NCBI GenBank assembly: GCA_017992455.1
Contig: JAGOOP010000010.1
Span: forward strand, 1-55,742
Length of the DNA stretch: 55,742 nt
DNA from: Candidatus Omnitrophota bacterium
GTDB taxonomy: Bacteria > Omnitrophota > Gorgyraeia > Gygaellales > Profunditerraquicolaceae
Reading direction: 5' to 3'
Part shown: one piece after another, positions 1-55,742 of the stretch
Layout: the number at the start of each line of letters is the position of its first letter
How positions within the stretch are numbered: the first letter of the stretch is position 1
Notes under the pieces: model-generated
What the model was told of the DNA's origin: nothing
Seen by the model: the letters and a program-made list of their open reading frames with translations, nothing else
Database searches by the model: none
Program-made: the position numbers and the translations under genes

Positions 1-74
1 TGAAGCAGTTCGCGCAGAATAGACCCGTCGCCGGCGATGAATTCGGGGCATTCCTTCAAACGGCGGATCAGCAT
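1..74 (-). CDS. Cupin-family protein, N-terminal fragment (runs off left edge)
   Basis: The first 24 codons of a gene continue beyond base 1. The start ATG at 74 lies inside the end of the preceding cupin gene, an overlap of 7 bases, so the two are translationally coupled. The visible peptide begins MLIRRLKECPEF and continues through an Ala-Gly-Asp-Gly stretch to Arg-Glu-Leu-Leu. This resembles the N-terminus of small single-domain cupins, in which the stretch precedes the metal-binding beta-barrel. None of the metal-binding residues is inside the window, so the family call rests on the N-terminal resemblance only. It is the last visible member of the larE-larB-cupin operon. Confidence 0.55.
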   Translation of the reverse strand, partial: MLIRRLKECPEFIAGDGSILRELL

Positions 75-409
75 GTTGTTTTCCCCGGGACCGGAGCGAC
101 CACGTATACGTACCGCGCAGGGACCGGACCCGCATTGATCATGTCATGGATCGTATGCGGCGGGATATACACAAGCTGGCCGCGCCCCGCCGTACATTCG
201 GGTTTCCCGTTCACGACGACATTCACGCTTCCTTCCAGAATGATGATCGCCTCTTCTTTGCCTTCGGTGCTGTGCTCTCCGACCGATTCCTGAGGCCGGA
301 GAACGACGTATCCGGATCTCATGCCGTGCGTGCCGGGAACGCCGGCGAGCAGACGCTGATACCGCTGTTCCCCTCCGAAAGAAACCACCTCGACCCCTGG
401 GCTTTTCAT
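68..409 (-). CDS. Small cupin-domain protein
   Basis: This 113-residue protein is a single cupin barrel. Cupin motif 1 is visible as G-E-H-S-T-E-G-K-E-E-A near residue 42-52, and motif 2 as P-P-H-T-I-H-D-M near residue 85-92. The two histidine-bearing strands are those that bind a metal in this superfamily. The start ATG at 409 overlaps the larB stop by four bases (ATGA), so it is co-translated with larB. The substrate cannot be told from the sequence. A cupin directly after larB is not a standard part of the nickel-pincer pathway; it may be a sensor or small enzyme linked to the same cofactor or an unrelated passenger. Confidence 0.85.
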   Translation of the reverse strand: MKSPGVEVVSFGGEQRYQRLLAGVPGTHGMRSGYVVLRPQESVGEHSTEGKEEAIIILEGSVNVVVNGKPECTAGRGQLVYIPPHTIHDMINAGPVPARYVYVVAPVPGKTTC

Positions 410-1155
410 CGCGCTTGCCTGTTGATCAGCGCCCCGATAAATCCTGCGCCGAAGCCGTTGTTGACGTTCACGACCGACACGTTCGGACTGCAGCTGTTGA
501 GCATGGTCAAGAGCGGAGCGACCCCGTTGAAATTCGCGCCGTAACCGACGGACGTGGGCACGGCGATGACCGGGCATGACGACAATCCGCCGATCACCGA
601 CGGCAGGACACCGTCCATGCCGGCGAGGACGATAATGCATGAGCTGTCGGCTATTCGGTCGAAGGAATCAAGCAGCCGGTGCAGGCCCGCGACGCCGACA
701 TCATACAGCCGCTCGACCCGGCTGCCGAATATCCCGGCGGTCACCGCCGCTTCCTCGGCAACGGGGATATCCGCGGTGCCCGCGCATACGACCGAGACCT
801 TGCCGTGTAACGCGATCTTCTTCTTTTGAATGGTTATTGTCCGGGCCGGCGTGTTATACACGGCAGTGCGGCATATGCGCTTCACCGCCCGGTACACGCG
901 CTCATCAGCCCTGGTCAACAGCACGGCGTTATTCTTTGCCGCCAATGCCCGGCATATGGCGGTAATATGCGCGGTCGTCTTTCCCTCGCAAAAGATCACC
1001 TCCGGCATGCCGGTGCGCAGCGCCCGATGATGATCGACCTTTGCGAAACGCAGATCCTCGTACGGCAGATGGCGCAATGCGCAAAACGCGTCCTCCACCG
1101 AAAGCCTGTTCTGCCTGACTTTTTTCAACAGGCCTATGATCTTTTCCTTGTCCAT
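406..1155 (-). CDS. larB: Nickel-pincer cofactor biosynthesis protein LarB
   Basis: LarB is the carboxylase/hydrolase that converts nicotinic acid adenine dinucleotide to pyridinium-3,5-biscarboxylic acid mononucleotide, the first step in the nickel-pincer nucleotide used by LarA-type racemases. The 249-residue length is typical. The C-terminal half has the PurE-like fold, with a V-L-A-G-M-D-G segment, the A-V-P-T-S-V-G-Y-G-A loop and the ending N-N-G-F-G-A-G. Cys222 in M-L-N-S-C matches the position of the cysteine that forms the covalent NaAD adduct in characterised LarB. The start shares one base with the larE stop (TAATG). No larC or larA is inside the window; they may lie beyond the left edge or elsewhere. 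Confidence 0.93.
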   Translation of the reverse strand: MDKEKIIGLLKKVRQNRLSVEDAFCALRHLPYEDLRFAKVDHHRALRTGMPEVIFCEGKTTAHITAICRALAAKNNAVLLTRADERVYRAVKRICRTAVYNTPARTITIQKKKIALHGKVSVVCAGTADIPVAEEAAVTAGIFGSRVERLYDVGVAGLHRLLDSFDRIADSSCIIVLAGMDGVLPSVIGGLSSCPVIAVPTSVGYGANFNGVAPLLTMLNSCSPNVSVVNVNNGFGAGFIGALINRQAR

Positions 1156-1937
1156 TACAGAACCTCGTTCATGGCGCCGATGCGGTACCCTGCCAGATCC
1201 ACGCTGACATACGCGAACCCGAGGCGGGCGAACCTGCGCACGATATCTTTTCTTTTCCTGATCAACAGCGGGATATGTCGTGGGGCAGCTTCGATGCGCG
1301 CGGCGGCGTTGTCACAGCGGACCCGCACCGACGATATCCCGATCCCGCGCACATACGCCTCAGCCGCATCGATAACGGACAAAGCGCGCCGGTCGATCCG
1401 CGTGCCGCAGGGTATGCGCGTCGCAAGGCACGGCGAAGACTCCATATCCCACGTTGCCAGCCGCATGCGCCGTGATGCGAGACGAATATCCCGCTTGGTA
1501 AAGCCCGCGGCATCGAGAGGGCTCTTAACACCCAGTTCCCGCAGGGCGCGGCGCCCGGGACGGAAATCCTTACGATCGTCGCGGTTGGACCCCTCGACCA
1601 CGTGTGCACACCCTCTTTTTTTTGCCATCGCCGCAATGCGGCGAAACATATCCTTCTTGCATATATAGCACCGGTCAATGCCGTTCCTCCAGCATGCGTC
1701 GGGCAGCGCAACCCGCACGACAACATGGCTCATATCGATCTCCCGGCAGAATTTTTTCGCCCTTTCGACAACGCCGGCAGGGACGAACGGGGACGAAACG
1801 GTCACGGCAGCCGCGCCGGCACCGAGCGTCCGGCGCGCAACCGCCGCGAGGAACGCCGAATCAACGCCTCCCGAAAAAGCGACGAGCACCGAACCCATGC
1901 GTGACAGGATCTTTTCTAACCGGAGTAATTTGTGCAT
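1155..1937 (-). CDS. larE: ATP-dependent sacrificial/iron-sulfur sulfur transferase LarE
   Basis: LarE adenylates and thiolates the pyridinium carboxylates made by LarB to form the sulfur ligands of the nickel-pincer cofactor. The 260-residue protein has the PP-loop S-G-G-V-D-S at residues 22-27. Cys90 and Cys93 (C-Y-I-C) and Cys170 (S-S-P-C-L-A-T-R) give the three-cysteine set seen in LarE proteins thought to carry a [4Fe-4S] cluster, rather than the single sacrificial cysteine of Lactobacillus LarE. I chose the ATG at 1937 because family members begin about 20 residues before the PP-loop. A longer reading from the ATG at 1979 would run through the terminator hairpin at 1940-1966. No clear Shine-Dalgarno precedes 1937. 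Confidence 0.9.
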   Translation of the reverse strand: MHKLLRLEKILSRMGSVLVAFSGGVDSAFLAAVARRTLGAGAAAVTVSSPFVPAGVVERAKKFCREIDMSHVVVRVALPDACWRNGIDRCYICKKDMFRRIAAMAKKRGCAHVVEGSNRDDRKDFRPGRRALRELGVKSPLDAAGFTKRDIRLASRRMRLATWDMESSPCLATRIPCGTRIDRRALSVIDAAEAYVRGIGISSVRVRCDNAAARIEAAPRHIPLLIRKRKDIVRRFARLGFAYVSVDLAGYRIGAMNEVL

Positions 1938-1939
1938 AG

Positions 1940-1966
1940 AAAAAACGCGGCTGCGTAAAAGCCGCG
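1940..1966 (-). terminator. Rho-independent terminator between the DUF3108 gene and larE
   Basis: On the minus strand a 7-bp stem CGCGGCT/AGCCGCG with a 7-base loop is followed directly by six T. It sits 17 bases after the DUF3108 stop codon and immediately before the larE ATG. It would end most of the upstream operon and attenuate larE-larB expression. Confidence 0.75.
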
Positions 1967-1982
1967 GGCAGAGTTCCATCCG

Positions 1983-2837
1983 TCAGCGCGCGGACACGGC
2001 CCCGTGCGAAGACGTGACCTTGCCGAGCGTAAAAACAGCTTCGGTAAAGATCACGCCTTTCAGCTTTCCCATAAGGGGGATCCGGCGTTTATCGCAGCTG
2101 AAATATGCCACGAGCGTACCCTTCTCGACCTGCTTGCCGCCCTGTTTGACATACGGCTGCATGCGGAACGCCTCTTTCATGCCGAGCGCGGGGATCCGCA
2201 TGAACAATTTCTCTTCGATGACGCCGATCAGCTGATAGGTCTGTTCGCTGTTATACACGTAGAAATCGATACGGTCCCCGATCTTTAAAGGGAGCAGCAG
2301 GAAATAATAACATGCGCTGAGCGTATCCTGGACCGCAGGCGGGATATCAATGACCTTCTCCGATTTGTCCACCGCGTTTTTGAAATACGCTTTATGGTTC
2401 ACCTGATCGAAATCCGTAACGGCTTCTTTGCGGTAATTGCCTTCCTTGCGGTATACCTCCTGGCGCAGGGTATAGAGCTTCTCCACGTCCATATATGAAA
2501 CGAACCGGTCGTCGATATTGTAAATGGCGGAAAGGAACCTGTTTGATTTGAACCGCGCCTCGAGCAGATACGCGTCGCGCCCGTTGATATTGCGTATGCC
2601 GTTCACCGTCAGGGTCACGGAGCCGACGGGGATCCCGACCCACTTCAGATTGAACGTCAGCATTTCGTAATCCGGCAGGCGCCGGTCCGGGATTGCGATG
2701 ACGATATCCTCGGCGCGGTGGATCGCGATGCCCTTTTCGTCCACGAACTGGCCGCTCCCGATCCAGTGAGATACGGTGCATCCTCCCGCAAGCAGCGCGA
2801 GGCATATCGCGATAAAATATCCTTTCAGCGTCTTCAT
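1983..2837 (-). CDS. DUF3108-domain exported (lipo)protein
   Basis: This 284-residue protein begins with a Lys-containing signal peptide ending L-L-A-G-G-C, a probable but not ideal lipobox. The rest is the DUF3108 beta-rich fold, recognisable by the F-N-L-K-W-V-G-I-P-V-G opening strand, the R-D-A-Y-L-L-E-A-R strand and the internal Y-Y-F-L-L-L-P-L-K-I-G-D segment. Function is unknown in the family; members lie in the periplasm or on the inner face of the outer membrane. The start ATG at 2837 overlaps the surE stop by four bases (ATGA); an in-frame start at 2894 would run deep into surE and is not needed. It is probably the last gene of the abrB-tolC-macAB-msrBA-surE operon because a terminator follows. 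Confidence 0.85.
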   Translation of the reverse strand: MKTLKGYFIAICLALLAGGCTVSHWIGSGQFVDEKGIAIHRAEDIVIAIPDRRLPDYEMLTFNLKWVGIPVGSVTLTVNGIRNINGRDAYLLEARFKSNRFLSAIYNIDDRFVSYMDVEKLYTLRQEVYRKEGNYRKEAVTDFDQVNHKAYFKNAVDKSEKVIDIPPAVQDTLSACYYFLLLPLKIGDRIDFYVYNSEQTYQLIGVIEEKLFMRIPALGMKEAFRMQPYVKQGGKQVEKGTLVAYFSCDKRRIPLMGKLKGVIFTEAVFTLGKVTSSHGAVSAR

Positions 2838-3595
2838 AGCTCGAACTTCCATTCCTGAAGCGGCTGGAGAAACTGATAATCGGTCATATCGCAATGGATC
2901 GGCGTGATCGTGACGTAATTCCCGCGCAGCGTTTCGAGATCCGCGTCTTCCCGGCCGTCGGATTCGATGATCTCTCCGGTCAACCAGTAGTACGTGCGTT
3001 TGCGCGGGTCTTCCCGTTTATCGAACCGTTCCTCGATCGCGCGCGCGCTCTGCTTGACCACGCGCACGCCCCGGATCAGACGACGCTCGACCGCAGGGAT
3101 ATTGATGTTGAGCAGGGTGCCTTTCGGCAGGCCGTTATTCTCAAAAATAAGACGGACCGCTTTCGCGGCAAATTCCGCCGCATACGAATAATCGGGGTTC
3201 TCGAAAGTACCGAGCGACACCGCGATCGACGGAATGCCGAGCATTGCGCCTTCCGTCGCCCCGGACACCGTGCCGGAATACAGGACGCTGTAGCCCACAT
3301 TGGGGCCGAGATTGATCCCGGACACCACGATCTCGGGCTGTTCCTTGAGAATGGCGCGGATCGCGATCTTGACGCAGTCCGCAGGGGTGCCGGTCACGGC
3401 ATAGCCGAAGAACCTTCCGCCGCGGTCGACGTTCTTGACGCGCAGGGGATCGGAAAGCGTGATCGCGTGGCCGACGGCGCTGCGCTCGGTGTCAGGCGCG
3501 ACCACCGACACCTCACCCAATCCCTCGAGCGCATGATAGAGCGCCCGGAGCCCCCCGGCATAGATCCCGTCGTCATTGGTAAGCAGGATCTTCAT
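2834..3595 (-). CDS. surE: 5'/3'-nucleotidase SurE
   Basis: SurE is a metal-dependent phosphatase that removes phosphate from nucleoside 5'- and 3'-monophosphates and is linked to stationary-phase survival. The 253-residue protein starts with the family signature [10 protein letters not shown], where Asp8 and Asp9 bind the divalent metal. It then has the [10 protein letters not shown] nucleophile region, the [11 protein letters not shown] loop and [11 protein letters not shown]. All are intact, so the enzyme should be active in the cytoplasm. It overlaps msrBA upstream and the DUF3108 gene downstream by four bases each, so the three genes are translationally coupled. Confidence 0.96.
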
Positions 3596-4590
3596 CGGCG
3601 GCTGCCTTTCTTGATATACTGCTGATGATACTCCTCTGCCTGATAAAAGACGGACGCCGGCTCGATCGCAGTCGTGATCCTGCCTGCAAAAGCCCGTTTT
3701 TTACGAATCGCTTCCATCGAAGCGCGGGCCAGGGATTCCTGTTCAGCCGAATAATAGAATATGACTGACCGGTACTGGTGCCCGACATCAGGGCCCTGCC
3801 GGTCACCCTGCGTCGGGTCATGTATTTTCCAGAAAACTTCAAGAAGCTTTTGATACGAGATCCTTCCGGGGTCGAAGGTGATCTCGACCGCTTCCGCATG
3901 GCCGGTCGTGCCTGAGCAGACATCCTTATAGGACGGGTTATCTTTTGTGCCGCCCGCGTATCCGGCGCGCGTTGAAACAACGCCCGGAAGCGTGCGGAAC
4001 GCTTCCTCCACTCCCCAGAAGCACCCCGCTGCGAACGCCGCCTTTTCTAAACCTGCCGGCGCGTGCCCCGCGGCCCGGAATTTTAACGCAATGGAATTAA
4101 TACAATATCGTTTGCCTGTCGGCTTCGGCCCGTCATCGAACACATGGCCCAGATGCGCATCGCAGCGGCTGCATAACACCTCGGTCCTGAGCATATTATG
4201 CGAACGGTCCTCCCGCTCCCTGACGTTCAAGGCCGAAACCGGCTCATAAAAACTCGGCCACCCCGTGCCCGACTCGAATTTCGCCCCCACGCTGAACAGG
4301 CCGGTCCCGCAGCACACGCATTCATACCGCCCCTGCTTCTTCGGCAGATCGCACGTCCCTGCGGCAGGCGGCTCGGTGCCCTTGCGCCTCGTTATCCTGT
4401 ATTGTTCAGGGGTCAGGATCTTCTGCCACTGGGCATCGGTCTTCACGACGCGGGCAACGGTCTCGATACGACCCGTTTCCGTGTTAAAGATCTGCACGCG
4501 ATTTTCCTGCCCGGCAGAATCGTTCATCTGGCATCCCAGGAATACGGCCGTTAAAAAAAAGAGGCGGATACATGTCAACGGAATTCTCAT
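3592..4590 (-). CDS. msrBA: Exported bifunctional methionine sulfoxide reductase (MsrB-MsrA fusion)
   Basis: The 332-residue protein joins two repair enzymes that reduce protein methionine sulfoxide. Residues about 45-172 are MsrB (acts on the R form): zinc cysteines Cys91/Cys94 and Cys140/Cys143, and catalytic Cys163 in R-Y-C-I-N-S. Residues about 183-330 are MsrA (acts on the S form), with catalytic Cys190 in G-C-F-W-G-V-E. The N-terminus is a hydrophobic export signal ending in F-L-G-C, so the protein is probably a lipoprotein or secreted into the periplasm, as with Neisseria PilB-type fusions. There is no fused thioredoxin domain. It lies 53 bases after macB and overlaps surE by four bases, placing oxidative repair of envelope proteins in the ECF-controlled export operon. 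Confidence 0.95.
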
Positions 4591-4643
4591 ACGGGCTTAT
4601 TATACTACGGACTGCGTAATTTGAGAAGTGAAACAGCCTGCTT

Positions 4644-6614
4644 TTATTCATACCGAAGCGCTTCGATCGGATTGAGCTGCGAGGCTTTTTGCGCGGGCCA
4701 TAAACCGAAAACAATGCCGACGATAAGGGAGAACGCCGTTGACAGGAATATCGACGATGCGGAAACCTTGACCGCCCAGCCGGCAATGATCTTCATGAGC
4801 GAGGACGCGCCCACGCCGATCACAATACCGGCGACGCCGCCGATAAAGGACATCAACACGGCCTCGATGAGGAACTGCACCATGATATCCCTGTTATTGG
4901 CGCCGATGGCCTTGCGCAGGCCGATCTCGCGCGTGCGCTCGGTGACAGACACGAGCATGATGTTCATAATCCCGATTCCTCCGACGAGAAGCGATATCGC
5001 CGCGATCGAGCCGAGCAGCATGGTCAGCGTATGCATGGTCGATTCCATGGTGCTTTTGATATCCGACATGTTCCTGATATCAAAAGCGTCATTGATATTC
5101 TTGCCCCTGATGCGGTGATGTTTGATCAGGGCCTGCGTGATCTCTTCCTGCGCTTCGTCGACCGCATCGGCGCTGACGGCCTCGGCATAGATATTATCGA
5201 TATACTGCTTGCCCAGGACCCGGTACATCGCCGTCGTCAGAGGGATGATGACGATATCGTCCTGGTCCCGGAACCCCCCGCCGCCTTTTGTCGGCAGGAT
5301 GCCGATGACCTTGAAATTGATCAGATTGATCTTGATCGTTTCTCCGACCGGATTGCTGTTACCGAACAGGTTCGTGACTGCCGTCGTACCCAGCACCGCA
5401 ACCTTATCCCTGTTGCGGACTTCCTGCTCGGTGAAAAAACGCCCGACCGCAGGCACGGATGCCCTCATGGGAGCGTATGCGACGTCCACGCCCTCGATCT
5501 GCGTATTCACGTTATTGCTGCCGTACACGACCTGGCCGCGGCTCGATACCGAACCGTACACCCGTTTGACGGACGGCTGCTGCGCCACCGCATTGACCGT
5601 ATCTTTTGTGAAACGGGTCACGGTCGCCTGCACGGCGACGCCGCCCGTTCTGGCGCGGGAAGCGTGGATCCATAAAAGGTTCGAACCGAGCGACGCGAGC
5701 TGCTGCTCGATGGACGCTTTGGCCCCGCTGCCCAGCGCGAGCATCGCGATCACCGCTGCCACGCCGATGAGTATGCCCAGGATGGACAACAAAGACCGCA
5801 TCTTGTGCGACACCATCGCAGACATGGCCTGGCGCACATAATCGACGAATTTGATCTTTCCCGAGGCGGAATGGTGTTCGTGCAGAATTTCGTTCACGAA
5901 ACTGCCGGTTTCGCGGCCGGCAGCCGTTGTCCCGGCACCTGCCTGCCTGACCCGCTCATCAGAAATGATCCTGCCGTCGCGCATCTGAATGACGCGGCGC
6001 GCCTGCCCCGCGACCTCGGGTTCGTGCGTCACGACCACGACGGTCTTGCCCCTGGCGTTGAGGCCTTTCAGGATCGCCATGATCTCCGCTTTGCTCTTCG
6101 AATCGAGGTTGCCGGTCGGCTCGTCTGCAAGCAGGATGACCGGGTCATTGACCAGCGACCGGGCAATGGCAACACGCTGCTGCTGACCGCCTGACAATTC
6201 GCTCGGCCGGTGCGATATCCGGTCCTGAAGGCCCACCTCCGCAAGTTCTTTCTCGGCCCTGGCGCGCAGATGGCGTTTGCCTGCATAGATGAGCGGCAGT
6301 TCCGCGTTCTCAAGCGCCGACATGCGCGGAAGAAGATGGAATTGCTGAAAAACAAAACCGATAAGGCCGTTGCGCACGACCGCCAGTTCCTCATCGGACA
6401 AAGACGTGACTTCATTTCCCTGCAGATAATATTCCCCGGAATCAGGCCGGTCGAGCAGGCCGAGCACATGCATCAGCGTCGATTTACCCGATCCCGAAGC
6501 GCCCATGATCGCGACAAACTCGCCTTCCGCGATCTTAAGGGAAACGCCGTCCAGGGCTTTCACGTCCACCTCGCCCATGGTGTATGTCTTATGAATGTTC
6601 TTGATCTCGATCAT
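4644..6614 (-). CDS. macB: MacB-type ABC exporter, fused ATPase and permease
   Basis: This 656-residue inner-membrane protein powers MacAB-TolC type tripartite export of peptides, lipoproteins or drugs. The N-terminal ATPase (about 1-230) has Walker A G-A-S-G-S-G-K-S-T at 38-46, the signature L-S-G-G-Q-Q-Q-R at 140-147 and Walker B I-L-L-A-D-E at 160-165. A linker leads to the first membrane helix near residue 275. A large periplasmic MacB_PCD domain follows, then three C-terminal helices of the FtsX fold starting near residue 530. The length matches E. coli MacB. It follows the adaptor gene by 44 bases. What it exports here is unknown; the ECF promoter upstream suggests an envelope-stress role. 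Confidence 0.95.
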   Translation of the reverse strand: MIEIKNIHKTYTMGEVDVKALDGVSLKIAEGEFVAIMGASGSGKSTLMHVLGLLDRPDSGEYYLQGNEVTSLSDEELAVVRNGLIGFVFQQFHLLPRMSALENAELPLIYAGKRHLRARAEKELAEVGLQDRISHRPSELSGGQQQRVAIARSLVNDPVILLADEPTGNLDSKSKAEIMAILKGLNARGKTVVVVTHEPEVAGQARRVIQMRDGRIISDERVRQAGAGTTAAGRETGSFVNEILHEHHSASGKIKFVDYVRQAMSAMVSHKMRSLLSILGILIGVAAVIAMLALGSGAKASIEQQLASLGSNLLWIHASRARTGGVAVQATVTRFTKDTVNAVAQQPSVKRVYGSVSSRGQVVYGSNNVNTQIEGVDVAYAPMRASVPAVGRFFTEQEVRNRDKVAVLGTTAVTNLFGNSNPVGETIKINLINFKVIGILPTKGGGGFRDQDDIVIIPLTTAMYRVLGKQYIDNIYAEAVSADAVDEAQEEITQALIKHHRIRGKNINDAFDIRNMSDIKSTMESTMHTLTMLLGSIAAISLLVGGIGIMNIMLVSVTERTREIGLRKAIGANNRDIMVQFLIEAVLMSFIGGVAGIVIGVGASSLMKIIAGWAVKVSASSIFLSTAFSLIVGIVFGLWPAQKASQLNPIEALRYE

Positions 6615-6658
6615 GCTGTGCGCCCGTTTTTTGCCGGATGCCGGCCGCCGGCGCCTCT

Positions 6659-7651
6659 TTACCGGAAAACGCCCGGTCCCTGTCCGGTCCGTGCCGCGCG
6701 GCTGGGCCTGGCAGGCAGGAACGGATTCTTACCGACCGAAGATGCCCCGGGCAGGGAATATTTTTTCGACCTGATCACCACAATATCGTCCGCGCTCAAC
6801 CCCGATACGATCTCGACGCTCTTGTCCTGCGTCAGCCCGAGCGAGACCGGCCGCTTGACGAATTCCCTGCCGTTTCTCACCAGGACATAATTCTCGTTGT
6901 TCTCGCCGATGACCGCCTCTTCCGCCAGCAGCAGCGCATCATCCTTTTTCAAGATGATAAAGTCGATCGTCGCGTTCATCCCGGACCGGAAGAACGCCGA
7001 AGCCTCCTGCGGCAGGAGATCCACCTTATATATGGTGACATTGTTGACCGTCTCCGATTCGAAATATATGTGATCGACCGTTGCGCGGATCTTTGCGTCG
7101 GGATACGCATCCAGGCTGATGACCGCTTCCTGCCCCACCTTGACCTTGCCGATATCGGTTTCGTCGACCTGCGCCCGCACGATAAGCCGGTCGGACAATA
7201 CCAGGGCGGCATCGCCCGTGGTAACCGCCTGGCCGGGCTGGACGGTCGCGACAATAACCTCTCCGTCGATCGGCGCAACGAGCGCGATCGCCTTATAGAC
7301 CTCCTGCCAGTATTTCAGCTTTTCTTCGCCCTGACCCTGCGCTGCGTCAAGGAGCGCGGCGCGCTCGGTCGAGGACAGCCATCCGAGCGTCTGGCCTTTC
7401 TTCACCGCTTCGCCCTCTTTCACAAGGATGCTTTCGATGCGGCCCGCGACAGGCGGCTTGATCTCAAGCCGGTTCTTCGGCAGGACCGTTCCGGTCGTCG
7501 AAATACGCGTTTCGATGGATCCGACCCGGGGCGATATCTCCCGTATCACTTCCTGCGCAGACTGCCTGGGCAGGATCCTGACCGCGGCGAACGCCGCGGC
7601 AATGACAACCGCCAGGGCAATACCGATCACGAACCTTGTTTTATTGTTCAT
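6659..7651 (-). CDS. macA: Periplasmic adaptor (MacA/HlyD family) of the MacAB pump
   Basis: The 330-residue protein links MacB to the outer-membrane channel. It has one N-terminal membrane anchor (about residues 7-25), a split biotinyl-lipoyl domain (G-E-A-V-K-K-G-Q-T-L and A-P-I-D-G-E-V) and beta-barrel and membrane-proximal domains. The helical hairpin between the lipoyl halves is only about 30 residues, much shorter than in E. coli MacA, so the docking to the TolC-like channel must differ. The start ATG at 7651 has a good AAAGGAGAG site and overlaps the end of the tolC-like gene by 11 bases. The C-terminus is an unusual basic, proline-rich tail. Confidence 0.92.
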   Translation of the reverse strand: MNNKTRFVIGIALAVVIAAAFAAVRILPRQSAQEVIREISPRVGSIETRISTTGTVLPKNRLEIKPPVAGRIESILVKEGEAVKKGQTLGWLSSTERAALLDAAQGQGEEKLKYWQEVYKAIALVAPIDGEVIVATVQPGQAVTTGDAALVLSDRLIVRAQVDETDIGKVKVGQEAVISLDAYPDAKIRATVDHIYFESETVNNVTIYKVDLLPQEASAFFRSGMNATIDFIILKKDDALLLAEEAVIGENNENYVLVRNGREFVKRPVSLGLTQDKSVEIVSGLSADDIVVIRSKKYSLPGASSVGKNPFLPARPSRAARTGQGPGVFR

Positions 7652-8924
7652 ATTCAAGCGTCTCTCCTTTCGCCTGGACCCAATCCGCTTCGGCAAGCAA
7701 GGCGGCGGCCCGGGCGTTCAAATAAGCCCTTTTCGCGCTGACCAGATTATCTTCGATGATCGTCCAGCTGTCGAACGCCATGGTCCCGATCGAATACTGC
7801 GCCTCGGCTATCCGCGCGCGTTCTTCTGCGGCCGCAAGCGCCTTTTCATGCACTGCCGCATTGTCGATCGCTTCAAGCAATGCCGCGCGGTACTGCTCAA
7901 GCGCGGCAGCAACGCCGTTACGGACGCTGGTTTCATCCGCCTGCAATTTGTTCACCGACGCCTTTGCCTGTGCGACCTGCGCATTCCGCAATCCGCCCTC
8001 GAACAGAGGCATGCTTAAAGTAAACCCCGCGCTTTTCCGGGTGTTCTGCGGAAGGAATGTCGTGCCGGATTTCCCCAGGCTTGCATCCACGGAAAGAGAC
8101 GGCGCGTAATCGGCATACGCGCCGCGAAGATTGAATTCAGCCGCATTCTTTTCTGCAATGGATCTCAGGACCAGGGGATGACGGGCGGCAATAGCCTCCA
8201 TATCGATATCGCCGGCGGGAATATCGCGCACGGCAAAATCGCCAATGACCGCGATCTCCGCAGCCTTTCCCCTGCCCATATCCTTTGAAAGATTGCTCCG
8301 CGCAACGGAAAGGTCCCGTTGCGCGCTGTTCACCGCATACTGCGCCTGCGCAAGGTTCGATTCCGATGTCAGCAAAGCTCCCTTATGCTCAAGCCCTGAC
8401 TGGTACCGCAGCGTGATCAGCTCCATGCTCCCGCGGCGGATAGTATAGATATCCTCTGCGATCCGGATCAACTCCTGCGCCTTCAGAAGGTCCACGAATG
8501 CGCGGCGCAGCGCCTGCCTGACATCGGCCGATGCATACCGGAAATTCTGTTTTGACGCGGCAATATCCTCCCGCGCCGCTTTGACGTCATTGATGGTCTT
8601 CTTGGCGTCGAACACGAGCTGACTGCCCGACAGATCCGCGGAATACGTTTCGGCTGTGGCCGAGCCCGACGATTTCGTGAGCGCGCCGCTCACGCGCCCG
8701 TCGATCTGCGGATACTGGCCGCTTGCGGATATCTTTTCGGCAGCTTCGCTCGATCTCACCGCCTCGCCGGCAGATATAAGGTCGGGATTGTTCTTCGCGG
8801 CTTCCCTGACGCAGTCATCCCACGTCAGCACCTCTTGCGCGACAACGCAATGGAAAAACGCGCCTGCGATAAGAACGGACGCGGCTGCGGCGGTTATATT
8901 GAGAAGTAATTTATGCAGGGACAT
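7641..8924 (-). CDS. tolC: TolC-family outer-membrane efflux channel
   Basis: The 427-residue protein has a signal peptide (about 1-30, ending V-V-A-Q-E) and two repeats of the outer-membrane efflux protein fold rich in Ala/Gln/Glu helices, for example D-C-V-R-E-A-A-K-N-N-P-D-L near the start and the second repeat beginning about residue 240 with A-I-A-A-R-H-P-L-V-L. It would form the trimeric exit duct for MacAB. The ATG at 8924 has an AAGGA site and overlaps the AbrB-type regulator by 14 bases. The short length is usual for this family outside Proteobacteria. Symbol assigned by family and context only. Confidence 0.92.
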   Translation of the reverse strand: MSLHKLLLNITAAAASVLIAGAFFHCVVAQEVLTWDDCVREAAKNNPDLISAGEAVRSSEAAEKISASGQYPQIDGRVSGALTKSSGSATAETYSADLSGSQLVFDAKKTINDVKAAREDIAASKQNFRYASADVRQALRRAFVDLLKAQELIRIAEDIYTIRRGSMELITLRYQSGLEHKGALLTSESNLAQAQYAVNSAQRDLSVARSNLSKDMGRGKAAEIAVIGDFAVRDIPAGDIDMEAIAARHPLVLRSIAEKNAAEFNLRGAYADYAPSLSVDASLGKSGTTFLPQNTRKSAGFTLSMPLFEGGLRNAQVAQAKASVNKLQADETSVRNGVAAALEQYRAALLEAIDNAAVHEKALAAAEERARIAEAQYSIGTMAFDSWTIIEDNLVSAKRAYLNARAAALLAEADWVQAKGETLEYEQ

Positions 8925-9147
8925 TTTTCCTTATCTGTGACAATAGTTTCTCGTGCTCCGCGAGAAATGCGCTGAAATCCGCCATGGGGATGAACCCGAT
9001 GGGCCCGTGCTCACCGGCAATGACCAGCAGTTGGTCTCCGGATTTTAGTTTGTAATTCTTGCGCAGTTTCGCCGGGATAACGACCTGCCCCCGGTCGCCC
9101 ATCGTGACTGTTCCAAAAACCTTCGGTAACGGAGGAAGCTTATCCAT
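8911..9147 (-). CDS. AbrB/SpoVT-type swapped-hairpin DNA-binding regulator
   Basis: A 78-residue protein with a single AbrB/MazE-like beta-hairpin domain: G-T-V-T-M-G-D-R-G-Q-V-V-I-P-A-K-L-R at about 12-29 followed by K-S-G-D-Q-L-L-V. Such proteins dimerise and bind AT-rich palindromes. The C-terminal 30 residues are a helical tail. It is the first gene of the tolC-macA-macB-msrBA-surE operon, starts after a strong AGGAGAGG site, and lies directly downstream of a palindromic AT-rich region, so it is a good candidate autoregulator of the operon. It has no toxin partner beside it. Confidence 0.88.
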   Translation of the reverse strand: MDKLPPLPKVFGTVTMGDRGQVVIPAKLRKNYKLKSGDQLLVIAGEHGPIGFIPMADFSAFLAEHEKLLSQIRKNVPA

Positions 9148-9177
9148 AGACCTCTCCTGTTAAAAAAACCGGCTATA

Positions 9178-9227
9178 CATGATTTATCATATTAACATGA
9201 TTAACATACCATATCATATAAATCATG
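9178..9227 (-). promoter_or_regulatory. AT-rich palindromic operator region upstream of the AbrB-type gene
   Basis: The 50-base stretch starts with CATGATTTA and ends with the exact inverse TAAATCATG. Between them lie further copies of ATGATT/TTAATC half-sites. The stretch covers the sigma-70-like -10 and -35 elements, so a bound protein would block that promoter. The AT-rich character fits an AbrB-type binding site; the assignment is inference. Confidence 0.6.
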
Positions 9228-9231
9228 TCAA
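9203..9231 (-). promoter_or_regulatory. Sigma-70-type promoter of the abrB-tolC-macAB operon
   Basis: On the minus strand TTGACA (9231-9226) is followed after 17 bases by TATGTT (9208-9203). The start point would be near 9196, giving a leader of about 50 bases before the AbrB-type gene. It lies inside the palindromic region. Confidence 0.55.
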
Positions 9232-9269
9232 GCAGGAATGCAGACGATCCCTGGACGCTCTCTCCTTTC

Positions 9270-9298
9270 TTAGACAACGATCAACTGACAAAAGTTCC
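9270..9298 (-). promoter_or_regulatory. ECF-type promoter upstream of the abrB-tolC-macAB operon
   Basis: GGAACTT (9298-9292) and GTCTAA (9275-9270) are separated by 16 bases. Both boxes and the spacing are identical to the promoters in front of the ECF sigma gene and the spy gene further up the contig. The -35 box starts five bases after the T-tract of the helicase terminator, so this is a fresh transcription unit. The leader would be about 115 bases and includes the second promoter and the palindrome. Confidence 0.8.
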
Positions 9299-9303
9299 CC
9301 CCC

Positions 9304-9333
9304 AAAAAAAAAGAGACGCTGAATGCGTCTCTT
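9304..9333 (-). terminator. Rho-independent terminator of the DEAD-box helicase gene
   Basis: A perfect 9-bp stem AAGAGACGC/GCGTCTCTT with a 5-base loop is followed by a run of T on the minus strand. It lies about 50 bases after the helicase stop codon. Confidence 0.92.
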
Positions 9334-9380
9334 AGTTTTCCACAGAATTATTAACTTTTTATTATGCCTGACCCCTTTTT

Positions 9381-10679
9381 TTAGCGGAACTTCGGGCGTC
9401 GGTGAGGCCGCGATGATTGCCCCGAAGGCCTGCTGCCGAATCCGCGGTTACCATGCGGCCGCGATGCACCCGACCGGTTTCGGCCCTTATACCCTGGCTG
9501 CTTCGGCACAGAGAATTCGGAGAACTGCTCCGGGGGGAACTCAGGATGCTTGGCCACCGGCAATGTCGCGCGGATAAGTTTCTCGATGTCTTTGACGTCG
9601 GACTTCTGGTCCGGGGTCGCGATCGAGATCGCATGGCCTTTCATGCCCGCCCGTCCGGTGCGGCCGATGCGATGAACGTAATTGCCCGCGTCTTCCGGCA
9701 GGTCATAATTGATGACAAGCTCGATACCGGTGACATCGATACCGCGCGACGCTATATCGGTCGCGACAAGCACGCGGTACGATCCCCGCTTGAACCCTTC
9801 GAGCGCTTCGCGGCGCTGGTTCAAAGACCGGTTCGAATGGATCTCCGCTGCGCGGTATCCCATCTGCTGAATGGCATGGGTGACCTTCCGCGCTCCGATC
9901 TTGGTGCGCGTGAACAACAGGATCGACCCGTGGTATTGCGCCAGTATCCTGCCGAGCAATTTCGCTTTTGCCTCCCGCTTGACGATGTACAGTTCCTGCG
10001 TCACGGTCTCGGCCGCCGTACCCTGCGGAGCGATCTCGACGCACACGGGCAGTTTCATGTGTTTTGCGGCCATCTGCATGATCTCTTTGGGCATGGTAGC
10101 GGAAAACAGCATGGTCTGCCTGTTCTTCGGTATGAACCGCAGTATTTTATCGATCTGCGGGGCGAATCCCATATCGAGCATCCTGTCCGCCTCATCGAGG
10201 ACAAGCATGCACACTTCGTCAGGCATGAAATTCCACTGCGATATATGGTCGATGAGACGGCCGGGCGTCGCGATGACGATCCGGGGGCTCCTGCGCAGGG
10301 CGGCGGTCTGGTCGAACATAGGCGCTCCGCCGATCAAACAGGCGGTCTTCATGCCGAACGGCACCGCGATGCCACGGAACGCCTCTTCGATCTGAATGGC
10401 AAGCTCGCGGGTCGGCGCAAGCACAAGCCCGGACCCCTGCTTCTGCGCCAGCTGCTGGACCATCGGAATGGCGAATGCATGCGTTTTCCCCGTGCCGGTC
10501 TGGGCAATGCCGATAACATCCTTGCCCTGGATGGCAGGCGGAATGGCCTTTTGCTGGATCGGCGTGGGAACTTTGAATTTGATGCGCTCGAGCGTTTCCA
10601 GTATCTTCGGCGCTATGCCCAGGCCGAAAAAGCTCTGGGGCTGCGGTGTCACTGACTGCGGATGTCCTGTGCTGTTCAC
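9381..10679 (-). CDS. rhlE: DEAD-box ATP-dependent RNA helicase, RhlE type
   Basis: The 432-residue protein carries all helicase motifs in order: Q motif P-T-P-I-Q-Q near 38-43, motif I A-Q-T-G-T-G-K-T near 59-66, D-E-A-D, S-A-T, and H-R-I-G-R-T-G-R-A-G near residue 335-344. The last 50 residues are a basic Arg/Gly/Ser tail for RNA binding. It unwinds structured RNA, commonly in ribosome assembly and cold adaptation. The start is GTG at 10679, seven bases after AGGAGA. The gene has a long (about 195 base) leader with a perfect promoter and a structured element also found before the cold-shock gene, so cold or RNA-structure dependent control is likely. Confidence 0.95.
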   Translation of the reverse strand: MNSTGHPQSVTPQPQSFFGLGIAPKILETLERIKFKVPTPIQQKAIPPAIQGKDVIGIAQTGTGKTHAFAIPMVQQLAQKQGSGLVLAPTRELAIQIEEAFRGIAVPFGMKTACLIGGAPMFDQTAALRRSPRIVIATPGRLIDHISQWNFMPDEVCMLVLDEADRMLDMGFAPQIDKILRFIPKNRQTMLFSATMPKEIMQMAAKHMKLPVCVEIAPQGTAAETVTQELYIVKREAKAKLLGRILAQYHGSILLFTRTKIGARKVTHAIQQMGYRAAEIHSNRSLNQRREALEGFKRGSYRVLVATDIASRGIDVTGIELVINYDLPEDAGNYVHRIGRTGRAGMKGHAISIATPDQKSDVKDIEKLIRATLPVAKHPEFPPEQFSEFSVPKQPGYKGRNRSGASRPHGNRGFGSRPSGQSSRPHRRPKFR

Positions 10680-10696
10680 TGTGTATTCTCCTAACT

Positions 10697-10790
10697 ATGT
10701 GCCCTCCGGCACATGGCTGGCGCTGACGTGGTATTGCGCCACCATGTGCCCTCCGGCACATGGCTGGCGCTGACGTGGTATTGCGCCACC
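10697..10790 (-). repeat. Two tandem 47-bp repeats in the helicase leader
   Basis: Two identical 47-base units (10697-10743 and 10744-10790) lie head to tail in the 5' untranslated region. Each contains a near-perfect palindrome ATGTGCC...GGCACAT and a second GGCGC/GCGCC hairpin, so the RNA forms two copies of a double hairpin. A degenerate third palindrome, TGTTCC/GGAACA, follows at about 10793-10807. The unit ends just before the Shine-Dalgarno sequence. Confidence 0.9.
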
Positions 10791-10806
10791 ATGTTCCTTC
10801 TGGAAC

Positions 10807-10860
10807 AAAAAACCGTAAAGGTTAGCCATCTGTCCTTTACGGTCATCTGATTACTAATCT
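10807..10860 (-). promoter_or_regulatory. Structured leader element (hairpin + U-tract) of the helicase mRNA, shared with the cold-shock gene
   Basis: On the minus strand AGATTAG and TCA precede a 10-bp stem ACCGTAAAGG/CCTTTACGGT (10843-10834 and 10821-10812), with a 12-base loop containing AGATGGCTAA, then six T. By itself this is an intrinsic terminator placed within the leader, about 30 bases after the start of transcription. The cold-shock gene leader at 15604-15664 has the same order of blocks, including AGATTAG, AGATG-CTA in the loop and the T-tract. This points to a common attenuator or RNA switch. Confidence 0.75.
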
Positions 10861-10883
10861 TCTTCTCTTTATACTACCCGATG

Positions 10884-10911
10884 ATTATACCATCGATCCT
10901 GCATTTGTCAA
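10884..10911 (-). promoter_or_regulatory. Consensus sigma-70 promoter of the DEAD-box helicase
   Basis: TTGACA (10911-10906), 16-base spacer, TATAAT (10889-10884): both boxes are perfect. Transcription would start near 10877. It begins seven bases after the cytochrome stop codon. Confidence 0.92.
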
Positions 10912-10917
10912 CATATA

Positions 10918-12141
10918 TTAATGCTTGAACGGGCGCTGCACATCCCGGCCGTGGCAGACAGAGCACTTGCGCAGCGTCCCGGGGCTTGACTGCATATCCT
11001 TGAACTTGATCTGATCGTTCTCCTGACTGCTCGGCGCAATGGCATGAGCGCTGTCATGGCAGACCGCGCAATACACGCCCGTCTTTGAGCGCGATTGATT
11101 ATACAGCGGTTTATCAAGGGCGTATCCCTGGCCGTGGCAGGCGACATTGTCGCACCGCGGCTCGACCTTCCACGGCTCCAGGTTCCTGGCGACGTTGGAT
11201 ATGGCGCCGTGGCATGTCGTGCAATTCAACTTATAGTTCACGGACATTGTGCCGCGCAAAAACTGGGTCCGGCTGCCGGGGTGGCAATGATAACATCCCT
11301 GCGTATCCGGCGTGATCCCGGTCAGGGACTGGTGGCGCCTGTGGACCGCATTCGACAGACTCGGTATGCCCTGTTGTCCTTTGCGGCCAAGGGCGTTGGA
11401 CGCGTGGCAGGAAACGCACAGCACCGGCCTGCTGTGCATCAACGGGACCTGATACTTGTCCGGGTTCAGTTTATCATGCAAAGACAGGATATTCGTCTGC
11501 GGCTTGCCGGTGGGCTTGATGCCATGGCGCTCGGTCGCCATGCCCGCGTCCCCGTGGCACGTGCCGCAGTTCATTTCGTTCGATACGGAAGCGACAACGT
11601 TCGCGCGGCACAGCTCGACCCCGGTCTTCTCGTCTTTCACGACAATGGAAGCTAACTGGTACGGATGGCGTTCCCACAATGCCCGGTCGATATCGGCGGC
11701 AGAGCTGTCGCGGTATTCGGTCAGCGGGATCCCCTCTGCAGTAAAATATCCGTTCACCTGGTCCATCCGGCCCGACAGCCCTTTGCCCGTAAGCCCGGTG
11801 TTGACCGCAACATCCACGCCGAACAATTGCCTGACATATTTCCAGAAATTCGTCTTATCCCGCCTGGTATCCTTGCCTGCTGAATACGTATTCTCTCTGA
11901 AGCTGTATTCGACGATAACGCCTTTGGTGACGACCTGCGGAGGCTCTCCGACCTTGAGGACCTGCGCATACAGGGTATTATGCGGCGGCATGATCGCCAT
12001 ATCCTGAAAATCGCTCGAATAAAAATGAACCCCCGCTTTGCTCCAGCCGAATACGACATACCGCGGCTGTTCCCGGACATCTGCGGCAACAGCATTCGCG
12101 CAAACCATGAAGATCAGCATGCCCAGACAAAGCAGTTTCAT
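10918..12141 (-). CDS. Secreted multiheme (about seven-heme) c-type cytochrome
   Basis: The 407-residue protein begins with a signal peptide (about 1-19, ending A-V-A-A-D). It holds seven heme-attachment motifs: C-G-T-C-H, C-V-S-C-H, C-Y-H-C-H, C-T-T-C-H, a C-x4-C-H version (C-D-N-V-A-C-H), C-A-V-C-H and C-S-V-C-H. The first about 180 residues have no heme and form a separate domain. The hemes would be attached in the periplasm by a cytochrome c maturation system not seen here. The role is probably extracytoplasmic electron transfer. It is the last gene of trkH-trkA-PAS protein-cytochrome, 16 bases after the PAS gene, with a good AAAGGA site. Confidence 0.9.
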   Translation of the reverse strand: MKLLCLGMLIFMVCANAVAADVREQPRYVVFGWSKAGVHFYSSDFQDMAIMPPHNTLYAQVLKVGEPPQVVTKGVIVEYSFRENTYSAGKDTRRDKTNFWKYVRQLFGVDVAVNTGLTGKGLSGRMDQVNGYFTAEGIPLTEYRDSSAADIDRALWERHPYQLASIVVKDEKTGVELCRANVVASVSNEMNCGTCHGDAGMATERHGIKPTGKPQTNILSLHDKLNPDKYQVPLMHSRPVLCVSCHASNALGRKGQQGIPSLSNAVHRRHQSLTGITPDTQGCYHCHPGSRTQFLRGTMSVNYKLNCTTCHGAISNVARNLEPWKVEPRCDNVACHGQGYALDKPLYNQSRSKTGVYCAVCHDSAHAIAPSSQENDQIKFKDMQSSPGTLRKCSVCHGRDVQRPFKH

Positions 12142-12157
12142 CCGGTCATATCCTTTC

Positions 12158-12838
12158 CTAAAAGAAAATAAGCGCCGCCTCGACTATTTCGTTCCGGTTC
12201 TTCACGGGCGTTATGCTCAGAACGAGCTCGCGCCGCGTTTCCCGCACAGGGATCTCCAGATTCACCACAGCATTCGTCGCGAAAGCGCCATTTTCGACCG
12301 CCGATCTGAGAAGGCCTATGAATTTCGCATTGCCCGGCCGCAGCGATATCGGGTCAAACTTGAACGCTTCCTGCTCAACCCCGAATTCGGCCTGCGCCGC
12401 AGGATTGAACCTGAACTCTTTCTCCTTGACGTCGAATATGATGACGCAATCCTTGACCGTATGGCAGACAACATCCAGAGAACGCGCCAGGACCGATATA
12501 CGCTCGCGCTGCAGCCGGTCATACGCGACCAGCTGGCCGGCCATTTCGTTGATCCGGCGGGATACCGCGGACACCTCGTCGTCGAAGAACTTCGACACCT
12601 TTATCCCCGCTTCGTATTCGTTCGAGATTATCCGCCTGACAAACCGGGAAAGATTCCGGCTGAACGAGAATATCCGCAGGGTCAGATACAACCATGCCAG
12701 GATCCCCGCAGCGAAAAAAGCATAATACGCGTACACGGCCGGTCCGGGCAGCTGCACCCTGCCGAGGATCACCTGATAGCCGGCAACGCATGACAAAAAG
12801 GAAAACAGCCACAACAGCTTGATCGTATGCCTGGTCAT
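12158..12838 (-). CDS. Membrane-anchored PAS sensor protein without output domain
   Basis: The 226-residue protein has two membrane helices (about 9-25 and 34-56), a HAMP-like/coiled linker (about 57-110) and a PAS-like domain (about 112-226) containing D-C-V-I-I-F-D-V and F-N-P-A-A-Q-A-E-F. It ends directly at the end of the PAS fold; there is no kinase, cyclase or phosphatase domain and no frame-shifted continuation downstream. Chimeric sensors of this kind may pass a signal by contact with a partner. It sits between trkA and the heptaheme cytochrome, with AAGGAGACATACCG before the ATG. The ligand is unknown. Confidence 0.7.
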   Translation of the reverse strand: MTRHTIKLLWLFSFLSCVAGYQVILGRVQLPGPAVYAYYAFFAAGILAWLYLTLRIFSFSRNLSRFVRRIISNEYEAGIKVSKFFDDEVSAVSRRINEMAGQLVAYDRLQRERISVLARSLDVVCHTVKDCVIIFDVKEKEFRFNPAAQAEFGVEQEAFKFDPISLRPGNAKFIGLLRSAVENGAFATNAVVNLEIPVRETRRELVLSITPVKNRNEIVEAALIFF

Positions 12839-12851
12839 CGGTATGTCTCCT

Positions 12852-13541
12852 TCATGCGCTGTTCGAGAACCGCTCGATATCGATATCGCTGCCGATGACC
12901 ATCAGGACGTCTGTCTCCTCAAGCGGCGCGTCCGGCACCGGCACGTGCTCCATGCATTCCTCGAAGATCCGCTCGCCGTGATCGTTGATCTGCGGCCTCT
13001 TTTTTTTGACCGCCACCACATTGATGCGGTAACTCTCGCGCAATCTCAACTCTTTGATATTCCTGCCGACCAGTTTTCGCGGCACGGGGATCTCGGCGAT
13101 ACTGTGGCCCGGCGTCAAAGGAATGCACTTGGAGATACTGCGGGAGATCAGGCTATTTGCGACGAGGCTTCCCATTTCCTCTTCAAGATTGATGATATTA
13201 TCGACCTCCATGGTCTTGAGGATCTCCTGCTGGAGCGGGCTGATCGCGCGCGCCCAGATCTTCTTCACCCCTATTTTCCTCAAAAGGAGCGTCGTCAAAA
13301 GGTTGGCTTCCACGTCCTCGCCGATGCAGACGACGGCGACGTCCACGTTCTGGATGCCGACCGCGCGCAGCGCGTTCTCATCGACCGAATCGACGACGAC
13401 CGCATACGTGACCGCCTCCTTGATGTCCTCGACGCGCTCGCTGTTCTCGTCCACCGCGATCACGTGCGCGCCCCGTTCGGTCAGTTCTCTGGCGACAGTG
13501 CTTCCGAACTTTCCCAGACCTATCACCGCTACTTGACGCAT
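12852..13541 (-). CDS. trkA: TrkA/KtrA potassium uptake regulatory subunit
   Basis: The 229-residue protein is the cytoplasmic gating ring of a Trk/Ktr K+ channel. Residues 1-135 are an RCK N-domain with the Rossmann loop G-L-G-K-F-G at 8-13 and acidic Asp at the end of strand 2 (V-D-E-N-S-E) typical of NAD(H)/nucleotide binding. Residues about 140-225 are an RCK C-domain. One copy of each is the KtrA-like arrangement, half the size of E. coli TrkA. The start follows an AGGAGA site 21 bases after the trkH gene. Confidence 0.95.
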   Translation of the reverse strand: MRQVAVIGLGKFGSTVARELTERGAHVIAVDENSERVEDIKEAVTYAVVVDSVDENALRAVGIQNVDVAVVCIGEDVEANLLTTLLLRKIGVKKIWARAISPLQQEILKTMEVDNIINLEEEMGSLVANSLISRSISKCIPLTPGHSIAEIPVPRKLVGRNIKELRLRESYRINVVAVKKKRPQINDHGERIFEECMEHVPVPDAPLEETDVLMVIGSDIDIERFSNSA

Positions 13542-13562
13542 GGCTTCTCCTGGTTAAAAAGG

Positions 13563-15263
13563 TTATCCGATGGCAACGCTCTCGCGGGCATATTCGTACC
13601 GCGGCTGGGCGTGGTGCCTTAAAAACGCGTATCCGATCGTCAGGGGCCCGAGCCTTCCGATGAACATGAGCGCGGTGATCAAAAGCTTGCCCCGCGAGCT
13701 CAACGATCCGGTCAGGTCAGCGGACAGGCCGACCGTGCCGAAGGCGCTGACCGTTTCAAAAACGACGGGCAGGAACGGCCCGCGCTCCCATGCAAGCAAT
13801 ACCGCAGCGAACACGAAGACCAATACGCTCGAGAGAAAAAATATGATCATGGCCTTTCTCACGACCCCGGGAGGAACCGTACGGCGCGCGATCTCCGCGT
13901 GCTCCCTGCCCCGGAATTCGCTGATCATCATGGACCCCAGGACCGACATGGTCGTTGTCTTGACGCCGCCGGCAGTGGAGCCGGGCGAGCCGCCGATGAA
14001 CATCAAAAGCATCATCAAAAGCATCGAGGGGCCGGTCAACTGTGCGATACTGCAGGAGTTGAAACCGGCAGTCCTGGCAGTCACTGACTGGAACACGGAC
14101 GCAAGGATGGTACCCTTGAGGCCGAATCCCGCGAACGAAGCGTCCTTTTCCAAGAAATAGAACGCCGCCGCGCCGCCGGCGATCAGGACCAGCGACATCC
14201 AGAGAACAACCCGCGTATGCATCTTCAGCCGGGCCTTGCGCCGCACCGCAGGGTTGAATTTCATCCGAAAATGGTCCTGGAGGTCCCTGATGACCGTAAA
14301 CCCGAGCCCGCCAATGATGATAAGCCCGCATATGACGATGTTCGTCGGGACATCTGCGCGGAAACGGACAAGGCTGTCGCTGAAGGTCGAAAAACCTGCG
14401 TTGCAGAACGCGGATATGGCATGAAAAACGGCAAAATATGCGGTCTTGAGAACGCCGCCCGTCCTGCCGATCCAGCTTACGAACAACACGGCCGCGCCCG
14501 CGGCCTCGCACAGAAACGTCATCTTCACGATGTATGCCACCATGTTCTTGACCCGGGCAAGCGACGATTCGTCGAGTATGTCGGACATCATGGCCTCCTG
14601 CTTCATATCGATGCGCTTGCCCATGATCAATGCCATTGAGACGGAGAATGTCATGATGCCCAGCCCCCCGACCTGGATCAGGCCGAGGATCACGATCTGG
14701 CCGAACAGGCTGAAATGCGCTCCCGTGTCGAAAACGGTCAAGCCGGTGACGCAGGTCGCGGATGTTGCGGTGAACAACGCGTCAGTCAACGAAGTAGGGA
14801 CCCCGTCTTTGGCCGCGGCCGGAAGCATCAGCAGTATGGCCCCGAAGCCGATCGCGAACGCGAACGTCGCGATCATCATCTGGGCGGGCTTGAGGCTGAG
14901 CAGATTGATCAGCTTGGTGGATCTGCGTATCCGGGAAAGCAGGATAGCGATGATGACGACCTGCCTGACGATGACGAACGCCGGCGTGCTGTCTAACCCC
15001 CTTACCAGCTGGATGAACGGCACGAAAACAAGCAGGTCCCACCAGTTGCGAAGGATATACCGCTTCCGGTCGCGCGCAGCCAGATAACGCATGAGGATAT
15101 CGCAGACAAAGATCAGGCTGACCGCGAGATTGAACTCCCCGATCAAGAACGAGTACGGCTGCAGATATGCTGATTTTTCGACAAGAAGGACAAAAAAAGC
15201 GGTTATTGCGATAAAACCGATAAAATAATCGTATTTGCGCTTTAAAAAATCCTTTATGGCCAT
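13563..15263 (-). CDS. trkH: TrkH/KtrB-type potassium channel subunit with N-terminal membrane extension
   Basis: The 566-residue membrane protein is the K+ translocating subunit. An N-terminal voltage-sensor-like or four-helix membrane segment (about 1-115) precedes the four P-loop repeats of the Trk/Ktr family. Filter-like stretches are visible as T-S-A-T-C-V-T-G-L, F-C-N-A-G-F-S, T-A-R-T-A-G-F-N and F-G-T-V-G-L-S. The 'S-P-G-S-T-A-G-G-V-K' signature follows repeat 3. I chose the ATG at 15263 because a promoter lies directly before it, giving a leaderless message; a TTG 12 codons upstream would overlap the -35 box. trkA follows after 21 bases. Confidence 0.93.
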   Translation of the reverse strand: MAIKDFLKRKYDYFIGFIAITAFFVLLVEKSAYLQPYSFLIGEFNLAVSLIFVCDILMRYLAARDRKRYILRNWWDLLVFVPFIQLVRGLDSTPAFVIVRQVVIIAILLSRIRRSTKLINLLSLKPAQMMIATFAFAIGFGAILLMLPAAAKDGVPTSLTDALFTATSATCVTGLTVFDTGAHFSLFGQIVILGLIQVGGLGIMTFSVSMALIMGKRIDMKQEAMMSDILDESSLARVKNMVAYIVKMTFLCEAAGAAVLFVSWIGRTGGVLKTAYFAVFHAISAFCNAGFSTFSDSLVRFRADVPTNIVICGLIIIGGLGFTVIRDLQDHFRMKFNPAVRRKARLKMHTRVVLWMSLVLIAGGAAAFYFLEKDASFAGFGLKGTILASVFQSVTARTAGFNSCSIAQLTGPSMLLMMLLMFIGGSPGSTAGGVKTTTMSVLGSMMISEFRGREHAEIARRTVPPGVVRKAMIIFFLSSVLVFVFAAVLLAWERGPFLPVVFETVSAFGTVGLSADLTGSLSSRGKLLITALMFIGRLGPLTIGYAFLRHHAQPRYEYARESVAIG

Positions 15264-15270
15264 GGATGGT

Positions 15271-15299
15271 ATTGTACTCCCATCTTCGCCTTTTATCAA
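15271..15299 (-). promoter_or_regulatory. Promoter of trkH giving a (near-)leaderless mRNA
   Basis: TTGATA (15299-15294), 17-base spacer, TACAAT (15276-15271). The start point would coincide with or lie one or two bases before the trkH ATG at 15263, and there is no Shine-Dalgarno. It lies ten bases after the cold-shock terminator. Confidence 0.6.
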
Positions 15300-15308
15300 T
15301 CGAAACGT

Positions 15309-15346
15309 AAAAAAAAACGGCCCGGCATATTCCTATGCCGGGCCGT
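15309..15346 (-). terminator. Strong terminator of the cold-shock gene
   Basis: A perfect 13-bp stem ACGGCCCGGCATA/TATGCCGGGCCGT with a 4-base loop is followed by eight T on the minus strand, 14 bases after the cold-shock stop codon. Confidence 0.95.
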
Positions 15347-15360
15347 GTTTCTCGCGCGGA

Positions 15361-15561
15361 TTAGAGCTTTACGACTTTCGAAGCCTGTTCGCCCTTAGGA
15401 CCCTGAACTATTTCCAGTTCAACATCCTGGCCTTCGGCAAGCGTCTTATATCCCTCACCCTGAATCACGCTATGATGTACGAATACATCATTACCGTTTT
15501 CAGGAGTAATAAAACCGTAGCCTTTTTCGTTCGAGAACCACTTCACTTTTCCCTTAACCAT
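15361..15561 (-). CDS. Cold-shock domain protein (CspA family)
   Basis: A 66-residue single-stranded nucleic-acid chaperone. It shows RNP1 K-G-Y-G-F-I-T at about 17-23 and RNP2 V-F-V-H-H at about 29-33, the standard OB-fold motifs, and has the usual length. It would bind mRNA and prevent structure formation, mainly at low temperature. The ATG follows a perfect AAGGAGG site. The gene is monocistronic: own promoter, a long structured leader and a strong terminator. The leader shares a hairpin element with that of the DEAD-box helicase, its usual functional partner in cold RNA metabolism. Confidence 0.97.
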
Positions 15562-15591
15562 TGCTCACTACCTCCTTCTTCTTGAATTTTA

Positions 15592-15671
15592 GCGAATAAA
15601 GCCGTCAACAAAAAAACCGAAAGGCTAGACATCTTAAGCTTTTCGGCTGTTGACTTCTAATCTTTATTCAC
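15592..15671 (-). promoter_or_regulatory. Structured 5' leader of the cold-shock mRNA
   Basis: On the minus strand three successive pairings can form around one loop: GTGAATAAAG with CTTTATTCGC (15671-15662 / 15601-15592), GTCAACA with TGTTGAC (15654-15648 / 15610-15604) and CCGAAA with TTTCGG. The innermost hairpin followed by seven T also resembles an intrinsic terminator, so two alternative states are possible. The loop carries AGATG-CTA, shared with the helicase leader at 10807-10860. The Shine-Dalgarno lies about 15 bases after the outer stem. A temperature- or Csp-dependent switch is likely by analogy with cspA leaders. Confidence 0.75.
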
Positions 15672-15682
15672 TACTGTCACCA

Positions 15683-15710
15683 AGTATACCACCGCAACTT
15701 ATTTTGTCAA
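15683..15710 (-). promoter_or_regulatory. Sigma-70 promoter of the cold-shock gene
   Basis: TTGACA (15710-15705), 16-base spacer, TATACT (15688-15683). The start would be near 15676. Spacer length and the GTGG before the -10 match the helicase promoter at 10884-10911. Confidence 0.88.
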
Positions 15711-15724
15711 CAATTATTTTTAAA

Positions 15725-15789
15725 ATCTTAGGGACGGTTCTCAAATAAATCTTAGGGACGGTTCTCAAAGAGAACCGTCCCTAAGATTT
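15725..15789 (-). repeat. GGGACGGTTCTC repeat: one half-copy plus a 20-bp perfect palindrome
   Basis: The unit AATCTTAGGGACGGTTCTC occurs at about 15725-15742 and again at 15747-15766. The second copy is followed by a three-base loop and its exact inverse up to 15789, giving a 20-bp stem. The same core occurs twice before the ECF sigma operon at 24987-25036. The palindrome overlaps the last codons and stop of the upstream gene. It resembles repetitive extragenic palindromes; no transposase is nearby. Confidence 0.85.
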
Positions 15790-16467
15790 ACCTAAGATTT
15801 TTTCCAGCTCCGAACCGGGGAACAGCCGGGCGGCCTCGTCTGCGACCGCCTGCGCGTCGGCGCTGCGCTCGCTGCTGACATACGCATGGTACAACGGGAT
15901 ATAGACCTCGGCGGCAACGCGCTCGTCGACGATCGGCGCCAGGCATCGTTTGAGCCTGTTATACCGCTCGATGGCGCTGCGATGATCCCTCGCCGCGCTG
16001 CATGTCAGCGCCTGCATATATTCGACGACACAGCCGTACGGCATGTAAAAAACGCCGGCAAGCCCCTCTTGTCCCAGTTCCCGTTCCAATATGGAATACG
16101 TCTCCGGTTCGAGCCTGCCGTCCGGATACCGCTCCAGCGTCCGGTCCATCATCATGATCATCTGCCGGGCAGTGTCCATGTCGCGCGGCGGCACCAGAGC
16201 GGCTCCCATGAATTCTATAACGCTGTACACGAACCTGCTGTCGTCCGCGTATACGCTCCGGGGATGATCATCGGCAAACCGCATGAACTCCTGCCGCGCT
16301 TCCTGCACCGCATTGACCCGACGCTCACCCTGCTCCATCTGGCCTGCCCGCAAGAGATCGCCCAGCCGCGCGGCGTATTCCTGCCGGTCTGAAAGAGCCT
16401 CGGCTGCCGCGGCAGCGAAACATACAAGGGAACACAGGACGCCGAAAACGCAATTTCTGCCGAACAC
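15781..16467 (-). CDS. Secreted helical-repeat (TPR-like) protein of unknown function
   Basis: The 228-residue protein has a signal peptide (about 1-23, ending A-A-A-A-A-E). The rest is helical with tetratricopeptide-like pairs, for example A-V-Q-E-A-R-Q-E-F-M-R-F-A-D-D-H-P and the C-terminal A-D-A-Q-A-V-A-D-E-A-A-R-L-F-P. I do not recognise a named family. The start is GTG after GAGGAGATC. The final residues L-G-K-S and the stop codon lie inside the GGGACGGTTCTC palindrome, so the original 3' end may have been replaced by repeat insertion. It follows a small membrane protein by seven bases and is probably co-transcribed with it. Confidence 0.7.
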   Translation of the reverse strand: MFGRNCVFGVLCSLVCFAAAAAEALSDRQEYAARLGDLLRAGQMEQGERRVNAVQEARQEFMRFADDHPRSVYADDSRFVYSVIEFMGAALVPPRDMDTARQMIMMMDRTLERYPDGRLEPETYSILERELGQEGLAGVFYMPYGCVVEYMQALTCSAARDHRSAIERYNRLKRCLAPIVDERVAAEVYIPLYHAYVSSERSADAQAVADEAARLFPGSELEKILGKS

Positions 16468-16474
16468 GATCTCC

Positions 16475-16900
16475 TCAATACCCGATCATCCGCCGCTGCA
16501 ATATATGCATGCCGATGCCTATCGCGACCTGAATAACGGCATATGCGCGCACGTATTTTTCCGGCAGGTTACCGGCCCACGAATCGATCTTCGCAGCGGC
16601 CGCTCTCTGAAAGAAAACAAATCCTTTGATCAATATGACCACGCCCGCGATCAGTATGACAAGCGCCAGAATGCCGCTCATCCTGTTGGTGGCGGACACC
16701 AAAAAAGCGCCCAGCAGCAGCACAAGGAACAGGACGTATGCCTTGATGATGCGAAACCCCTTGCGGGCCATGCTTCTGCGCGCAAAACCGGGTTTCCACA
16801 GCATGAAAAGGCCGGTGATGACCAGGAACCAGGCAAGAATAAGAATAAATACCTGAGTTTTGCCGAACACCTTGTTAAGCGCCCAATAGATCCCATGCAT
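16475..16900 (-). CDS. Small integral membrane protein, unknown function
   Basis: A 141-residue protein with about four hydrophobic helices at roughly 15-35, 52-70, 74-95 and 118-136, with basic residues in the loops. No catalytic or binding motif is visible and I do not recognise the family. An AAAGGAG site lies upstream. It lies between the beta-barrel gene (32-base gap) and the TPR-like gene (7-base gap) and looks part of the same envelope-related unit. Confidence 0.65.
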   Translation of the reverse strand: MHGIYWALNKVFGKTQVFILILAWFLVITGLFMLWKPGFARRSMARKGFRIIKAYVLFLVLLLGAFLVSATNRMSGILALVILIAGVVILIKGFVFFQRAAAAKIDSWAGNLPEKYVRAYAVIQVAIGIGMHILQRRMIGY

Positions 16901-16932
16901 CTGTCTGCTCCTTTATGATCGGTTGCGTCTGC

Positions 16933-17733
16933 TTAAAACCGTATCGTCGCGGCTGCGAACGGCCCTTTCAGCTCGAAGCGGGCGTAATCGGGGTCATCCT
17001 CGGCTTTTAAAGAAACGACCCGGTACCCGCCGCTGACGCTCACATACTTGATGGGCGTCCAGCGCACGCCTGCTTCCGCATCGACAAAATAGCCGTATTC
17101 TCCGGCTGACATCCCCGCAGCTTCGGCGTAAAAACTCAGGTCCGACAGGATAGTATCCGACACATACGGCGCATTGTTCTTGAACGGATTGACCGCAATG
17201 GATGCGCCCACGGTCGGCAAACCCGCGATAAAATCCGTCGATTCGTTTATCCCCGCTACCGGGGCATCGAGGGTCGCCTTGCCTGCGACGCCTTTTGCCT
17301 CCAGGATCGTCCCTGCCTTGAGCCTGCCGCCGAACACATCGATGAATTCCCACACCCACCCGAGCCCGAAATACTGCAGTTCAAGATCTGTCTTGACCTG
17401 TGTTCCGACGTTATATGTCTTGCCGTCGAAGATGATCTGGCGCGAAACGGTCTGATCCCCGTTGAATTCGGCCTGCGTATAAAAAGCCCGGATCTTGCTG
17501 TTCGGGGTCAAATGCCAGGTGAACCGTCCCTCGGGAAAATCCTCATCCTTCAGGCCGAGTTCAGACTTAAAATTGACATCGGTGCCGACAAGATTCGATT
17601 CGGTCACGCGCGCCTTTGCGGTCAGGTCAGGCATCCAGTACCGGCCTTCGAACTCGACGACCGCATCCGACGCGGACGCGCACGCGGCAACGCACAGCAC
17701 CAACAGCAAAACCATGACAGCGTTCCTGAACAT
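16933..17733 (-). CDS. Outer-membrane beta-barrel protein
   Basis: The 266-residue protein has a signal peptide (about 1-22, ending A-S-A-S-D) and a string of amphipathic strands such as V-V-E-F-E-G-R-Y-W-M-P and K-I-R-A-F-Y-T-Q-A-E-F. It ends in Phe (A-A-T-I-R-F), the signal recognised by the BAM complex. It is probably an 8- to 12-stranded porin-like barrel of unknown ligand. The start at 17733 follows AGGAGGAGAAGG; a start 20 codons further upstream gives a very basic and unlikely N-terminus. It follows the Pif1-like helicase by 32 bases. Confidence 0.82.
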   Translation of the reverse strand: MFRNAVMVLLLVLCVAACASASDAVVEFEGRYWMPDLTAKARVTESNLVGTDVNFKSELGLKDEDFPEGRFTWHLTPNSKIRAFYTQAEFNGDQTVSRQIIFDGKTYNVGTQVKTDLELQYFGLGWVWEFIDVFGGRLKAGTILEAKGVAGKATLDAPVAGINESTDFIAGLPTVGASIAVNPFKNNAPYVSDTILSDLSFYAEAAGMSAGEYGYFVDAEAGVRWTPIKYVSVSGGYRVVSLKAEDDPDYARFELKGPFAAATIRF

Positions 17734-17765
17734 CCTTCTCCTCCTGTTGTTGATGGAACCGTGGA

Positions 17766-19070
17766 TCATCCTGCCGGAATGACGCCGGCGCATTCGTGGA
17801 TCCGTTCATCGAAAACGATATCGCGCGCAGTAATGGGCCGCTTCAACGTGATCCCCTCCAGGGCCTTGCACCGGGAAAGCGCCACATACACCTGGCCGTG
17901 GGTGAACGCGCCCGCGCCCAGGTCGATGACGACATTGTCGAACGTCTGCCCCTGGCTCTTGTGGATCGTGATGGCCCAGGCGAGCCTGAGCGGATACTGC
18001 GTGAACGTCCCGACGATCTTCTCGTCGATCCGGTCCTCCGCCTTATTGTATTCGTACACGATCTTCTGCCATTCCGCCGGGCCCGTTTCATGGACCTTAC
18101 CGTCGATCTCGACACAGACCGTGCTTCCGATCAGCGCCTTGATCACGCCGATCGAGCCGTTGACCCAGCGTTTCTGCTGATCGTTCTTGAGCATCATGAC
18201 CTGCGCGCCGACCTTGAGCTTTAAGACCGGGTCGGTCGGATACAGCGATTCATCGAAATCATCCCGGACATCCGCCGTATATTCGAAATGCCTGCCGGGC
18301 AGCCGGGCAAGCCGGCGCTGATTGATGGCGCCCGCATCCCGGTTCGTCGCCGTCAAGGTAACGCACTGGTCAAAACGGTCGCCGGTATTCCGGTCCACCC
18401 TGCTGTTCAAAAGCGCAAAATCCCGCTCGTCATACTCGTTATTCCTGATATTGTTCAATAAGCCGATGAACCGGCCGTCTGCCTGCCTGAAGATCCTGGT
18501 CAGCTCGATGCGGGAAGGCATAACCTCTTTAAAAACGTTCGCGCTGAAAAAATACGGCGTCGGGTAATGCTCCGCGTAAACGGCGGCCTCCTCGCGCCCG
18601 ACGATCGGGGCAAGCTGGAACAGGTCCCCGAAAAATATCATCTGCGCGCCGCCGAACGGGACATCCATCCGGCCGCGGTTGATGCGCAGGGCATGGTCGA
18701 TGCCGTCCATGAGGTCCGCCCTGACCATGGACACTTCGTCAATGATGACCGTATCGATGCGCCGGATCAATGTGCGGCTGCGCCTGCGGCGGATGGAATT
18801 CTTATGGATGAACTTGGGCGGGAAGCCGAAAAAAGAATGGATGGTCTGGCCGTTCACGTTGATGGCGGCGACGCCCGTCGGGGCGAGGACCACCTTCTGC
18901 TTGGCCGTATTCTCGAGAAAATACTGCAAAAGCGTCGATTTGCCGGTGCCCGCCTTGCCGGTAACAAGGATACATTGGTCCGTGCGTTCCATAAGGTCGA
19001 ACGCGCGCGCGAACTCAAGCGACAGTTCAAAATCAGCAGGTAAGCCTTCAGAGACTTTCCGAGAGATCAT
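17766..19070 (-). CDS. Pif1/RecD-like superfamily 1 DNA helicase
   Basis: A 434-residue ATP-dependent 5'-3' helicase. It shows Walker A G-K-A-G-T-G-K-S-T at 38-46, motif Ia L-A-P-T-G-V-A-A-I-N, motif II I-I-D-E-V-S-M, motif III F-G-D-L-F-Q-L-A-P and motif VI Y-V-A-L-S-R-C preceded by I-T-I-H-K-S-Q-G-Q-T-F-D. These are the hallmarks of the bacterial Pif1 family. It probably unwinds structured DNA or stalled forks. The ATG at 19070 has a GAGGA site and overlaps the HELGH membrane protein by 23 bases. It has no HRDC or nuclease domain. Confidence 0.92.
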   Translation of the reverse strand: MISRKVSEGLPADFELSLEFARAFDLMERTDQCILVTGKAGTGKSTLLQYFLENTAKQKVVLAPTGVAAINVNGQTIHSFFGFPPKFIHKNSIRRRRSRTLIRRIDTVIIDEVSMVRADLMDGIDHALRINRGRMDVPFGGAQMIFFGDLFQLAPIVGREEAAVYAEHYPTPYFFSANVFKEVMPSRIELTRIFRQADGRFIGLLNNIRNNEYDERDFALLNSRVDRNTGDRFDQCVTLTATNRDAGAINQRRLARLPGRHFEYTADVRDDFDESLYPTDPVLKLKVGAQVMMLKNDQQKRWVNGSIGVIKALIGSTVCVEIDGKVHETGPAEWQKIVYEYNKAEDRIDEKIVGTFTQYPLRLAWAITIHKSQGQTFDNVVIDLGAGAFTHGQVYVALSRCKALEGITLKRPITARDIVFDERIHECAGVIPAG

Positions 19071-19626
19071 TATTCCTCTTCCGGGGAGCGTTCGACATCT
19101 GCCATAACAGCCATGATCCTGCGGCAAGACATATGATCATCGATATCAGCCCGAACAGCCGGATGATCCCCGCGATCACGGCGTCGCATTCGAGGAGACC
19201 CGTTTTGCCGAGCATGTATTCCCAGTCGTGATACGCGCTGTCGCCGATGCCGACAAGGGGCAGCGCCTGTCTTCGGGCGTCGGCCGCATACGCGGCAACG
19301 TTAAAAAAGTTCGTGGACAGCCAGCCGAAAGAAAGCGCAATAGCGAAGAAATCGCGCTGGCGGTAAAAATTGAAAACGGCAAAAACGGGAACTGACAGCT
19401 GCGCGATGGTGCCGCCGGCGATCATCATCGCCTCGCCCATAAAACCAAAGACGAGATGTCCAAGCTCATGGATTCCGAGATTCAAAGCGCCGATCACGCT
19501 CGTATATAACGGGTCATGCAGGTGGCGCATGAACGCGTACGCAAAATATGCCAGCAGGGGCGCCCGGACAAGCCAGTTCCTCCCCCTGCACCAGTCAGCA
19601 GCTTCCCGTATAAGCGCAGCAATCAT
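19048..19626 (-). CDS. Membrane protein with HELGH zinc-protease-like motif
   Basis: The 192-residue protein has about four to five membrane helices and an H-E-L-G-H motif at residues 53-57 within a hydrophobic segment (L-G-I-H-E-L-G-H-L-V-F). This is the zinc-binding signature of M50-like intramembrane proteases. A distal Asp/Asn-containing helix that would supply the third ligand is plausible (A-L-P-L-V-G-I-G-D) but not certain. The substrate is unknown. It overlaps the Pif1-like gene by 23 bases and follows another membrane protein by 23 bases. Confidence 0.7.
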   Translation of the reverse strand: MIAALIREAADWCRGRNWLVRAPLLAYFAYAFMRHLHDPLYTSVIGALNLGIHELGHLVFGFMGEAMMIAGGTIAQLSVPVFAVFNFYRQRDFFAIALSFGWLSTNFFNVAAYAADARRQALPLVGIGDSAYHDWEYMLGKTGLLECDAVIAGIIRLFGLISMIICLAAGSWLLWQMSNAPRKRNNDLSESL

Positions 19627-19649
19627 CGTTCAGGTTTGAATTCCCCGAA

Positions 19650-20333
19650 TTACCGTTTCCGTGCCGCCGGCTGCAGGCGTTTGCGCCGTTCGATAAACAG
19701 GAAGAACACGCCGGGCCCGAAAGACAGAAGCATGACGGCAAGCCCCGCCGTGATGCCGCAGAACGTTCCGATGCCCGCGCAACAATAATTTCTGTACCGC
19801 ACGACGATATGCGTGGGGACCGCGACAAGCAGTTCCAGGATACTTCCGATGAACAACGCGCGGCAAACCTTTTGCAGAAAATGGACCGGCTCTTTATTCC
19901 TGCTCCACCCGTAGAACACATATCCCCAGACGACCCATGATGCTGCCAGGACCGCCAACGAGATCCAGAGCCATATATCCTCGTCCGTGAACTGTTTGCC
20001 CCGCATGACCTCGCTGACAGCCATGGCGAAACTGCCGGCGAGTATTGCCATCATAAAAGCGGAGGTCACGATCGTCAGCCATACGGAGCGCCTGCTTGCC
20101 GGCCTTCCCGTCATCGCGCGTACGGGTATGGCCAGAAGCGCCGCCTGGGACAGAACAAAGACCGCGACGCCGGTCCAGTACGGCCATTGCAGATACACGG
20201 ACCTGAGCGCGTTATAATCGAAATCGGGCTCGTTCTTTGCAACATCCCAGAACGCCGCGATCAGAACAGGCATGGTAAATATGACCAGGGTGAGCCCGTA
20301 CAATACCACAACGACCGATGCCCATCGTTTCAT
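19650..20333 (-). CDS. Six-helix membrane protein, unknown function
   Basis: A 227-residue protein with hydrophobic segments at about 7-29, 51-72, 85-107, 122-145, 160-180 and 188-215. The loop between helices 4 and 5 is basic and the C-terminus is strongly basic (R-R-K-R-L-Q-P-A-A-R-K-R). Two adjacent cysteines (Y-C-C-A) occur near residue 183. I do not recognise a named family. It lies between the charged coiled-coil gene (15-base gap) and the HELGH membrane protein. Confidence 0.65.
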   Translation of the reverse strand: MKRWASVVVVLYGLTLVIFTMPVLIAAFWDVAKNEPDFDYNALRSVYLQWPYWTGVAVFVLSQAALLAIPVRAMTGRPASRRSVWLTIVTSAFMMAILAGSFAMAVSEVMRGKQFTDEDIWLWISLAVLAASWVVWGYVFYGWSRNKEPVHFLQKVCRALFIGSILELLVAVPTHIVVRYRNYCCAGIGTFCGITAGLAVMLLSFGPGVFFLFIERRKRLQPAARKR

Positions 20334-20348
20334 ACGGCCCTCCCTTTT

Positions 20349-20882
20349 TTACGGTTTTTGCGATCGGCTCATACGCAGGCGCCGCAGCGTTCTTATTTCC
20401 GCCTCGATGATATCTTTCTTCAGCGCAAGATCGTACATCGCAGGATCCTTTTCTTTAAGCTGATCGAGCCGCTCGGAATGGGTCATCCGCGGACGCGCCG
20501 GTATTTCATCCGCCTTCTGCCTGCGATACATCTCGCGCTTCCTGTCCCGCTCGAACTGTTCGGCGACCGCAGCCTCATACTTTTGCCGGTCCTTTAACCT
20601 TAATTCCTCAAGGTCCTCCCGTTTCCGGGCTTTTATCTTCAGCCGCTCCGCTTCCCGCTGAGCTCTCTGCTCTCTGCCCAAGGCCCTGATACGCGCCTCG
20701 ATCTCTTTCAGCTCTTCGCTCTTCGCCCTGATCTGCCGGGTCAATTCCGCAATAGAAGGACCCGAAGCAGAAGGACTTTCCTCCCCCGGCGCCGCCTGGC
20801 CTTCGATAGATACAAGGAACAAACAGCCGATCGCCAGCCGGAACGCCGCAGCGATAATATTCTTTTGCGCGCGATTATTCAT
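20349..20882 (-). CDS. Secreted charged coiled-coil protein
   Basis: The 177-residue protein has a hydrophobic signal sequence (about 10-29) and then an almost uninterrupted Arg/Lys/Glu-rich coiled coil from about 45 to 175, for example I-R-A-K-S-E-E-L-K-E-I-E-A-R-I. No catalytic motif is visible. The start overlaps the YciH stop by four bases (ATGA), so the two are coupled. It could be a structural spacer in the periplasm; this is a guess from composition. Confidence 0.65.
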   Translation of the reverse strand: MNNRAQKNIIAAAFRLAIGCLFLVSIEGQAAPGEESPSASGPSIAELTRQIRAKSEELKEIEARIRALGREQRAQREAERLKIKARKREDLEELRLKDRQKYEAAVAEQFERDRKREMYRRQKADEIPARPRMTHSERLDQLKEKDPAMYDLALKKDIIEAEIRTLRRLRMSRSQKP

Positions 20883-21220
20883 CTGACCGTATACCCCTGA
20901 CTGCGCAATTCCTGCACGATCTGGCCGCGGTGATCTCCCTGGATCTCGACCACTGACGCATTCACGGTCCCGCCGGTCCCGAACCGCTGTTTGAATTTCC
21001 GGGCCAATTCGACAAGCGCATCTTCGCTCAATGGCAGTCCCCTGATCACGGTCACGCGTTTTCCGCCGCGGCCATGGGTCTCAAAACGCACGCGCACGAT
21101 ACCGTCGGTCAAAGGCACGGCCGCTTTCCTGATCCTGCTGCATTCGCATCTGGCCGCCGGCCTGCCGCATTCAGGGCACATTGCCCCGTGATCGGTCGAA
21201 TATATCAGCCCCTTATTCAT
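20879..21220 (-). CDS. yciH: YciH/SUI1-type translation factor homologue (eIF1-like)
   Basis: The 113-residue protein is a bacterial homologue of eIF1. An N-terminal zinc-ribbon-like C-P-E-C-G-R-P-A-A-R-C-E-C precedes the SUI1 domain, which has R-G-G-K-R-V-T-V-I-R-G and the ending G-D-H-R-G-Q-I-V-Q-E-L. Bacterial members bind the 30S subunit and influence start-site fidelity; the role outside E. coli is unclear. The ATG at 21220 is preferred over a TTG one codon upstream. It lies 31 bases after the PilZ gene and overlaps the coiled-coil gene downstream. Confidence 0.93.
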   Translation of the reverse strand: MNKGLIYSTDHGAMCPECGRPAARCECSRIRKAAVPLTDGIVRVRFETHGRGGKRVTVIRGLPLSEDALVELARKFKQRFGTGGTVNASVVEIQGDHRGQIVQELRSQGYTVR

Positions 21221-21251
21221 CAACGATCTTTTCCCTGATCTGCCGCGCGGC

Positions 21252-21608
21252 TCACTTGACGCCTTTGATAACGGATATGCGGCGCACCTGCATAAGGATC
21301 GCTTTGACCTGCACGCGGTCGACTTCGACGAATTCGAGCCCGACGCGGTAATATTCGTGATCGGCAGATACCTTCTGACAATACACCACCCTGCCGATTC
21401 CGCCGAGATTGATATTCAGCTGGCGGTTGATAACAAGGAATTTTACTTTCGACTCGATGGCAAGCGTCTTTGCCGAATACAATCCGACGCCGTCAAGGCT
21501 CAGATCGATGAGCTCGCCGTCTATCGATCCGCCTTTTGACGGATCGGTCTGGACGACAACATCGCCTGACATGGCAAAGCGGACAAAAAATCTTCGTTCT
21601 CCCACCAT
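21252..21608 (-). CDS. PilZ-domain protein (c-di-GMP effector)
   Basis: The 118-residue protein is a single PilZ domain. Both c-di-GMP contact motifs are visible: E-R-R-F-F-V-R-F near residues 4-11 (the R-x3-R element) and D-L-S-L-D-G-V-G-L near 32-40 (the D/N-x-S-x2-G element). It has no fused output domain, so it would act through a partner. A GGDEF cyclase is encoded at 28155-29012. It follows the DUF4412 gene by 13 bases and an AGGAGG-like site. Confidence 0.9.
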   Translation of the reverse strand: MVGERRFFVRFAMSGDVVVQTDPSKGGSIDGELIDLSLDGVGLYSAKTLAIESKVKFLVINRQLNINLGGIGRVVYCQKVSADHEYYRVGLEFVEVDRVQVKAILMQVRRISVIKGVK

Positions 21609-21621
21609 GAAAAAGGTCCTC

Positions 21622-22212
21622 CTATTCTCCGAATCCTTTCTTGAACATATCCTTCATGGACGGCATCTGCATCGAGAACTTTTCGTAGCCGGCCGGGACC
21701 TCGAACAGCGGATCAGGCTGTTTGCCCGTTTTCAGGTTCTTGTATTCCATGGACCAGCCGTTCTTCCCCGGCACCATCATCTTCACCGGCATTTTTATCT
21801 CCGGCAGGATCCACTGGAACATGGTCTCTTTTTTATTATCGGCCATATACACGATCTCGTATTTATCGGTCTGCCTGCCGTTGATCGACTCGGTCCCGAT
21901 CTTTTTACGCTCGACCTCTCCCTCGACCTTCTCGGACGTCTGCGGGGCTTTTGATCGGTCGAAGGCCTGCTCCATATACATCTTATCCTGCGGCATGAGT
22001 ATCCACACCACCTTCTTATCCATGCGGGTGATCGTCACGCCCTCGGCGGTCTCCATCCGCACCTTATTGCCTCCCATATAGATCTTGCCCTGGAAAGTCC
22101 TGCCTCCTGCGGTATTGACCATGTCGGCGGAAAATTCAGCCGCCCGGACAGCCGCGGCCTGCCCCAGGAACACGGCGGCGCACACAAAAAACATTATAGC
22201 TTTCATTCTCAT
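21622..22212 (-). CDS. Periplasmic DUF4412 / LolA-like protein
   Basis: A 196-residue protein with a signal peptide (about 1-24, ending V-R-A-A-E). The body is a curved beta-sheet typical of LolA/DUF4412 proteins, for example G-G-N-K-V-R-M-E-T and V-W-I-L-M-P-Q-D-K-M-Y-M-E. The C-terminus is Met-rich (M-Q-M-P-S-M-K-D-M-F), which might bind metal. Such proteins carry hydrophobic ligands or sense the envelope; the ligand is unknown. It has its own promoter (22241-22268) and a TAAGGAGG site and heads the DUF4412-PilZ-yciH-coiled-coil unit. Confidence 0.85.
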   Translation of the reverse strand: MRMKAIMFFVCAAVFLGQAAAVRAAEFSADMVNTAGGRTFQGKIYMGGNKVRMETAEGVTITRMDKKVVWILMPQDKMYMEQAFDRSKAPQTSEKVEGEVERKKIGTESINGRQTDKYEIVYMADNKKETMFQWILPEIKMPVKMMVPGKNGWSMEYKNLKTGKQPDPLFEVPAGYEKFSMQMPSMKDMFKKGFGE

Positions 22213-22240
22213 ACAGGAACCTCCTTATTTTATATCTGGT

Positions 22241-22268
22241 ATTATACCGCCGCGCACGGCGAATCCAA
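22241..22268 (-). promoter_or_regulatory. Promoter of the DUF4412-PilZ-yciH unit
   Basis: TTGGAT (22268-22263), 16-base GC-rich spacer with a small CGCCGTGCGCGGCG inverted repeat, TATAAT (22246-22241). The start is near 22234, leaving a leader of about 22 bases with TAAGGAGG. Confidence 0.7.
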
Positions 22269-22281
22269 AGTTAAAAATCCG

Positions 22282-22797
22282 TCAGATATTTCTGCTGTCA
22301 TACGCCCAATGCAGGACCGCCTGGCGCTGTCTGGGCCGGCAGTGCGGGCCGGCGCCTGCGCAATGCTTTTTGATCTGCGAAATATGCCTGCGTATCGCTT
22401 TCCACCGCCTGATCTGGCGTTGGTCTTCAGCAGGGATCCTGCGCCCCATATAATAGCGGCAATACCACTGGAACCAGCCGCGCGGGTCATCGGGATGGAT
22501 CCAGCCTTTGAGCACCCAGACGGACAAAGGCTGGCTCGCATTCACCTGAAAATAGTTCAACGCAGGATCATGGCGCTTCGGGCAAAGTTTTGCATGCACG
22601 AACCAGTCCGCAGGGAATTCTTTCGCGCAATCGGTCATGTATTTCCCGCCGAAAATGCCCATGCGCAGCATCTGTTTAGGCGTCAGTTCCGGCTTGAACC
22701 CGGGATCGAAGTTCCTTCCGGCCGGCTCCGAAAGCTCGTACCGGTAGTTCTTCTGCATCAGATCATTCACCACAACGACTTTGCGTCTTGCGTTCAT
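22282..22797 (-). CDS. Conserved hypothetical protein (starts MNARRKVVVVND)
   Basis: The 171-residue protein belongs to a conserved family without known function that I recognise from many unrelated bacteria. Its features are the N-terminus with D-L-M-Q-K-N-Y-R-Y, a G-G-K-Y-M-T-D-C stretch near 51-58 and a W-F-Q-W-Y-C-R-Y-Y-x-G-R-R aromatic segment near 108-120. No signal peptide or membrane helix is seen, so it is cytoplasmic. The C-terminal 30 residues are basic with three Cys/His pairs. It is probably monocistronic with its own promoter. Confidence 0.8.
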   Translation of the reverse strand: MNARRKVVVVNDLMQKNYRYELSEPAGRNFDPGFKPELTPKQMLRMGIFGGKYMTDCAKEFPADWFVHAKLCPKRHDPALNYFQVNASQPLSVWVLKGWIHPDDPRGWFQWYCRYYMGRRIPAEDQRQIRRWKAIRRHISQIKKHCAGAGPHCRPRQRQAVLHWAYDSRNI

Positions 22798-22823
22798 AGC
22801 GGCCTCAGCGGATGTATGGCTTT

Positions 22824-22851
22824 ATTATATATCCGTAGCTGCTAAACACAA
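22824..22851 (-). promoter_or_regulatory. Probable promoter of the conserved hypothetical gene
   Basis: TTGTGT (22851-22846), 16-base spacer, TATAAT (22829-22824). The start is near 22817 with a 20-base leader. The -35 box touches the long hairpin at 22851-22909. Confidence 0.55.
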
Positions 22852-22909
22852 AGAAAAAGGGATGGTTTATTTTTGGGAGAGGCACAAAAATAAACCATCC
22901 CTTTTTCTT
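22851..22909 (-). repeat. Perfect 25-bp inverted repeat with 9-base loop (terminator or REP-like)
   Basis: AAGAAAAAGGGATGGTTTA... and its exact inverse form a 25-bp stem around the loop GGAGAGGCA. The core GGGATGGTT resembles the GGGACGGTT core of the repeats at 15725 and 24987. It begins 12 bases after the stop of the small secreted protein and could also end transcription of the spy operon because its 3' side is T-rich. Confidence 0.85.
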
Positions 22910-22921
22910 CTTATCTACCTT

Positions 22922-23365
22922 TTACCGGCATGTACGCACTTCTTCCCAATGCCCTCCTGCTTCTACCTGGTATTTTTCGTAGTGGCTGCCGATCCAGATG
23001 GTTCCCTCACCCGGGCGGTATTCGCTGTGTTCGGGAACGAACTTTTCTTTCCACACGAGATTCGGCACCCATACCCGTTCCACCCGGCACGGCGCAGGAC
23101 GGCGCTCGTGACGGACGACAACGCACGCCGGGCCGCCGTACCGTGTGTCCCTGCGGGTATCCCTGCGCGTCTCTCTGACATGCGTGCGCTCCTTCACTCC
23201 GGTGATACTGCCCAGGAGGTCGAACGCTCCTCCGGTCACGATCCTCAAGCCCTCGGTCACTGCAAGCACCTTGCCTGCCTTGTCCCAATCGCTTGCGAAA
23301 GCCGGCGTCACGCTGCCCGCAGCCAATGCCCCGGCGACTAACAGTGCGATAAAAAACTTATTCAT
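22922..23365 (-). CDS. Small secreted protein of unknown function
   Basis: A 147-residue protein with a signal peptide (about 1-24, ending A-F-A-S-D). The middle has a run of R-R-D-T-R-R-D-T-R repeats near 66-75 and the C-terminal part is rich in aromatic and Glu residues (V-W-V-P-N-L-V-W-K-E-K-F). Four cysteines may form disulfides. I do not recognise a characterised family. The start overlaps the spy stop by eight bases, so it belongs to the ECF-controlled spy unit and is likely part of the same periplasmic response. Confidence 0.7.
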   Translation of the reverse strand: MNKFFIALLVAGALAAGSVTPAFASDWDKAGKVLAVTEGLRIVTGGAFDLLGSITGVKERTHVRETRRDTRRDTRYGGPACVVVRHERRPAPCRVERVWVPNLVWKEKFVPEHSEYRPGEGTIWIGSHYEKYQVEAGGHWEEVRTCR

Positions 23366-23825
23366 GGCGTCCTCCTCTTTTTCGGCGCGATCCGTCCTGC
23401 CTGCGTTTTTCGTTCAGCGCGTTGAACTGTTCGGGAGTAAGGATCTTTTTAAGCTCCATGATGCCCTGGATCTGCTGGTCGATACGCTGTCCGGTCAGGG
23501 CCTTGAGCTCGGCAACGAGCGCGTTGACTTTTGCCGTATCCGTCTTTTCCTTATTCAATTCCTCAGTGATCTGCAGCCGCACAGCTTTCGTTTTCTGCCT
23601 TAATTCCTGCGCCAGCTTCCTTTCCTGCGAATGTTGTGACGCCATTGCCTGCCGCTGCTCTGCGCTCAGCCCCAGTTCCGCGGATATTTTGGCGAACCTG
23701 GCGTTCCATTTCTGTTCCATTTTCGACTGGTCAGGCTCGGGTAATTGAGCGCATGCCGTTGAGGCAAGAAAACACGCGATGGCTGCTATACTGCCGCATT
23801 TCACAAACCTCATCGATCTTTTCAT
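23358..23825 (-). CDS. Spy/CpxP-like periplasmic stress protein
   Basis: The 155-residue protein has a signal peptide (about 1-26, ending T-A-C-A-Q) and is otherwise all-helical. It contains the paired L-S-A-E-Q-R-Q and L-T-P-E-Q-F-N motifs typical of the LTxxQ/Spy/ZraP family, and ends in a basic R-R-K-R-G-G-R-H-E tail. Family members act as ATP-independent chaperones or metal-binding sensors in the periplasm. The promoter at 23847-23875 is the ECF type found before the adjacent sigma gene, so the protein is a probable effector of, or feedback sensor for, that sigma factor. Confidence 0.85.
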   Translation of the reverse strand: MKRSMRFVKCGSIAAIACFLASTACAQLPEPDQSKMEQKWNARFAKISAELGLSAEQRQAMASQHSQERKLAQELRQKTKAVRLQITEELNKEKTDTAKVNALVAELKALTGQRIDQQIQGIMELKKILTPEQFNALNEKRRQDGSRRKRGGRHE

Positions 23826-23846
23826 GGGTATCTCCTTTCTACCTGC

Positions 23847-23875
23847 TTAGACAATGCCCTGCGCAAAAAAGTTCC
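23847..23875 (-). promoter_or_regulatory. ECF-type promoter of the spy operon
   Basis: GGAACTT (23875-23869), 16 bases, GTCTAA (23852-23847). The -35 box begins at the base after the anti-sigma stop codon (TAG then GGAACTT). The 15 bases TCTAAGCAGGTAGAA are identical to those of the sigma promoter, and an AAAGGAG site follows. Confidence 0.88.
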
Positions 23876-24373
23876 CTAAAATAAATATCGTTCTATCGCG
23901 GTGTCGAACTCGACCACGCGGTCCGTTTCCCCGTTTGCCGGATCGTTCATGGCGATCATGAACGATGTTTTCTGATTCAGATAATCCCTGACCAGCATCT
24001 GCCTGCGCAGGGGAACCCCTCCGAACGCCGCAATGACCAGCAACACGGTCAAAGCCGTGGCGAACGCGTATGCCGGCCTTCTGAAAAAAAAGCTTTCGCG
24101 CGCCGCATTGAGCATGCGCTCAAGATATGACGGCGTTTCCTGTAACCGCTCTTCACGCAAAGCGTCCTGTATCCTGTACCAGATCTCTGCCGGAGGCTCG
24201 ACTGGTCCGGTATCGCGAAATACTCCGCCGGCGCGTTGCCGCACAGCCTGCTCAAAAACACGGCATGCTTCGCATGAAGCTATATGCGCTTTGATCAGGT
24301 CCCGTACCTTTTCCGAAGCCTCATTATCGATATAATCCGTCAGGATCAATTCCTGCACCTTTTTACAATTCAT
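23876..24373 (-). CDS. Anti-sigma factor with zinc-finger (ZAS/zf-HC2) domain
   Basis: The 165-residue protein holds an ECF sigma factor inactive at the membrane. Residues 1-55 form the cytoplasmic zinc-binding domain with C-K-K-V near the start and H-I-A-S-C-E-A-C at about 36-43 (the H-x3-C-x2-C signature). One membrane helix lies at about 104-121. The periplasmic part is only about 45 residues, so direct binding of a large ligand there is unlikely. The ATG at 24373 follows the sigma stop by one base, with GGGAGG upstream. It is co-transcribed with the sigma gene. Confidence 0.9.
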   Translation of the reverse strand: MNCKKVQELILTDYIDNEASEKVRDLIKAHIASCEACRVFEQAVRQRAGGVFRDTGPVEPPAEIWYRIQDALREERLQETPSYLERMLNAARESFFFRRPAYAFATALTVLLVIAAFGGVPLRRQMLVRDYLNQKTSFMIAMNDPANGETDRVVEFDTAIERYLF

Positions 24374-24374
24374 G

Positions 24375-24938
24375 TCAGCCTCCCTGGCCGGCGGCATGCG
24401 CCATAAGCGCCATCCGGGCCCGTTTTAACCTCGACCGCACGGTATTGATATTGATCCGCAGCGTGCGCGCGATCTCCTCATACCTCAATCCCTCTATCTC
24501 GCGCAAGACCATGCATGCGCGCTGGTCAGGATTGAGAACGGCCAGCAGCGCCTCGATCCTGGCCTTTGCCTGCGCGCGCTCTTCCTGATGGCAGATATCA
24601 TTGCGCGTGTCCACGCTGGCGGCCTGCGAATCGATGATCGTATCGAAATCCTGCCTCCGATGCGATTCATTTGCCGTCTTTTTGCACGCATTGAGCGCCG
24701 TGTTGACCGTGATCCGGTATGCCCAGGTCTTGAACGAAGACCTGAACTCGAAATCCTTGAGACTATGATATATCTTGATAAAAACGTCCTGCGCCACTTC
24801 CTCGGCCTCGGGCCTGCTGTTGGTGATCCGCAAAGCGACGCTGTACACAAGGCCGGATGACGCCTTATATATGCGCTCAAAAGCAGCCATATCTCCTGCC
24901 TGAGCCTGCTCTATAATGTCGCGCGGGATGTCTTCCAT
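24375..24938 (-). CDS. ECF (RpoE-like) RNA polymerase sigma factor
   Basis: A 187-residue group-4 sigma factor. Region 2 (about 10-80) contains D-V-F-I-K-I-Y and F-K-T-W-A-Y-R-I-T-V-N, which melt and read the -10 box. Region 4 (about 125-180) contains L-R-Y-E-E-I-A-R-T-L-R-I-N-I-N-T-V-R-S-R-L, a helix-turn-helix that reads the -35 box. It is predicted to recognise the GGAACTT-N16-GTCTAA sites at 24952, 23847 and 9270. I chose the ATG at 24938. The upstream TTG at 24959 overlaps the promoter -10 box. The predicted leader is then only about seven bases and has no clear Shine-Dalgarno. Confidence 0.93.
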   Translation of the reverse strand: MEDIPRDIIEQAQAGDMAAFERIYKASSGLVYSVALRITNSRPEAEEVAQDVFIKIYHSLKDFEFRSSFKTWAYRITVNTALNACKKTANESHRRQDFDTIIDSQAASVDTRNDICHQEERAQAKARIEALLAVLNPDQRACMVLREIEGLRYEEIARTLRININTVRSRLKRARMALMAHAAGQGG

Positions 24939-24951
24939 ATCTTCTACCTGC

Positions 24952-24980
24952 TTAGACAACGAAGACCCTTTAAAAGTTCC
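24952..24980 (-). promoter_or_regulatory. Autoregulatory ECF-type promoter of the sigma/anti-sigma operon
   Basis: GGAACTT (24980-24974), 16 bases, GTCTAA (24957-24952), matching the spy and abrB-macAB promoters exactly in both boxes and spacing. The -10 box ends 13 bases before the sigma ATG. Confidence 0.88.
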
Positions 24981-24986
24981 CCAAAA

Positions 24987-25036
24987 AACATAGGGACGGT
25001 TCTCCTTTGGAAGAACATAGGGACGGTTCTCCTTTG
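24987..25036 (-). repeat. Two direct copies of the GGGACGGTTCTC repeat upstream of the sigma operon
   Basis: AACATAGGGACGGTTCTCC... occurs at 24987-25009 and again at 25014-25036, 27 bases apart, in the same orientation. The core matches the repeat at 15725-15789. It ends seven bases from the ECF -35 box. Confidence 0.85.
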
Positions 25037-25060
25037 AGAGCAGCGATACGGTTAAAATGC

Positions 25061-25114
25061 GAAGCGGATGCGCCTCATTTTATTGCCTTTCCATAAAATG
25101 AGGCCATCCGCTTC
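25061..25114 (-). terminator. Long hairpin after the EF-hand protein gene, probable terminator
   Basis: GAAGCGGATG-GCCTCATTTTAT pairs with ATAAAATGAGGC-CATCCGCTTC over about 22 bp with one mismatch, around a 9-base loop. A short ATTTT follows on the minus strand. It lies 38 bases after the EF-hand gene stop and separates it from the sigma operon. The AT-rich inner stem is unusual for a terminator, so a mobile-repeat origin is possible. Confidence 0.6.
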
Positions 25115-25151
25115 TCATGATCTCTGTGCATTCAATGATCCCGAAAACCGC

Positions 25152-25628
25152 TTATTTACGTCCGCCCCGTGCGCCTCTGGCAGCTTTTCTTTCGACCCTG
25201 TCAACCGCGCCGTCATCGTTCCTGTCAACCCGGTCCTTCTGCGCTGCCTTGCGGTCTGACTTCATCTGTTGCTTGGTTTCTTTCAGCTCGGCTTTGTCCG
25301 ATTTCATCTCAGACACGTTTTCCCGATGCGTGGACCTCATCTGGGTCCGCAGGGATTTTGCCGTTTCGTGATCCCCTGACTGCTCGGCTGTTCTGATCTG
25401 CTCACGTAAAGCCTTCTCTTCCGACCGCGCCGTTTCCGCATTGCTTTTCATCTCTTCCTTCTGGGCGCTGATCGCTGCTTTGTCCGCGTCAAGCTGGGCT
25501 TTCCACTCAGCGGCCTCGGACGCTTCCGATGCCTCGTCTTCCTGCGCAAACGCGCCTTCGGTAAAAGACGCGAGCATCACAATACCGAGGATACCTGCGA
25601 TCCATGCAATATTGGTCCCCTGTTTCAC
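25152..25628 (-). CDS. Secreted coiled-coil protein with C-terminal EF-hand-like loop
   Basis: The 158-residue protein has a signal peptide (about 1-28, ending A-F-A-Q-E). It continues as a Lys/Glu/Ala-rich coiled coil from about 35 to 130 and ends with D-R-N-D-D-G-A-V-D-R-V-E, which fits the EF-hand calcium loop in its first positions. The last residues are basic and Gly-rich. It may bind calcium in the periplasm or outside the cell. The function is unknown. It follows the prepilin-like gene by 26 bases and the two are likely co-transcribed. Confidence 0.75.
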   Translation of the reverse strand: MKQGTNIAWIAGILGIVMLASFTEGAFAQEDEASEASEAAEWKAQLDADKAAISAQKEEMKSNAETARSEEKALREQIRTAEQSGDHETAKSLRTQMRSTHRENVSEMKSDKAELKETKQQMKSDRKAAQKDRVDRNDDGAVDRVERKAARGARGGRK

Positions 25629-25654
25629 GATCCCCTCCTTTTTACGATTATCCG

Positions 25655-26113
25655 CTACTCTATCGGGTCGTCATTCTCCGTCGCGTCGCCCGCCGTATTG
25701 AACCGGATCACTCCCGTAGTATCGACAAAAAAATACCGGTACCCGGTAACCCCTGGATTCACCGGCGTAGCCGTTACGATAAAACTCTGGAAATTCCCGA
25801 AGCCGTCGTCGTCCGTACCCGCAAAGGCGAATGCATACCCCTGTTTCGTGCCGGTCGCAAGGACGCTGTCGATATACGGAGGCGTCTGATTGACATACAG
25901 TTCCGACAAAAGCGCAGGATACCCCGAATTGGAAGTCCGGAATATATGCGCCGCTGACGAAATTGCTTTCATCGTCGCGATGGCAGCACCTTCATTGGAC
26001 GTGACGCGTGCGCGCAGCAGGTTCGGAACGGCGATGGCGGCAAGCAGCGCGATGATAGCCACCACGATCATTATCTCCGGAAGCGTAAAACCTTTTTTTG
26101 TCCATATTTTCAT
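25655..26113 (-). CDS. Type IV pilin-like / pseudopilin protein
   Basis: The 152-residue protein has the class III signal: a short basic leader ending in Gly8, cleavage before F-T-L-P-E, Glu at +5 of the mature protein and a hydrophobic helix I-M-I-V-V-A-I-I-A-L-L-A-A-I-A. The mature domain is short and contains Tyr/Gly/Asp-rich loops, as in minor pilins and type II secretion pseudopilins of the GspG/PulG type. It would be processed by a PilD-like peptidase not seen here. An AAGGAG site lies upstream, with a weak TAAAAT -10 candidate near 26145. Confidence 0.88.
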   Translation of the reverse strand: MKIWTKKGFTLPEIMIVVAIIALLAAIAVPNLLRARVTSNEGAAIATMKAISSAAHIFRTSNSGYPALLSELYVNQTPPYIDSVLATGTKQGYAFAFAGTDDDGFGNFQSFIVTATPVNPGVTGYRYFFVDTTGVIRFNTAGDATENDDPIE

Positions 26114-26179
26114 AGGGCGCTCCTTACGCTTTAAAAATCCTTACGGCCATATCCTTTATTTTACACTGAAAACGTAATT

Positions 26180-26854
26180 TTAAAACTGTTTTTCCTTAAA
26201 AGATACAAACCCGGTCTTGGTCACGATAATATGGTCGAGAACTTCTATGCCGAGAATGCGGCCCGCCTCAGTCAGCCGTTTATGAACGTCAATATCCTCT
26301 TCGGACGGCTCCAGTCCGCCTGACGGATGGTTATGCGCCAGGATCACCTGCACGGCAAGATGCCTCACCGCCGGCTCGAAAACCTCGCGCGGATGCACGA
26401 GGCTCGCATTGACCGTGCCGACTGAAACGATCTCGCGCTTGATCTGCTGGTTCCGGCTGTCAAGGAAGAACACGATAAAATGCTCTTTTTTGCTCTCCCG
26501 CACGTCCTGCAGGCTGTCGAATACGTCCTGCGGCGATAAGATCTCGCCGATCGCCGCCTTTTTATCCTCGAAGATCCTCTTGCCCAGCTCGATAGCGGCG
26601 AGCAGTTCGCACGCCTTGACCTGCCCGATACCTGAGATCCGGACAAAGTCCGCAAGCGAGGCGCGCGATAAACAGCCGCGATCCATCCGGCGCATGAGGC
26701 GCGCGGCAAGCGCGATCACATTCTCGCCTTTGCGTCCGGTGCGCAGGATAACGGCGAGCAGTTCGCTGTCTGAAAGCGCGTCAGGACCGTATTTGAGAAG
26801 TTTTTCCCTGGGCCGCGCAATGCGCGGCAGGTCGGCAATAGCGAGATTATTCAT
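26180..26854 (-). CDS. radC: RadC-like JAB/MPN-domain protein
   Basis: The 224-residue protein has a helix-hairpin-helix-like N-terminal half, with I-S-G-I-G-Q-V-K-A near residue 75, and a C-terminal JAMM domain, with the metal site H-N-H-P-S-G-G-x9-D near 172-185. RadC proteins are common and were long linked to DNA repair, but their activity is not settled. The length is standard. The ATG at 26854 has a strong AAAGGAGG site; the reading frame open upstream of it has no such site. It follows the second Rieske gene by 47 bases. Confidence 0.95.
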   Translation of the reverse strand: MNNLAIADLPRIARPREKLLKYGPDALSDSELLAVILRTGRKGENVIALAARLMRRMDRGCLSRASLADFVRISGIGQVKACELLAAIELGKRIFEDKKAAIGEILSPQDVFDSLQDVRESKKEHFIVFFLDSRNQQIKREIVSVGTVNASLVHPREVFEPAVRHLAVQVILAHNHPSGGLEPSEEDIDVHKRLTEAGRILGIEVLDHIIVTKTGFVSFKEKQF

Positions 26855-26901
26855 GCAGGCCTCCTTTATGATAATAGACGCAGTCCCGCGGATAATCTCA
26901 C

Positions 26902-27228
26902 TTATTTTATTTCGACGAGGATGGTATCGTTTTCGACCTTGACGGCATAGGAGCAAAGATCGCCGGTAGGATGACGGGGATCAGGCGGCACCGGGCCGCT
27001 CAATGCCTCTCCGGTGCGTATGTCGAACTGCGCGTAATGGAGCGGGCAGGTCAGAATATACCCGTCCAGCGTGCCCATGTCGAGCGACGCGCCCTGATGG
27101 CTGCACTGCCGCTCGACTGCATAAAACGTATCGTTGAAATTGCATATGACGATCTTGCGGTCTCCCCGGTCAACCGCCTTCATTCCCCCGGATGCGATCT
27201 CGCGCGTCTGAGCGACAGGAACGAACAT
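26902..27228 (-). CDS. Rieske [2Fe-2S] ferredoxin, second copy
   Basis: A 108-residue soluble Rieske protein. Cluster ligands are in C-S-H-Q-G-A-S near 42-48 and C-P-L-H-Y-A-Q-F near 61-68 (C-x-H and C-x2-H). It has no signal or membrane anchor, so it resembles the ferredoxins of NirD/BphF type. It starts one base after the stop of the FTR-like gene. The acceptor could be the FTR-like protein next to it, but that is inference. Confidence 0.92.
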   Translation of the reverse strand: MFVPVAQTREIASGGMKAVDRGDRKIVICNFNDTFYAVERQCSHQGASLDMGTLDGYILTCPLHYAQFDIRTGEALSGPVPPDPRHPTGDLCSYAVKVENDTILVEIK

Positions 27229-27229
27229 A

Positions 27230-27565
27230 TCAACCTTTCTTGAGCGGCTGCGCAGGGAACTGTTTCAGTTTCGACGGATCCGTCACGTCCTTATGCACGA
27301 ACAACCCGCACCAGCACCGTTTCATCGCGTCAAAATGCTCGCGGTGATACGGGATGCACGGGCAGACGATCTTCATGTTCTCGGAGCGGCTCCCGGATAT
27401 CCGTTTGCACGGGCAGTACGGCACGCCGTATTTCCGCTCGAGCGCCACTTCCTGCTCAAGGCTGAACTCCACGAGCTCCGTATCAGGGCTGAACTTATAC
27501 CCGAGCGGATCGACCACTTTCCGGAAGAAATACCGCAATGCCTCCTTGCGCGCCTGCACGTTCAT
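27230..27565 (-). CDS. Ferredoxin:thioredoxin reductase catalytic-subunit-like protein
   Basis: The 111-residue protein has the FTR beta-chain cysteine set: C-P-C near 61-63, C-P-C near 78-80 and C-W-C near 94-96. In FTR these supply a [4Fe-4S] cluster and a redox-active disulfide that passes ferredoxin electrons to thioredoxin. The spacings here are 14 and 13 residues between the triplets, unlike the plant pattern of 16 and 8, as in other anaerobe FTR-like proteins. The start overlaps the glutaredoxin stop by four bases (ATGA). Glutaredoxin is therefore a likely partner in place of thioredoxin. Confidence 0.88.
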   Translation of the reverse strand: MNVQARKEALRYFFRKVVDPLGYKFSPDTELVEFSLEQEVALERKYGVPYCPCKRISGSRSENMKIVCPCIPYHREHFDAMKRCWCGLFVHKDVTDPSKLKQFPAQPLKKG

Positions 27566-27822
27566 AGCTGTATCCCGAGCAACACGCAATACCGCTCCGG
27601 ATCGAACCCCTCGACAGGATCGCTGCCGATGAGAACGAACGGGAAAGAATCGCCTCCGCCGTGCTTCTTCATCACCGCAAGCGCTTCCTGCTGTTTCTGA
27701 CTGTCGCACAAATCGAAATCGATCTCCTCGGCCGCGATAGCATGGTCCTTGAAGAACTGCTTGGCTTTCCTGCACCAGGGGCACGTGCTTAACGCGTACA
27801 CTGTTATTTTCTTCTCAGCCAT
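27562..27822 (-). CDS. Glutaredoxin-like protein (CPWC active site)
   Basis: An 86-residue thioredoxin-fold protein with C-P-W-C at about 14-17 and the C-terminal half G-D-S-F-P-F-V-L-I-G, which supplies the cis-proline and substrate groove. A dithiol site fits the NrdH/Grx type. An AAAGGAGG site precedes the ATG, 10 bases after the first Rieske gene. It overlaps the FTR-like gene and so probably takes electrons from it rather than from glutathione. Confidence 0.93.
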   Translation of the reverse strand: MAEKKITVYALSTCPWCRKAKQFFKDHAIAAEEIDFDLCDSQKQQEALAVMKKHGGGDSFPFVLIGSDPVEGFDPERYCVLLGIQL

Positions 27823-27832
27823 GGGGCCTCCT

Positions 27833-28147
27833 TTATAATTGGACCATGATCATGCCGTCAACGATCTTCACCGGGTACACCGGCAGCATGATCTCTTTCG
27901 CATCGAGGAACGCGCCGGTCCGTATGTCAAAACGCCAGTCATGGCACGGGCAGGTAAGGATATACCCTTCGAGAATGCCGGTGCGCAGGGGACAGCCCAT
28001 ATGCGGGCATTTATTCGAAACCGCATATATCTCCCTCCCCTTTTTCCTGATAAGAAGGATGCCGAGCCCTTTAGGCGTGACCAATCGAACGCTCTCCTCG
28101 ATCAGTCTGGTATCCTCGATGACCGGTATCCAGGATATCTCTGCCAT
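27833..28147 (-). CDS. Rieske [2Fe-2S] ferredoxin, first copy
   Basis: A 104-residue soluble Rieske protein, with cluster ligands in C-P-H-M-G-C and C-P-C-H-D-W-R-F (C-x-H and C-x2-H; an extra Cys lies in each loop). It is only moderately similar to the second copy at 26902. The start at 28147 follows the cyclase stop by seven bases; a longer frame upstream has no ribosome site. It heads the Rieske-Grx-FTR-Rieske cluster. Confidence 0.92.
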   Translation of the reverse strand: MAEISWIPVIEDTRLIEESVRLVTPKGLGILLIRKKGREIYAVSNKCPHMGCPLRTGILEGYILTCPCHDWRFDIRTGAFLDAKEIMLPVYPVKIVDGMIMVQL

Positions 28148-28154
28148 AGCATCC

Positions 28155-29012
28155 TCAGGTCGCGTACACGCGGTACGTCGCTCTGTCCTTGCCCGCCTGT
28201 TTTGACATATACATCGTTTCGTCCGCAAGCATCAACAGCTTGTCCATCGATACGGGCACCTTGGGGCACGTGACAACCCCGATGCTGATCGCGATAGGCC
28301 AGTCCCTGCCGTGCGCTGTCCTGTCGATGCTCTGCCTGATGCGGTCGATGACGATCCTGGCGCCCTGCGCGCCGGTCTCCGGGAACAGGATCGCGAATTC
28401 GTCCCCGCCCAGGCGCGCGAGCACGTCAACCGTGCGTATCTGCGCCCTGATCTTGCCTGCGATCGCGGACAGAAGCGCGTCGCCCGCGCTGTGGCCGAAC
28501 CGGTCGTTCACCTGCTTGAAATCGTCTATGTCGATATACGCAAGCGTCACCACATGGCCGTACCGGCGGGACCGGTCGATCTCGCGCTCCAGGATATCGG
28601 AGAAATGCCTGCTGGTGGCGGCCCCGGTGAGATGATCGGTATTGGCGATCTCGCGTTCACGCACGATCAACGATTTGACGCGGTCAACTATAAATACGGC
28701 AAACAGGAAAAATCCCAGCGATACGGCAAGGTTCAGATAAGGCGTTATAAAATGCGCCGGGTCTGCCGACGCAAGACGCTCGTCAACGAGCCAGACAACG
28801 GCGCTCACAACGGAAACCGCGATCCCTGCCCGGATGCCCGTAAACCAGGTGACGAAGAAGACCGGAAGCAGGTAAAAAATAAGGAATTGAATGGGCCCTG
28901 ACAGAAAATCCAGGGTGCCAAGCAGAACGACGAGGGCACATCCCAGGAGCACAATACCCGCTGCGGACTGTTTCTCACACCAGGGGATGACCGTATCCAG
29001 CCATTTCTTCAT
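28155..29012 (-). CDS. Membrane-bound diguanylate cyclase (GGDEF)
   Basis: The 285-residue protein makes c-di-GMP from GTP. The first about 115 residues form four to five membrane helices. The GGDEF domain starts near 125; the active-site G-G-D-E-F is intact at 202-206, and the inhibitory site R-T-V-D lies at 193-196, five residues before it, so product inhibition is expected. There is no EAL domain. The -10 box TATAAT lies seven bases before the ATG, so the message may be leaderless. The PilZ protein at 21252 is a possible receptor. Confidence 0.95.
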   Translation of the reverse strand: MKKWLDTVIPWCEKQSAAGIVLLGCALVVLLGTLDFLSGPIQFLIFYLLPVFFVTWFTGIRAGIAVSVVSAVVWLVDERLASADPAHFITPYLNLAVSLGFFLFAVFIVDRVKSLIVREREIANTDHLTGAATSRHFSDILEREIDRSRRYGHVVTLAYIDIDDFKQVNDRFGHSAGDALLSAIAGKIRAQIRTVDVLARLGGDEFAILFPETGAQGARIVIDRIRQSIDRTAHGRDWPIAISIGVVTCPKVPVSMDKLLMLADETMYMSKQAGKDRATYRVYAT

Positions 29013-29019
29013 ACCGGGT

Positions 29020-29048
29020 ATTATAGCACTATATCTTCATGAAGTTAA
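29020..29048 (-). promoter_or_regulatory. Promoter of the diguanylate cyclase giving a leaderless mRNA
   Basis: TTAACT (29048-29043), 17-base spacer, TATAAT (29025-29020). The expected start falls on the cyclase ATG at 29012. The boxes lie over the stop of the HyfI-like gene. Confidence 0.5.
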
Positions 29049-29538
29049 GGAGGGAATTAATAATCGTTTCAGGGTCCGGCGGGCACCCGGGGATATGGAG
29101 CGAGACCGGCACGATCGACCCTGCCCCGTGCTCGATATAATAGGATCCTTTGAACGGACCGCCGTCGAACGCGCAATCGCCGAGGGTGATGACGAATTTC
29201 GGCCCGGGCATTGCGTCATACGTGCTTTTGAGCGCCAGAACCATATTCTTCGAGACCGGGCCGGTCACAAGAAGGCAGTCCGCATGGCGCGGGGAAGCGA
29301 CGAAATTTATGCCGAACCGCTGGATGTCATATACCGGATTGCTGCATGCGATGATCTCCGATTCGCAGGCGGCGCATGAGCCGGCGTCCACTTCGCGGAT
29401 GTTCAAAGACCTGCCGAATTTCTTCGCGATAAGCGCTTCGAGCTCAGCGCCCGCCGTTTCATATACGCGCGGCTCTGCCAAAGCGATCTTCTTCGTCAGA
29501 ACCCCTTTGAGCATCCTGTTTTTCAGTATCGTGATCAT
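29029..29538 (-). CDS. HyfI/NuoB-like small subunit of a membrane Ehr-type complex
   Basis: The 169-residue protein is the iron-sulfur subunit that faces the large subunit. Cysteines in G-S-C-A-A-C (near 54-57), L-G-D-C-A-F-D-G-G (near 119) and I-P-G-C-P-P-D (near 149) match the four ligands of the proximal [4Fe-4S] cluster in NuoB and HycG. So the electron relay end is intact although the large subunit lacks nickel ligands. It starts three bases after the large subunit, with no clear ribosome site, which suggests coupling. It is the last gene of the six-gene operon. Confidence 0.88.
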   Translation of the reverse strand: MITILKNRMLKGVLTKKIALAEPRVYETAGAELEALIAKKFGRSLNIREVDAGSCAACESEIIACSNPVYDIQRFGINFVASPRHADCLLVTGPVSKNMVLALKSTYDAMPGPKFVITLGDCAFDGGPFKGSYYIEHGAGSIVPVSLHIPGCPPDPETIINSLLNFMKI

Positions 29539-29541
29539 GGT

Positions 29542-31119
29542 TTAAAGGTCGCTGCCGCTGTACGACAGGTCGAAACTTTTGTTGCACACGGGAAAATCAG
29601 GGATTATTTCGCCCAGAACGCAGTACGCCAGCCCCTGCCAGTTCAGGAACGAAGGATCCACGATCTTGCACCGGTCGATCGCGCCCGACGAGTCCGTCTC
29701 GATCCAGTACAGGACAGGCCCGCGCCATCCTTCCGTATATCCGAGGGCACACCCTGCCTGCGGGCTGAACCCTTCGGCGCGGACCGGGCCGGACGGCATG
29801 TTATGCGCGAACTCATCGATAAGCCTCATCGACTCCTCGAACTCCGATATGCGCACCCGCAGGCGCGCCAGAACGTCGCCTGATGATTCCTGCGCGATCC
29901 TGAACCGCGCTATCTCGTAGATATCATTGAAATCCTTGCGCAGGTCGACAGGAAGCCCGCTTGCGCGTGCCGCAACGCCGGTCACACCGAGGTCTTCGGC
30001 GGTCTTGCGCCGTAAAATACCCGTTGTATCAACGCGGTCGATGAATGAAACGCTTGAAAAAAGCATTTCCTTTAATTCCCCGAGATCGCGCCGGACGGCT
30101 TTCAGCGTACTGTTGAGAAGCCGCATGCGCTCATCGTCAATATCCCTCGTCACGCCGCCGCAGCACAGAACGCCTTTGAGAAAACGGTGGTTGAAGAGCT
30201 CCCGGTTCAGGGACTGCACCGTTTCCTTGATGATCGCGCAAAAAGCCGACGGGAAAGTAAATCCGACATCGACCGCGATGCCGCCGATATCGTTTGCGTG
30301 ATTGTACAGACGTTCCAGTTCAAGGCAGATCGCGCGGATATACCGGCCGCGCACGGGAACAGGGATCTTATATATCTTTTCAAGAGCATGGCAGAACGAC
30401 GCCGCATGGCTGACAGCGCTGTCGCCCGCAACGCATTCGGCAAGAGCGGCGGCATCATGATGCCTGCCTTCGAACAGCTTTTCAACGCCCCGATGCGTGA
30501 ATCCGAGCCTGATCTCAAGGTTGATGATCGGCTCGCCGGCTGAACTGAAACGGAAATGGCCCGGTCCGATCACCCCGGCATGCACAGGCCCGACCGGAAC
30601 CTCAAAAACACCTTCACCTTCGACGCGGGTGAACCCGTAATGGACCTGCGAAGGAACAGCCCCGCCTTCTTCCTTGAAATCCTTTCTGAGCGGGAACCGG
30701 CCCTGCGGCCATACCTCCTCATGCAGACGTATGCGCCGGATATCCGTGCTGTTGACGGATTCTATTCCGAACATTTCCCTGATCTCGCGCTCAAAAAGAG
30801 CTGCGGAATATACGACACCGGACAATGAATCGAAACGCGGGTCCCCGGCGCTTATGGGCGCGCACAGGAACAGCCACTTCTTCATCTGAGATGACAGAAA
30901 AACGCAATATACGGCAAAACCCTCATTCCGCAGCCTGCGGTCCTGCGCGAACAGCATCGATACGGGCGCGCGCAGGCGTTTGTTCATGAATGCCGCAGCG
31001 GCGCGCAGATCGCGGCTCTCGACCCGGATATACACCTCGTCCGGATGCATTTCTTCGGCTTTGCAGATCGAAATGCCATGCTGCTGCGTAAGCTCAGTGA
31101 GGAGATCTCGGTAATCCAT
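29542..31119 (-). CDS. HyfG/NuoCD-like fused large subunit lacking [NiFe] cysteines
   Basis: The 525-residue protein fuses a NuoC-like domain (about 1-150) to a NuoD/hydrogenase-large-subunit-like domain (about 165-525), as in HycE/HyfG. In [NiFe] hydrogenases the metal is held by an N-terminal C-x2-C and a C-terminal D-P-C-x2-C. Here the first place reads E-C-V-A-G-D-S-A-V-S-H (228-238) with a single Cys. The C-terminus reads P-V-C-N-K-S-F-D-L-S-Y-S-G, with no second Cys. So it cannot bind nickel in the usual way and is not an active hydrogenase. This fits the 'energy-converting hydrogenase related' (Ehr) group. The start at 31119 follows the HyfF-like gene by two bases. Confidence 0.88.
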   Translation of the reverse strand: MDYRDLLTELTQQHGISICKAEEMHPDEVYIRVESRDLRAAAAFMNKRLRAPVSMLFAQDRRLRNEGFAVYCVFLSSQMKKWLFLCAPISAGDPRFDSLSGVVYSAALFEREIREMFGIESVNSTDIRRIRLHEEVWPQGRFPLRKDFKEEGGAVPSQVHYGFTRVEGEGVFEVPVGPVHAGVIGPGHFRFSSAGEPIINLEIRLGFTHRGVEKLFEGRHHDAAALAECVAGDSAVSHAASFCHALEKIYKIPVPVRGRYIRAICLELERLYNHANDIGGIAVDVGFTFPSAFCAIIKETVQSLNRELFNHRFLKGVLCCGGVTRDIDDERMRLLNSTLKAVRRDLGELKEMLFSSVSFIDRVDTTGILRRKTAEDLGVTGVAARASGLPVDLRKDFNDIYEIARFRIAQESSGDVLARLRVRISEFEESMRLIDEFAHNMPSGPVRAEGFSPQAGCALGYTEGWRGPVLYWIETDSSGAIDRCKIVDPSFLNWQGLAYCVLGEIIPDFPVCNKSFDLSYSGSDL

Positions 31120-31121
31120 AA

Positions 31122-32534
31122 TTATATCCCTGTCAGGACCTGTGCGGCTGCGGTAATTCCGTCCCGTATGATCCCCGGGACCCAAATGCCAAGCCCCAGG
31201 ATGAAGATAAATAAAAACACATATGCGGCCTGTATGCTCAGCGGCTCATCGGCCTGCTGAAGGCCCTTGGGCATCCTGCCTGAGAGCATGCGCCAGATAT
31301 GGAAGATGACTGCGCCGAACGCAACCGCCAGGAAGAACAAAAGCGCAGCAGTCAAAGCATACGCGCCTTTTGAAAAGCCCGAGATAACGATCAGAAGTTC
31401 CGACATGAATATCGAAAACGGCGGAAACCCGATCAGCGCGCACGCGGCTGCGGCGCACAGAACGCCGGTGAACGGCATGGATCTGCCGACCCCGCGGATC
31501 AGCCGCATGTTATGCGTGCCGTACCGGCTCACGATCGCGCCGGCGCCGAAGAACAACAGCGATTTGACCGCCGCGTGATTGAGTATATGCAAAAGAACCC
31601 CGAACACGGCAACAGGCCCGCCGATACCCAGCCCCGTGCAGATCACGCCGATATGCTCGATGCTCGAATACGCCAGCAGGCGCTTCAGGTCCTTCTGCAC
31701 GAGCAAGAGCCCTGCGGCGATCCCGAGCGATGCCAGGCCGAACGCGGTCAACAGGCGGGAAAAATAATCGACTGAGCCGAGGCTGATATTGACGATCAGG
31801 CCGAAACGCATGATCGCGTACAGCGCCGTGGGCAAAAGCACCGCGGATAAAAGCGCGCTCGCCGGAGCGACTGCCTGGCTGTGCGCGTCGGGAAGCCACG
31901 TGTGCATCGGCGCAATGCCGGCCTTGGTACCGTATCCGACCAGGATGAATATGAACGCGATGCGCACGATGTTCTTGTCCAGGAGCGCGGCGTACGCATG
32001 CAGATCGGTCCAGTTGAGGGTCCGCGGCCCGCCCGCGCATGACATCGCGTACGAGAAGAATATCGTGCCCAGAAGCGCCAGGATGATGCCGACGGAACAA
32101 ACGATGATATACTTCCACGCCGCCTCGATCGACTGTTTCGTGCGGTAAAATCCGACCAGGAACGCGGATACGAGCGTCGTCATCTCGACCGCGGCCCAGA
32201 GGATCCCCAGGCTGTTGACGGACACGACAAGGAACATCGACGCCAGGAACAGGTCGAACAACGCATAATACAGCAATGCCTTGCGCTCGCTGACCCGCCC
32301 CTCCTGCACGTCATGGCTGATATATCCTGCGGAATACAGCGCGGCCGCAAACCCGACGATGCTGATAACGAACATGAAAAAGACGGACAGGCCGTCGAGC
32401 AGGAAAAATCCCGGCTCGACCACAGGCTTCCCTGCCGCCGCGGTGCGCAGCATGAGCGCGGCCGCGCCGCATACAATGACGCCGTATACGATCGCGTGCG
32501 CGATGCCGATCCCCCTGATCCTTTGAAAATTCAT
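31122..32534 (-). CDS. HyfF/NuoN-like proton-channel subunit
   Basis: The 470-residue membrane protein has about 13 to 14 helices of the Mrp/NuoLMN fold, including the helix F-I-F-I-L-V-G-Y-G-T-K-A-G-I-A-P-M-H-T-W-L-P-D-A-H, the family signature with a conserved Lys and His. It would pump H+ or Na+. It overlaps none of its neighbours but is spaced by one base from the HyfE-like gene and two from the large subunit. Confidence 0.9.
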   Translation of the reverse strand: MNFQRIRGIGIAHAIVYGVIVCGAAALMLRTAAAGKPVVEPGFFLLDGLSVFFMFVISIVGFAAALYSAGYISHDVQEGRVSERKALLYYALFDLFLASMFLVVSVNSLGILWAAVEMTTLVSAFLVGFYRTKQSIEAAWKYIIVCSVGIILALLGTIFFSYAMSCAGGPRTLNWTDLHAYAALLDKNIVRIAFIFILVGYGTKAGIAPMHTWLPDAHSQAVAPASALLSAVLLPTALYAIMRFGLIVNISLGSVDYFSRLLTAFGLASLGIAAGLLLVQKDLKRLLAYSSIEHIGVICTGLGIGGPVAVFGVLLHILNHAAVKSLLFFGAGAIVSRYGTHNMRLIRGVGRSMPFTGVLCAAAACALIGFPPFSIFMSELLIVISGFSKGAYALTAALLFFLAVAFGAVIFHIWRMLSGRMPKGLQQADEPLSIQAAYVFLFIFILGLGIWVPGIIRDGITAAAQVLTGI

Positions 32535-32535
32535 A

Positions 32536-33171
32536 TCAGCCCTTGAGCCTCGTCAATTTCGTTACGTCGATATGCGTGAACAGCTTGTTGATCCGGTATA
32601 CGAATATATTCAGGATGATCACGCTCACGAACACATCCAGGAATATCGAGATCTCGACAAAGAACGGCAAGCCGCCCGCGATCGATGACGCAAGCAGGAA
32701 TATCCCGTTCTCCATGACGAGGAGGCCGATCGTCTGGGTCAGCGCCTTCATCCTGAAGACCATAAGGAACATCCCTGCCATAACGACCGTGAGCGACGCC
32801 GTCAGCGCGGCCGTCATGGCCGGGTCCTGGCCGGGCACGGCCATGTTCGAAAAGACCCATGCGCCATAGGTAAAGGCAAGCGCGCAGACAAGCGATACCT
32901 GCGTGTTCACGAAAAGGCCGAGATTATCGTTGACCTTGATCTTCCGGCATATCTTGTCAAGCGAGTACGGGATCACCATGACCTTCAGGCAGAACAGAAG
33001 GCCCGCGACGATATACAGTTCCGGGCTGTGCTCCTTCCATGCCCGCACGAGCGTGTACAGGCACAGGAAGAACGATTGCATGGCGAATCCGCGCACGAGC
33101 GCGGTGATGCGCTTGGCAATGCACATGCAATAGGCGCCGATGACGATGGCGGTAACGATCAACGTTTCCAT
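32536..33171 (-). CDS. HyfE-like small membrane subunit
   Basis: A 211-residue protein with about six helices, related to HyfE and NuoK-like subunits. A NuoK-like half is recognisable near residues 90-190 with the motif Q-T-I-G-L-L-V-M-E-N-G-I-F. It follows the HyfC-like gene so closely that its ATG directly follows the TAA stop of that gene. It should form part of the membrane arm. Confidence 0.85.
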   Translation of the reverse strand: METLIVTAIVIGAYCMCIAKRITALVRGFAMQSFFLCLYTLVRAWKEHSPELYIVAGLLFCLKVMVIPYSLDKICRKIKVNDNLGLFVNTQVSLVCALAFTYGAWVFSNMAVPGQDPAMTAALTASLTVVMAGMFLMVFRMKALTQTIGLLVMENGIFLLASSIAGGLPFFVEISIFLDVFVSVIILNIFVYRINKLFTHIDVTKLTRLKG

Positions 33172-34092
33172 TTAAATCCCCATAAGGCTGCTGATGACGG
33201 CGAACAGGCCGAAAACAGCGGCAAACCCGAAATAATCCGGCACCCTGAAAAGCCTCAGCTTTGCGATCACAACCTCCAGGACCGCGACAATAAGCGCCAG
33301 CACCACGATCCTGCCGAAGAAGAACATGACCGCGGTGACCACCGGAACAAGGCCTGCGGAAAACGAAACCGTGGCCGGCAGCAGGATATGCGCAAGAAGC
33401 CCGAACCAGACGATCTGCTTGATATACGAACCCGCCTCGATGAACGCAAGCGCCCGGCCTGAATATTCCAGCACCATGGCCTCATGGACCATGGTCAGTT
33501 CAAGATGGGTTTCCTGATTATCCACGGGCAGGCGCGACGTCTCGGCGATGATGACCATCATAAGGCACAGGCCGGCGAATATCGTCCCGGCATTCAGCGT
33601 GCCTGCACTCGCCAGGAACTCCGGGTTGGTCGAGCCCGAACGCAAAAACAGGCTGAAGACCGCCAGGCTTGCGCACGGCTCTGCAAAGCTGGCGATGAAC
33701 ATCTCGCGGCTCGATCCCATGCCGCCGAAAGAACTGCCGGCATCAAGGCCTGCGAGCGCCATAAAGAACCTGCCGAGCGCGAAAATAAAAAGGATCGCCA
33801 GGACATCGCCGGCAGCGTTGGCGCTGTTTGCGGAAACGAACGCGGGCGCAAGCAGCAGCGCCGCAAGCGACGACGCGAGCACGATAACGGGCGCGATGCG
33901 GAATACCCATGACGCCGTCGCAGACACGACCTCGTCTTTGGATACGAGCTTGATAAGATTGTAATACGGCTGGAGCACCGGCGCCCCTTTTCTCATGCGC
34001 AGGTTATTCTTCACCTTTGCGATAATGCCGCTGACAAGAGGCGCGGTTATGCACAGGAACAGGAATTGGACCATCATCTCGACGGCTTTCAC
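33172..34092 (-). CDS. HyfC/NuoH-like membrane subunit
   Basis: The 306-residue protein has about eight helices of the NuoH/HycD family. Conserved parts are the Y-Y-N-L-I-K-L-V-S-K-D-E-V loop near 41-53, R-L-P-V-D-N-Q-E-T-H-L-E-L-T-M-V-H-E near 195-212 and the acidic helices after it. NuoH couples electron transfer in the large/small subunits to ion movement in the HyfB/F arm. The start codon is GTG at 34092, three bases after the HyfB-like gene. Confidence 0.92.
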   Translation of the reverse strand: MKAVEMMVQFLFLCITAPLVSGIIAKVKNNLRMRKGAPVLQPYYNLIKLVSKDEVVSATASWVFRIAPVIVLASSLAALLLAPAFVSANSANAAGDVLAILFIFALGRFFMALAGLDAGSSFGGMGSSREMFIASFAEPCASLAVFSLFLRSGSTNPEFLASAGTLNAGTIFAGLCLMMVIIAETSRLPVDNQETHLELTMVHEAMVLEYSGRALAFIEAGSYIKQIVWFGLLAHILLPATVSFSAGLVPVVTAVMFFFGRIVVLALIVAVLEVVIAKLRLFRVPDYFGFAAVFGLFAVISSLMGI

Positions 34093-34095
34093 GGA

Positions 34096-35937
34096 CTAAT
34101 ATCTCCTCATCATGATGACCAGAACGATGACGGTGACGAATATATACCCGATATACAGATGAATACTGCCCGGCTGGATCCTGCGCATGACGCCCGCCAT
34201 GTTGAAGATCAGCCGCAGAAGCGGATCATAGAAATATTTCTTGAACACCGGCGTCGTATGGGTTTCGTAGCTAAAAGACCGAACCTGATAGAACGTGTCC
34301 CATATCTTGCGCGTGCGGCGGTAGGGCATAAGCAAAAAGCTGAACGCGATCCTGAAGGGTTTCGAGAACGCGGTCGCGGTGTATTCGTTCCTGCTCGAAA
34401 GGCTGTAATAACCGCAGTCCCATGTCCTGAAGACCGTGACCTGCCGTTTGTTGATGCGCTGATAATAGACCGCAATGCCTGCCGCGAACAGCGCCAGGGC
34501 CAGGAATATGAGCGGGACCGAAAGATACGTCCCGCTGCCCGGCGCAGGGCTGATGACGAGATTGTTCAATCCGAACGATACCCCGGCGGTGTCGATCGAT
34601 GCGGCGCTCCCTGCGACAACAACAAGCGCCCTGATCATCCACACTGCGCCAAGGCCGAGCACAACGGTCAGCACAGCCAGGACCGCCATGCCGGCGCGCA
34701 TGGACACAGGCGCTTCCTGCGCCCCGCGTGCCTGTTGACTGCGCGGCTCGGCAAGGAACGTGATGCCGAATGCTTTGACAAAACACGCTGCCGCAAGGCC
34801 GCTGGTGAATGCAAGCACTGCCGCAGCGATGCCGAGGAACAGCCGGTATCCCCCCGGCGCCGCATGGAACGCTCCGAGGAACAACGCCTGCAGGGTCAGC
34901 CATTCGCTCACAAAACCGTTGAGCGGCGGCAGGCCGGATATGGCCATTGCGCCCAGAAGGAATAATCCGGCGGTCCAGGGCATGGTCCTGATCAGCCCTC
35001 CCATCTTTTCCATATCCCGCGTTCCGGTTGCTTTAAATACAGCCCCCGCTCCCAGGAACAGCAGCCCCTTGAACACCGCGTGATTCATCAGATGATACAA
35101 TCCCGCGACAAGCGCCAGGAGCGCCCAGTACGTCCCTCCCATGGCCGTTAACAGCATGCATGCGCCGACGCCGAGCAGGATAATGCCTATGTTTTCCACG
35201 CTGTGATACGCCAGCAGCTTTTTAATGTCATGTTCCATGAGCGCGTAGATCACGCCCGCAAGGCACGAGACCATTGCGAGGATCAGGACAAGAACTCCCC
35301 ACCACGGCTCGGTCACGCCGAGCAGGCCGATGACGAACCTGATAAGGCCGTAGACGGCCGTTTTGATCATCACCCCGGACATGATGCATGAGATATGGCT
35401 CGGCGCCTGCGGATGAGCGTACGGCAGCCAGATATGCACCGGAACGATGCCGGCCTTGGTGCCGAAGCCGGCGAGCAGGAATATGAAAACAAGATTGCGC
35501 ACATCCGAAGGCATGGACGCGCACGCGATGCGGACGGAATCGAGGTCAAGGCCGCGGCTGTATTGCGTTATCAGCATAAAAGCGGCGATGAGGAACCCCG
35601 TGCCCACATGCGTCATGATGGCATAGATAACGCCCGCCTGCACTGACTGCTCATGCTCGTGCTCGAAAACGACCAGGAAGAACGAGACAAGCGACATGAC
35701 CTCCCATGCGAACAGGAACGCGATAAGGTCTGCGCTCGTGACGACCCATGCCATGGACAATATGAAAACGACGGACAGCGCATGCAAAAGCACAATGCGC
35801 GGCCGGCTGAACTGCCCTTTCAGGTATCCGGCCGAATATATGAGCGCAGGCGCCGAAACGGCCGCGATCACTGCCAGAAAGAAAACGCTCAGCGGGTCGA
35901 AAATGAAACGGATGTGTTGGAGGATAAAATAATCCAT
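34096..35937 (-). CDS. HyfB/NuoL-like proton-channel subunit
   Basis: The 613-residue membrane protein has about 14 helices of the NuoL/Mrp fold and a long C-terminal extension. Its conserved helix reads G-F-G-T-K-A-G-I-V-P-V-H-I-W-L-P-Y-A-H, and F-A-W-E-V-M-S-L carries the conserved Glu. It is the first gene of the operon, about 70 bases after a strong promoter and palindromic operator. The ATG is preceded only by a weak AGGA two bases away, so translation initiation may be limited or controlled. Confidence 0.92.
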   Translation of the reverse strand: MDYFILQHIRFIFDPLSVFFLAVIAAVSAPALIYSAGYLKGQFSRPRIVLLHALSVVFILSMAWVVTSADLIAFLFAWEVMSLVSFFLVVFEHEHEQSVQAGVIYAIMTHVGTGFLIAAFMLITQYSRGLDLDSVRIACASMPSDVRNLVFIFLLAGFGTKAGIVPVHIWLPYAHPQAPSHISCIMSGVMIKTAVYGLIRFVIGLLGVTEPWWGVLVLILAMVSCLAGVIYALMEHDIKKLLAYHSVENIGIILLGVGACMLLTAMGGTYWALLALVAGLYHLMNHAVFKGLLFLGAGAVFKATGTRDMEKMGGLIRTMPWTAGLFLLGAMAISGLPPLNGFVSEWLTLQALFLGAFHAAPGGYRLFLGIAAAVLAFTSGLAAACFVKAFGITFLAEPRSQQARGAQEAPVSMRAGMAVLAVLTVVLGLGAVWMIRALVVVAGSAASIDTAGVSFGLNNLVISPAPGSGTYLSVPLIFLALALFAAGIAVYYQRINKRQVTVFRTWDCGYYSLSSRNEYTATAFSKPFRIAFSFLLMPYRRTRKIWDTFYQVRSFSYETHTTPVFKKYFYDPLLRLIFNMAGVMRRIQPGSIHLYIGYIFVTVIVLVIMMRRY

Positions 35938-35989
35938 GGTCCTGATGTAGGTTTGCTCGTAGAGGTCGGTACCGGGGTTAACATGCGGG

Positions 35990-36006
35990 GTTTGTCATTG
36001 ACAAAC
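35990..36006 (-). promoter_or_regulatory. Perfect palindromic operator at the start of the Hyf/Ehr operon
   Basis: GTTTGTCATTGACAAAC is a perfect inverted repeat with 8-base arms around one central base. It lies six bases after the -10 box and covers the expected start point, a classic repressor position. The regulator cannot be named from the sequence; no regulator gene is adjacent. Confidence 0.75.
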
Positions 36007-36012
36007 AAAAGG

Positions 36013-36040
36013 ATTATAGCATATGTGCGGCAAATGTAAA
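36013..36040 (-). promoter_or_regulatory. Promoter of the Hyf/Ehr operon
   Basis: TTTACA (36040-36035), 16-base spacer, TATAAT (36018-36013). The start would be near 36006, giving a leader of about 70 bases before the HyfB-like ATG. Confidence 0.82.
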
Positions 36041-36065
36041 GAGCGCGGGCAATAAAACGCCGTGC

Positions 36066-36830
36066 CTACCGGCGTATCGCCTCGATGCTTGCGGCAGGCA
36101 CCCAGCCGATCTTTGCATCATGCCTGCGCACCTTGGCCCAGTCTGCCGAACGGTCGAGAACGGATACGGAACTTCCTTCGGGAACGCTGAAATGCGTCGT
36201 CGCCTCCTGCCGCGGCTCGAACTTCGCCTCAACGCCCTGCGCGACAACCACGGCCCCGCGCTCATAAAAGCCGGCCTTGCGGCTGAGCGCAAGCGAACAC
36301 AAGATCAAAACAACGCCCAGAATGCCGGCCAGCGGCACAGCGGTCTTTCTCAAGCCGGCCAGCCACAGCATGAGCGACAGCAGGACCAGGATCGATATCC
36401 AGAGCACAGAAACCAGGATCGTCAGGCCGTTCAGGGCAAAACCGTCGAATGACCGGTCAAGCCATCTGAAAAACCAGGGCTCGACGCCGGAGCGCGCGGG
36501 CACGTTGAGGATCCCTCTGACAAAATTATGGTTCGACCGCAGGTCCCCGTCATGGGGAATAAAGACCTTCGCGCGCTCATAGTTCAACACCGCCCTGCCG
36601 AGATCGCCTTTTTTGAAATAGCTGTTGCCGAGGTTATAATACAGGTTGCCGCTCTCGAACCCGTCCTGCAGGACCTTCTCGTACGTTTCGATCGCCCGGT
36701 CATACTGTTCGTTCTTATAGAACAGGTTCGCGTCCTGGAAACTTCCCGCGAACGCAGACTGCCCCGGCCATACGGCAAGCAGGAACGCTGCTATGATAAC
36801 TCTTCGCATATATGTCCTGATCGATGGCAT
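36066..36830 (-). CDS. batE: BatE-like TPR and SH3 protein
   Basis: The 254-residue protein is the last gene of the bat operon. After a signal anchor (about 9-27) it has two tetratricopeptide repeats, with Y-Y-N-L-G-N-S-Y-F-K-K-G-D near 64-76. Two membrane helices follow near 130-155 and 163-182, and a bacterial SH3 domain (about 190-254) with D-W-A-K-V and I-G-W-V-P. This is the BatE architecture. Bat proteins are linked to aerotolerance and virulence in Bacteroides and Leptospira, but their molecular role is uncertain. An AGGATACC site lies before the ATG. Confidence 0.88.
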   Translation of the reverse strand: MPSIRTYMRRVIIAAFLLAVWPGQSAFAGSFQDANLFYKNEQYDRAIETYEKVLQDGFESGNLYYNLGNSYFKKGDLGRAVLNYERAKVFIPHDGDLRSNHNFVRGILNVPARSGVEPWFFRWLDRSFDGFALNGLTILVSVLWISILVLLSLMLWLAGLRKTAVPLAGILGVVLILCSLALSRKAGFYERGAVVVAQGVEAKFEPRQEATTHFSVPEGSSVSVLDRSADWAKVRRHDAKIGWVPAASIEAIRR

Positions 36831-36836
36831 GGTATC

Positions 36837-38687
36837 CTACGCCTTGTTGCGCTGCAGATGATCGATGACGTCCTGCAGATCATTAAGGGCTTTTTGCATC
36901 CGGCCTTCGTCAAGCCCGGACGGCGCGTACCGCGCCATATCGCAGTCTTTGAAAATACCGCTGACTTTTTCCAGGATATCAGAGCCGACATTGCGCGGCT
37001 TGAGTATATCTTCGACGACCGAAGCGGTGATACTCTTTGACGCAAGATGGAACCGGTCGCCCAGATATTCCTGAAGTGTACCGAATATAACATCATAAAA
37101 CTCACCGCGCTTGCCCGCTTTCAGCAGTTTTTGCGCCTGGACAATGCCGCGGCGCGCCTTACCCGGAGCCTGCAGTTTTCGCGCGAACCGCACGTCTGCG
37201 CGAAGCCGCCGGCTCCACGAATACACGCCGAGTATGCAAAGGTACGCGGCCAATGCCAGGGCCTGCACAACCCAGAAAAACGTGTTCCGGTATAAAGGGT
37301 CCCCTTTACAGCGCCATCCTGAATCCGTTTCTTTGATGAATATAATATCCCTGCCGAATTTTTCATCCTGCGCGCGGCCGGCCGCCGGCGCCTGCCCGCC
37401 CTCGATCATCCGCGGCTGTTCTTCGCGGTCGGGTTTTGTAACGGTAATGGCGAACGGGCCGCGGGTGATGGTCTCATAACTGCCCGTATCCGTATTGAAA
37501 AAACTGAACTGCATTGCAGGGATCTCTTTGACATTCTCATGCATGGGCATGACGACCTGCTCGAACGTTTTTTTCCCTTCTTCCTGTTTTATCTGCGGCT
37601 CATATGTCTTCAGGTCCGGTGTCGACTCGATCTTCGGGATCACGACGGTCGAAAGGTTGCCCGTGCCTTTGACGACTGCCCTGAGCGTAACGGGATCGCC
37701 GACCTTCACGTCAACCGGGCTTGCGGCCGCGTCGAATGAGAATGTGCCCAGCGCGCCGGTAAAAGACGCGGGCGTTCCTTCCTGCGGAAGCGGCCGCACG
37801 GTCACGGGAAAGCTCCGTGAGTTCAGCGTCAAAGGATGCGTCTCGTACCTGCCGAAAAAGTTGTCAAAGACATTCGAATCGAAGAAATCGTCGTCGAACA
37901 GCGATGACGGCCTGCGCCTGCTTTCCTTCCTGACAATAAGGTTGCATTTCACCGTTGCCGGCCCGATCTTCGATTCTCCCGGCTTCAGGCCGAACGCGGT
38001 CGTATTGAACTCGATCACGTCATACGCGGCGCCTGCGACAACGTCCTGATACTGCTTGGGCTGGCTGAACTGGCCGAGGGAGAACCCTTCATGCTCGATC
38101 TCGGGGAACTGGATATCGCGGATGCTCAGCCGATTCACATACAGCTTGACCGTTATTGCAACGGTCTCGTTCACATACATAGTCCTTTTCCCCGCTTCAA
38201 GCACCACGAACACCCGGTCGGATATATCCTGGGACAGGTCTGCCTGACGGTCCTGCTGCTGCGCATTGAGCTGCTGCTGCGCATTAAGCTGTGATTGAGC
38301 CGAACCCGCCGCGACCTCCAGAGTGACCTGGTTTGACGTATAGGTATCTCCGTCCTTTTCGAATTCGAGCGGCCCGAGCGTGAATGTGCCCTCCTTGACC
38401 GCCTGAAGGATATAAATGTGCGTTATGGAGCTGGACATGACCCCGTTGACGACCGACACGCTCGTCGAAGGCCCGACATAGCGGCTCACAAAGCCTTCCA
38501 TATCAGGAAGATCGAGCGCCGGTATGTTCTGGGTATTATTAAAGGTAAGGTTGAGCTGGATCGATTGGCCTACGGCGACTCTGGTGCGGGTAACTGTCGC
38601 TTCAAAATTGATATCTTTCGCACAGCATACAAATGCCGGAAGCAGAAAAAACGCGCATATAAGAACAAGGATGCGTTTCATGGCCAT
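36837..38687 (-). CDS. batD: BatD-like membrane protein (oxygen tolerance)
   Basis: The 616-residue protein has a signal peptide (about 1-24), repeated beta-sandwich domains seen in BatD (for example F-V-V-L-E-A-G-K-R-T-M-Y-V-N-E near 160-175) and one membrane helix near 495-515. A soluble C-terminal helical part ends in a Q-R-N-K-A tail. A Gln-rich stretch near 134-150 contains Q-L-N-A-Q-Q-Q-L-N-A-Q-Q-Q. The start at 38687 follows the batC stop by seven bases. A longer frame upstream is a low-complexity Arg/Ser antisense-like reading of the batC repeat region and is not coding. Confidence 0.88.
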   Translation of the reverse strand: MAMKRILVLICAFFLLPAFVCCAKDINFEATVTRTRVAVGQSIQLNLTFNNTQNIPALDLPDMEGFVSRYVGPSTSVSVVNGVMSSSITHIYILQAVKEGTFTLGPLEFEKDGDTYTSNQVTLEVAAGSAQSQLNAQQQLNAQQQDRQADLSQDISDRVFVVLEAGKRTMYVNETVAITVKLYVNRLSIRDIQFPEIEHEGFSLGQFSQPKQYQDVVAGAAYDVIEFNTTAFGLKPGESKIGPATVKCNLIVRKESRRRPSSLFDDDFFDSNVFDNFFGRYETHPLTLNSRSFPVTVRPLPQEGTPASFTGALGTFSFDAAASPVDVKVGDPVTLRAVVKGTGNLSTVVIPKIESTPDLKTYEPQIKQEEGKKTFEQVVMPMHENVKEIPAMQFSFFNTDTGSYETITRGPFAITVTKPDREEQPRMIEGGQAPAAGRAQDEKFGRDIIFIKETDSGWRCKGDPLYRNTFFWVVQALALAAYLCILGVYSWSRRLRADVRFARKLQAPGKARRGIVQAQKLLKAGKRGEFYDVIFGTLQEYLGDRFHLASKSITASVVEDILKPRNVGSDILEKVSGIFKDCDMARYAPSGLDEGRMQKALNDLQDVIDHLQRNKA

Positions 38688-38694
38688 TGCGTTA

Positions 38695-39612
38695 TTACCA
38701 ATCCTTTTCAACATCGATCTCTCTACCCCTGCGCTGGTCGTCGACTCTGCCGAGGGCGTTCTCTTCCTGCCCGAACCCTTCCAGGAGCATCTGCGCTTCC
38801 TGCTCGGACATTTCTTTTTGATCCGAGCTTTCCCCGGCCTCGCCTGCCTGCTGTTCCTGTTGTTCCCGGGCCTGTTCTTGCTGTTTCTGCCGCGCTTCCC
38901 GTTCCTGCTGTTCCTGAGCCTGCTCGTCTTTCTTTTGCTGCTGCTGCGATTGCTGTTCCTGCTGCGCTTCCTGCTCCTTCTGCTGAGCCTCTTGGTCCTG
39001 CTTTTGCCCGGCCTGCTGTTCCTGCGATCTACCTTCCTGCTCCTGCTGCTGCGCCTCTTGCTCCTTCTGCTGCGCACTCTTCTGATCCTTCGACTGCTGA
39101 GGATTCGGGCACTGCTGCGGCTGCTGCTCAAGCTGTTTCTTCAATTCCTGATATTCCTTTTCAACAAGCTCGTAATTCAGCTTGGCATCCATATCCTTCG
39201 GGTCGAGCTCGATCGCGCGCTTGTATTGCTCAAGAGATTCTTCCATAAGGCCGGCCGCGGAAGAAAGATCGCTTTCTTTTTTGCTCTGTGCCAGCTTGTA
39301 TTTCGCATTGGCAAGATTATAACTCGCCTTTGCCTCAAGGGACCGGTCCTGCGTAGCCAGGGATTTTTCAAAAGATCCGACAGCCGCTTCGAGATCGCCT
39401 GACTTGAACTGGGATGCGCCGCGGTTAAAATGGATAACGTTCGAATCTGGCTCTTTTTCAAGCGCCTGGTCGTACAGTTTCAGCGCGTCGTTATATTTCT
39501 CCTGCTTATACAGGGCATTGCCCTTGCGCACTATTGTAGCACTCCCGGCGGCAAATGCAATGGCTGCGGGCAGCAGCACGGACAGGATCAGTATGACCGG
39601 ATATTTTTTCAT
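38695..39612 (-). CDS. batC: BatC-like TPR protein with extreme Gln/Glu-rich tail
   Basis: The 305-residue protein has a signal sequence (about 1-22), TPR units (about 24-155, for example A-L-Y-K-Q-E-K-Y-N-D-A-L-K-L-Y) and then about 110 residues made almost only of Gln, Glu, Lys and Ala. The short end V-D-D-Q-R-R-G-R-E-I-D-V-E-K-D-W closes it. The tail is a repeated Q-E-A-Q-Q-type coiled or disordered spacer in the periplasm. It overlaps batB by four bases (ATGA). Confidence 0.88.
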   Translation of the reverse strand: MKKYPVILILSVLLPAAIAFAAGSATIVRKGNALYKQEKYNDALKLYDQALEKEPDSNVIHFNRGASQFKSGDLEAAVGSFEKSLATQDRSLEAKASYNLANAKYKLAQSKKESDLSSAAGLMEESLEQYKRAIELDPKDMDAKLNYELVEKEYQELKKQLEQQPQQCPNPQQSKDQKSAQQKEQEAQQQEQEGRSQEQQAGQKQDQEAQQKEQEAQQEQQSQQQQKKDEQAQEQQEREARQKQQEQAREQQEQQAGEAGESSDQKEMSEQEAQMLLEGFGQEENALGRVDDQRRGREIDVEKDW

Positions 39613-40616
39613 GACTTTTGCGCCCTGCGGTCGCTGATGATAAGTTCAAGCATGAGCAAAAGCAGGCCGAGCGCCAGCGGTATCTGGAACCGTTCCACAT
39701 ATAACTTGCTCATTTTCGATTCAAGCTCGGTTTTCTCGAATTTCGAAAGCTTTTCATTATAGAGCAGTTCAAGGCCGAATTCGGTAGCGGTCGCGCGCAC
39801 ATACGCGCCGCCCGTGGCAAGGCATATCTTTTGCAATATCTCCTCATTAAGCCGCGATTTTACCGCGTTGCCTGTTGCGTCCTTGAGAAATTCCTTTTTG
39901 CCTTTGCCCGCGTCGATAAAGACCAGGTCCCCTTCGGGCGTTCCGATGCCGATGCAAAAAATGACAATGCCTTCCTTTTTGGCGCGCTCGGCTGCCTTCA
40001 AAGCATCGCCTTCATGGTCCTCGCCGTCGGTGACAATGACCAGGATCTTATGTTTCTTCGCCTGGCCTGCATACCCTTTGATTGCCTCATCGATAGCGCT
40101 TGAGATAGAAGTGCCGCCTTTTGGTATGATATCGGCGTTGAGATCCTCAAGGCTCAAAAGGAACCCGTTGTAATCCACGGTAAGCGGGCACTCGAGGAAC
40201 GCCGTGCCCGCGAACGCGATCAGGCCGATGCGGTCGCCTTTGAGCTTCGTGGCCAGGTCGCGCAGGGCGAGTTTCGTGCGCTCGAGGCGGTTCGGCTTCA
40301 CGTCAGTCGCAAGCATGCTCTTTGACGTATCGACTGCGACAAGAATATCAAGGCCCCGGCGGCGAAGTTCCTGCCACTGAAAGCCCCATTGCGGCCTCGC
40401 AAGGGCAAACAACAGCAACACAACCGAAACTGCCAGCAGGGCTGTTTTGGCCTTATGGAGCTTCGGGTCGAACTGGGACAAAAGTTCCTTGAGCAGATCC
40501 TTTTGAGCGAACCGCTCGCGCGCCAGGCGCCTGCTGCGCTCAGCCCAAATGATGAACGCGATCGCAGCAACTGCGATCAATATCAGATACATATGATACG
40601 AAAACCCGAACCGCAT
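39609..40616 (-). CDS. batB: BatB-like von Willebrand factor A membrane protein
   Basis: A 335-residue protein with two N-terminal membrane helices (about 7-25 and 58-76) and a vWA domain from about 90 to 280. The metal-ion-dependent adhesion site is intact: D-T-S-K-S near 94-98 and the T-D-G-E-D loop near 196-200. A C-terminal helix (about 313-330) anchors it again. The domain would face the cytoplasm or periplasm depending on insertion. It follows batA by 33 bases. Confidence 0.92.
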   Translation of the reverse strand: MRFGFSYHMYLILIAVAAIAFIIWAERSRRLARERFAQKDLLKELLSQFDPKLHKAKTALLAVSVVLLLFALARPQWGFQWQELRRRGLDILVAVDTSKSMLATDVKPNRLERTKLALRDLATKLKGDRIGLIAFAGTAFLECPLTVDYNGFLLSLEDLNADIIPKGGTSISSAIDEAIKGYAGQAKKHKILVIVTDGEDHEGDALKAAERAKKEGIVIFCIGIGTPEGDLVFIDAGKGKKEFLKDATGNAVKSRLNEEILQKICLATGGAYVRATATEFGLELLYNEKLSKFEKTELESKMSKLYVERFQIPLALGLLLLMLELIISDRRAQKS

Positions 40617-40649
40617 GTTATACCCTCGTGCTCGGCCGGCTGCCGCTCA

Positions 40650-41645
40650 TCACGGCAGCTGCCGGAGGATCGTGTTCGACAGGACGATCTCTGCCAGTAA
40701 CAGGATCAGGCCGGGGATGAGAAATATCAAAAACAGCTCATTATATTCCTGATACCCCTTGTCCTCGATCCTGATCGTTTCCATGCTGTCTATTTCTTTA
40801 TAGATACTGCGCAGGCTTTGCGTATCGGTGGCGCGGAAATATTTCGCTCCGGTCATATCCGCGATCTTCGTCAACGTATCCTCGTCGATATCCACCTCGA
40901 CCTGCTGATACACCTTATTGCCCCAGAGGTCTTTGACCGGATACGGGACCGGGCCGCGGGAGCCTGCGCCGATCGCATATACCCGTATCTTAAGCGCTTT
41001 GGCCGCTTCTGCCGCGGTCAAAGGCGATATCTTTCCCGCGTTGTTCCTGCCGTCGGTGAGCAGAATGACGATCTTGCTTTTTGCCTTGCTGTTCTTCAAG
41101 CGGTTCAATGACGATGCCAGGCCCGACCCGATCGCAGTGCCGTCCTCGACCATGCCTGAACGGATGCGCTCCAGATTATCAAGAAGCCAGCCGTGGTCCA
41201 GGGTCAAAGGGCAGATGGTATACGGACGGCCGGCGAACGTGACGATCGCGATGCGGTCGCTCGGCCTGTTCTTGACGAATTCGCGCACGACGTCCTTGAC
41301 CACGTCGATCCTCGACAGCCGCCTGCCGCCGTAGGTAAAATCCTCGGCGAGCATGCTCGTCGAAGAATCGATCGCAAGCACGATATCGATCCCCTCGGTC
41401 TCGACAAAGCTGTCAGCGATCGGCGACACCGGCCTGGCAAGCGCCAGGATGATAAAGATCATGGCTGCAAGGCGGACATACGGCAGCCGGGCCCCTGCAC
41501 GCGCCTTGAGCGAAGGCTTGAGCCCCTCCAGCGCGGACACAGCGGAAAACCTGAAGCCCGGGCTCTGGCGCATGCGCCGGGCAATGTAAAAAACCGCCAG
41601 CGCAACAGGGACCAATAACAGGAATAGTGGATCGCGAAAGATCAT
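40650..41645 (-). CDS. batA: BatA-like von Willebrand factor A membrane protein
   Basis: The 331-residue protein has membrane helices near 7-20, 58-75 and 305-325 and a vWA domain between, with the site D-S-S-T-S near 93-97 and T-D-G-R-N-N near 197-202. It is the usual BatA partner of BatB and probably bound by MoxR during assembly. It follows the DUF4381-like gene by three bases. Confidence 0.92.
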   Translation of the reverse strand: MIFRDPLFLLLVPVALAVFYIARRMRQSPGFRFSAVSALEGLKPSLKARAGARLPYVRLAAMIFIILALARPVSPIADSFVETEGIDIVLAIDSSTSMLAEDFTYGGRRLSRIDVVKDVVREFVKNRPSDRIAIVTFAGRPYTICPLTLDHGWLLDNLERIRSGMVEDGTAIGSGLASSLNRLKNSKAKSKIVILLTDGRNNAGKISPLTAAEAAKALKIRVYAIGAGSRGPVPYPVKDLWGNKVYQQVEVDIDEDTLTKIADMTGAKYFRATDTQSLRSIYKEIDSMETIRIEDKGYQEYNELFLIFLIPGLILLLAEIVLSNTILRQLP

Positions 41646-41648
41646 ATG

Positions 41649-42677
41649 TCAGCTCTTTGTTCGCGGCGAAGTGCGGCCGGAGGACCCGGCAGCCGCTGCG
41701 TTTCGTGGCCGCGGCTCGGTCGCTGCCGCGCCTGGATGCTCAGCCGCTGCCGCGCCCGAAGGCTCAGCCGCTTTTGTCCGATCCACAAATCTCTTTGCCG
41801 TATCGAACGCCGCCTCTCCCTCGTTCTCGGGCGGGATGTATTGTGCGAATTTCACCAGGTCGCAATTGGTCAGGAACTCTTTGAGCAGGTCTTTCTGCTC
41901 CCGCGCCAGCTCACTGTATTCGCGCATGGAGTTGATGAATTCCTCAGTCGTCATCTCAGGCGCTTTGAGGCTGAACCTGTTCTCAAGATAATGGCGCAGG
42001 ATATCGGACAATTCGCTGTAATACTGCTTGATCATGCCATGGGTGATGAGCCCGCGTTTGCGCAGATCCTCGAGCCGGGCATACGCGATCTCATGCGCTT
42101 TCCAGGGCTGTATGGCTGCTGCCTGCTTCTTTTTGTGCCGGAATATTTTTTTGCTGAATATAAGGAACAATGCCGCAAGCAGGATGACGGCTGCTATGAC
42201 AATAGGCAGCAACGTCCTCATATCGAGCGGGCCTTTGATATCAGCCAATTGCGCTCCTGCGCCTGCTTTTTCAACAAGGCTTATGACAGTAACGCCGCAT
42301 TCACCGGTCACGGCCTCTGCCCAGTCTTTACCCGGCAGTTTGTATCTGATCCGCTGGCCCGGGATCGTATATGTGCCCGGAGCGAACGATTGCAGCACAG
42401 CCCAAAGCGTGCGCGTCCTCTTGTTCAGGAAACCGCTTGTTCTCTCTCCCGAATCGATGAGCGTAAAGTCCTTGAACGCTTCGGAGAGATCGGGGAATTG
42501 GACTTCAATGCCGCGGTCCGCGGACACGGCGATCGTATAGCGAACCTTCTCGCCGATCGTCACTTCTTTTTTATCGACCGAAGCCAGGATCTTGCCCGGG
42601 AAATCCTGCGCGCAACAGGCTGCGCTGATGGCTGTCACGATAAAAATGCTCAGAATTGTCAGGCGTATCGGCCTCAC
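41649..42677 (-). CDS. Membrane protein of the bat operon (BatD-N/DUF4381-like)
   Basis: The 342-residue protein has a signal peptide (about 1-23, ending C-C-A-Q-D), a beta-sandwich periplasmic part (about 25-165), one membrane helix near 182-204 and a cytoplasmic helical part with L-R-K-R-G-L-I and Y-S-E-L-S-D-I-L-R-H-Y-L-E. A Pro/Ala/Ser-rich tail of 35 residues closes it. Its position between DUF58 and batA is typical. The start is GTG at 42677, overlapping the DUF58 stop (GTGA), with GGAGA upstream. Confidence 0.8.
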   Translation of the reverse strand: MRPIRLTILSIFIVTAISAACCAQDFPGKILASVDKKEVTIGEKVRYTIAVSADRGIEVQFPDLSEAFKDFTLIDSGERTSGFLNKRTRTLWAVLQSFAPGTYTIPGQRIRYKLPGKDWAEAVTGECGVTVISLVEKAGAGAQLADIKGPLDMRTLLPIVIAAVILLAALFLIFSKKIFRHKKKQAAAIQPWKAHEIAYARLEDLRKRGLITHGMIKQYYSELSDILRHYLENRFSLKAPEMTTEEFINSMREYSELAREQKDLLKEFLTNCDLVKFAQYIPPENEGEAAFDTAKRFVDRTKAAEPSGAAAAEHPGAAATEPRPRNAAAAGSSGRTSPRTKS

Positions 42678-43552
42678 CGCATTCTCCTCTCGCGCGCCTT
42701 GAAGAATCGTATCAGGCTTTTTGAATACGGCACATCGGTGCGCACGTCGATGCAATCGACATTGACCGAGCGAAACAGCGAATCCCTGCGCTGATTACGG
42801 CTTTGGGCATTCGCGCTGTATTGCAGCCGCACATTCTTATCGGAACTGTCGATCACCATATCCCTGCCGGTCTCAGGATCGAACAATTTCACAAGGCCGG
42901 CATCAGCCAATTCAAGCTCTGCCGGATCCGTGATCGTGACCGCGACGATATCATGGCGCTTGTTCGCCACCGCAAGCATTTTCTTGAATTCAGGCGCGAA
43001 AAAATCCGACATGATGAAGGAGACCGTCTTTCTGGTGGTGACGCGGTTGAGATATTCGAGCGCGAGCACGATATCCGTGCCCGTTGAAGAAGGTTTGAAA
43101 TAGAGCGCTTCGCGGATGATGCGCAGGACATGGCGCAGGCCCTTGCGCGGGGGGATGAATTTCTCGATTTTGTCCGTGAATGCGATAAAGCCGACCTTGT
43201 CGTTGTTCTTGATTGCCGAAAGCGCAAGCACCGAGCAGATCTTGGCCGCCAGCTGCGCCTTCATCTGGCCGCGCGTGCCGAAGAACGACGAGGCGGACAT
43301 GTCCAGAAGCAGCATCACGGTCAGCTCGCGCTCCTCGGTGAATTTTTTCACGAACGGACGGCCGGCGCGCGCGGTAACGTTCCAGTCAATGGATCGGATC
43401 TCGTCCCCGGGGATGTATTCGCGCACCTCGTCGAACTCCATGCCCTTTCCCTTGAACACGCTCTGGTATTGGCCGGCGAACACGTCGGTCACCATCCGGG
43501 AAGTGGTGATCTGGATCCTGCGTATATCTTTGAGGATTTCTCGCGGTATCAT
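42674..43552 (-). CDS. DUF58 protein of the MoxR-bat operon
   Basis: A 292-residue cytoplasmic protein with the DUF58 signature G-x-G-M-E-F-D-E-V-R-E-Y near 36-46, then D-I-R-S-I-D-W-N-V-T-A-R. A vWA-like domain follows with D-M-S-A-S near 88-92. It is the usual companion of MoxR ATPases. It follows moxR by 31 bases. Confidence 0.94.
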   Translation of the reverse strand: MIPREILKDIRRIQITTSRMVTDVFAGQYQSVFKGKGMEFDEVREYIPGDEIRSIDWNVTARAGRPFVKKFTEERELTVMLLLDMSASSFFGTRGQMKAQLAAKICSVLALSAIKNNDKVGFIAFTDKIEKFIPPRKGLRHVLRIIREALYFKPSSTGTDIVLALEYLNRVTTRKTVSFIMSDFFAPEFKKMLAVANKRHDIVAVTITDPAELELADAGLVKLFDPETGRDMVIDSSDKNVRLQYSANAQSRNQRRDSLFRSVNVDCIDVRTDVPYSKSLIRFFKARERRMR

Positions 43553-43583
43553 AGGCGATCGGGATACAGCGTTGCCTGATGCG

Positions 43584-44576
43584 TTACGGGACTTCGACTT
43601 CGCTGAATATCTTCTTTATGATGTCATCCGAGGTCATGCCTTCGGCTTCCGCCTCGTATGAAACGATGACGCGGTGGCGCAGCACGTCCGGGCCGATGGA
43701 TTTGATATCCTGCGGGGTGACATAGCCGCGGCCCTGCGTGAACGCGAACGCCTTGGCGGCGAGCGTCATGTATATTGTGGCGCGGGGAGAAGCGCCGTAC
43801 TGGATAAGGCTCGAAAGGTCATCGAGCTTGAATGCTTTGGGGTCGCGCGTGGCGAACACGATATCGAGGATATATTTCTCGATCTTTTCGTCCATGTATA
43901 TCTCATCGACCACAGCGCGGGCGCGGATGATATCTTTGGGATCCACGACCTTATCCACCGCGATCTTCTTGTCCGTAAAGCCCATGCGGCGCACGATCGC
44001 CTGCTCCTCCGGCCGCGACGGATAAGAAATATTGATCTTGAGCATGAACCGGTCCACCTGCGCCTCGGGAAGCGGGTAGGTGCCTTCCTGTTCGATGGGA
44101 TTCTGCGTTGCCATGACCAGGAACGGTTCGTCCAGTTTATAGGTGTTCTCGCCGATCGTCACCTGCCGCTCCTGCATTGCTTCAAGAAGCGCGCTCTGGA
44201 CCTTTGCCGGCGCGCGGTTGATCTCATCAGCCAGGATGATGTTCGAGAAGATCGGTCCTTTTTTTGTCGTGAACGTCCCTTCCTTCGGATTATACACGAG
44301 CGTGCCGATAAGATCAGCCGGCAGAAGGTCCGGCGTGAACTGGATACGCTGGAATTTCGTATTGATAGCACGCGATAATGTGCTGATCGAAAGAGTCTTT
44401 GCAAGGCCCGGCACGCCTTCGACCAGCAAATGCCCGTTCGCAAGCAGCCCGACCATAAGCCTGTTAATAAGGTAATCCTGCCCCACAATGACCTTGCGCA
44501 TTTCCGCGCTCAACGCGCTGACAAACGCACTCTCCTTCTCCACCTTCTCATTCACCGCCGTCAACCCCGTACTCAT
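43584..44576 (-). CDS. moxR: MoxR-family AAA+ ATPase
   Basis: The 330-residue AAA+ chaperone-like ATPase heads the bat operon. It has Walker A E-G-V-P-G-L-A-K-T near 54-62, Walker B L-A-D-E-I-N-R-A-P near 115-123 and the sensor A-T-Q-N-P-I-E-Q-E-G near 157-166. It is thought to assist assembly or metal loading of vWA proteins. The ATG at 44576 has an AAGGAGGGGAG site. The upstream gap holds the 134-bp inverted-repeat element, so the promoter must lie in or beyond it. Confidence 0.96.
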   Translation of the reverse strand: MSTGLTAVNEKVEKESAFVSALSAEMRKVIVGQDYLINRLMVGLLANGHLLVEGVPGLAKTLSISTLSRAINTKFQRIQFTPDLLPADLIGTLVYNPKEGTFTTKKGPIFSNIILADEINRAPAKVQSALLEAMQERQVTIGENTYKLDEPFLVMATQNPIEQEGTYPLPEAQVDRFMLKINISYPSRPEEQAIVRRMGFTDKKIAVDKVVDPKDIIRARAVVDEIYMDEKIEKYILDIVFATRDPKAFKLDDLSSLIQYGASPRATIYMTLAAKAFAFTQGRGYVTPQDIKSIGPDVLRHRVIVSYEAEAEGMTSDDIIKKIFSEVEVP

Positions 44577-44591
44577 CTCCCCTCCTTATTG

Positions 44592-44725
44592 CGGACGCTT
44601 TGGCTAAAACTTTATTTAGCAATAACTTACAATTTAATTCTTTATTAAGAAATTTGCCATAGAATTATTGCATTAAGAATTTATTTGTAACCCGATGATA
44701 GCCAAAAGTTTAGCCAAAGCGTCCG
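44592..44725. mobile_element. 134-bp AT-rich element with terminal inverted repeats (MITE-like)
   Basis: CGGACGCTTTGGCTAAA at 44592-44608 and its exact inverse at 44709-44725 bound an interior that is much more AT-rich than the surrounding genes and encodes nothing. The next few bases of each arm also pair with one extra base in the left arm. It fills nearly all the space between htpG and moxR. No clear target-site duplication is seen, so it could instead be a long bidirectional terminator-like structure. Confidence 0.55.
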
Positions 44726-44731
44726 ATTTAT

Positions 44732-46582
44732 TTATGAAGTGGCTTGGACCATGATGTCGGTCATGCGTTTGATAAAATCGCTGGATGCCGGAAGGTCGCC
44801 GTCCACAAACAACGCTCCTTCGTACAACTGATCGATGCATTTGCGGATCATCGGATTGTTCGTATCGGATATATATAATTTCGAAAGATTCTTGATAAGC
44901 GCATGCTCGATGTTGATCTCCATGATCCGCTTGGGCTCGCTTTTATAATCCTTGTGCATAAGCTTCATCATCTTTTCGAACTGCGGATCCATACTATCTT
45001 TTGCCGAAACCAGCGTCGCAGCCGATTCCACCAGCCGTTTCGACACCACCACATCCTCTACCTTGCCCTTTAATTCATCCTTGAACAATTTCAAGAGAGA
45101 TTCTGACAGCTTATCATCGGGTTTTACGATCTGATCCTGCGGCTTGAGCGCAATATCAGCCTTATCGATCGACTTGATCGGCTTTTTCTCATATTCATGG
45201 ATCGACGGCACAGTGAACACGTCAATGGGCTCGGTCAGGAACAACACTTCCACCCCGTTCTTCTTGAAATACTCCAGCTTGGGATTATGCTCCAAAAGAT
45301 CGCGATTTTCCCCCGACAGGTAATAGATCTCGGACTGAAAATCCTTCATCCGCGACACATATTCTTTCAACGACGTCATTTCACCCGCCTGTTTCGCCGA
45401 CGATTCAAACCGCAGCAGCTCGATGAGCTTATCGCGATTTACAAAATCGCTGTTCAATCCGGTCTTCAACAACGTGCCGAAATTCTGATAGAATTTCAGG
45501 AACTTGTCCTGTTTGTTCTCAGCCCAATCCTTGAGCACACCCAGGATCTTGCCGGTCAGGATATCGCGGATCTTTTCCATGACCGGGGTATACTGCGTGA
45601 CCTCGCGCGATATATTAAGAGGCAGATCGGCCGTATCCACCACGCCCTTTGCAAACCGCAGGTATTCCGGCAACAGATCTTTGGAATCGCTCTGTATGAG
45701 GATCTTATTCGAATACAGATGCAGGGATTTTTCCTTCTGCAGCCACAGATAATCGAACGGCGCCTTTGCCGGCACAAACAACAGCGCCTTGAAGTTCACA
45801 ACGCCCTCGACCGACACCTGAAAATACCCGAGCGGATCGTCGATATCATTGGTGAGGAATTTATAAAACTCATGCGCATCCTTGTCGGTTATCTCATCCG
45901 CCTTGCGCTGCCACAGCGCAGTCACTTTGTTGATCTTATTCCCTTTCAGGACGATCGGAAAGTCGGCAAAGTTGGAATATTTCTCAATGATCTCTTTGAC
46001 GCGGTATTCGCTCGAGAACTCTTTCGCGCTCTCCTTCAAGGTGAACGATATGCGCGTTCCCCGCGACTTTTTGTCAAATTCCTCGATGGTGAACGTCCCC
46101 TCGCCCGATGATTTCCACCGCAATCCTTTCGAATCGACATCGGCGCTGCGCGTCTCGATCGTGACCTCATCGGTGACCATGAACACCGAATAAAAACCCA
46201 CGCCGAACTGGCCGATAAAATTGCCGTCAACGGACTTGCCCTCTTCTTTCAGGCGCTTGAAAAACTCAAGGGTCCCGGACCTGGCGACCGTGCCGATGTT
46301 GTTAACCAACTCTTCATGCGTCATTCCAATGCCATTATCCTCAATAACGAACGTCTGCTTCTTCTCATCGATCTCTATCTTGATCTGTAGTTCATCCTCA
46401 GGATCAAGGATATTCTTATCCGTCAGCCTGCGGAACCGCACCTTGTTCAATGCATCCGACGCATTCGAGATCAATTCCCGCAGGAAGATCTCCGGATGCG
46501 TATATAATGAATGCGCGATGATATTCAACAGCTGCTTCATTTCCGCCTTGAATTCGAATGTCTGGGATTGCTGGGCACTCAT
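44732..46582 (-). CDS. htpG: Molecular chaperone HtpG (Hsp90)
   Basis: The 616-residue protein folds client proteins with ATP. The N-terminal ATPase has E-L-I-S-N-A-S-D-A near 35-43, D-N-G-I-G-M near 80-85 and the G-Q-F-G-V-G-F-Y lid near 122-129. The middle domain has the catalytic Arg in L-P-L-N-I-S-R-E. The C-terminal dimerisation domain is short, as in other bacteria. Strong promoter and an AAAAGGAG site precede it; it is monocistronic because the inverted-repeat element and moxR's own ribosome site follow. Confidence 0.97.
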   Translation of the reverse strand: MSAQQSQTFEFKAEMKQLLNIIAHSLYTHPEIFLRELISNASDALNKVRFRRLTDKNILDPEDELQIKIEIDEKKQTFVIEDNGIGMTHEELVNNIGTVARSGTLEFFKRLKEEGKSVDGNFIGQFGVGFYSVFMVTDEVTIETRSADVDSKGLRWKSSGEGTFTIEEFDKKSRGTRISFTLKESAKEFSSEYRVKEIIEKYSNFADFPIVLKGNKINKVTALWQRKADEITDKDAHEFYKFLTNDIDDPLGYFQVSVEGVVNFKALLFVPAKAPFDYLWLQKEKSLHLYSNKILIQSDSKDLLPEYLRFAKGVVDTADLPLNISREVTQYTPVMEKIRDILTGKILGVLKDWAENKQDKFLKFYQNFGTLLKTGLNSDFVNRDKLIELLRFESSAKQAGEMTSLKEYVSRMKDFQSEIYYLSGENRDLLEHNPKLEYFKKNGVEVLFLTEPIDVFTVPSIHEYEKKPIKSIDKADIALKPQDQIVKPDDKLSESLLKLFKDELKGKVEDVVVSKRLVESAATLVSAKDSMDPQFEKMMKLMHKDYKSEPKRIMEINIEHALIKNLSKLYISDTNNPMIRKCIDQLYEGALFVDGDLPASSDFIKRMTDIMVQATS

Positions 46583-46628
46583 GGAATTACTCCTTTTCTT
46601 TCAGTTGTAATGGTTTTTTCAACAAAAT

Positions 46629-46656
46629 ATTATATAAAAATTTTTCAGCCGGTCAA
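46629..46656 (-). promoter_or_regulatory. Promoter of htpG
   Basis: TTGACC (46656-46651), 16-base spacer, TATAAT (46634-46629). The start is near 46622 with a 40-base AT-rich leader ending in AAAAGGAG. No CIRCE-type inverted repeat is visible. Confidence 0.85.
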
Positions 46657-46730
46657 GAAAAAATGGCAGAATATCAAAAACGCCTCATTTGAATATATCG
46701 CGCGGAACAAAGAAGTTTTAACCTATTGTA

Positions 46731-48269
46731 TTATAAATAATTACGAAAAACGTCCGCGCGGATGTAGTAGAACTGGCGGCCGATGCGGCGCTTGCGGTAA
46801 TCCGTCTTGATCAATGTCATGAGATCCTTATACTCATCGGCCGATATGACCCGGCGGTGGTAAAGCTCAAGAAAAAAATCCCGCGTTCCGAATTCAGCGC
46901 TGATGACCGCAGGCCTGCGGGAAAATATCTGCCGCGCAAAGCCCGGCCCGGCCGCATCGTTCCTGACATCGGCATGGCGCGCGAGGAACAAAAACTGCCA
47001 GCTCGAATACAGCCGTGTTGCATCGTGCGCAAGGACCGGATGCGCCGGAAGAAGGACAACGCAGGTATCAGAGCCCGTATACCGCATCAACTCAGCTGCA
47101 GCTTTGCGGTCCCGCGCATAATCTCCCGCGCGATGTTTCCATACCGACACGACGTTCGGCGCAAGCAAGACCCCCAATACACAACCCGCAACGACCGCAT
47201 TCTTCCATCGGGGCCGGAAATCCGATAAACGTTCCCACACCCCTGCCCCGCACACCGCTATCGCACAAAGAAAATACCACAAGCCGTGATAATACAACAA
47301 CGGGTCCTGATCCGACATCGTGGTCAAAGAACTTAACGTGCTCAGGGCAAACGCGCACGCAAAAAGCGCATATCGCAGTTCACCCGATTCCCGATACCGA
47401 CGGACCAGGACCACAACCGCCGCTATTCCAGCCACAAGATATACAAAAGGTAAATTGACGTTCATCTTCACAGCCGCGGCGTTGAATCCCATGACCCACA
47501 TAACATATTCATTCACGATGCCGGCGCCAAGTAAATACGATGCGAGCGGTATAACGCCGATACAAAACCCAAGCGCATACGCCATTGCCCGCCCTGCCCG
47601 CCCCTGCCGCTGCCCGAGGAATATCGCAATGATCGGCAAAAATACGAGCAGATACTGTTTGGTGATGAACGACATTGCCAGGCCGAATGCCATCCCGCAT
47701 ACCGCGCACGCAGCCGGGCCTTTACGGGGAAGATCAAGACATATCGATATTCCGACGAGCAGAAAGAAAGCCATGAATATATCCGCGCGCAGGATAAAAT
47801 ACTGGCCGATAATGGCCGCAGCCGACACGAACAAAAGATACACTGACAATCGCGCCTTCGCCTGCCAGACCTGCGCGGCGATCCGCCAGCCCAGGAGCGC
47901 GTTTGCGACAAATATGAGGCCGGACGCAATGCGGGCCATATCAAAGATAGCCGGTGAATGCGGCGCCGCTTTCATAAAGGGCGCCATTATAACGGGCAGG
48001 AACGGCGAATGATGCTCCCAGAAATCGCGAAACGGCACGAGCCCTTTTGAGATCAGCCAGGCAAAATGTAAAAACGCGATATCATCATGGCTGAAGTTCG
48101 ACACCGCGCCCCAGGCAAGGAATAACAGGAAGTTCAAGCAGACCAATGGCCATAATTTCCGATATGCGTCTTTCCTGCTCCAATACGCCCACACGACGCA
48201 CGCGGCGACCACCGCGGCCCAGATATAGAAATGGCTCGTTTCCTTGAAACGCAGGACAAGTTCAATCAT
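46731..48269 (-). CDS. Membrane glycosyltransferase, GT39/ArnT-like
   Basis: The 512-residue protein has about 11 to 12 membrane helices and an early acidic pair in the first outer loop (S-N-F-S-H-D-D-I near 57-64), followed by F-W-E-H-H-S-P-F-L, as in GT-C fold transferases that use lipid-linked sugars. The C-terminal 120 residues are a soluble periplasmic domain. The acceptor is unknown; lipid A, protein or polysaccharide are all possible. The start at 48269 has a GGAGG site and overlaps the FAD oxidoreductase by eight bases, so they act together in surface glycan synthesis. Confidence 0.8.
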   Translation of the reverse strand: MIELVLRFKETSHFYIWAAVVAACVVWAYWSRKDAYRKLWPLVCLNFLLFLAWGAVSNFSHDDIAFLHFAWLISKGLVPFRDFWEHHSPFLPVIMAPFMKAAPHSPAIFDMARIASGLIFVANALLGWRIAAQVWQAKARLSVYLLFVSAAAIIGQYFILRADIFMAFFLLVGISICLDLPRKGPAACAVCGMAFGLAMSFITKQYLLVFLPIIAIFLGQRQGRAGRAMAYALGFCIGVIPLASYLLGAGIVNEYVMWVMGFNAAAVKMNVNLPFVYLVAGIAAVVVLVRRYRESGELRYALFACAFALSTLSSLTTMSDQDPLLYYHGLWYFLCAIAVCGAGVWERLSDFRPRWKNAVVAGCVLGVLLAPNVVSVWKHRAGDYARDRKAAAELMRYTGSDTCVVLLPAHPVLAHDATRLYSSWQFLFLARHADVRNDAAGPGFARQIFSRRPAVISAEFGTRDFFLELYHRRVISADEYKDLMTLIKTDYRKRRIGRQFYYIRADVFRNYL

Positions 48270-49656
48270 CGAGCGCCTCCGCAGCCGTTGGCACATCGCC
48301 GGGAGCACAGCCCAGAACTTTTCGCGCTGCCAGAAACCCGCTCATCACAGAATGGTCCATATTGTCATAACAAAACGTTCCGTACCTGCCGATGCAATGC
48401 AGCTCCGTGAATTTTTTCACATATTCCCTGACGATATCCAACTGCGCCCCGTATCCTTTTTCATACACCGGGTATGCCTTTGCCTGCCTGACCACGCAGC
48501 CGTCGGCGACATCGGCCCGGGCGCATAATTTCAACGCTGCGAGCTCCCGTGCGGCAAGGTCAAGAAGCGCGCTGTCCGACAAAGACCAGAACATATCTGC
48601 CTCATCGCAGAAATATTCCATTGCCAGCGACGTTGTGCCGCTGTCCGGCACCATGTCAGGGCTCCAGTTCTTGAAATTCTGGATACGCGCGACGATAACA
48701 TCCGGGGAGTTGATATATATCCAGTTATCCGGGAATATTGACGGCTTCGAAATAATGCAATTGACTATGACAATGCTGCGGTAGCGCAGTCTGCGGCACG
48801 CGTCGAGGACCGGTTTGGGCGCTGCAGGATCCATCAAAGACACCAGCTGCGTCAGGGGCATGCTCGAGCAAAAATCAGTCCCCGCGACGTCGCTGATCCG
48901 TCCGGTCCGGGCATCTTTGCATAGAACGGAAATGATCTTCGCTCCGTCATGCCGTATCGAAACGACTTCATGGCCGAACAATATTTCGCCGTTTTTCTGT
49001 TGGATCCGGCGTACAGCCGCATCATACACCATGCCTGCGCCCAGACGCGGATAATAGAACTCCCTGATCAGCGTCGCAGTACTATTGCCCCTGCCCCTGC
49101 TGCAGGCGTTGCGCACCGCCTCATACAGCGATAACCCTTTGATGCGCCGTTTGCCTACGTCTGATGAAAGCCGCGCCGGGAGCAGGCCCCAGACCTTGTG
49201 CGTATAATCCTTGAAGAATATCTCATAGAGCTTCCTGCCGAAACGGTTTATCAACCACTGTTCATACACCGACTCATCGGCTAGCTTGAAGATACGGCAG
49301 TGAATATAGCTGAAGAATATGGACAGGGACGCGGCAAGCCCGATGCGCGAAAATATGCTCGAGATAGTCAGCGGATACACAAAAAAGCCGTTCTTGTAAT
49401 AGATGCGGGACCTGCGCTTGACCTTCCTGAAATCATGCGCAAGAAGACCCTGCCACCACGACATGACAGCATCGTTCTTCGTATAGAACCGGTGGCCGCC
49501 GATGTCGAAACGATACCCTTTATAGGTAACGGTCCTGCTCAAGCCGCCGGCACAGACGTCTTTTTCCAGCACAACCGTATCGACCCCAGCTGCGGCAAGC
49601 GTATCAGCCGCTGCCAGGCCCGCAGGCCCTGCCCCTATGACAACCGCTTTTTTCAT
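48262..49656 (-). CDS. FAD-dependent oxidoreductase, UDP-galactopyranose-mutase/protoporphyrinogen-oxidase-like
   Basis: A 464-residue flavoprotein. It opens with the dinucleotide fold G-A-G-P-A-G-L-A-A-A near 8-17, then L-E-K-D-V-C-A-G-G-L-S-R near 30-41 and D-I-G-G-H-R-F-Y near 52-59. The C-terminal flavin motif lies near 430-450 (G-R-Y-G-T-F-C-Y-D-N-M-D-H-S). Similar genes occur in polysaccharide clusters; whether it acts on a sugar nucleotide or a carotenoid/porphyrin-like compound cannot be told. A TAGGA site precedes the ATG. Confidence 0.82.
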   Translation of the reverse strand: MKKAVVIGAGPAGLAAADTLAAAGVDTVVLEKDVCAGGLSRTVTYKGYRFDIGGHRFYTKNDAVMSWWQGLLAHDFRKVKRRSRIYYKNGFFVYPLTISSIFSRIGLAASLSIFFSYIHCRIFKLADESVYEQWLINRFGRKLYEIFFKDYTHKVWGLLPARLSSDVGKRRIKGLSLYEAVRNACSRGRGNSTATLIREFYYPRLGAGMVYDAAVRRIQQKNGEILFGHEVVSIRHDGAKIISVLCKDARTGRISDVAGTDFCSSMPLTQLVSLMDPAAPKPVLDACRRLRYRSIVIVNCIISKPSIFPDNWIYINSPDVIVARIQNFKNWSPDMVPDSGTTSLAMEYFCDEADMFWSLSDSALLDLAARELAALKLCARADVADGCVVRQAKAYPVYEKGYGAQLDIVREYVKKFTELHCIGRYGTFCYDNMDHSVMSGFLAARKVLGCAPGDVPTAAEALDD

Positions 49657-49710
49657 ACTACTATCCTACCAATAATACCGCCGGTGGCAAGCACTTTATC
49701 ATATCCGGGC

Positions 49711-49737
49711 AAAAAAAAGGCCGGACTATGTCCGGCC
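49711..49737 (-). terminator. Terminator of the surface-protein operon
   Basis: A perfect 8-bp stem GGCCGGAC/GTCCGGCC with a 3-base loop is followed by eight T on the minus strand, 30 bases after the PEP-CTERM gene stop. Confidence 0.94.
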
Positions 49738-49766
49738 GTCGAAATCTAAACATACTGTTACCGAAA

Positions 49767-50618
49767 TTACGACATCTTCTTTCTGCGCCGCGATGACGCC
49801 AGACCGAGCACGCCTGCGCCCACGATCATCAGCACGCTGCTCACCGGCTCGGGAACGACCTGAACGCGCAAGAAAGGATACGACCCTTGCGTTTTAGCGA
49901 AAACCGCTTCAAGCTCATTCATCTGGGTCGGATTATCAATGCTGTATTGGGTGCCGTTGACCAGCTCCTGCCATACGCCATCAAAATCATTCTCGATAAG
50001 AACGCCGTAGTTCGAACTGGAATTCGACACCCACCCCTGTATCATGGATGAAATGGTCCCGTTGCCTGAAGCTGCCGTCTCCCATTCTCTGAAACCAGGA
50101 CCTTCGCCCGTCGTATTGACGTTCCTGCTTGCAAACAACGTCCCGCCGCTAAAAGAAACTCCCCGGTCCGCCTGGCCATCCCATGTCAGATTCGTCATAT
50201 AGGTATGGCTGTTCGCAGAAACAACCTGGCGCACATTGATCGTATCATACGTCGTGGCATTCCCCGCACCATCAATAACGCTGGAAAGATACATGTTTAA
50301 CGTCGCATCAGTGATCGAATAACCGTTCAGTTCGCCAAGATCCTCATTGCTGAAAAGCATATAGGTCCGCGTGGCATTGACCGCATTAAAATTCCCGTTC
50401 GTCGCGTTATATGTACCTCGCTCATCTCCGACTTTTAAATACGGTTCATCACCAAAATCAACCAATGGATCCGCACGATCGACATAGGTCATTTCCGACG
50501 GATATATAAGCGCAACGGTATGATTGCCGTCCCATGTAATCGCGGCAAACGCGTTTGCGGCCAGAGCCATAAAAATAATCAATGAGAACACAAATAATTT
50601 GATCGATGTTCTTTTCAT
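49767..50618 (-). CDS. PEP-CTERM surface protein with DNRLRE-like domain
   Basis: The 283-residue protein has a signal peptide (about 1-26, ending A-N-A-F-A-A) and a beta-rich domain of the DNRLRE/CBM96 type, for example A-T-L-N-M-Y-L-S-S and G-T-I-S-S-M-I-Q-G-W-V. It ends in the sorting signal V-P-E-P followed by a hydrophobic helix and R-R-R-K-K. PEP-CTERM proteins are processed by exosortase EpsH/XrtA-type enzymes and are linked to extracellular polysaccharide. No exosortase is in the window. The ATG at 50618 follows the giant protein's stop by 10 bases, with an AAGAGGTGG site overlapping that stop codon, so the two are expressed together. Confidence 0.9.
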   Translation of the reverse strand: MKRTSIKLFVFSLIIFMALAANAFAAITWDGNHTVALIYPSEMTYVDRADPLVDFGDEPYLKVGDERGTYNATNGNFNAVNATRTYMLFSNEDLGELNGYSITDATLNMYLSSVIDGAGNATTYDTINVRQVVSANSHTYMTNLTWDGQADRGVSFSGGTLFASRNVNTTGEGPGFREWETAASGNGTISSMIQGWVSNSSSNYGVLIENDFDGVWQELVNGTQYSIDNPTQMNELEAVFAKTQGSYPFLRVQVVPEPVSSVLMIVGAGVLGLASSRRRKKMS

Positions 50619-50628
50619 ACGCCACCTC

Positions 50629-53600
50629 TTAAAGCTGTTTGTATTTTTCGTCGAATTCCTGGAAGAACTGCAGAAGGCCTTCATTGCCGAAAAGGCGGAT
50701 CTCTCCGTCTAAAAGTTCATACGAGCCGGCGCCGACAGATAAAGGTTCGACAGCGCCCATATCCGCTCGGGTAATAGGATGATACGCGAATACCGTGCCG
50801 ACCGGAGAGCTGAACTGCATGGTCTCCAGAGCAGCAGGATCTACAGCAGAAGGTTCATAGGAGATGATACTGCCCAGCGGCGCGTCAGGCGCTTCCGGGG
50901 CCGGAGCAGACGGCACAATAGGGCCTGGCTGCGTATCATCATCCTGTTCGTCGTCATCATCTGTTTCATCCGGTTCCGGTTCAGGTTCAGGCGCAGGCGC
51001 GTTATTGAAATATACCGGGCCGGGAGCGTCGTTAAGCACCTGCACAGCATCAGACTCTTCAGATCCATTCACCACACCGATCAGATTCCCGCTCACCGCT
51101 TCATTCAGTTCCTCATCCACTATCTGGCCGTAGACCCGCATAGTAACTGAGCCGCCATCCACCATAATACGTAAAGGCGCATCAAGAGTGCCGATAACGC
51201 TCGTCCCTTCAGAAATATATTCATTCCCTGCCTGCAGATACACATCGGACCCGGCAGTGATATGCGTCATATCCTCTGCGCCTGCGATAATAGAACCTGT
51301 ATCGCTGATCAAAGACAGCCCGCCCGCACCCACGGAAACAGGCGCATCCAGAATTATATCTGCCGATGCCCAGATGTCGATGGCTGCGTCCCCGGTCCTT
51401 GCTAAATACTCTCCGCCCTCTTCGCTCTCTGTGACCGTTACGCTGCCGGAAGTCGATTTAACGGTCAGCGCGCCCAATAACTCGCCGCTGACAGGGCCAA
51501 GCGCCAGGCCGAATTCGTTATCTCCGCACATGATACTATCGCCGATAATCTGAATTGCCCCTGCTGTCTGGATCACGTGGCTGTCTGCCAGGATATACGG
51601 ATCCCGGTAAAACACCGCGACATCGCCATAGGGAATCCCATTAATAACAAGATCGCCTGTGCCGTTGCCGATGCCCTGCGGGTCATTCGGGTCATAATCA
51701 GCCCTTAATACGATATCAACCGCGATCAAATCCGAGTCAACAATCACATCACCTGCGGAATAAAGACGGATATACGGCACCGCGTCATACCCTTCGTAAT
51801 AATAAATGTCCGCGGCTACGGATCCGGTTTCCAGCGTCGATGCCAGGGATATGCCCGGATATTCCCATCCGGGGATATTCAGATCGAGATTAGACAAAAA
51901 TCCTTCGGAATACACATCGATCCCGTCGCCCGCATAGAAATCGAAAGACTGCGCTCCGGAGAAATTGAAATTGGCCCCGCCCAGATTCACGCCATACGCC
52001 GTGTGGCTGAGCGCGCCTGAACCGCTCCAGTCTGCATCTGCCAGAAGAGAAACAGTCCCGGAGGCATAATACATTTCCGATTCGTAAAAAGAATAAGAAC
52101 CGAACGATTCGATAGGAATGAGATCCACAAGAGCCAGATCAAGGGTGATATCCCCGCCTGCTGAAAGCTCAATATCCCCTGCCACAGCCGACACCGTATC
52201 TTCAGACGCTTCCATGCTGGTGCAATACGCGCGTGCGCTGCTGGTGATCTGCGCGTAGCCCGAAACCACGATATTCCCCGGGCTTGAAAGAAGAACGTCT
52301 CCGGCAATGATGTCCACTTCGTCCACTGCGGTCCATTCTTCGTCGTTATCGTTTTGACCCGAATATACACGGCCGTCAGTAAGCGAAATATTCGCGCCGT
52401 ACAAACTGACGTCGCCCGAAGTCAGAGACAAGCTCAGGGCATTGTCGCTGCTGGTCGTGGCGCTGGTATACGCGTAACCGCCGGGTAAAGACAGATCTCC
52501 GTATGCATAAACCAGAACATTGCCGGTCACTGCTTCGAGCAGGCGCGGGCTGATGTCAGCATCGCCGTATGCCTCGGATGTGGAATACACGCCGATCGCT
52601 ATACTCACCGGGCCGTTCAAACACTGGACTGTCACGTCATCAGAATAGGCGAAAGCCTCGGAATCATCGTATATCGTGTTGGCAGATGCGTTCGACCAGA
52701 CAAGCGCGGTGTTCGGGACGGTAATAGGACCGTCATAGGAGATCAGGTCAACCTTGCCGGAGATAGCTTCCGCCAGATTCTCGGCGGTAGCCATCGCGTC
52801 TGAGTACACATGGCTGGCCAGGGAAATGTCAAACCCTGCGTTAAGGGTCACATCCCCTGACCGCGCAGTAGCATATGAAGCATCGCCCTGGGCAGAAGCA
52901 GCGCCGTAGATCGAGGTATTATCGTTCATCAGGATGCTGCCGCCGGCATCGATCGATACAGCCGTATAAACCCATTCACCGGTGTAGTAATCGTAATACT
53001 CACCCCTTGCATACGCCGAAGATGTCGTTCCGGGAGTTTCTGCCGTATAAGTCTGGGCATAGGCATCAGAACGCACTTCTAACCAATATAGAGTAATATC
53101 ACCATCTCCCGTAGCAAGAGAGACGCTGGAGGAATACGCTACGGCACTAAAGCCGCCAGTAGCGTAACCAGATGAATAAACGTCAGCGCCATAATAGGGA
53201 TAACCAGCACCCTCTGTGCCGTCAATTGTCAAGGAATTACCCGCGTATAAGCTGACCAGGCCGCTTGAAGCGAAAGCGCTGGAGTCAGGGTTCTCATAAG
53301 CATCGGCCCTGGCCGACGAATAGATAAGTTCGAAGAAGCCGGTTTCAGTCAGGTTATTGCCCGCCTCCAGCACGACATCACCGCTATAAGCGGTGCAGGA
53401 ACCATAACCATAAGCGGAAGCGTCCGAGTAAACATGTCCCCGCGCCATGGTGATATTGTTCCCTGCGAAAAAGCGGACATTCCCGGACCGGGCAAAAGCA
53501 TCGCCTTCATCAGCATCAGCGTAGACATACGAATAAACTCCTGCGCTATATCCTAAAACGATATCGCCGCCAGCGGTCAGAGAAACATCGCCGGAAAGCG

Positions 53601-55742
53601 CGGTAGAAACTGCCGGCTGGTCTCCGTAGGCGCTGTCGGAATACACGTTGATCTGATCGGCGAGGACGATATTGCCGTCAGCGGTAAGTGTCAGGTCATA
53701 GTCGCCGATGGTGTAGATATCCTCATTGACATATATGTTCCCTGCGGTGATAAGGGTAATATCGCCGTCGGTGATAGTCTGGCTGTCACCCACATAGAAC
53801 GTATCCTCATCAATAGTCATATCCGACAGGCTGTCGATAACGATCGCACCCGTGTTATTGGAAACATGCATGGTCTCTACGGTGCCCAAACCCATATCAA
53901 CGCCGCTGTTGGCATATAATTCCACGTTATACGCGCTGATCCTGCCGGTGCCGGGAGCGAGAATGGTCTGCGCATAGATCTCAAGCCCGGACAGCGCAGT
54001 TCCATAAACCCTCACATCATCCAGCGCGCCCTGCGCGAGGCGGTACATATGGCCCCAGCCGCCGATGAAGAAACTCCCGTAGGTATCGACCGGATCCGGC
54101 GAGGTCCCGTAGGTGCTGCCGTATTGAAGCTCATCGGTGTCGGGATTCAGGTCATTCTCCTGGAACAGATACATACTGCCTTCAGAACCTTCGCGGACCA
54201 TTGCGAGCCGATACCACTGGTTGTCATTCACGGTAACGGGGCTTGCGTCCATGTCGTTATTGACCCAGCTCTGCAGCGCGCCGTATTGCGTTTCCATAGC
54301 ATAGCCGGAAGTATACGGATACGGGGACACGCCCATCAGGCCGACATTGTTCCTGCTCTGTTCCCCCTGATACCAGCATATTAAGGTAAACGCGCCTGTG
54401 CCGAAGTAAAAATCGCGGCCGATATTGATATAATCGTTGACGCCGTTGAAATAAAGCGCCTGGCCGAACCCGTCCGGCCCGGGCACGATTCCAGGGTTGC
54501 CGCTGGCATATGCCGAATAGCCGTTTCCGCTCACATCCTGGGCATAGAAATAATAATAGTAAGGCTCCTGGTCGAAATTCCAGTACGCCCGCATGCCGTA
54601 ATCCAGGACTTCCATGTTCCTGCGGGTGATATACCCCAGGGCGTAAAGGGTGACGTATGACCCCGGAGCGACGATATCAGCGAAAGTGCTCAAAATAATG
54701 TTCTCTTCAGCCCAAAGCCATACGTCAAAAGACGCGTAAATCCCGTATCTGATGGACAGGGTGCCTCCGCAATCGATATTAACCTGGCCGTCCTCGCCTT
54801 GCGAAACGCGGTTGGAAATAGCCAAAACTGTCAGGTCATTCGGGCTGGAAATATAAATGTCGCCGAAATCGACGTTTTCCGCTGCGAAATTACGCACATT
54901 CACTTCAAAAGGATCATAACTGCTGCCGATGCCGCCTTCAGCAGTGATATATAACTCGTCAGCAACAACATCAGCGCCTTCGCTTTCGCCCCAGACCGGG
55001 CCTGAACAGTTAATGACCACAAGGCCCGGAGAACGCACATCGGAAACAGCCAGGCCGTAAGACCCAAGCTCTTCAAAGAAAATATCGCCGTCTCCGTTAG
55101 GATTAATAGCCGCTGAAACATGGCCTGCGTTTGATGTCTGGATAAAGTGCTCAAGCGAACCGATACCTGACCCTGCGCGCAAGGTAAGGCTGCTGTATTC
55201 GGTATTTTCAGAGAAATAGATCACATAATCGCCGGTATTGATAATGGCGCCTATGCCGTCATGCCAATCGCCGACAGTCTCGCTGTTATGGTCTGCTAAA
55301 ATAGCGAAGTAAATATCGTAATATTCACCTGTGGTGACAGAGATGTCGCCGACAATGAGGATATCGTTCGGGGAATAAATAACTGTATTTGAGGAGAATT
55401 GACCGCTGATCTCGGAGAGCAGCGGGTCGAGGATGGCTTTGCCAGGGGTATATCCCGGAGGCGCACGGCCGTTCAATATCCCGTAAAAGCCCAATTGATC
55501 AAAAGCGTCTATTCTGAGCAGGCCGCCGTTACCTGAAACCGAGCCTGCTGAAAAATCTATTTTCGCGTTCTTATTGACAAAAACGCTTGCCTGTTTCGAT
55601 GCGATATTGATCCTTCCGCCGTTGCCCACAATACCCATTGCCCGGGCTTCAGTGCAGCTTGAGCTGTCAAATGTAGCAGTTCCTTCGCTGACAATAATGA
55701 TCTCGCCTGCTGTTCCCTGTTCAAGAGAATTAGCTGAGATCA
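50629..55742 (-). CDS. Giant beta-helix surface protein with embedded LamG domain (5' end off window)
   Basis: At least 1,703 residues are visible; the frame continues past base 55742, so the start and signal are missing. The first part has filamentous-haemagglutinin-type strands (G-N-G-G-R-I-N-I-A-S). A LamG/jelly-roll domain lies at about 53970-54600 (Y-W-N-F-D and L-D-D-V-R-V-Y-G). From about 52000 to 53880 there are repeats of about 50-60 residues with the theme S-G-D-V-x-L-x-A-G-x-D-I-x-L and V-Y-S-D-A-x-A, rich in Ser, Tyr, Ala and Asp. A Pro/Glu/Asp linker (about 50920-51000) and a final about 95 residues follow. There is no C-terminal autotransporter barrel and no LPxTG or PEP-CTERM end. 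It is probably a secreted adhesin, perhaps by two-partner secretion. Confidence 0.85.
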   Translation of the reverse strand, partial: ISANSLEQGTAGEIIIVSEGTATFDSSSCTEARAMGIVGNGGRINIASKQASVFVNKNAKIDFSAGSVSGNGGLLRIDAFDQLGFYGILNGRAPPGYTPGKAILDPLLSEISGQFSSNTVIYSPNDILIVGDISVTTGEYYDIYFAILADHNSETVGDWHDGIGAIINTGDYVIYFSENTEYSSLTLRAGSGIGSLEHFIQTSNAGHVSAAINPNGDGDIFFEELGSYGLAVSDVRSPGLVVINCSGPVWGESEGADVVADELYITAEGGIGSSYDPFEVNVRNFAAENVDFGDIYISSPNDLTVLAISNRVSQGEDGQVNIDCGGTLSIRYGIYASFDVWLWAEENIILSTFADIVAPGSYVTLYALGYITRRNMEVLDYGMRAYWNFDQEPYYYYFYAQDVSGNGYSAYASGNPGIVPGPDGFGQALYFNGVNDYINIGRDFYFGTGAFTLICWYQGEQSRNNVGLMGVSPYPYTSGYAMETQYGALQSWVNNDMDASPVTVNDNQWYRLAMVREGSEGSMYLFQENDLNPDTDELQYGSTYGTSPDPVDTYGSFFIGGWGHMYRLAQGALDDVRVYGTALSGLEIYAQTILAPGTGRISAYNVELYANSGVDMGLGTVETMHVSNNTGAIVIDSLSDMTIDEDTFYVGDSQTITDGDITLITAGNIYVNEDIYTIGDYDLTLTADGNIVLADQINVYSDSAYGDQPAVSTALSGDVSLTAGGDIVLGYSAGVYSYVYADADEGDAFARSGNVRFFAGNNITMARGHVYSDASAYGYGSCTAYSGDVVLEAGNNLTETGFFELIYSSARADAYENPDSSAFASSGLVSLYAGNSLTIDGTEGAGYPYYGADVYSSGYATGGFSAVAYSSSVSLATGDGDITLYWLEVRSDAYAQTYTAETPGTTSSAYARGEYYDYYTGEWVYTAVSIDAGGSILMNDNTSIYGAASAQGDASYATARSGDVTLNAGFDISLASHVYSDAMATAENLAEAISGKVDLISYDGPITVPNTALVWSNASANTIYDDSEAFAYSDDVTVQCLNGPVSIAIGVYSTSEAYGDADISPRLLEAVTGNVLVYAYGDLSLPGGYAYTSATTSSDNALSLSLTSGDVSLYGANISLTDGRVYSGQNDNDEEWTAVDEVDIIAGDVLLSSPGNIVVSGYAQITSSARAYCTSMEASEDTVSAVAGDIELSAGGDITLDLALVDLIPIESFGSYSFYESEMYYASGTVSLLADADWSGSGALSHTAYGVNLGGANFNFSGAQSFDFYAGDGIDVYSEGFLSNLDLNIPGWEYPGISLASTLETGSVAADIYYYEGYDAVPYIRLYSAGDVIVDSDLIAVDIVLRADYDPNDPQGIGNGTGDLVINGIPYGDVAVFYRDPYILADSHVIQTAGAIQIIGDSIMCGDNEFGLALGPVSGELLGALTVKSTSGSVTVTESEEGGEYLARTGDAAIDIWASADIILDAPVSVGAGGLSLISDTGSIIAGAEDMTHITAGSDVYLQAGNEYISEGTSVIGTLDAPLRIMVDGGSVTMRVYGQIVDEELNEAVSGNLIGVVNGSEESDAVQVLNDAPGPVYFNNAPAPEPEPEPDETDDDDEQDDDTQPGPIVPSAPAPEAPDAPLGSIISYEPSAVDPAALETMQFSSPVGTVFAYHPITRADMGAVEPLSVGAGSYELLDGEIRLFGNEGLLQFFQEFDEKYKQL

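Follow-up and report, generated by a model that had tools for sequence, protein, structure and literature searches.

RNA-based control of the cold-shock response has been described chiefly in a small number of model bacteria, as thermoswitches that act on the translation of individual csp genes. The window analysed here (the whole stretch of 55,742 nucleotides from a Candidatus Omnitrophota genome) contains a cold-shock gene (csp) and an rhlE-type DEAD-box RNA helicase gene, and an earlier note had proposed that the two share an attenuator-like leader. Do both genes carry the same regulatory RNA, how would it act, and which other genes does it precede? Comparison of the leaders with those of relatives indicates that the element is probably a cis-acting, default-off transcription attenuator shared by cold-shock genes of Omnitrophota.

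Both leaders lie on the minus strand and comprise a strong promoter, an AGATTAG motif and an intrinsic-terminator hairpin, P2 (rhlE, 10877-10804; csp, 15676-15559). The order and spacing of elements first described for the two (TCA, AGATG..CTA loop, T-tract) are accurate when read on this strand. The rhlE promoter, TTGACA-16-TATAAT, matches 12/12 consensus positions and has a predicted +1 at about 10877. It is followed by a 9-bp P2 hairpin, in which CCGTAAAGG (10842-10834) and CCTTTACGG (10821-10813) enclose the loop ACAGATGGCTAA, and then by TTTTTTGTT. P2 of the csp leader pairs CCGAAAAGC with GCCTTTCGG around the loop TTAAGATGTCTA and is followed by the T-tract TTTTTTTGTT. The two stem sequences are unlike, each still pairing, and the loop is common to both. 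In each leader an intrinsic terminator stands between promoter and coding region, which is the arrangement of an attenuator. The window leaders (53-118 nt stretches) are more stable than shuffled sequences (z -3.1 to -4.0). Their features are as follows:

9381..10679, minus strand: rhlE-type DEAD-box RNA helicase gene, GTG start (Pfam DEAD and Helicase_C)
10804..10812, minus strand: rhlE T-tract TTTTTTGTT (sequence)
10813..10842, minus strand: P2 terminator hairpin of rhlE, CCGTAAAGG..CCTTTACGG (fold; stem covaries in 76 relatives)
10849..10859, minus strand: small hairpin P1 of the rhlE leader, GATT-AGT-AATC (sequence conserved, no covariation)
10860..10854, minus strand: rhlE AGATTAG (sequence)
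10854..10862, minus strand: helix A upstream strand of rhlE, GAAGAUUAG, containing AGATTAG (base-paired to 10826-10817 in the best fold lacking the terminator; covaries in the family)
10884..10911, minus strand: rhlE sigma-70-type promoter TTGACA-16-TATAAT (consensus match; relatives alike)
15361..15561, minus strand: csp, cold-shock domain protein, 66 aa (Pfam CSD, 1.3e-27)
15559..15575, minus strand: csp Shine-Dalgarno GGAGG, TAGTGAGCA, AUG (sequence)
15590..15601, minus strand: csp mid element CTTTATTCGCTA (P0 partner; in relatives also partner of the ribosome site and AUG)
15608..15616, minus strand: csp T-tract TTTTTTTGT (sequence)
15617..15647, minus strand: P2 terminator hairpin of csp, GCCGAAAAGC..GCCTTTCGG (fold; covariation)
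15657..15663, minus strand: csp AGATTAG, helix A upstream strand (RNA ending with the 3' arm folds best in the helix A form)
15662..15674, minus strand: P0 5' strand GTAGTGAATAAAG at the csp transcript start (pairs with 15601-15590 in the minimum-energy fold; covaries in the family)
15683..15710, minus strand: csp sigma-70-type promoter TTGACA-16-TATACT (sequence)

A 47-bp tandem duplication (98% identical; 10694-10787) lies between the rhlE attenuator and the GTG start; it is missing from a sister genome (G001) and gives a very stable fold. Directly upstream of the csp promoter is a palindrome (GAGAACCGTCCCTA.., 15723-15799), a REP-like dispersed repeat with about 95 copies in the same genome (<=3 mismatches), many of them as facing pairs. 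Rfam miRNA-family matches over 15737-15799 had low E-values, fell below gathering and were discarded as an artefact of this dispersed palindrome.

We searched the rhlE-type hairpin pattern in 84,980 genomes and obtained matches on 21 contigs, of which 20 are titled Omnitrophota, Omnitrophica or Velamenicoccus; confinement of the element to Omnitrophota refers to this pattern search only. The matches include the complete genome of Ca. Velamenicoccus archaeovorus, in which the element has three strong copies. We also built a covariance model (R1) from 12 rhlE leaders, with no csp leaders in training. R1 matched 47 of 59 relatives' genomes and recovered unseen csp leaders, including the window's own (E 0.0037), which bears out the proposal of a common attenuator-like leader. 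Among 71 matches at E<=0.01, three ran off contig ends and one was an antisense reading of a palindrome. The remaining 67 are readable in sense: 60 have csp, a second cold-shock-domain gene or an rhlE operon downstream, and seven precede nitronate-monooxygenase-like (NMO-like; four), acyltransferase (one) or small zinc-protein (two) genes. Two more R1 matches (L121 and L133) lie upstream of operons with RRM proteins. Downstream genes were named via Pfam or similarity. At the sensitivity of this search, the window's own genome has just two copies of the element.

A second covariance model (R2) was made from 76 aligned matches and describes P2 only. R2 matched 67 of 145 genomes drawn across Omnitrophota at E<=0.001, other classes among them; its E-values at the window's two sites (1.7e-10 and 2.5e-10) are for sequences in its training set. 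Outside the window's order, 40 matches were retrieved for inspection, whose only training overlap is the Velamenicoccus element (L090, same site as L216). Of these, 32 precede csp, four rhlE, two radical-SAM genes and one a fatty-acid desaturase gene, and one is at a contig end; csp or rhlE is downstream in 36 of the 39 that are readable. The promoter scores at least 9 of 12 in 107 of 116 related elements, and 89 of these have the 16-nt spacer. R2 gave no match in a 3-kb E. coli cspA region, and rnr, infA/B and pnp were not among the genes seen downstream of the model matches. As far as these comparisons go, the shared leader element is wider than first noted, with a competing helix, a likely translational toggle in csp and more genes.

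The rhlE operons often include a 45-60-aa Cys/His ORF before rhlE; a further cold-shock-domain gene or an acyltransferase gene is occasionally found there. In many Omnitrophota this Cys/His ORF (MKKVKTSxKGRxCKxPxCKHILSIYNHExYCHVHL) separates rhlE from the attenuator (L036, L038, L040, L042, L043, L044, L050, L146 and L150); the one copy tested had no Pfam match. The window's genome also has a second csp (L002, G000:C4:72404-72598) with a divergent leader and a different terminator-like hairpin (CCGTAAAGC..GCTTTACGG). Leaders of this kind are also present in relatives (L028, L030, L167, L172 and L184) and perhaps represent a second class of csp attenuator.

The P2 stem covaries strongly. On the 76-row alignment, which had been fitted to the structure, 96.7% of cells are paired, seven of ten pairs show double-sided changes (67 cells) and no shuffle out of 500 attains the observed value in any of five measures. 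A swap test on unaligned arms of representatives agrees (z -11). The earlier claim of a selected RNA structure with compensated stem changes thus holds, and the covariance-model search of relatives that it had called for found further matches upstream of csp and rhlE, with stems that covary.

How could transcription pass such a terminator? We propose that RNA polymerase starts about 30 nt upstream of P2 and that by default P2 would form and most transcripts would end there. A strand upstream of P2 could prevent this by pairing across the junction of loop and 3' arm: P2 would then lose a strand, and readthrough would follow. The candidate is AAAG.UUAG (or AAGG.UUAG). Its complement, CUAA.CUUU (or CUAACCUU), covers the last part of the P2 loop and the uppermost bases of the 3' arm; we refer to this pairing as helix A.

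To examine helix A, we compared the duplex energies of native strand pairs with those of pairs whose partner came from another sequence, a design that lessens, but does not remove, the effect of relatedness. The pairing exceeds swapped combinations in all 116 elements (z -6.4), in 61 representatives that differ from one another at 12 or more of 36 letters (z -4.6, 0 of 20000 permutations), in the 40 outside-order elements (z -2.35, 244 of 20000) and in the combined representatives (z -4.85). It is not significant on the 22 dissimilar outside-order representatives alone (z -1.3). A control strand, the 5' half of the loop, gave about 0 (z -0.2). In several elements the sequence is replaced and the pairing kept: GGUGAGU:AUUCACC (L141), GAAUU:AAUUC (L161 and L163), GUGAGUU:AACUCAC (L249), AGGCGAGU:ACUCGCCU (L187) and ACAUUAGA:UCUAGUGU (L031). 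With the terminator base forbidden, the best fold has helix A in 118 of 155 elements (76%); the share is 26% when the upstream DNA is shuffled and 56% when it is swapped. These results describe an alternative helix that would exclude the terminator and that is kept by covariation.

A tentative alternative, which we consider possible but doubtful, is that the upstream strand and the loop form an H-type pseudoknot that leaves the P2 stem intact and either tunes termination or creates a protein or ligand site. Helix A ends beside the P2 3' arm; it reaches only the top of this arm, and a loop-only test that leaves out the invariant arm bases gives z -2.2, so a pseudoknot compatible with P2 is conceivable. 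In L170 and L183, AUCAUC:GAUGAU is set off from the arm by UUUU and is compatible with P2, and both AGAUUAG..GUC and the AGAUG..CUAA loop are strongly conserved in sequence. However, including the 3' arm strengthens the covariation relative to a loop-only comparison (z -4.6 versus -2.2), which indicates that arm bases contribute to the helix A signal. Complements of the arm's top 4-mer are also enriched in the upstream strand (56/116 versus 20/114 and 22/116). We infer that helix A acts as an antiterminator in the cell.

The small hairpin P1 (GATT:AATC) is conserved in sequence, shows no covariation (z ~0) and was for this reason rejected as an anti-antiterminator. Conservation of this sequence in the absence of covariation makes it plausible that a protein contacts AGAUUAG.

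If helix A is an antiterminator, temperature alone might move the equilibrium between it and the terminator, as in an RNA thermometer. The genes are of cold-shock type, and the terminator of the window's rhlE leader is ahead by 2.9 kcal/mol at 37 C and by 1.4 at 5 C, in line with this reading. When the window's csp RNA is folded only as far as the 3' arm, its minimum-energy structure is itself the helix A form. Across the family, however, the terminator has a mean calculated advantage of about 4 kcal/mol; cold widens this lead in 73% of 155 elements and narrows it in just 27%, and the ribosome site changes little, with predicted AUG access in csp leaders almost constant with temperature. Since equilibrium folding shows no general cold shift to readthrough, a simple thermometer is not supported; we rejected it for the family and regard it as unlikely. 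The folding calculations describe equilibrium, and kinetic effects are outside their reach. Within the attenuator model, cold could instead tip the balance to readthrough by slowing folding or transcription, or by an effect of Csp or helicase on the emerging RNA.

Leaders of csp contain a further pairing strand. A mid element, typically CCAUUAUUUACUAUAAU, sits between the terminator and the ribosome site and has two pairing partners that suit it equally: GUAGUAAAUAAGG at the very start of the transcript (helix P0) and GGUAGUAAAUAAUG, which comprises the ribosome site and start codon. The swap test for P0, which was limited to the predicted transcript (z=0.1 with promoter bases included), gave z -7.3 for 47 representatives and -3.0 outside the order; the corresponding values for the pairing of mid element and ribosome site are -3.8 and -3.9. 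Pairing is kept in 98.7% of cells in the P0 columns, where exchanges of U-A for C-G and of A-U for G-C occur, and in 92.1% of cells in the columns of the ribosome-site helix. Relatives thus have mutually exclusive long-range helices, one of which hides the ribosome site, and in most of them the ribosome-site helix wins at equilibrium at all temperatures. The arrangement is weak in the window's own csp, where P0 is the stable form and the mid element matches the ribosome site only in part.

This third strand of csp leaders is likely a translational toggle. In the readthrough RNA, a mid element (CCAUUAUUUACUAU) paired with the transcript's 5' end would leave the ribosome site free, and one paired with the ribosome site and AUG would close it. 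P0 can form first in transcription, and P0 that is kinetically trapped in the cold might permit translation. In a longer-leader type of csp paralogue (L014, L153, L154, L160, L162 and L166), GATTTCTA..TTTACTA is the partner of the transcript 5' end, AGTAAAAGTTTAGAAGTC, and the ribosome site and AUG have a partner of their own, TCATTGTTTGCC.

Covariation of csp strands 3' of the terminator with the 5' end and the ribosome site indicates control in cis. The leader RNA of about 70 nt might otherwise be a trans-acting small RNA, with readthrough being constitutive. The strong promoter near the terminator and the conserved 5' sequence would suit such a role, but the element stands almost solely before cold-shock-type genes and in the sense direction, and we consider a trans-acting product very unlikely. 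An ordinary terminator of the upstream gene, for which a same-strand ORF (10918-12141) before rhlE could speak, or a chance likeness has a negligible probability and was rejected, as a consensus promoter separates that ORF from the hairpin and the element recurs before the same gene types, in varied neighbourhoods, in dozens of genomes.

The occurrence of one element before csp, DEAD-box helicase and membrane-lipid genes suggests that a shared RNA attenuator may define a cold-shock regulon, which the element-bearing genes would form. In its broadest version, to which we give even chances, a single leader class (terminator, antiterminator and csp toggle) would jointly control Csp, the RhlE helicase, RRM proteins and membrane-lipid enzymes (acyltransferase, desaturase and NMO-like) throughout the phylum, with Csp or the helicase probably as feedback sensor. 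The element is found throughout a largely uncultured, little-studied phylum and is absent from the public RNA-family library, and it provides a search model for cold-response genes in genomes without experiments.

Neither the window nor ten related loci have an Rfam match at gathering. Our literature search, which left subscription papers mostly outside, found no publication on such an element in Omnitrophota or on Omnitrophica riboswitches. The E. coli cspA thermoregulator (RF01766) resembles the element as a cis leader RNA of a cold-shock gene in which alternative long-range pairings set access to the ribosome site. RF01766 is not known to have an internal intrinsic terminator or to be common to helicase, desaturase or acyltransferase genes. 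The window's csp scored 40.2 bits against this family, below the gathering threshold of 78. We rejected an identity with RF01766: the coding part carries the match, the leader part aligns poorly and the ten related loci have no match to it.

The trp, T-box and riboswitch platforms share with the element a 5'-leader intrinsic terminator opposed by an alternative helix. Unlike in those leaders, no leader peptide, tRNA or ligand site was recognised here, and the genes are of cold-shock type; in the riboswitch comparison no Rfam family matched, and the conserved AGAUUAG segment is short. The thermoswitches of Listeria cspA and of S. aureus cspB and cspC, described as translational (review PMC8155936), undergo a conformational switch in the cold that controls translation, as the csp leaders of Omnitrophota might. 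The Omnitrophota element differs in adding a terminator and a competing helix and in preceding many different genes. The 5' UTRs of B. subtilis cspB and cspC contain cold shock boxes, in which point mutations raise cspC expression (PMC8307031). These are likewise conserved stretches of csp leaders, compared here by description only, and the available portions of that source describe no terminator or shared helicase leader with them.

Cold-shock proteins themselves are known to act on terminators. E. coli CspA/C/E and CspD (PMC11648934, PMC9765468) and B. subtilis CspB/CspD (PMC8307031) alter readthrough of intrinsic terminators, and those of B. subtilis mostly promote termination (PMC8307031). 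As far as the available portions of these sources extend, the terminators concerned belong to other genes, and a dedicated shared cold-shock leader is not described. By analogy, Csp is a plausible trans factor for the Omnitrophota element, which offers a concrete system for the old question of whether Csp proteins antiterminate their own regulon.
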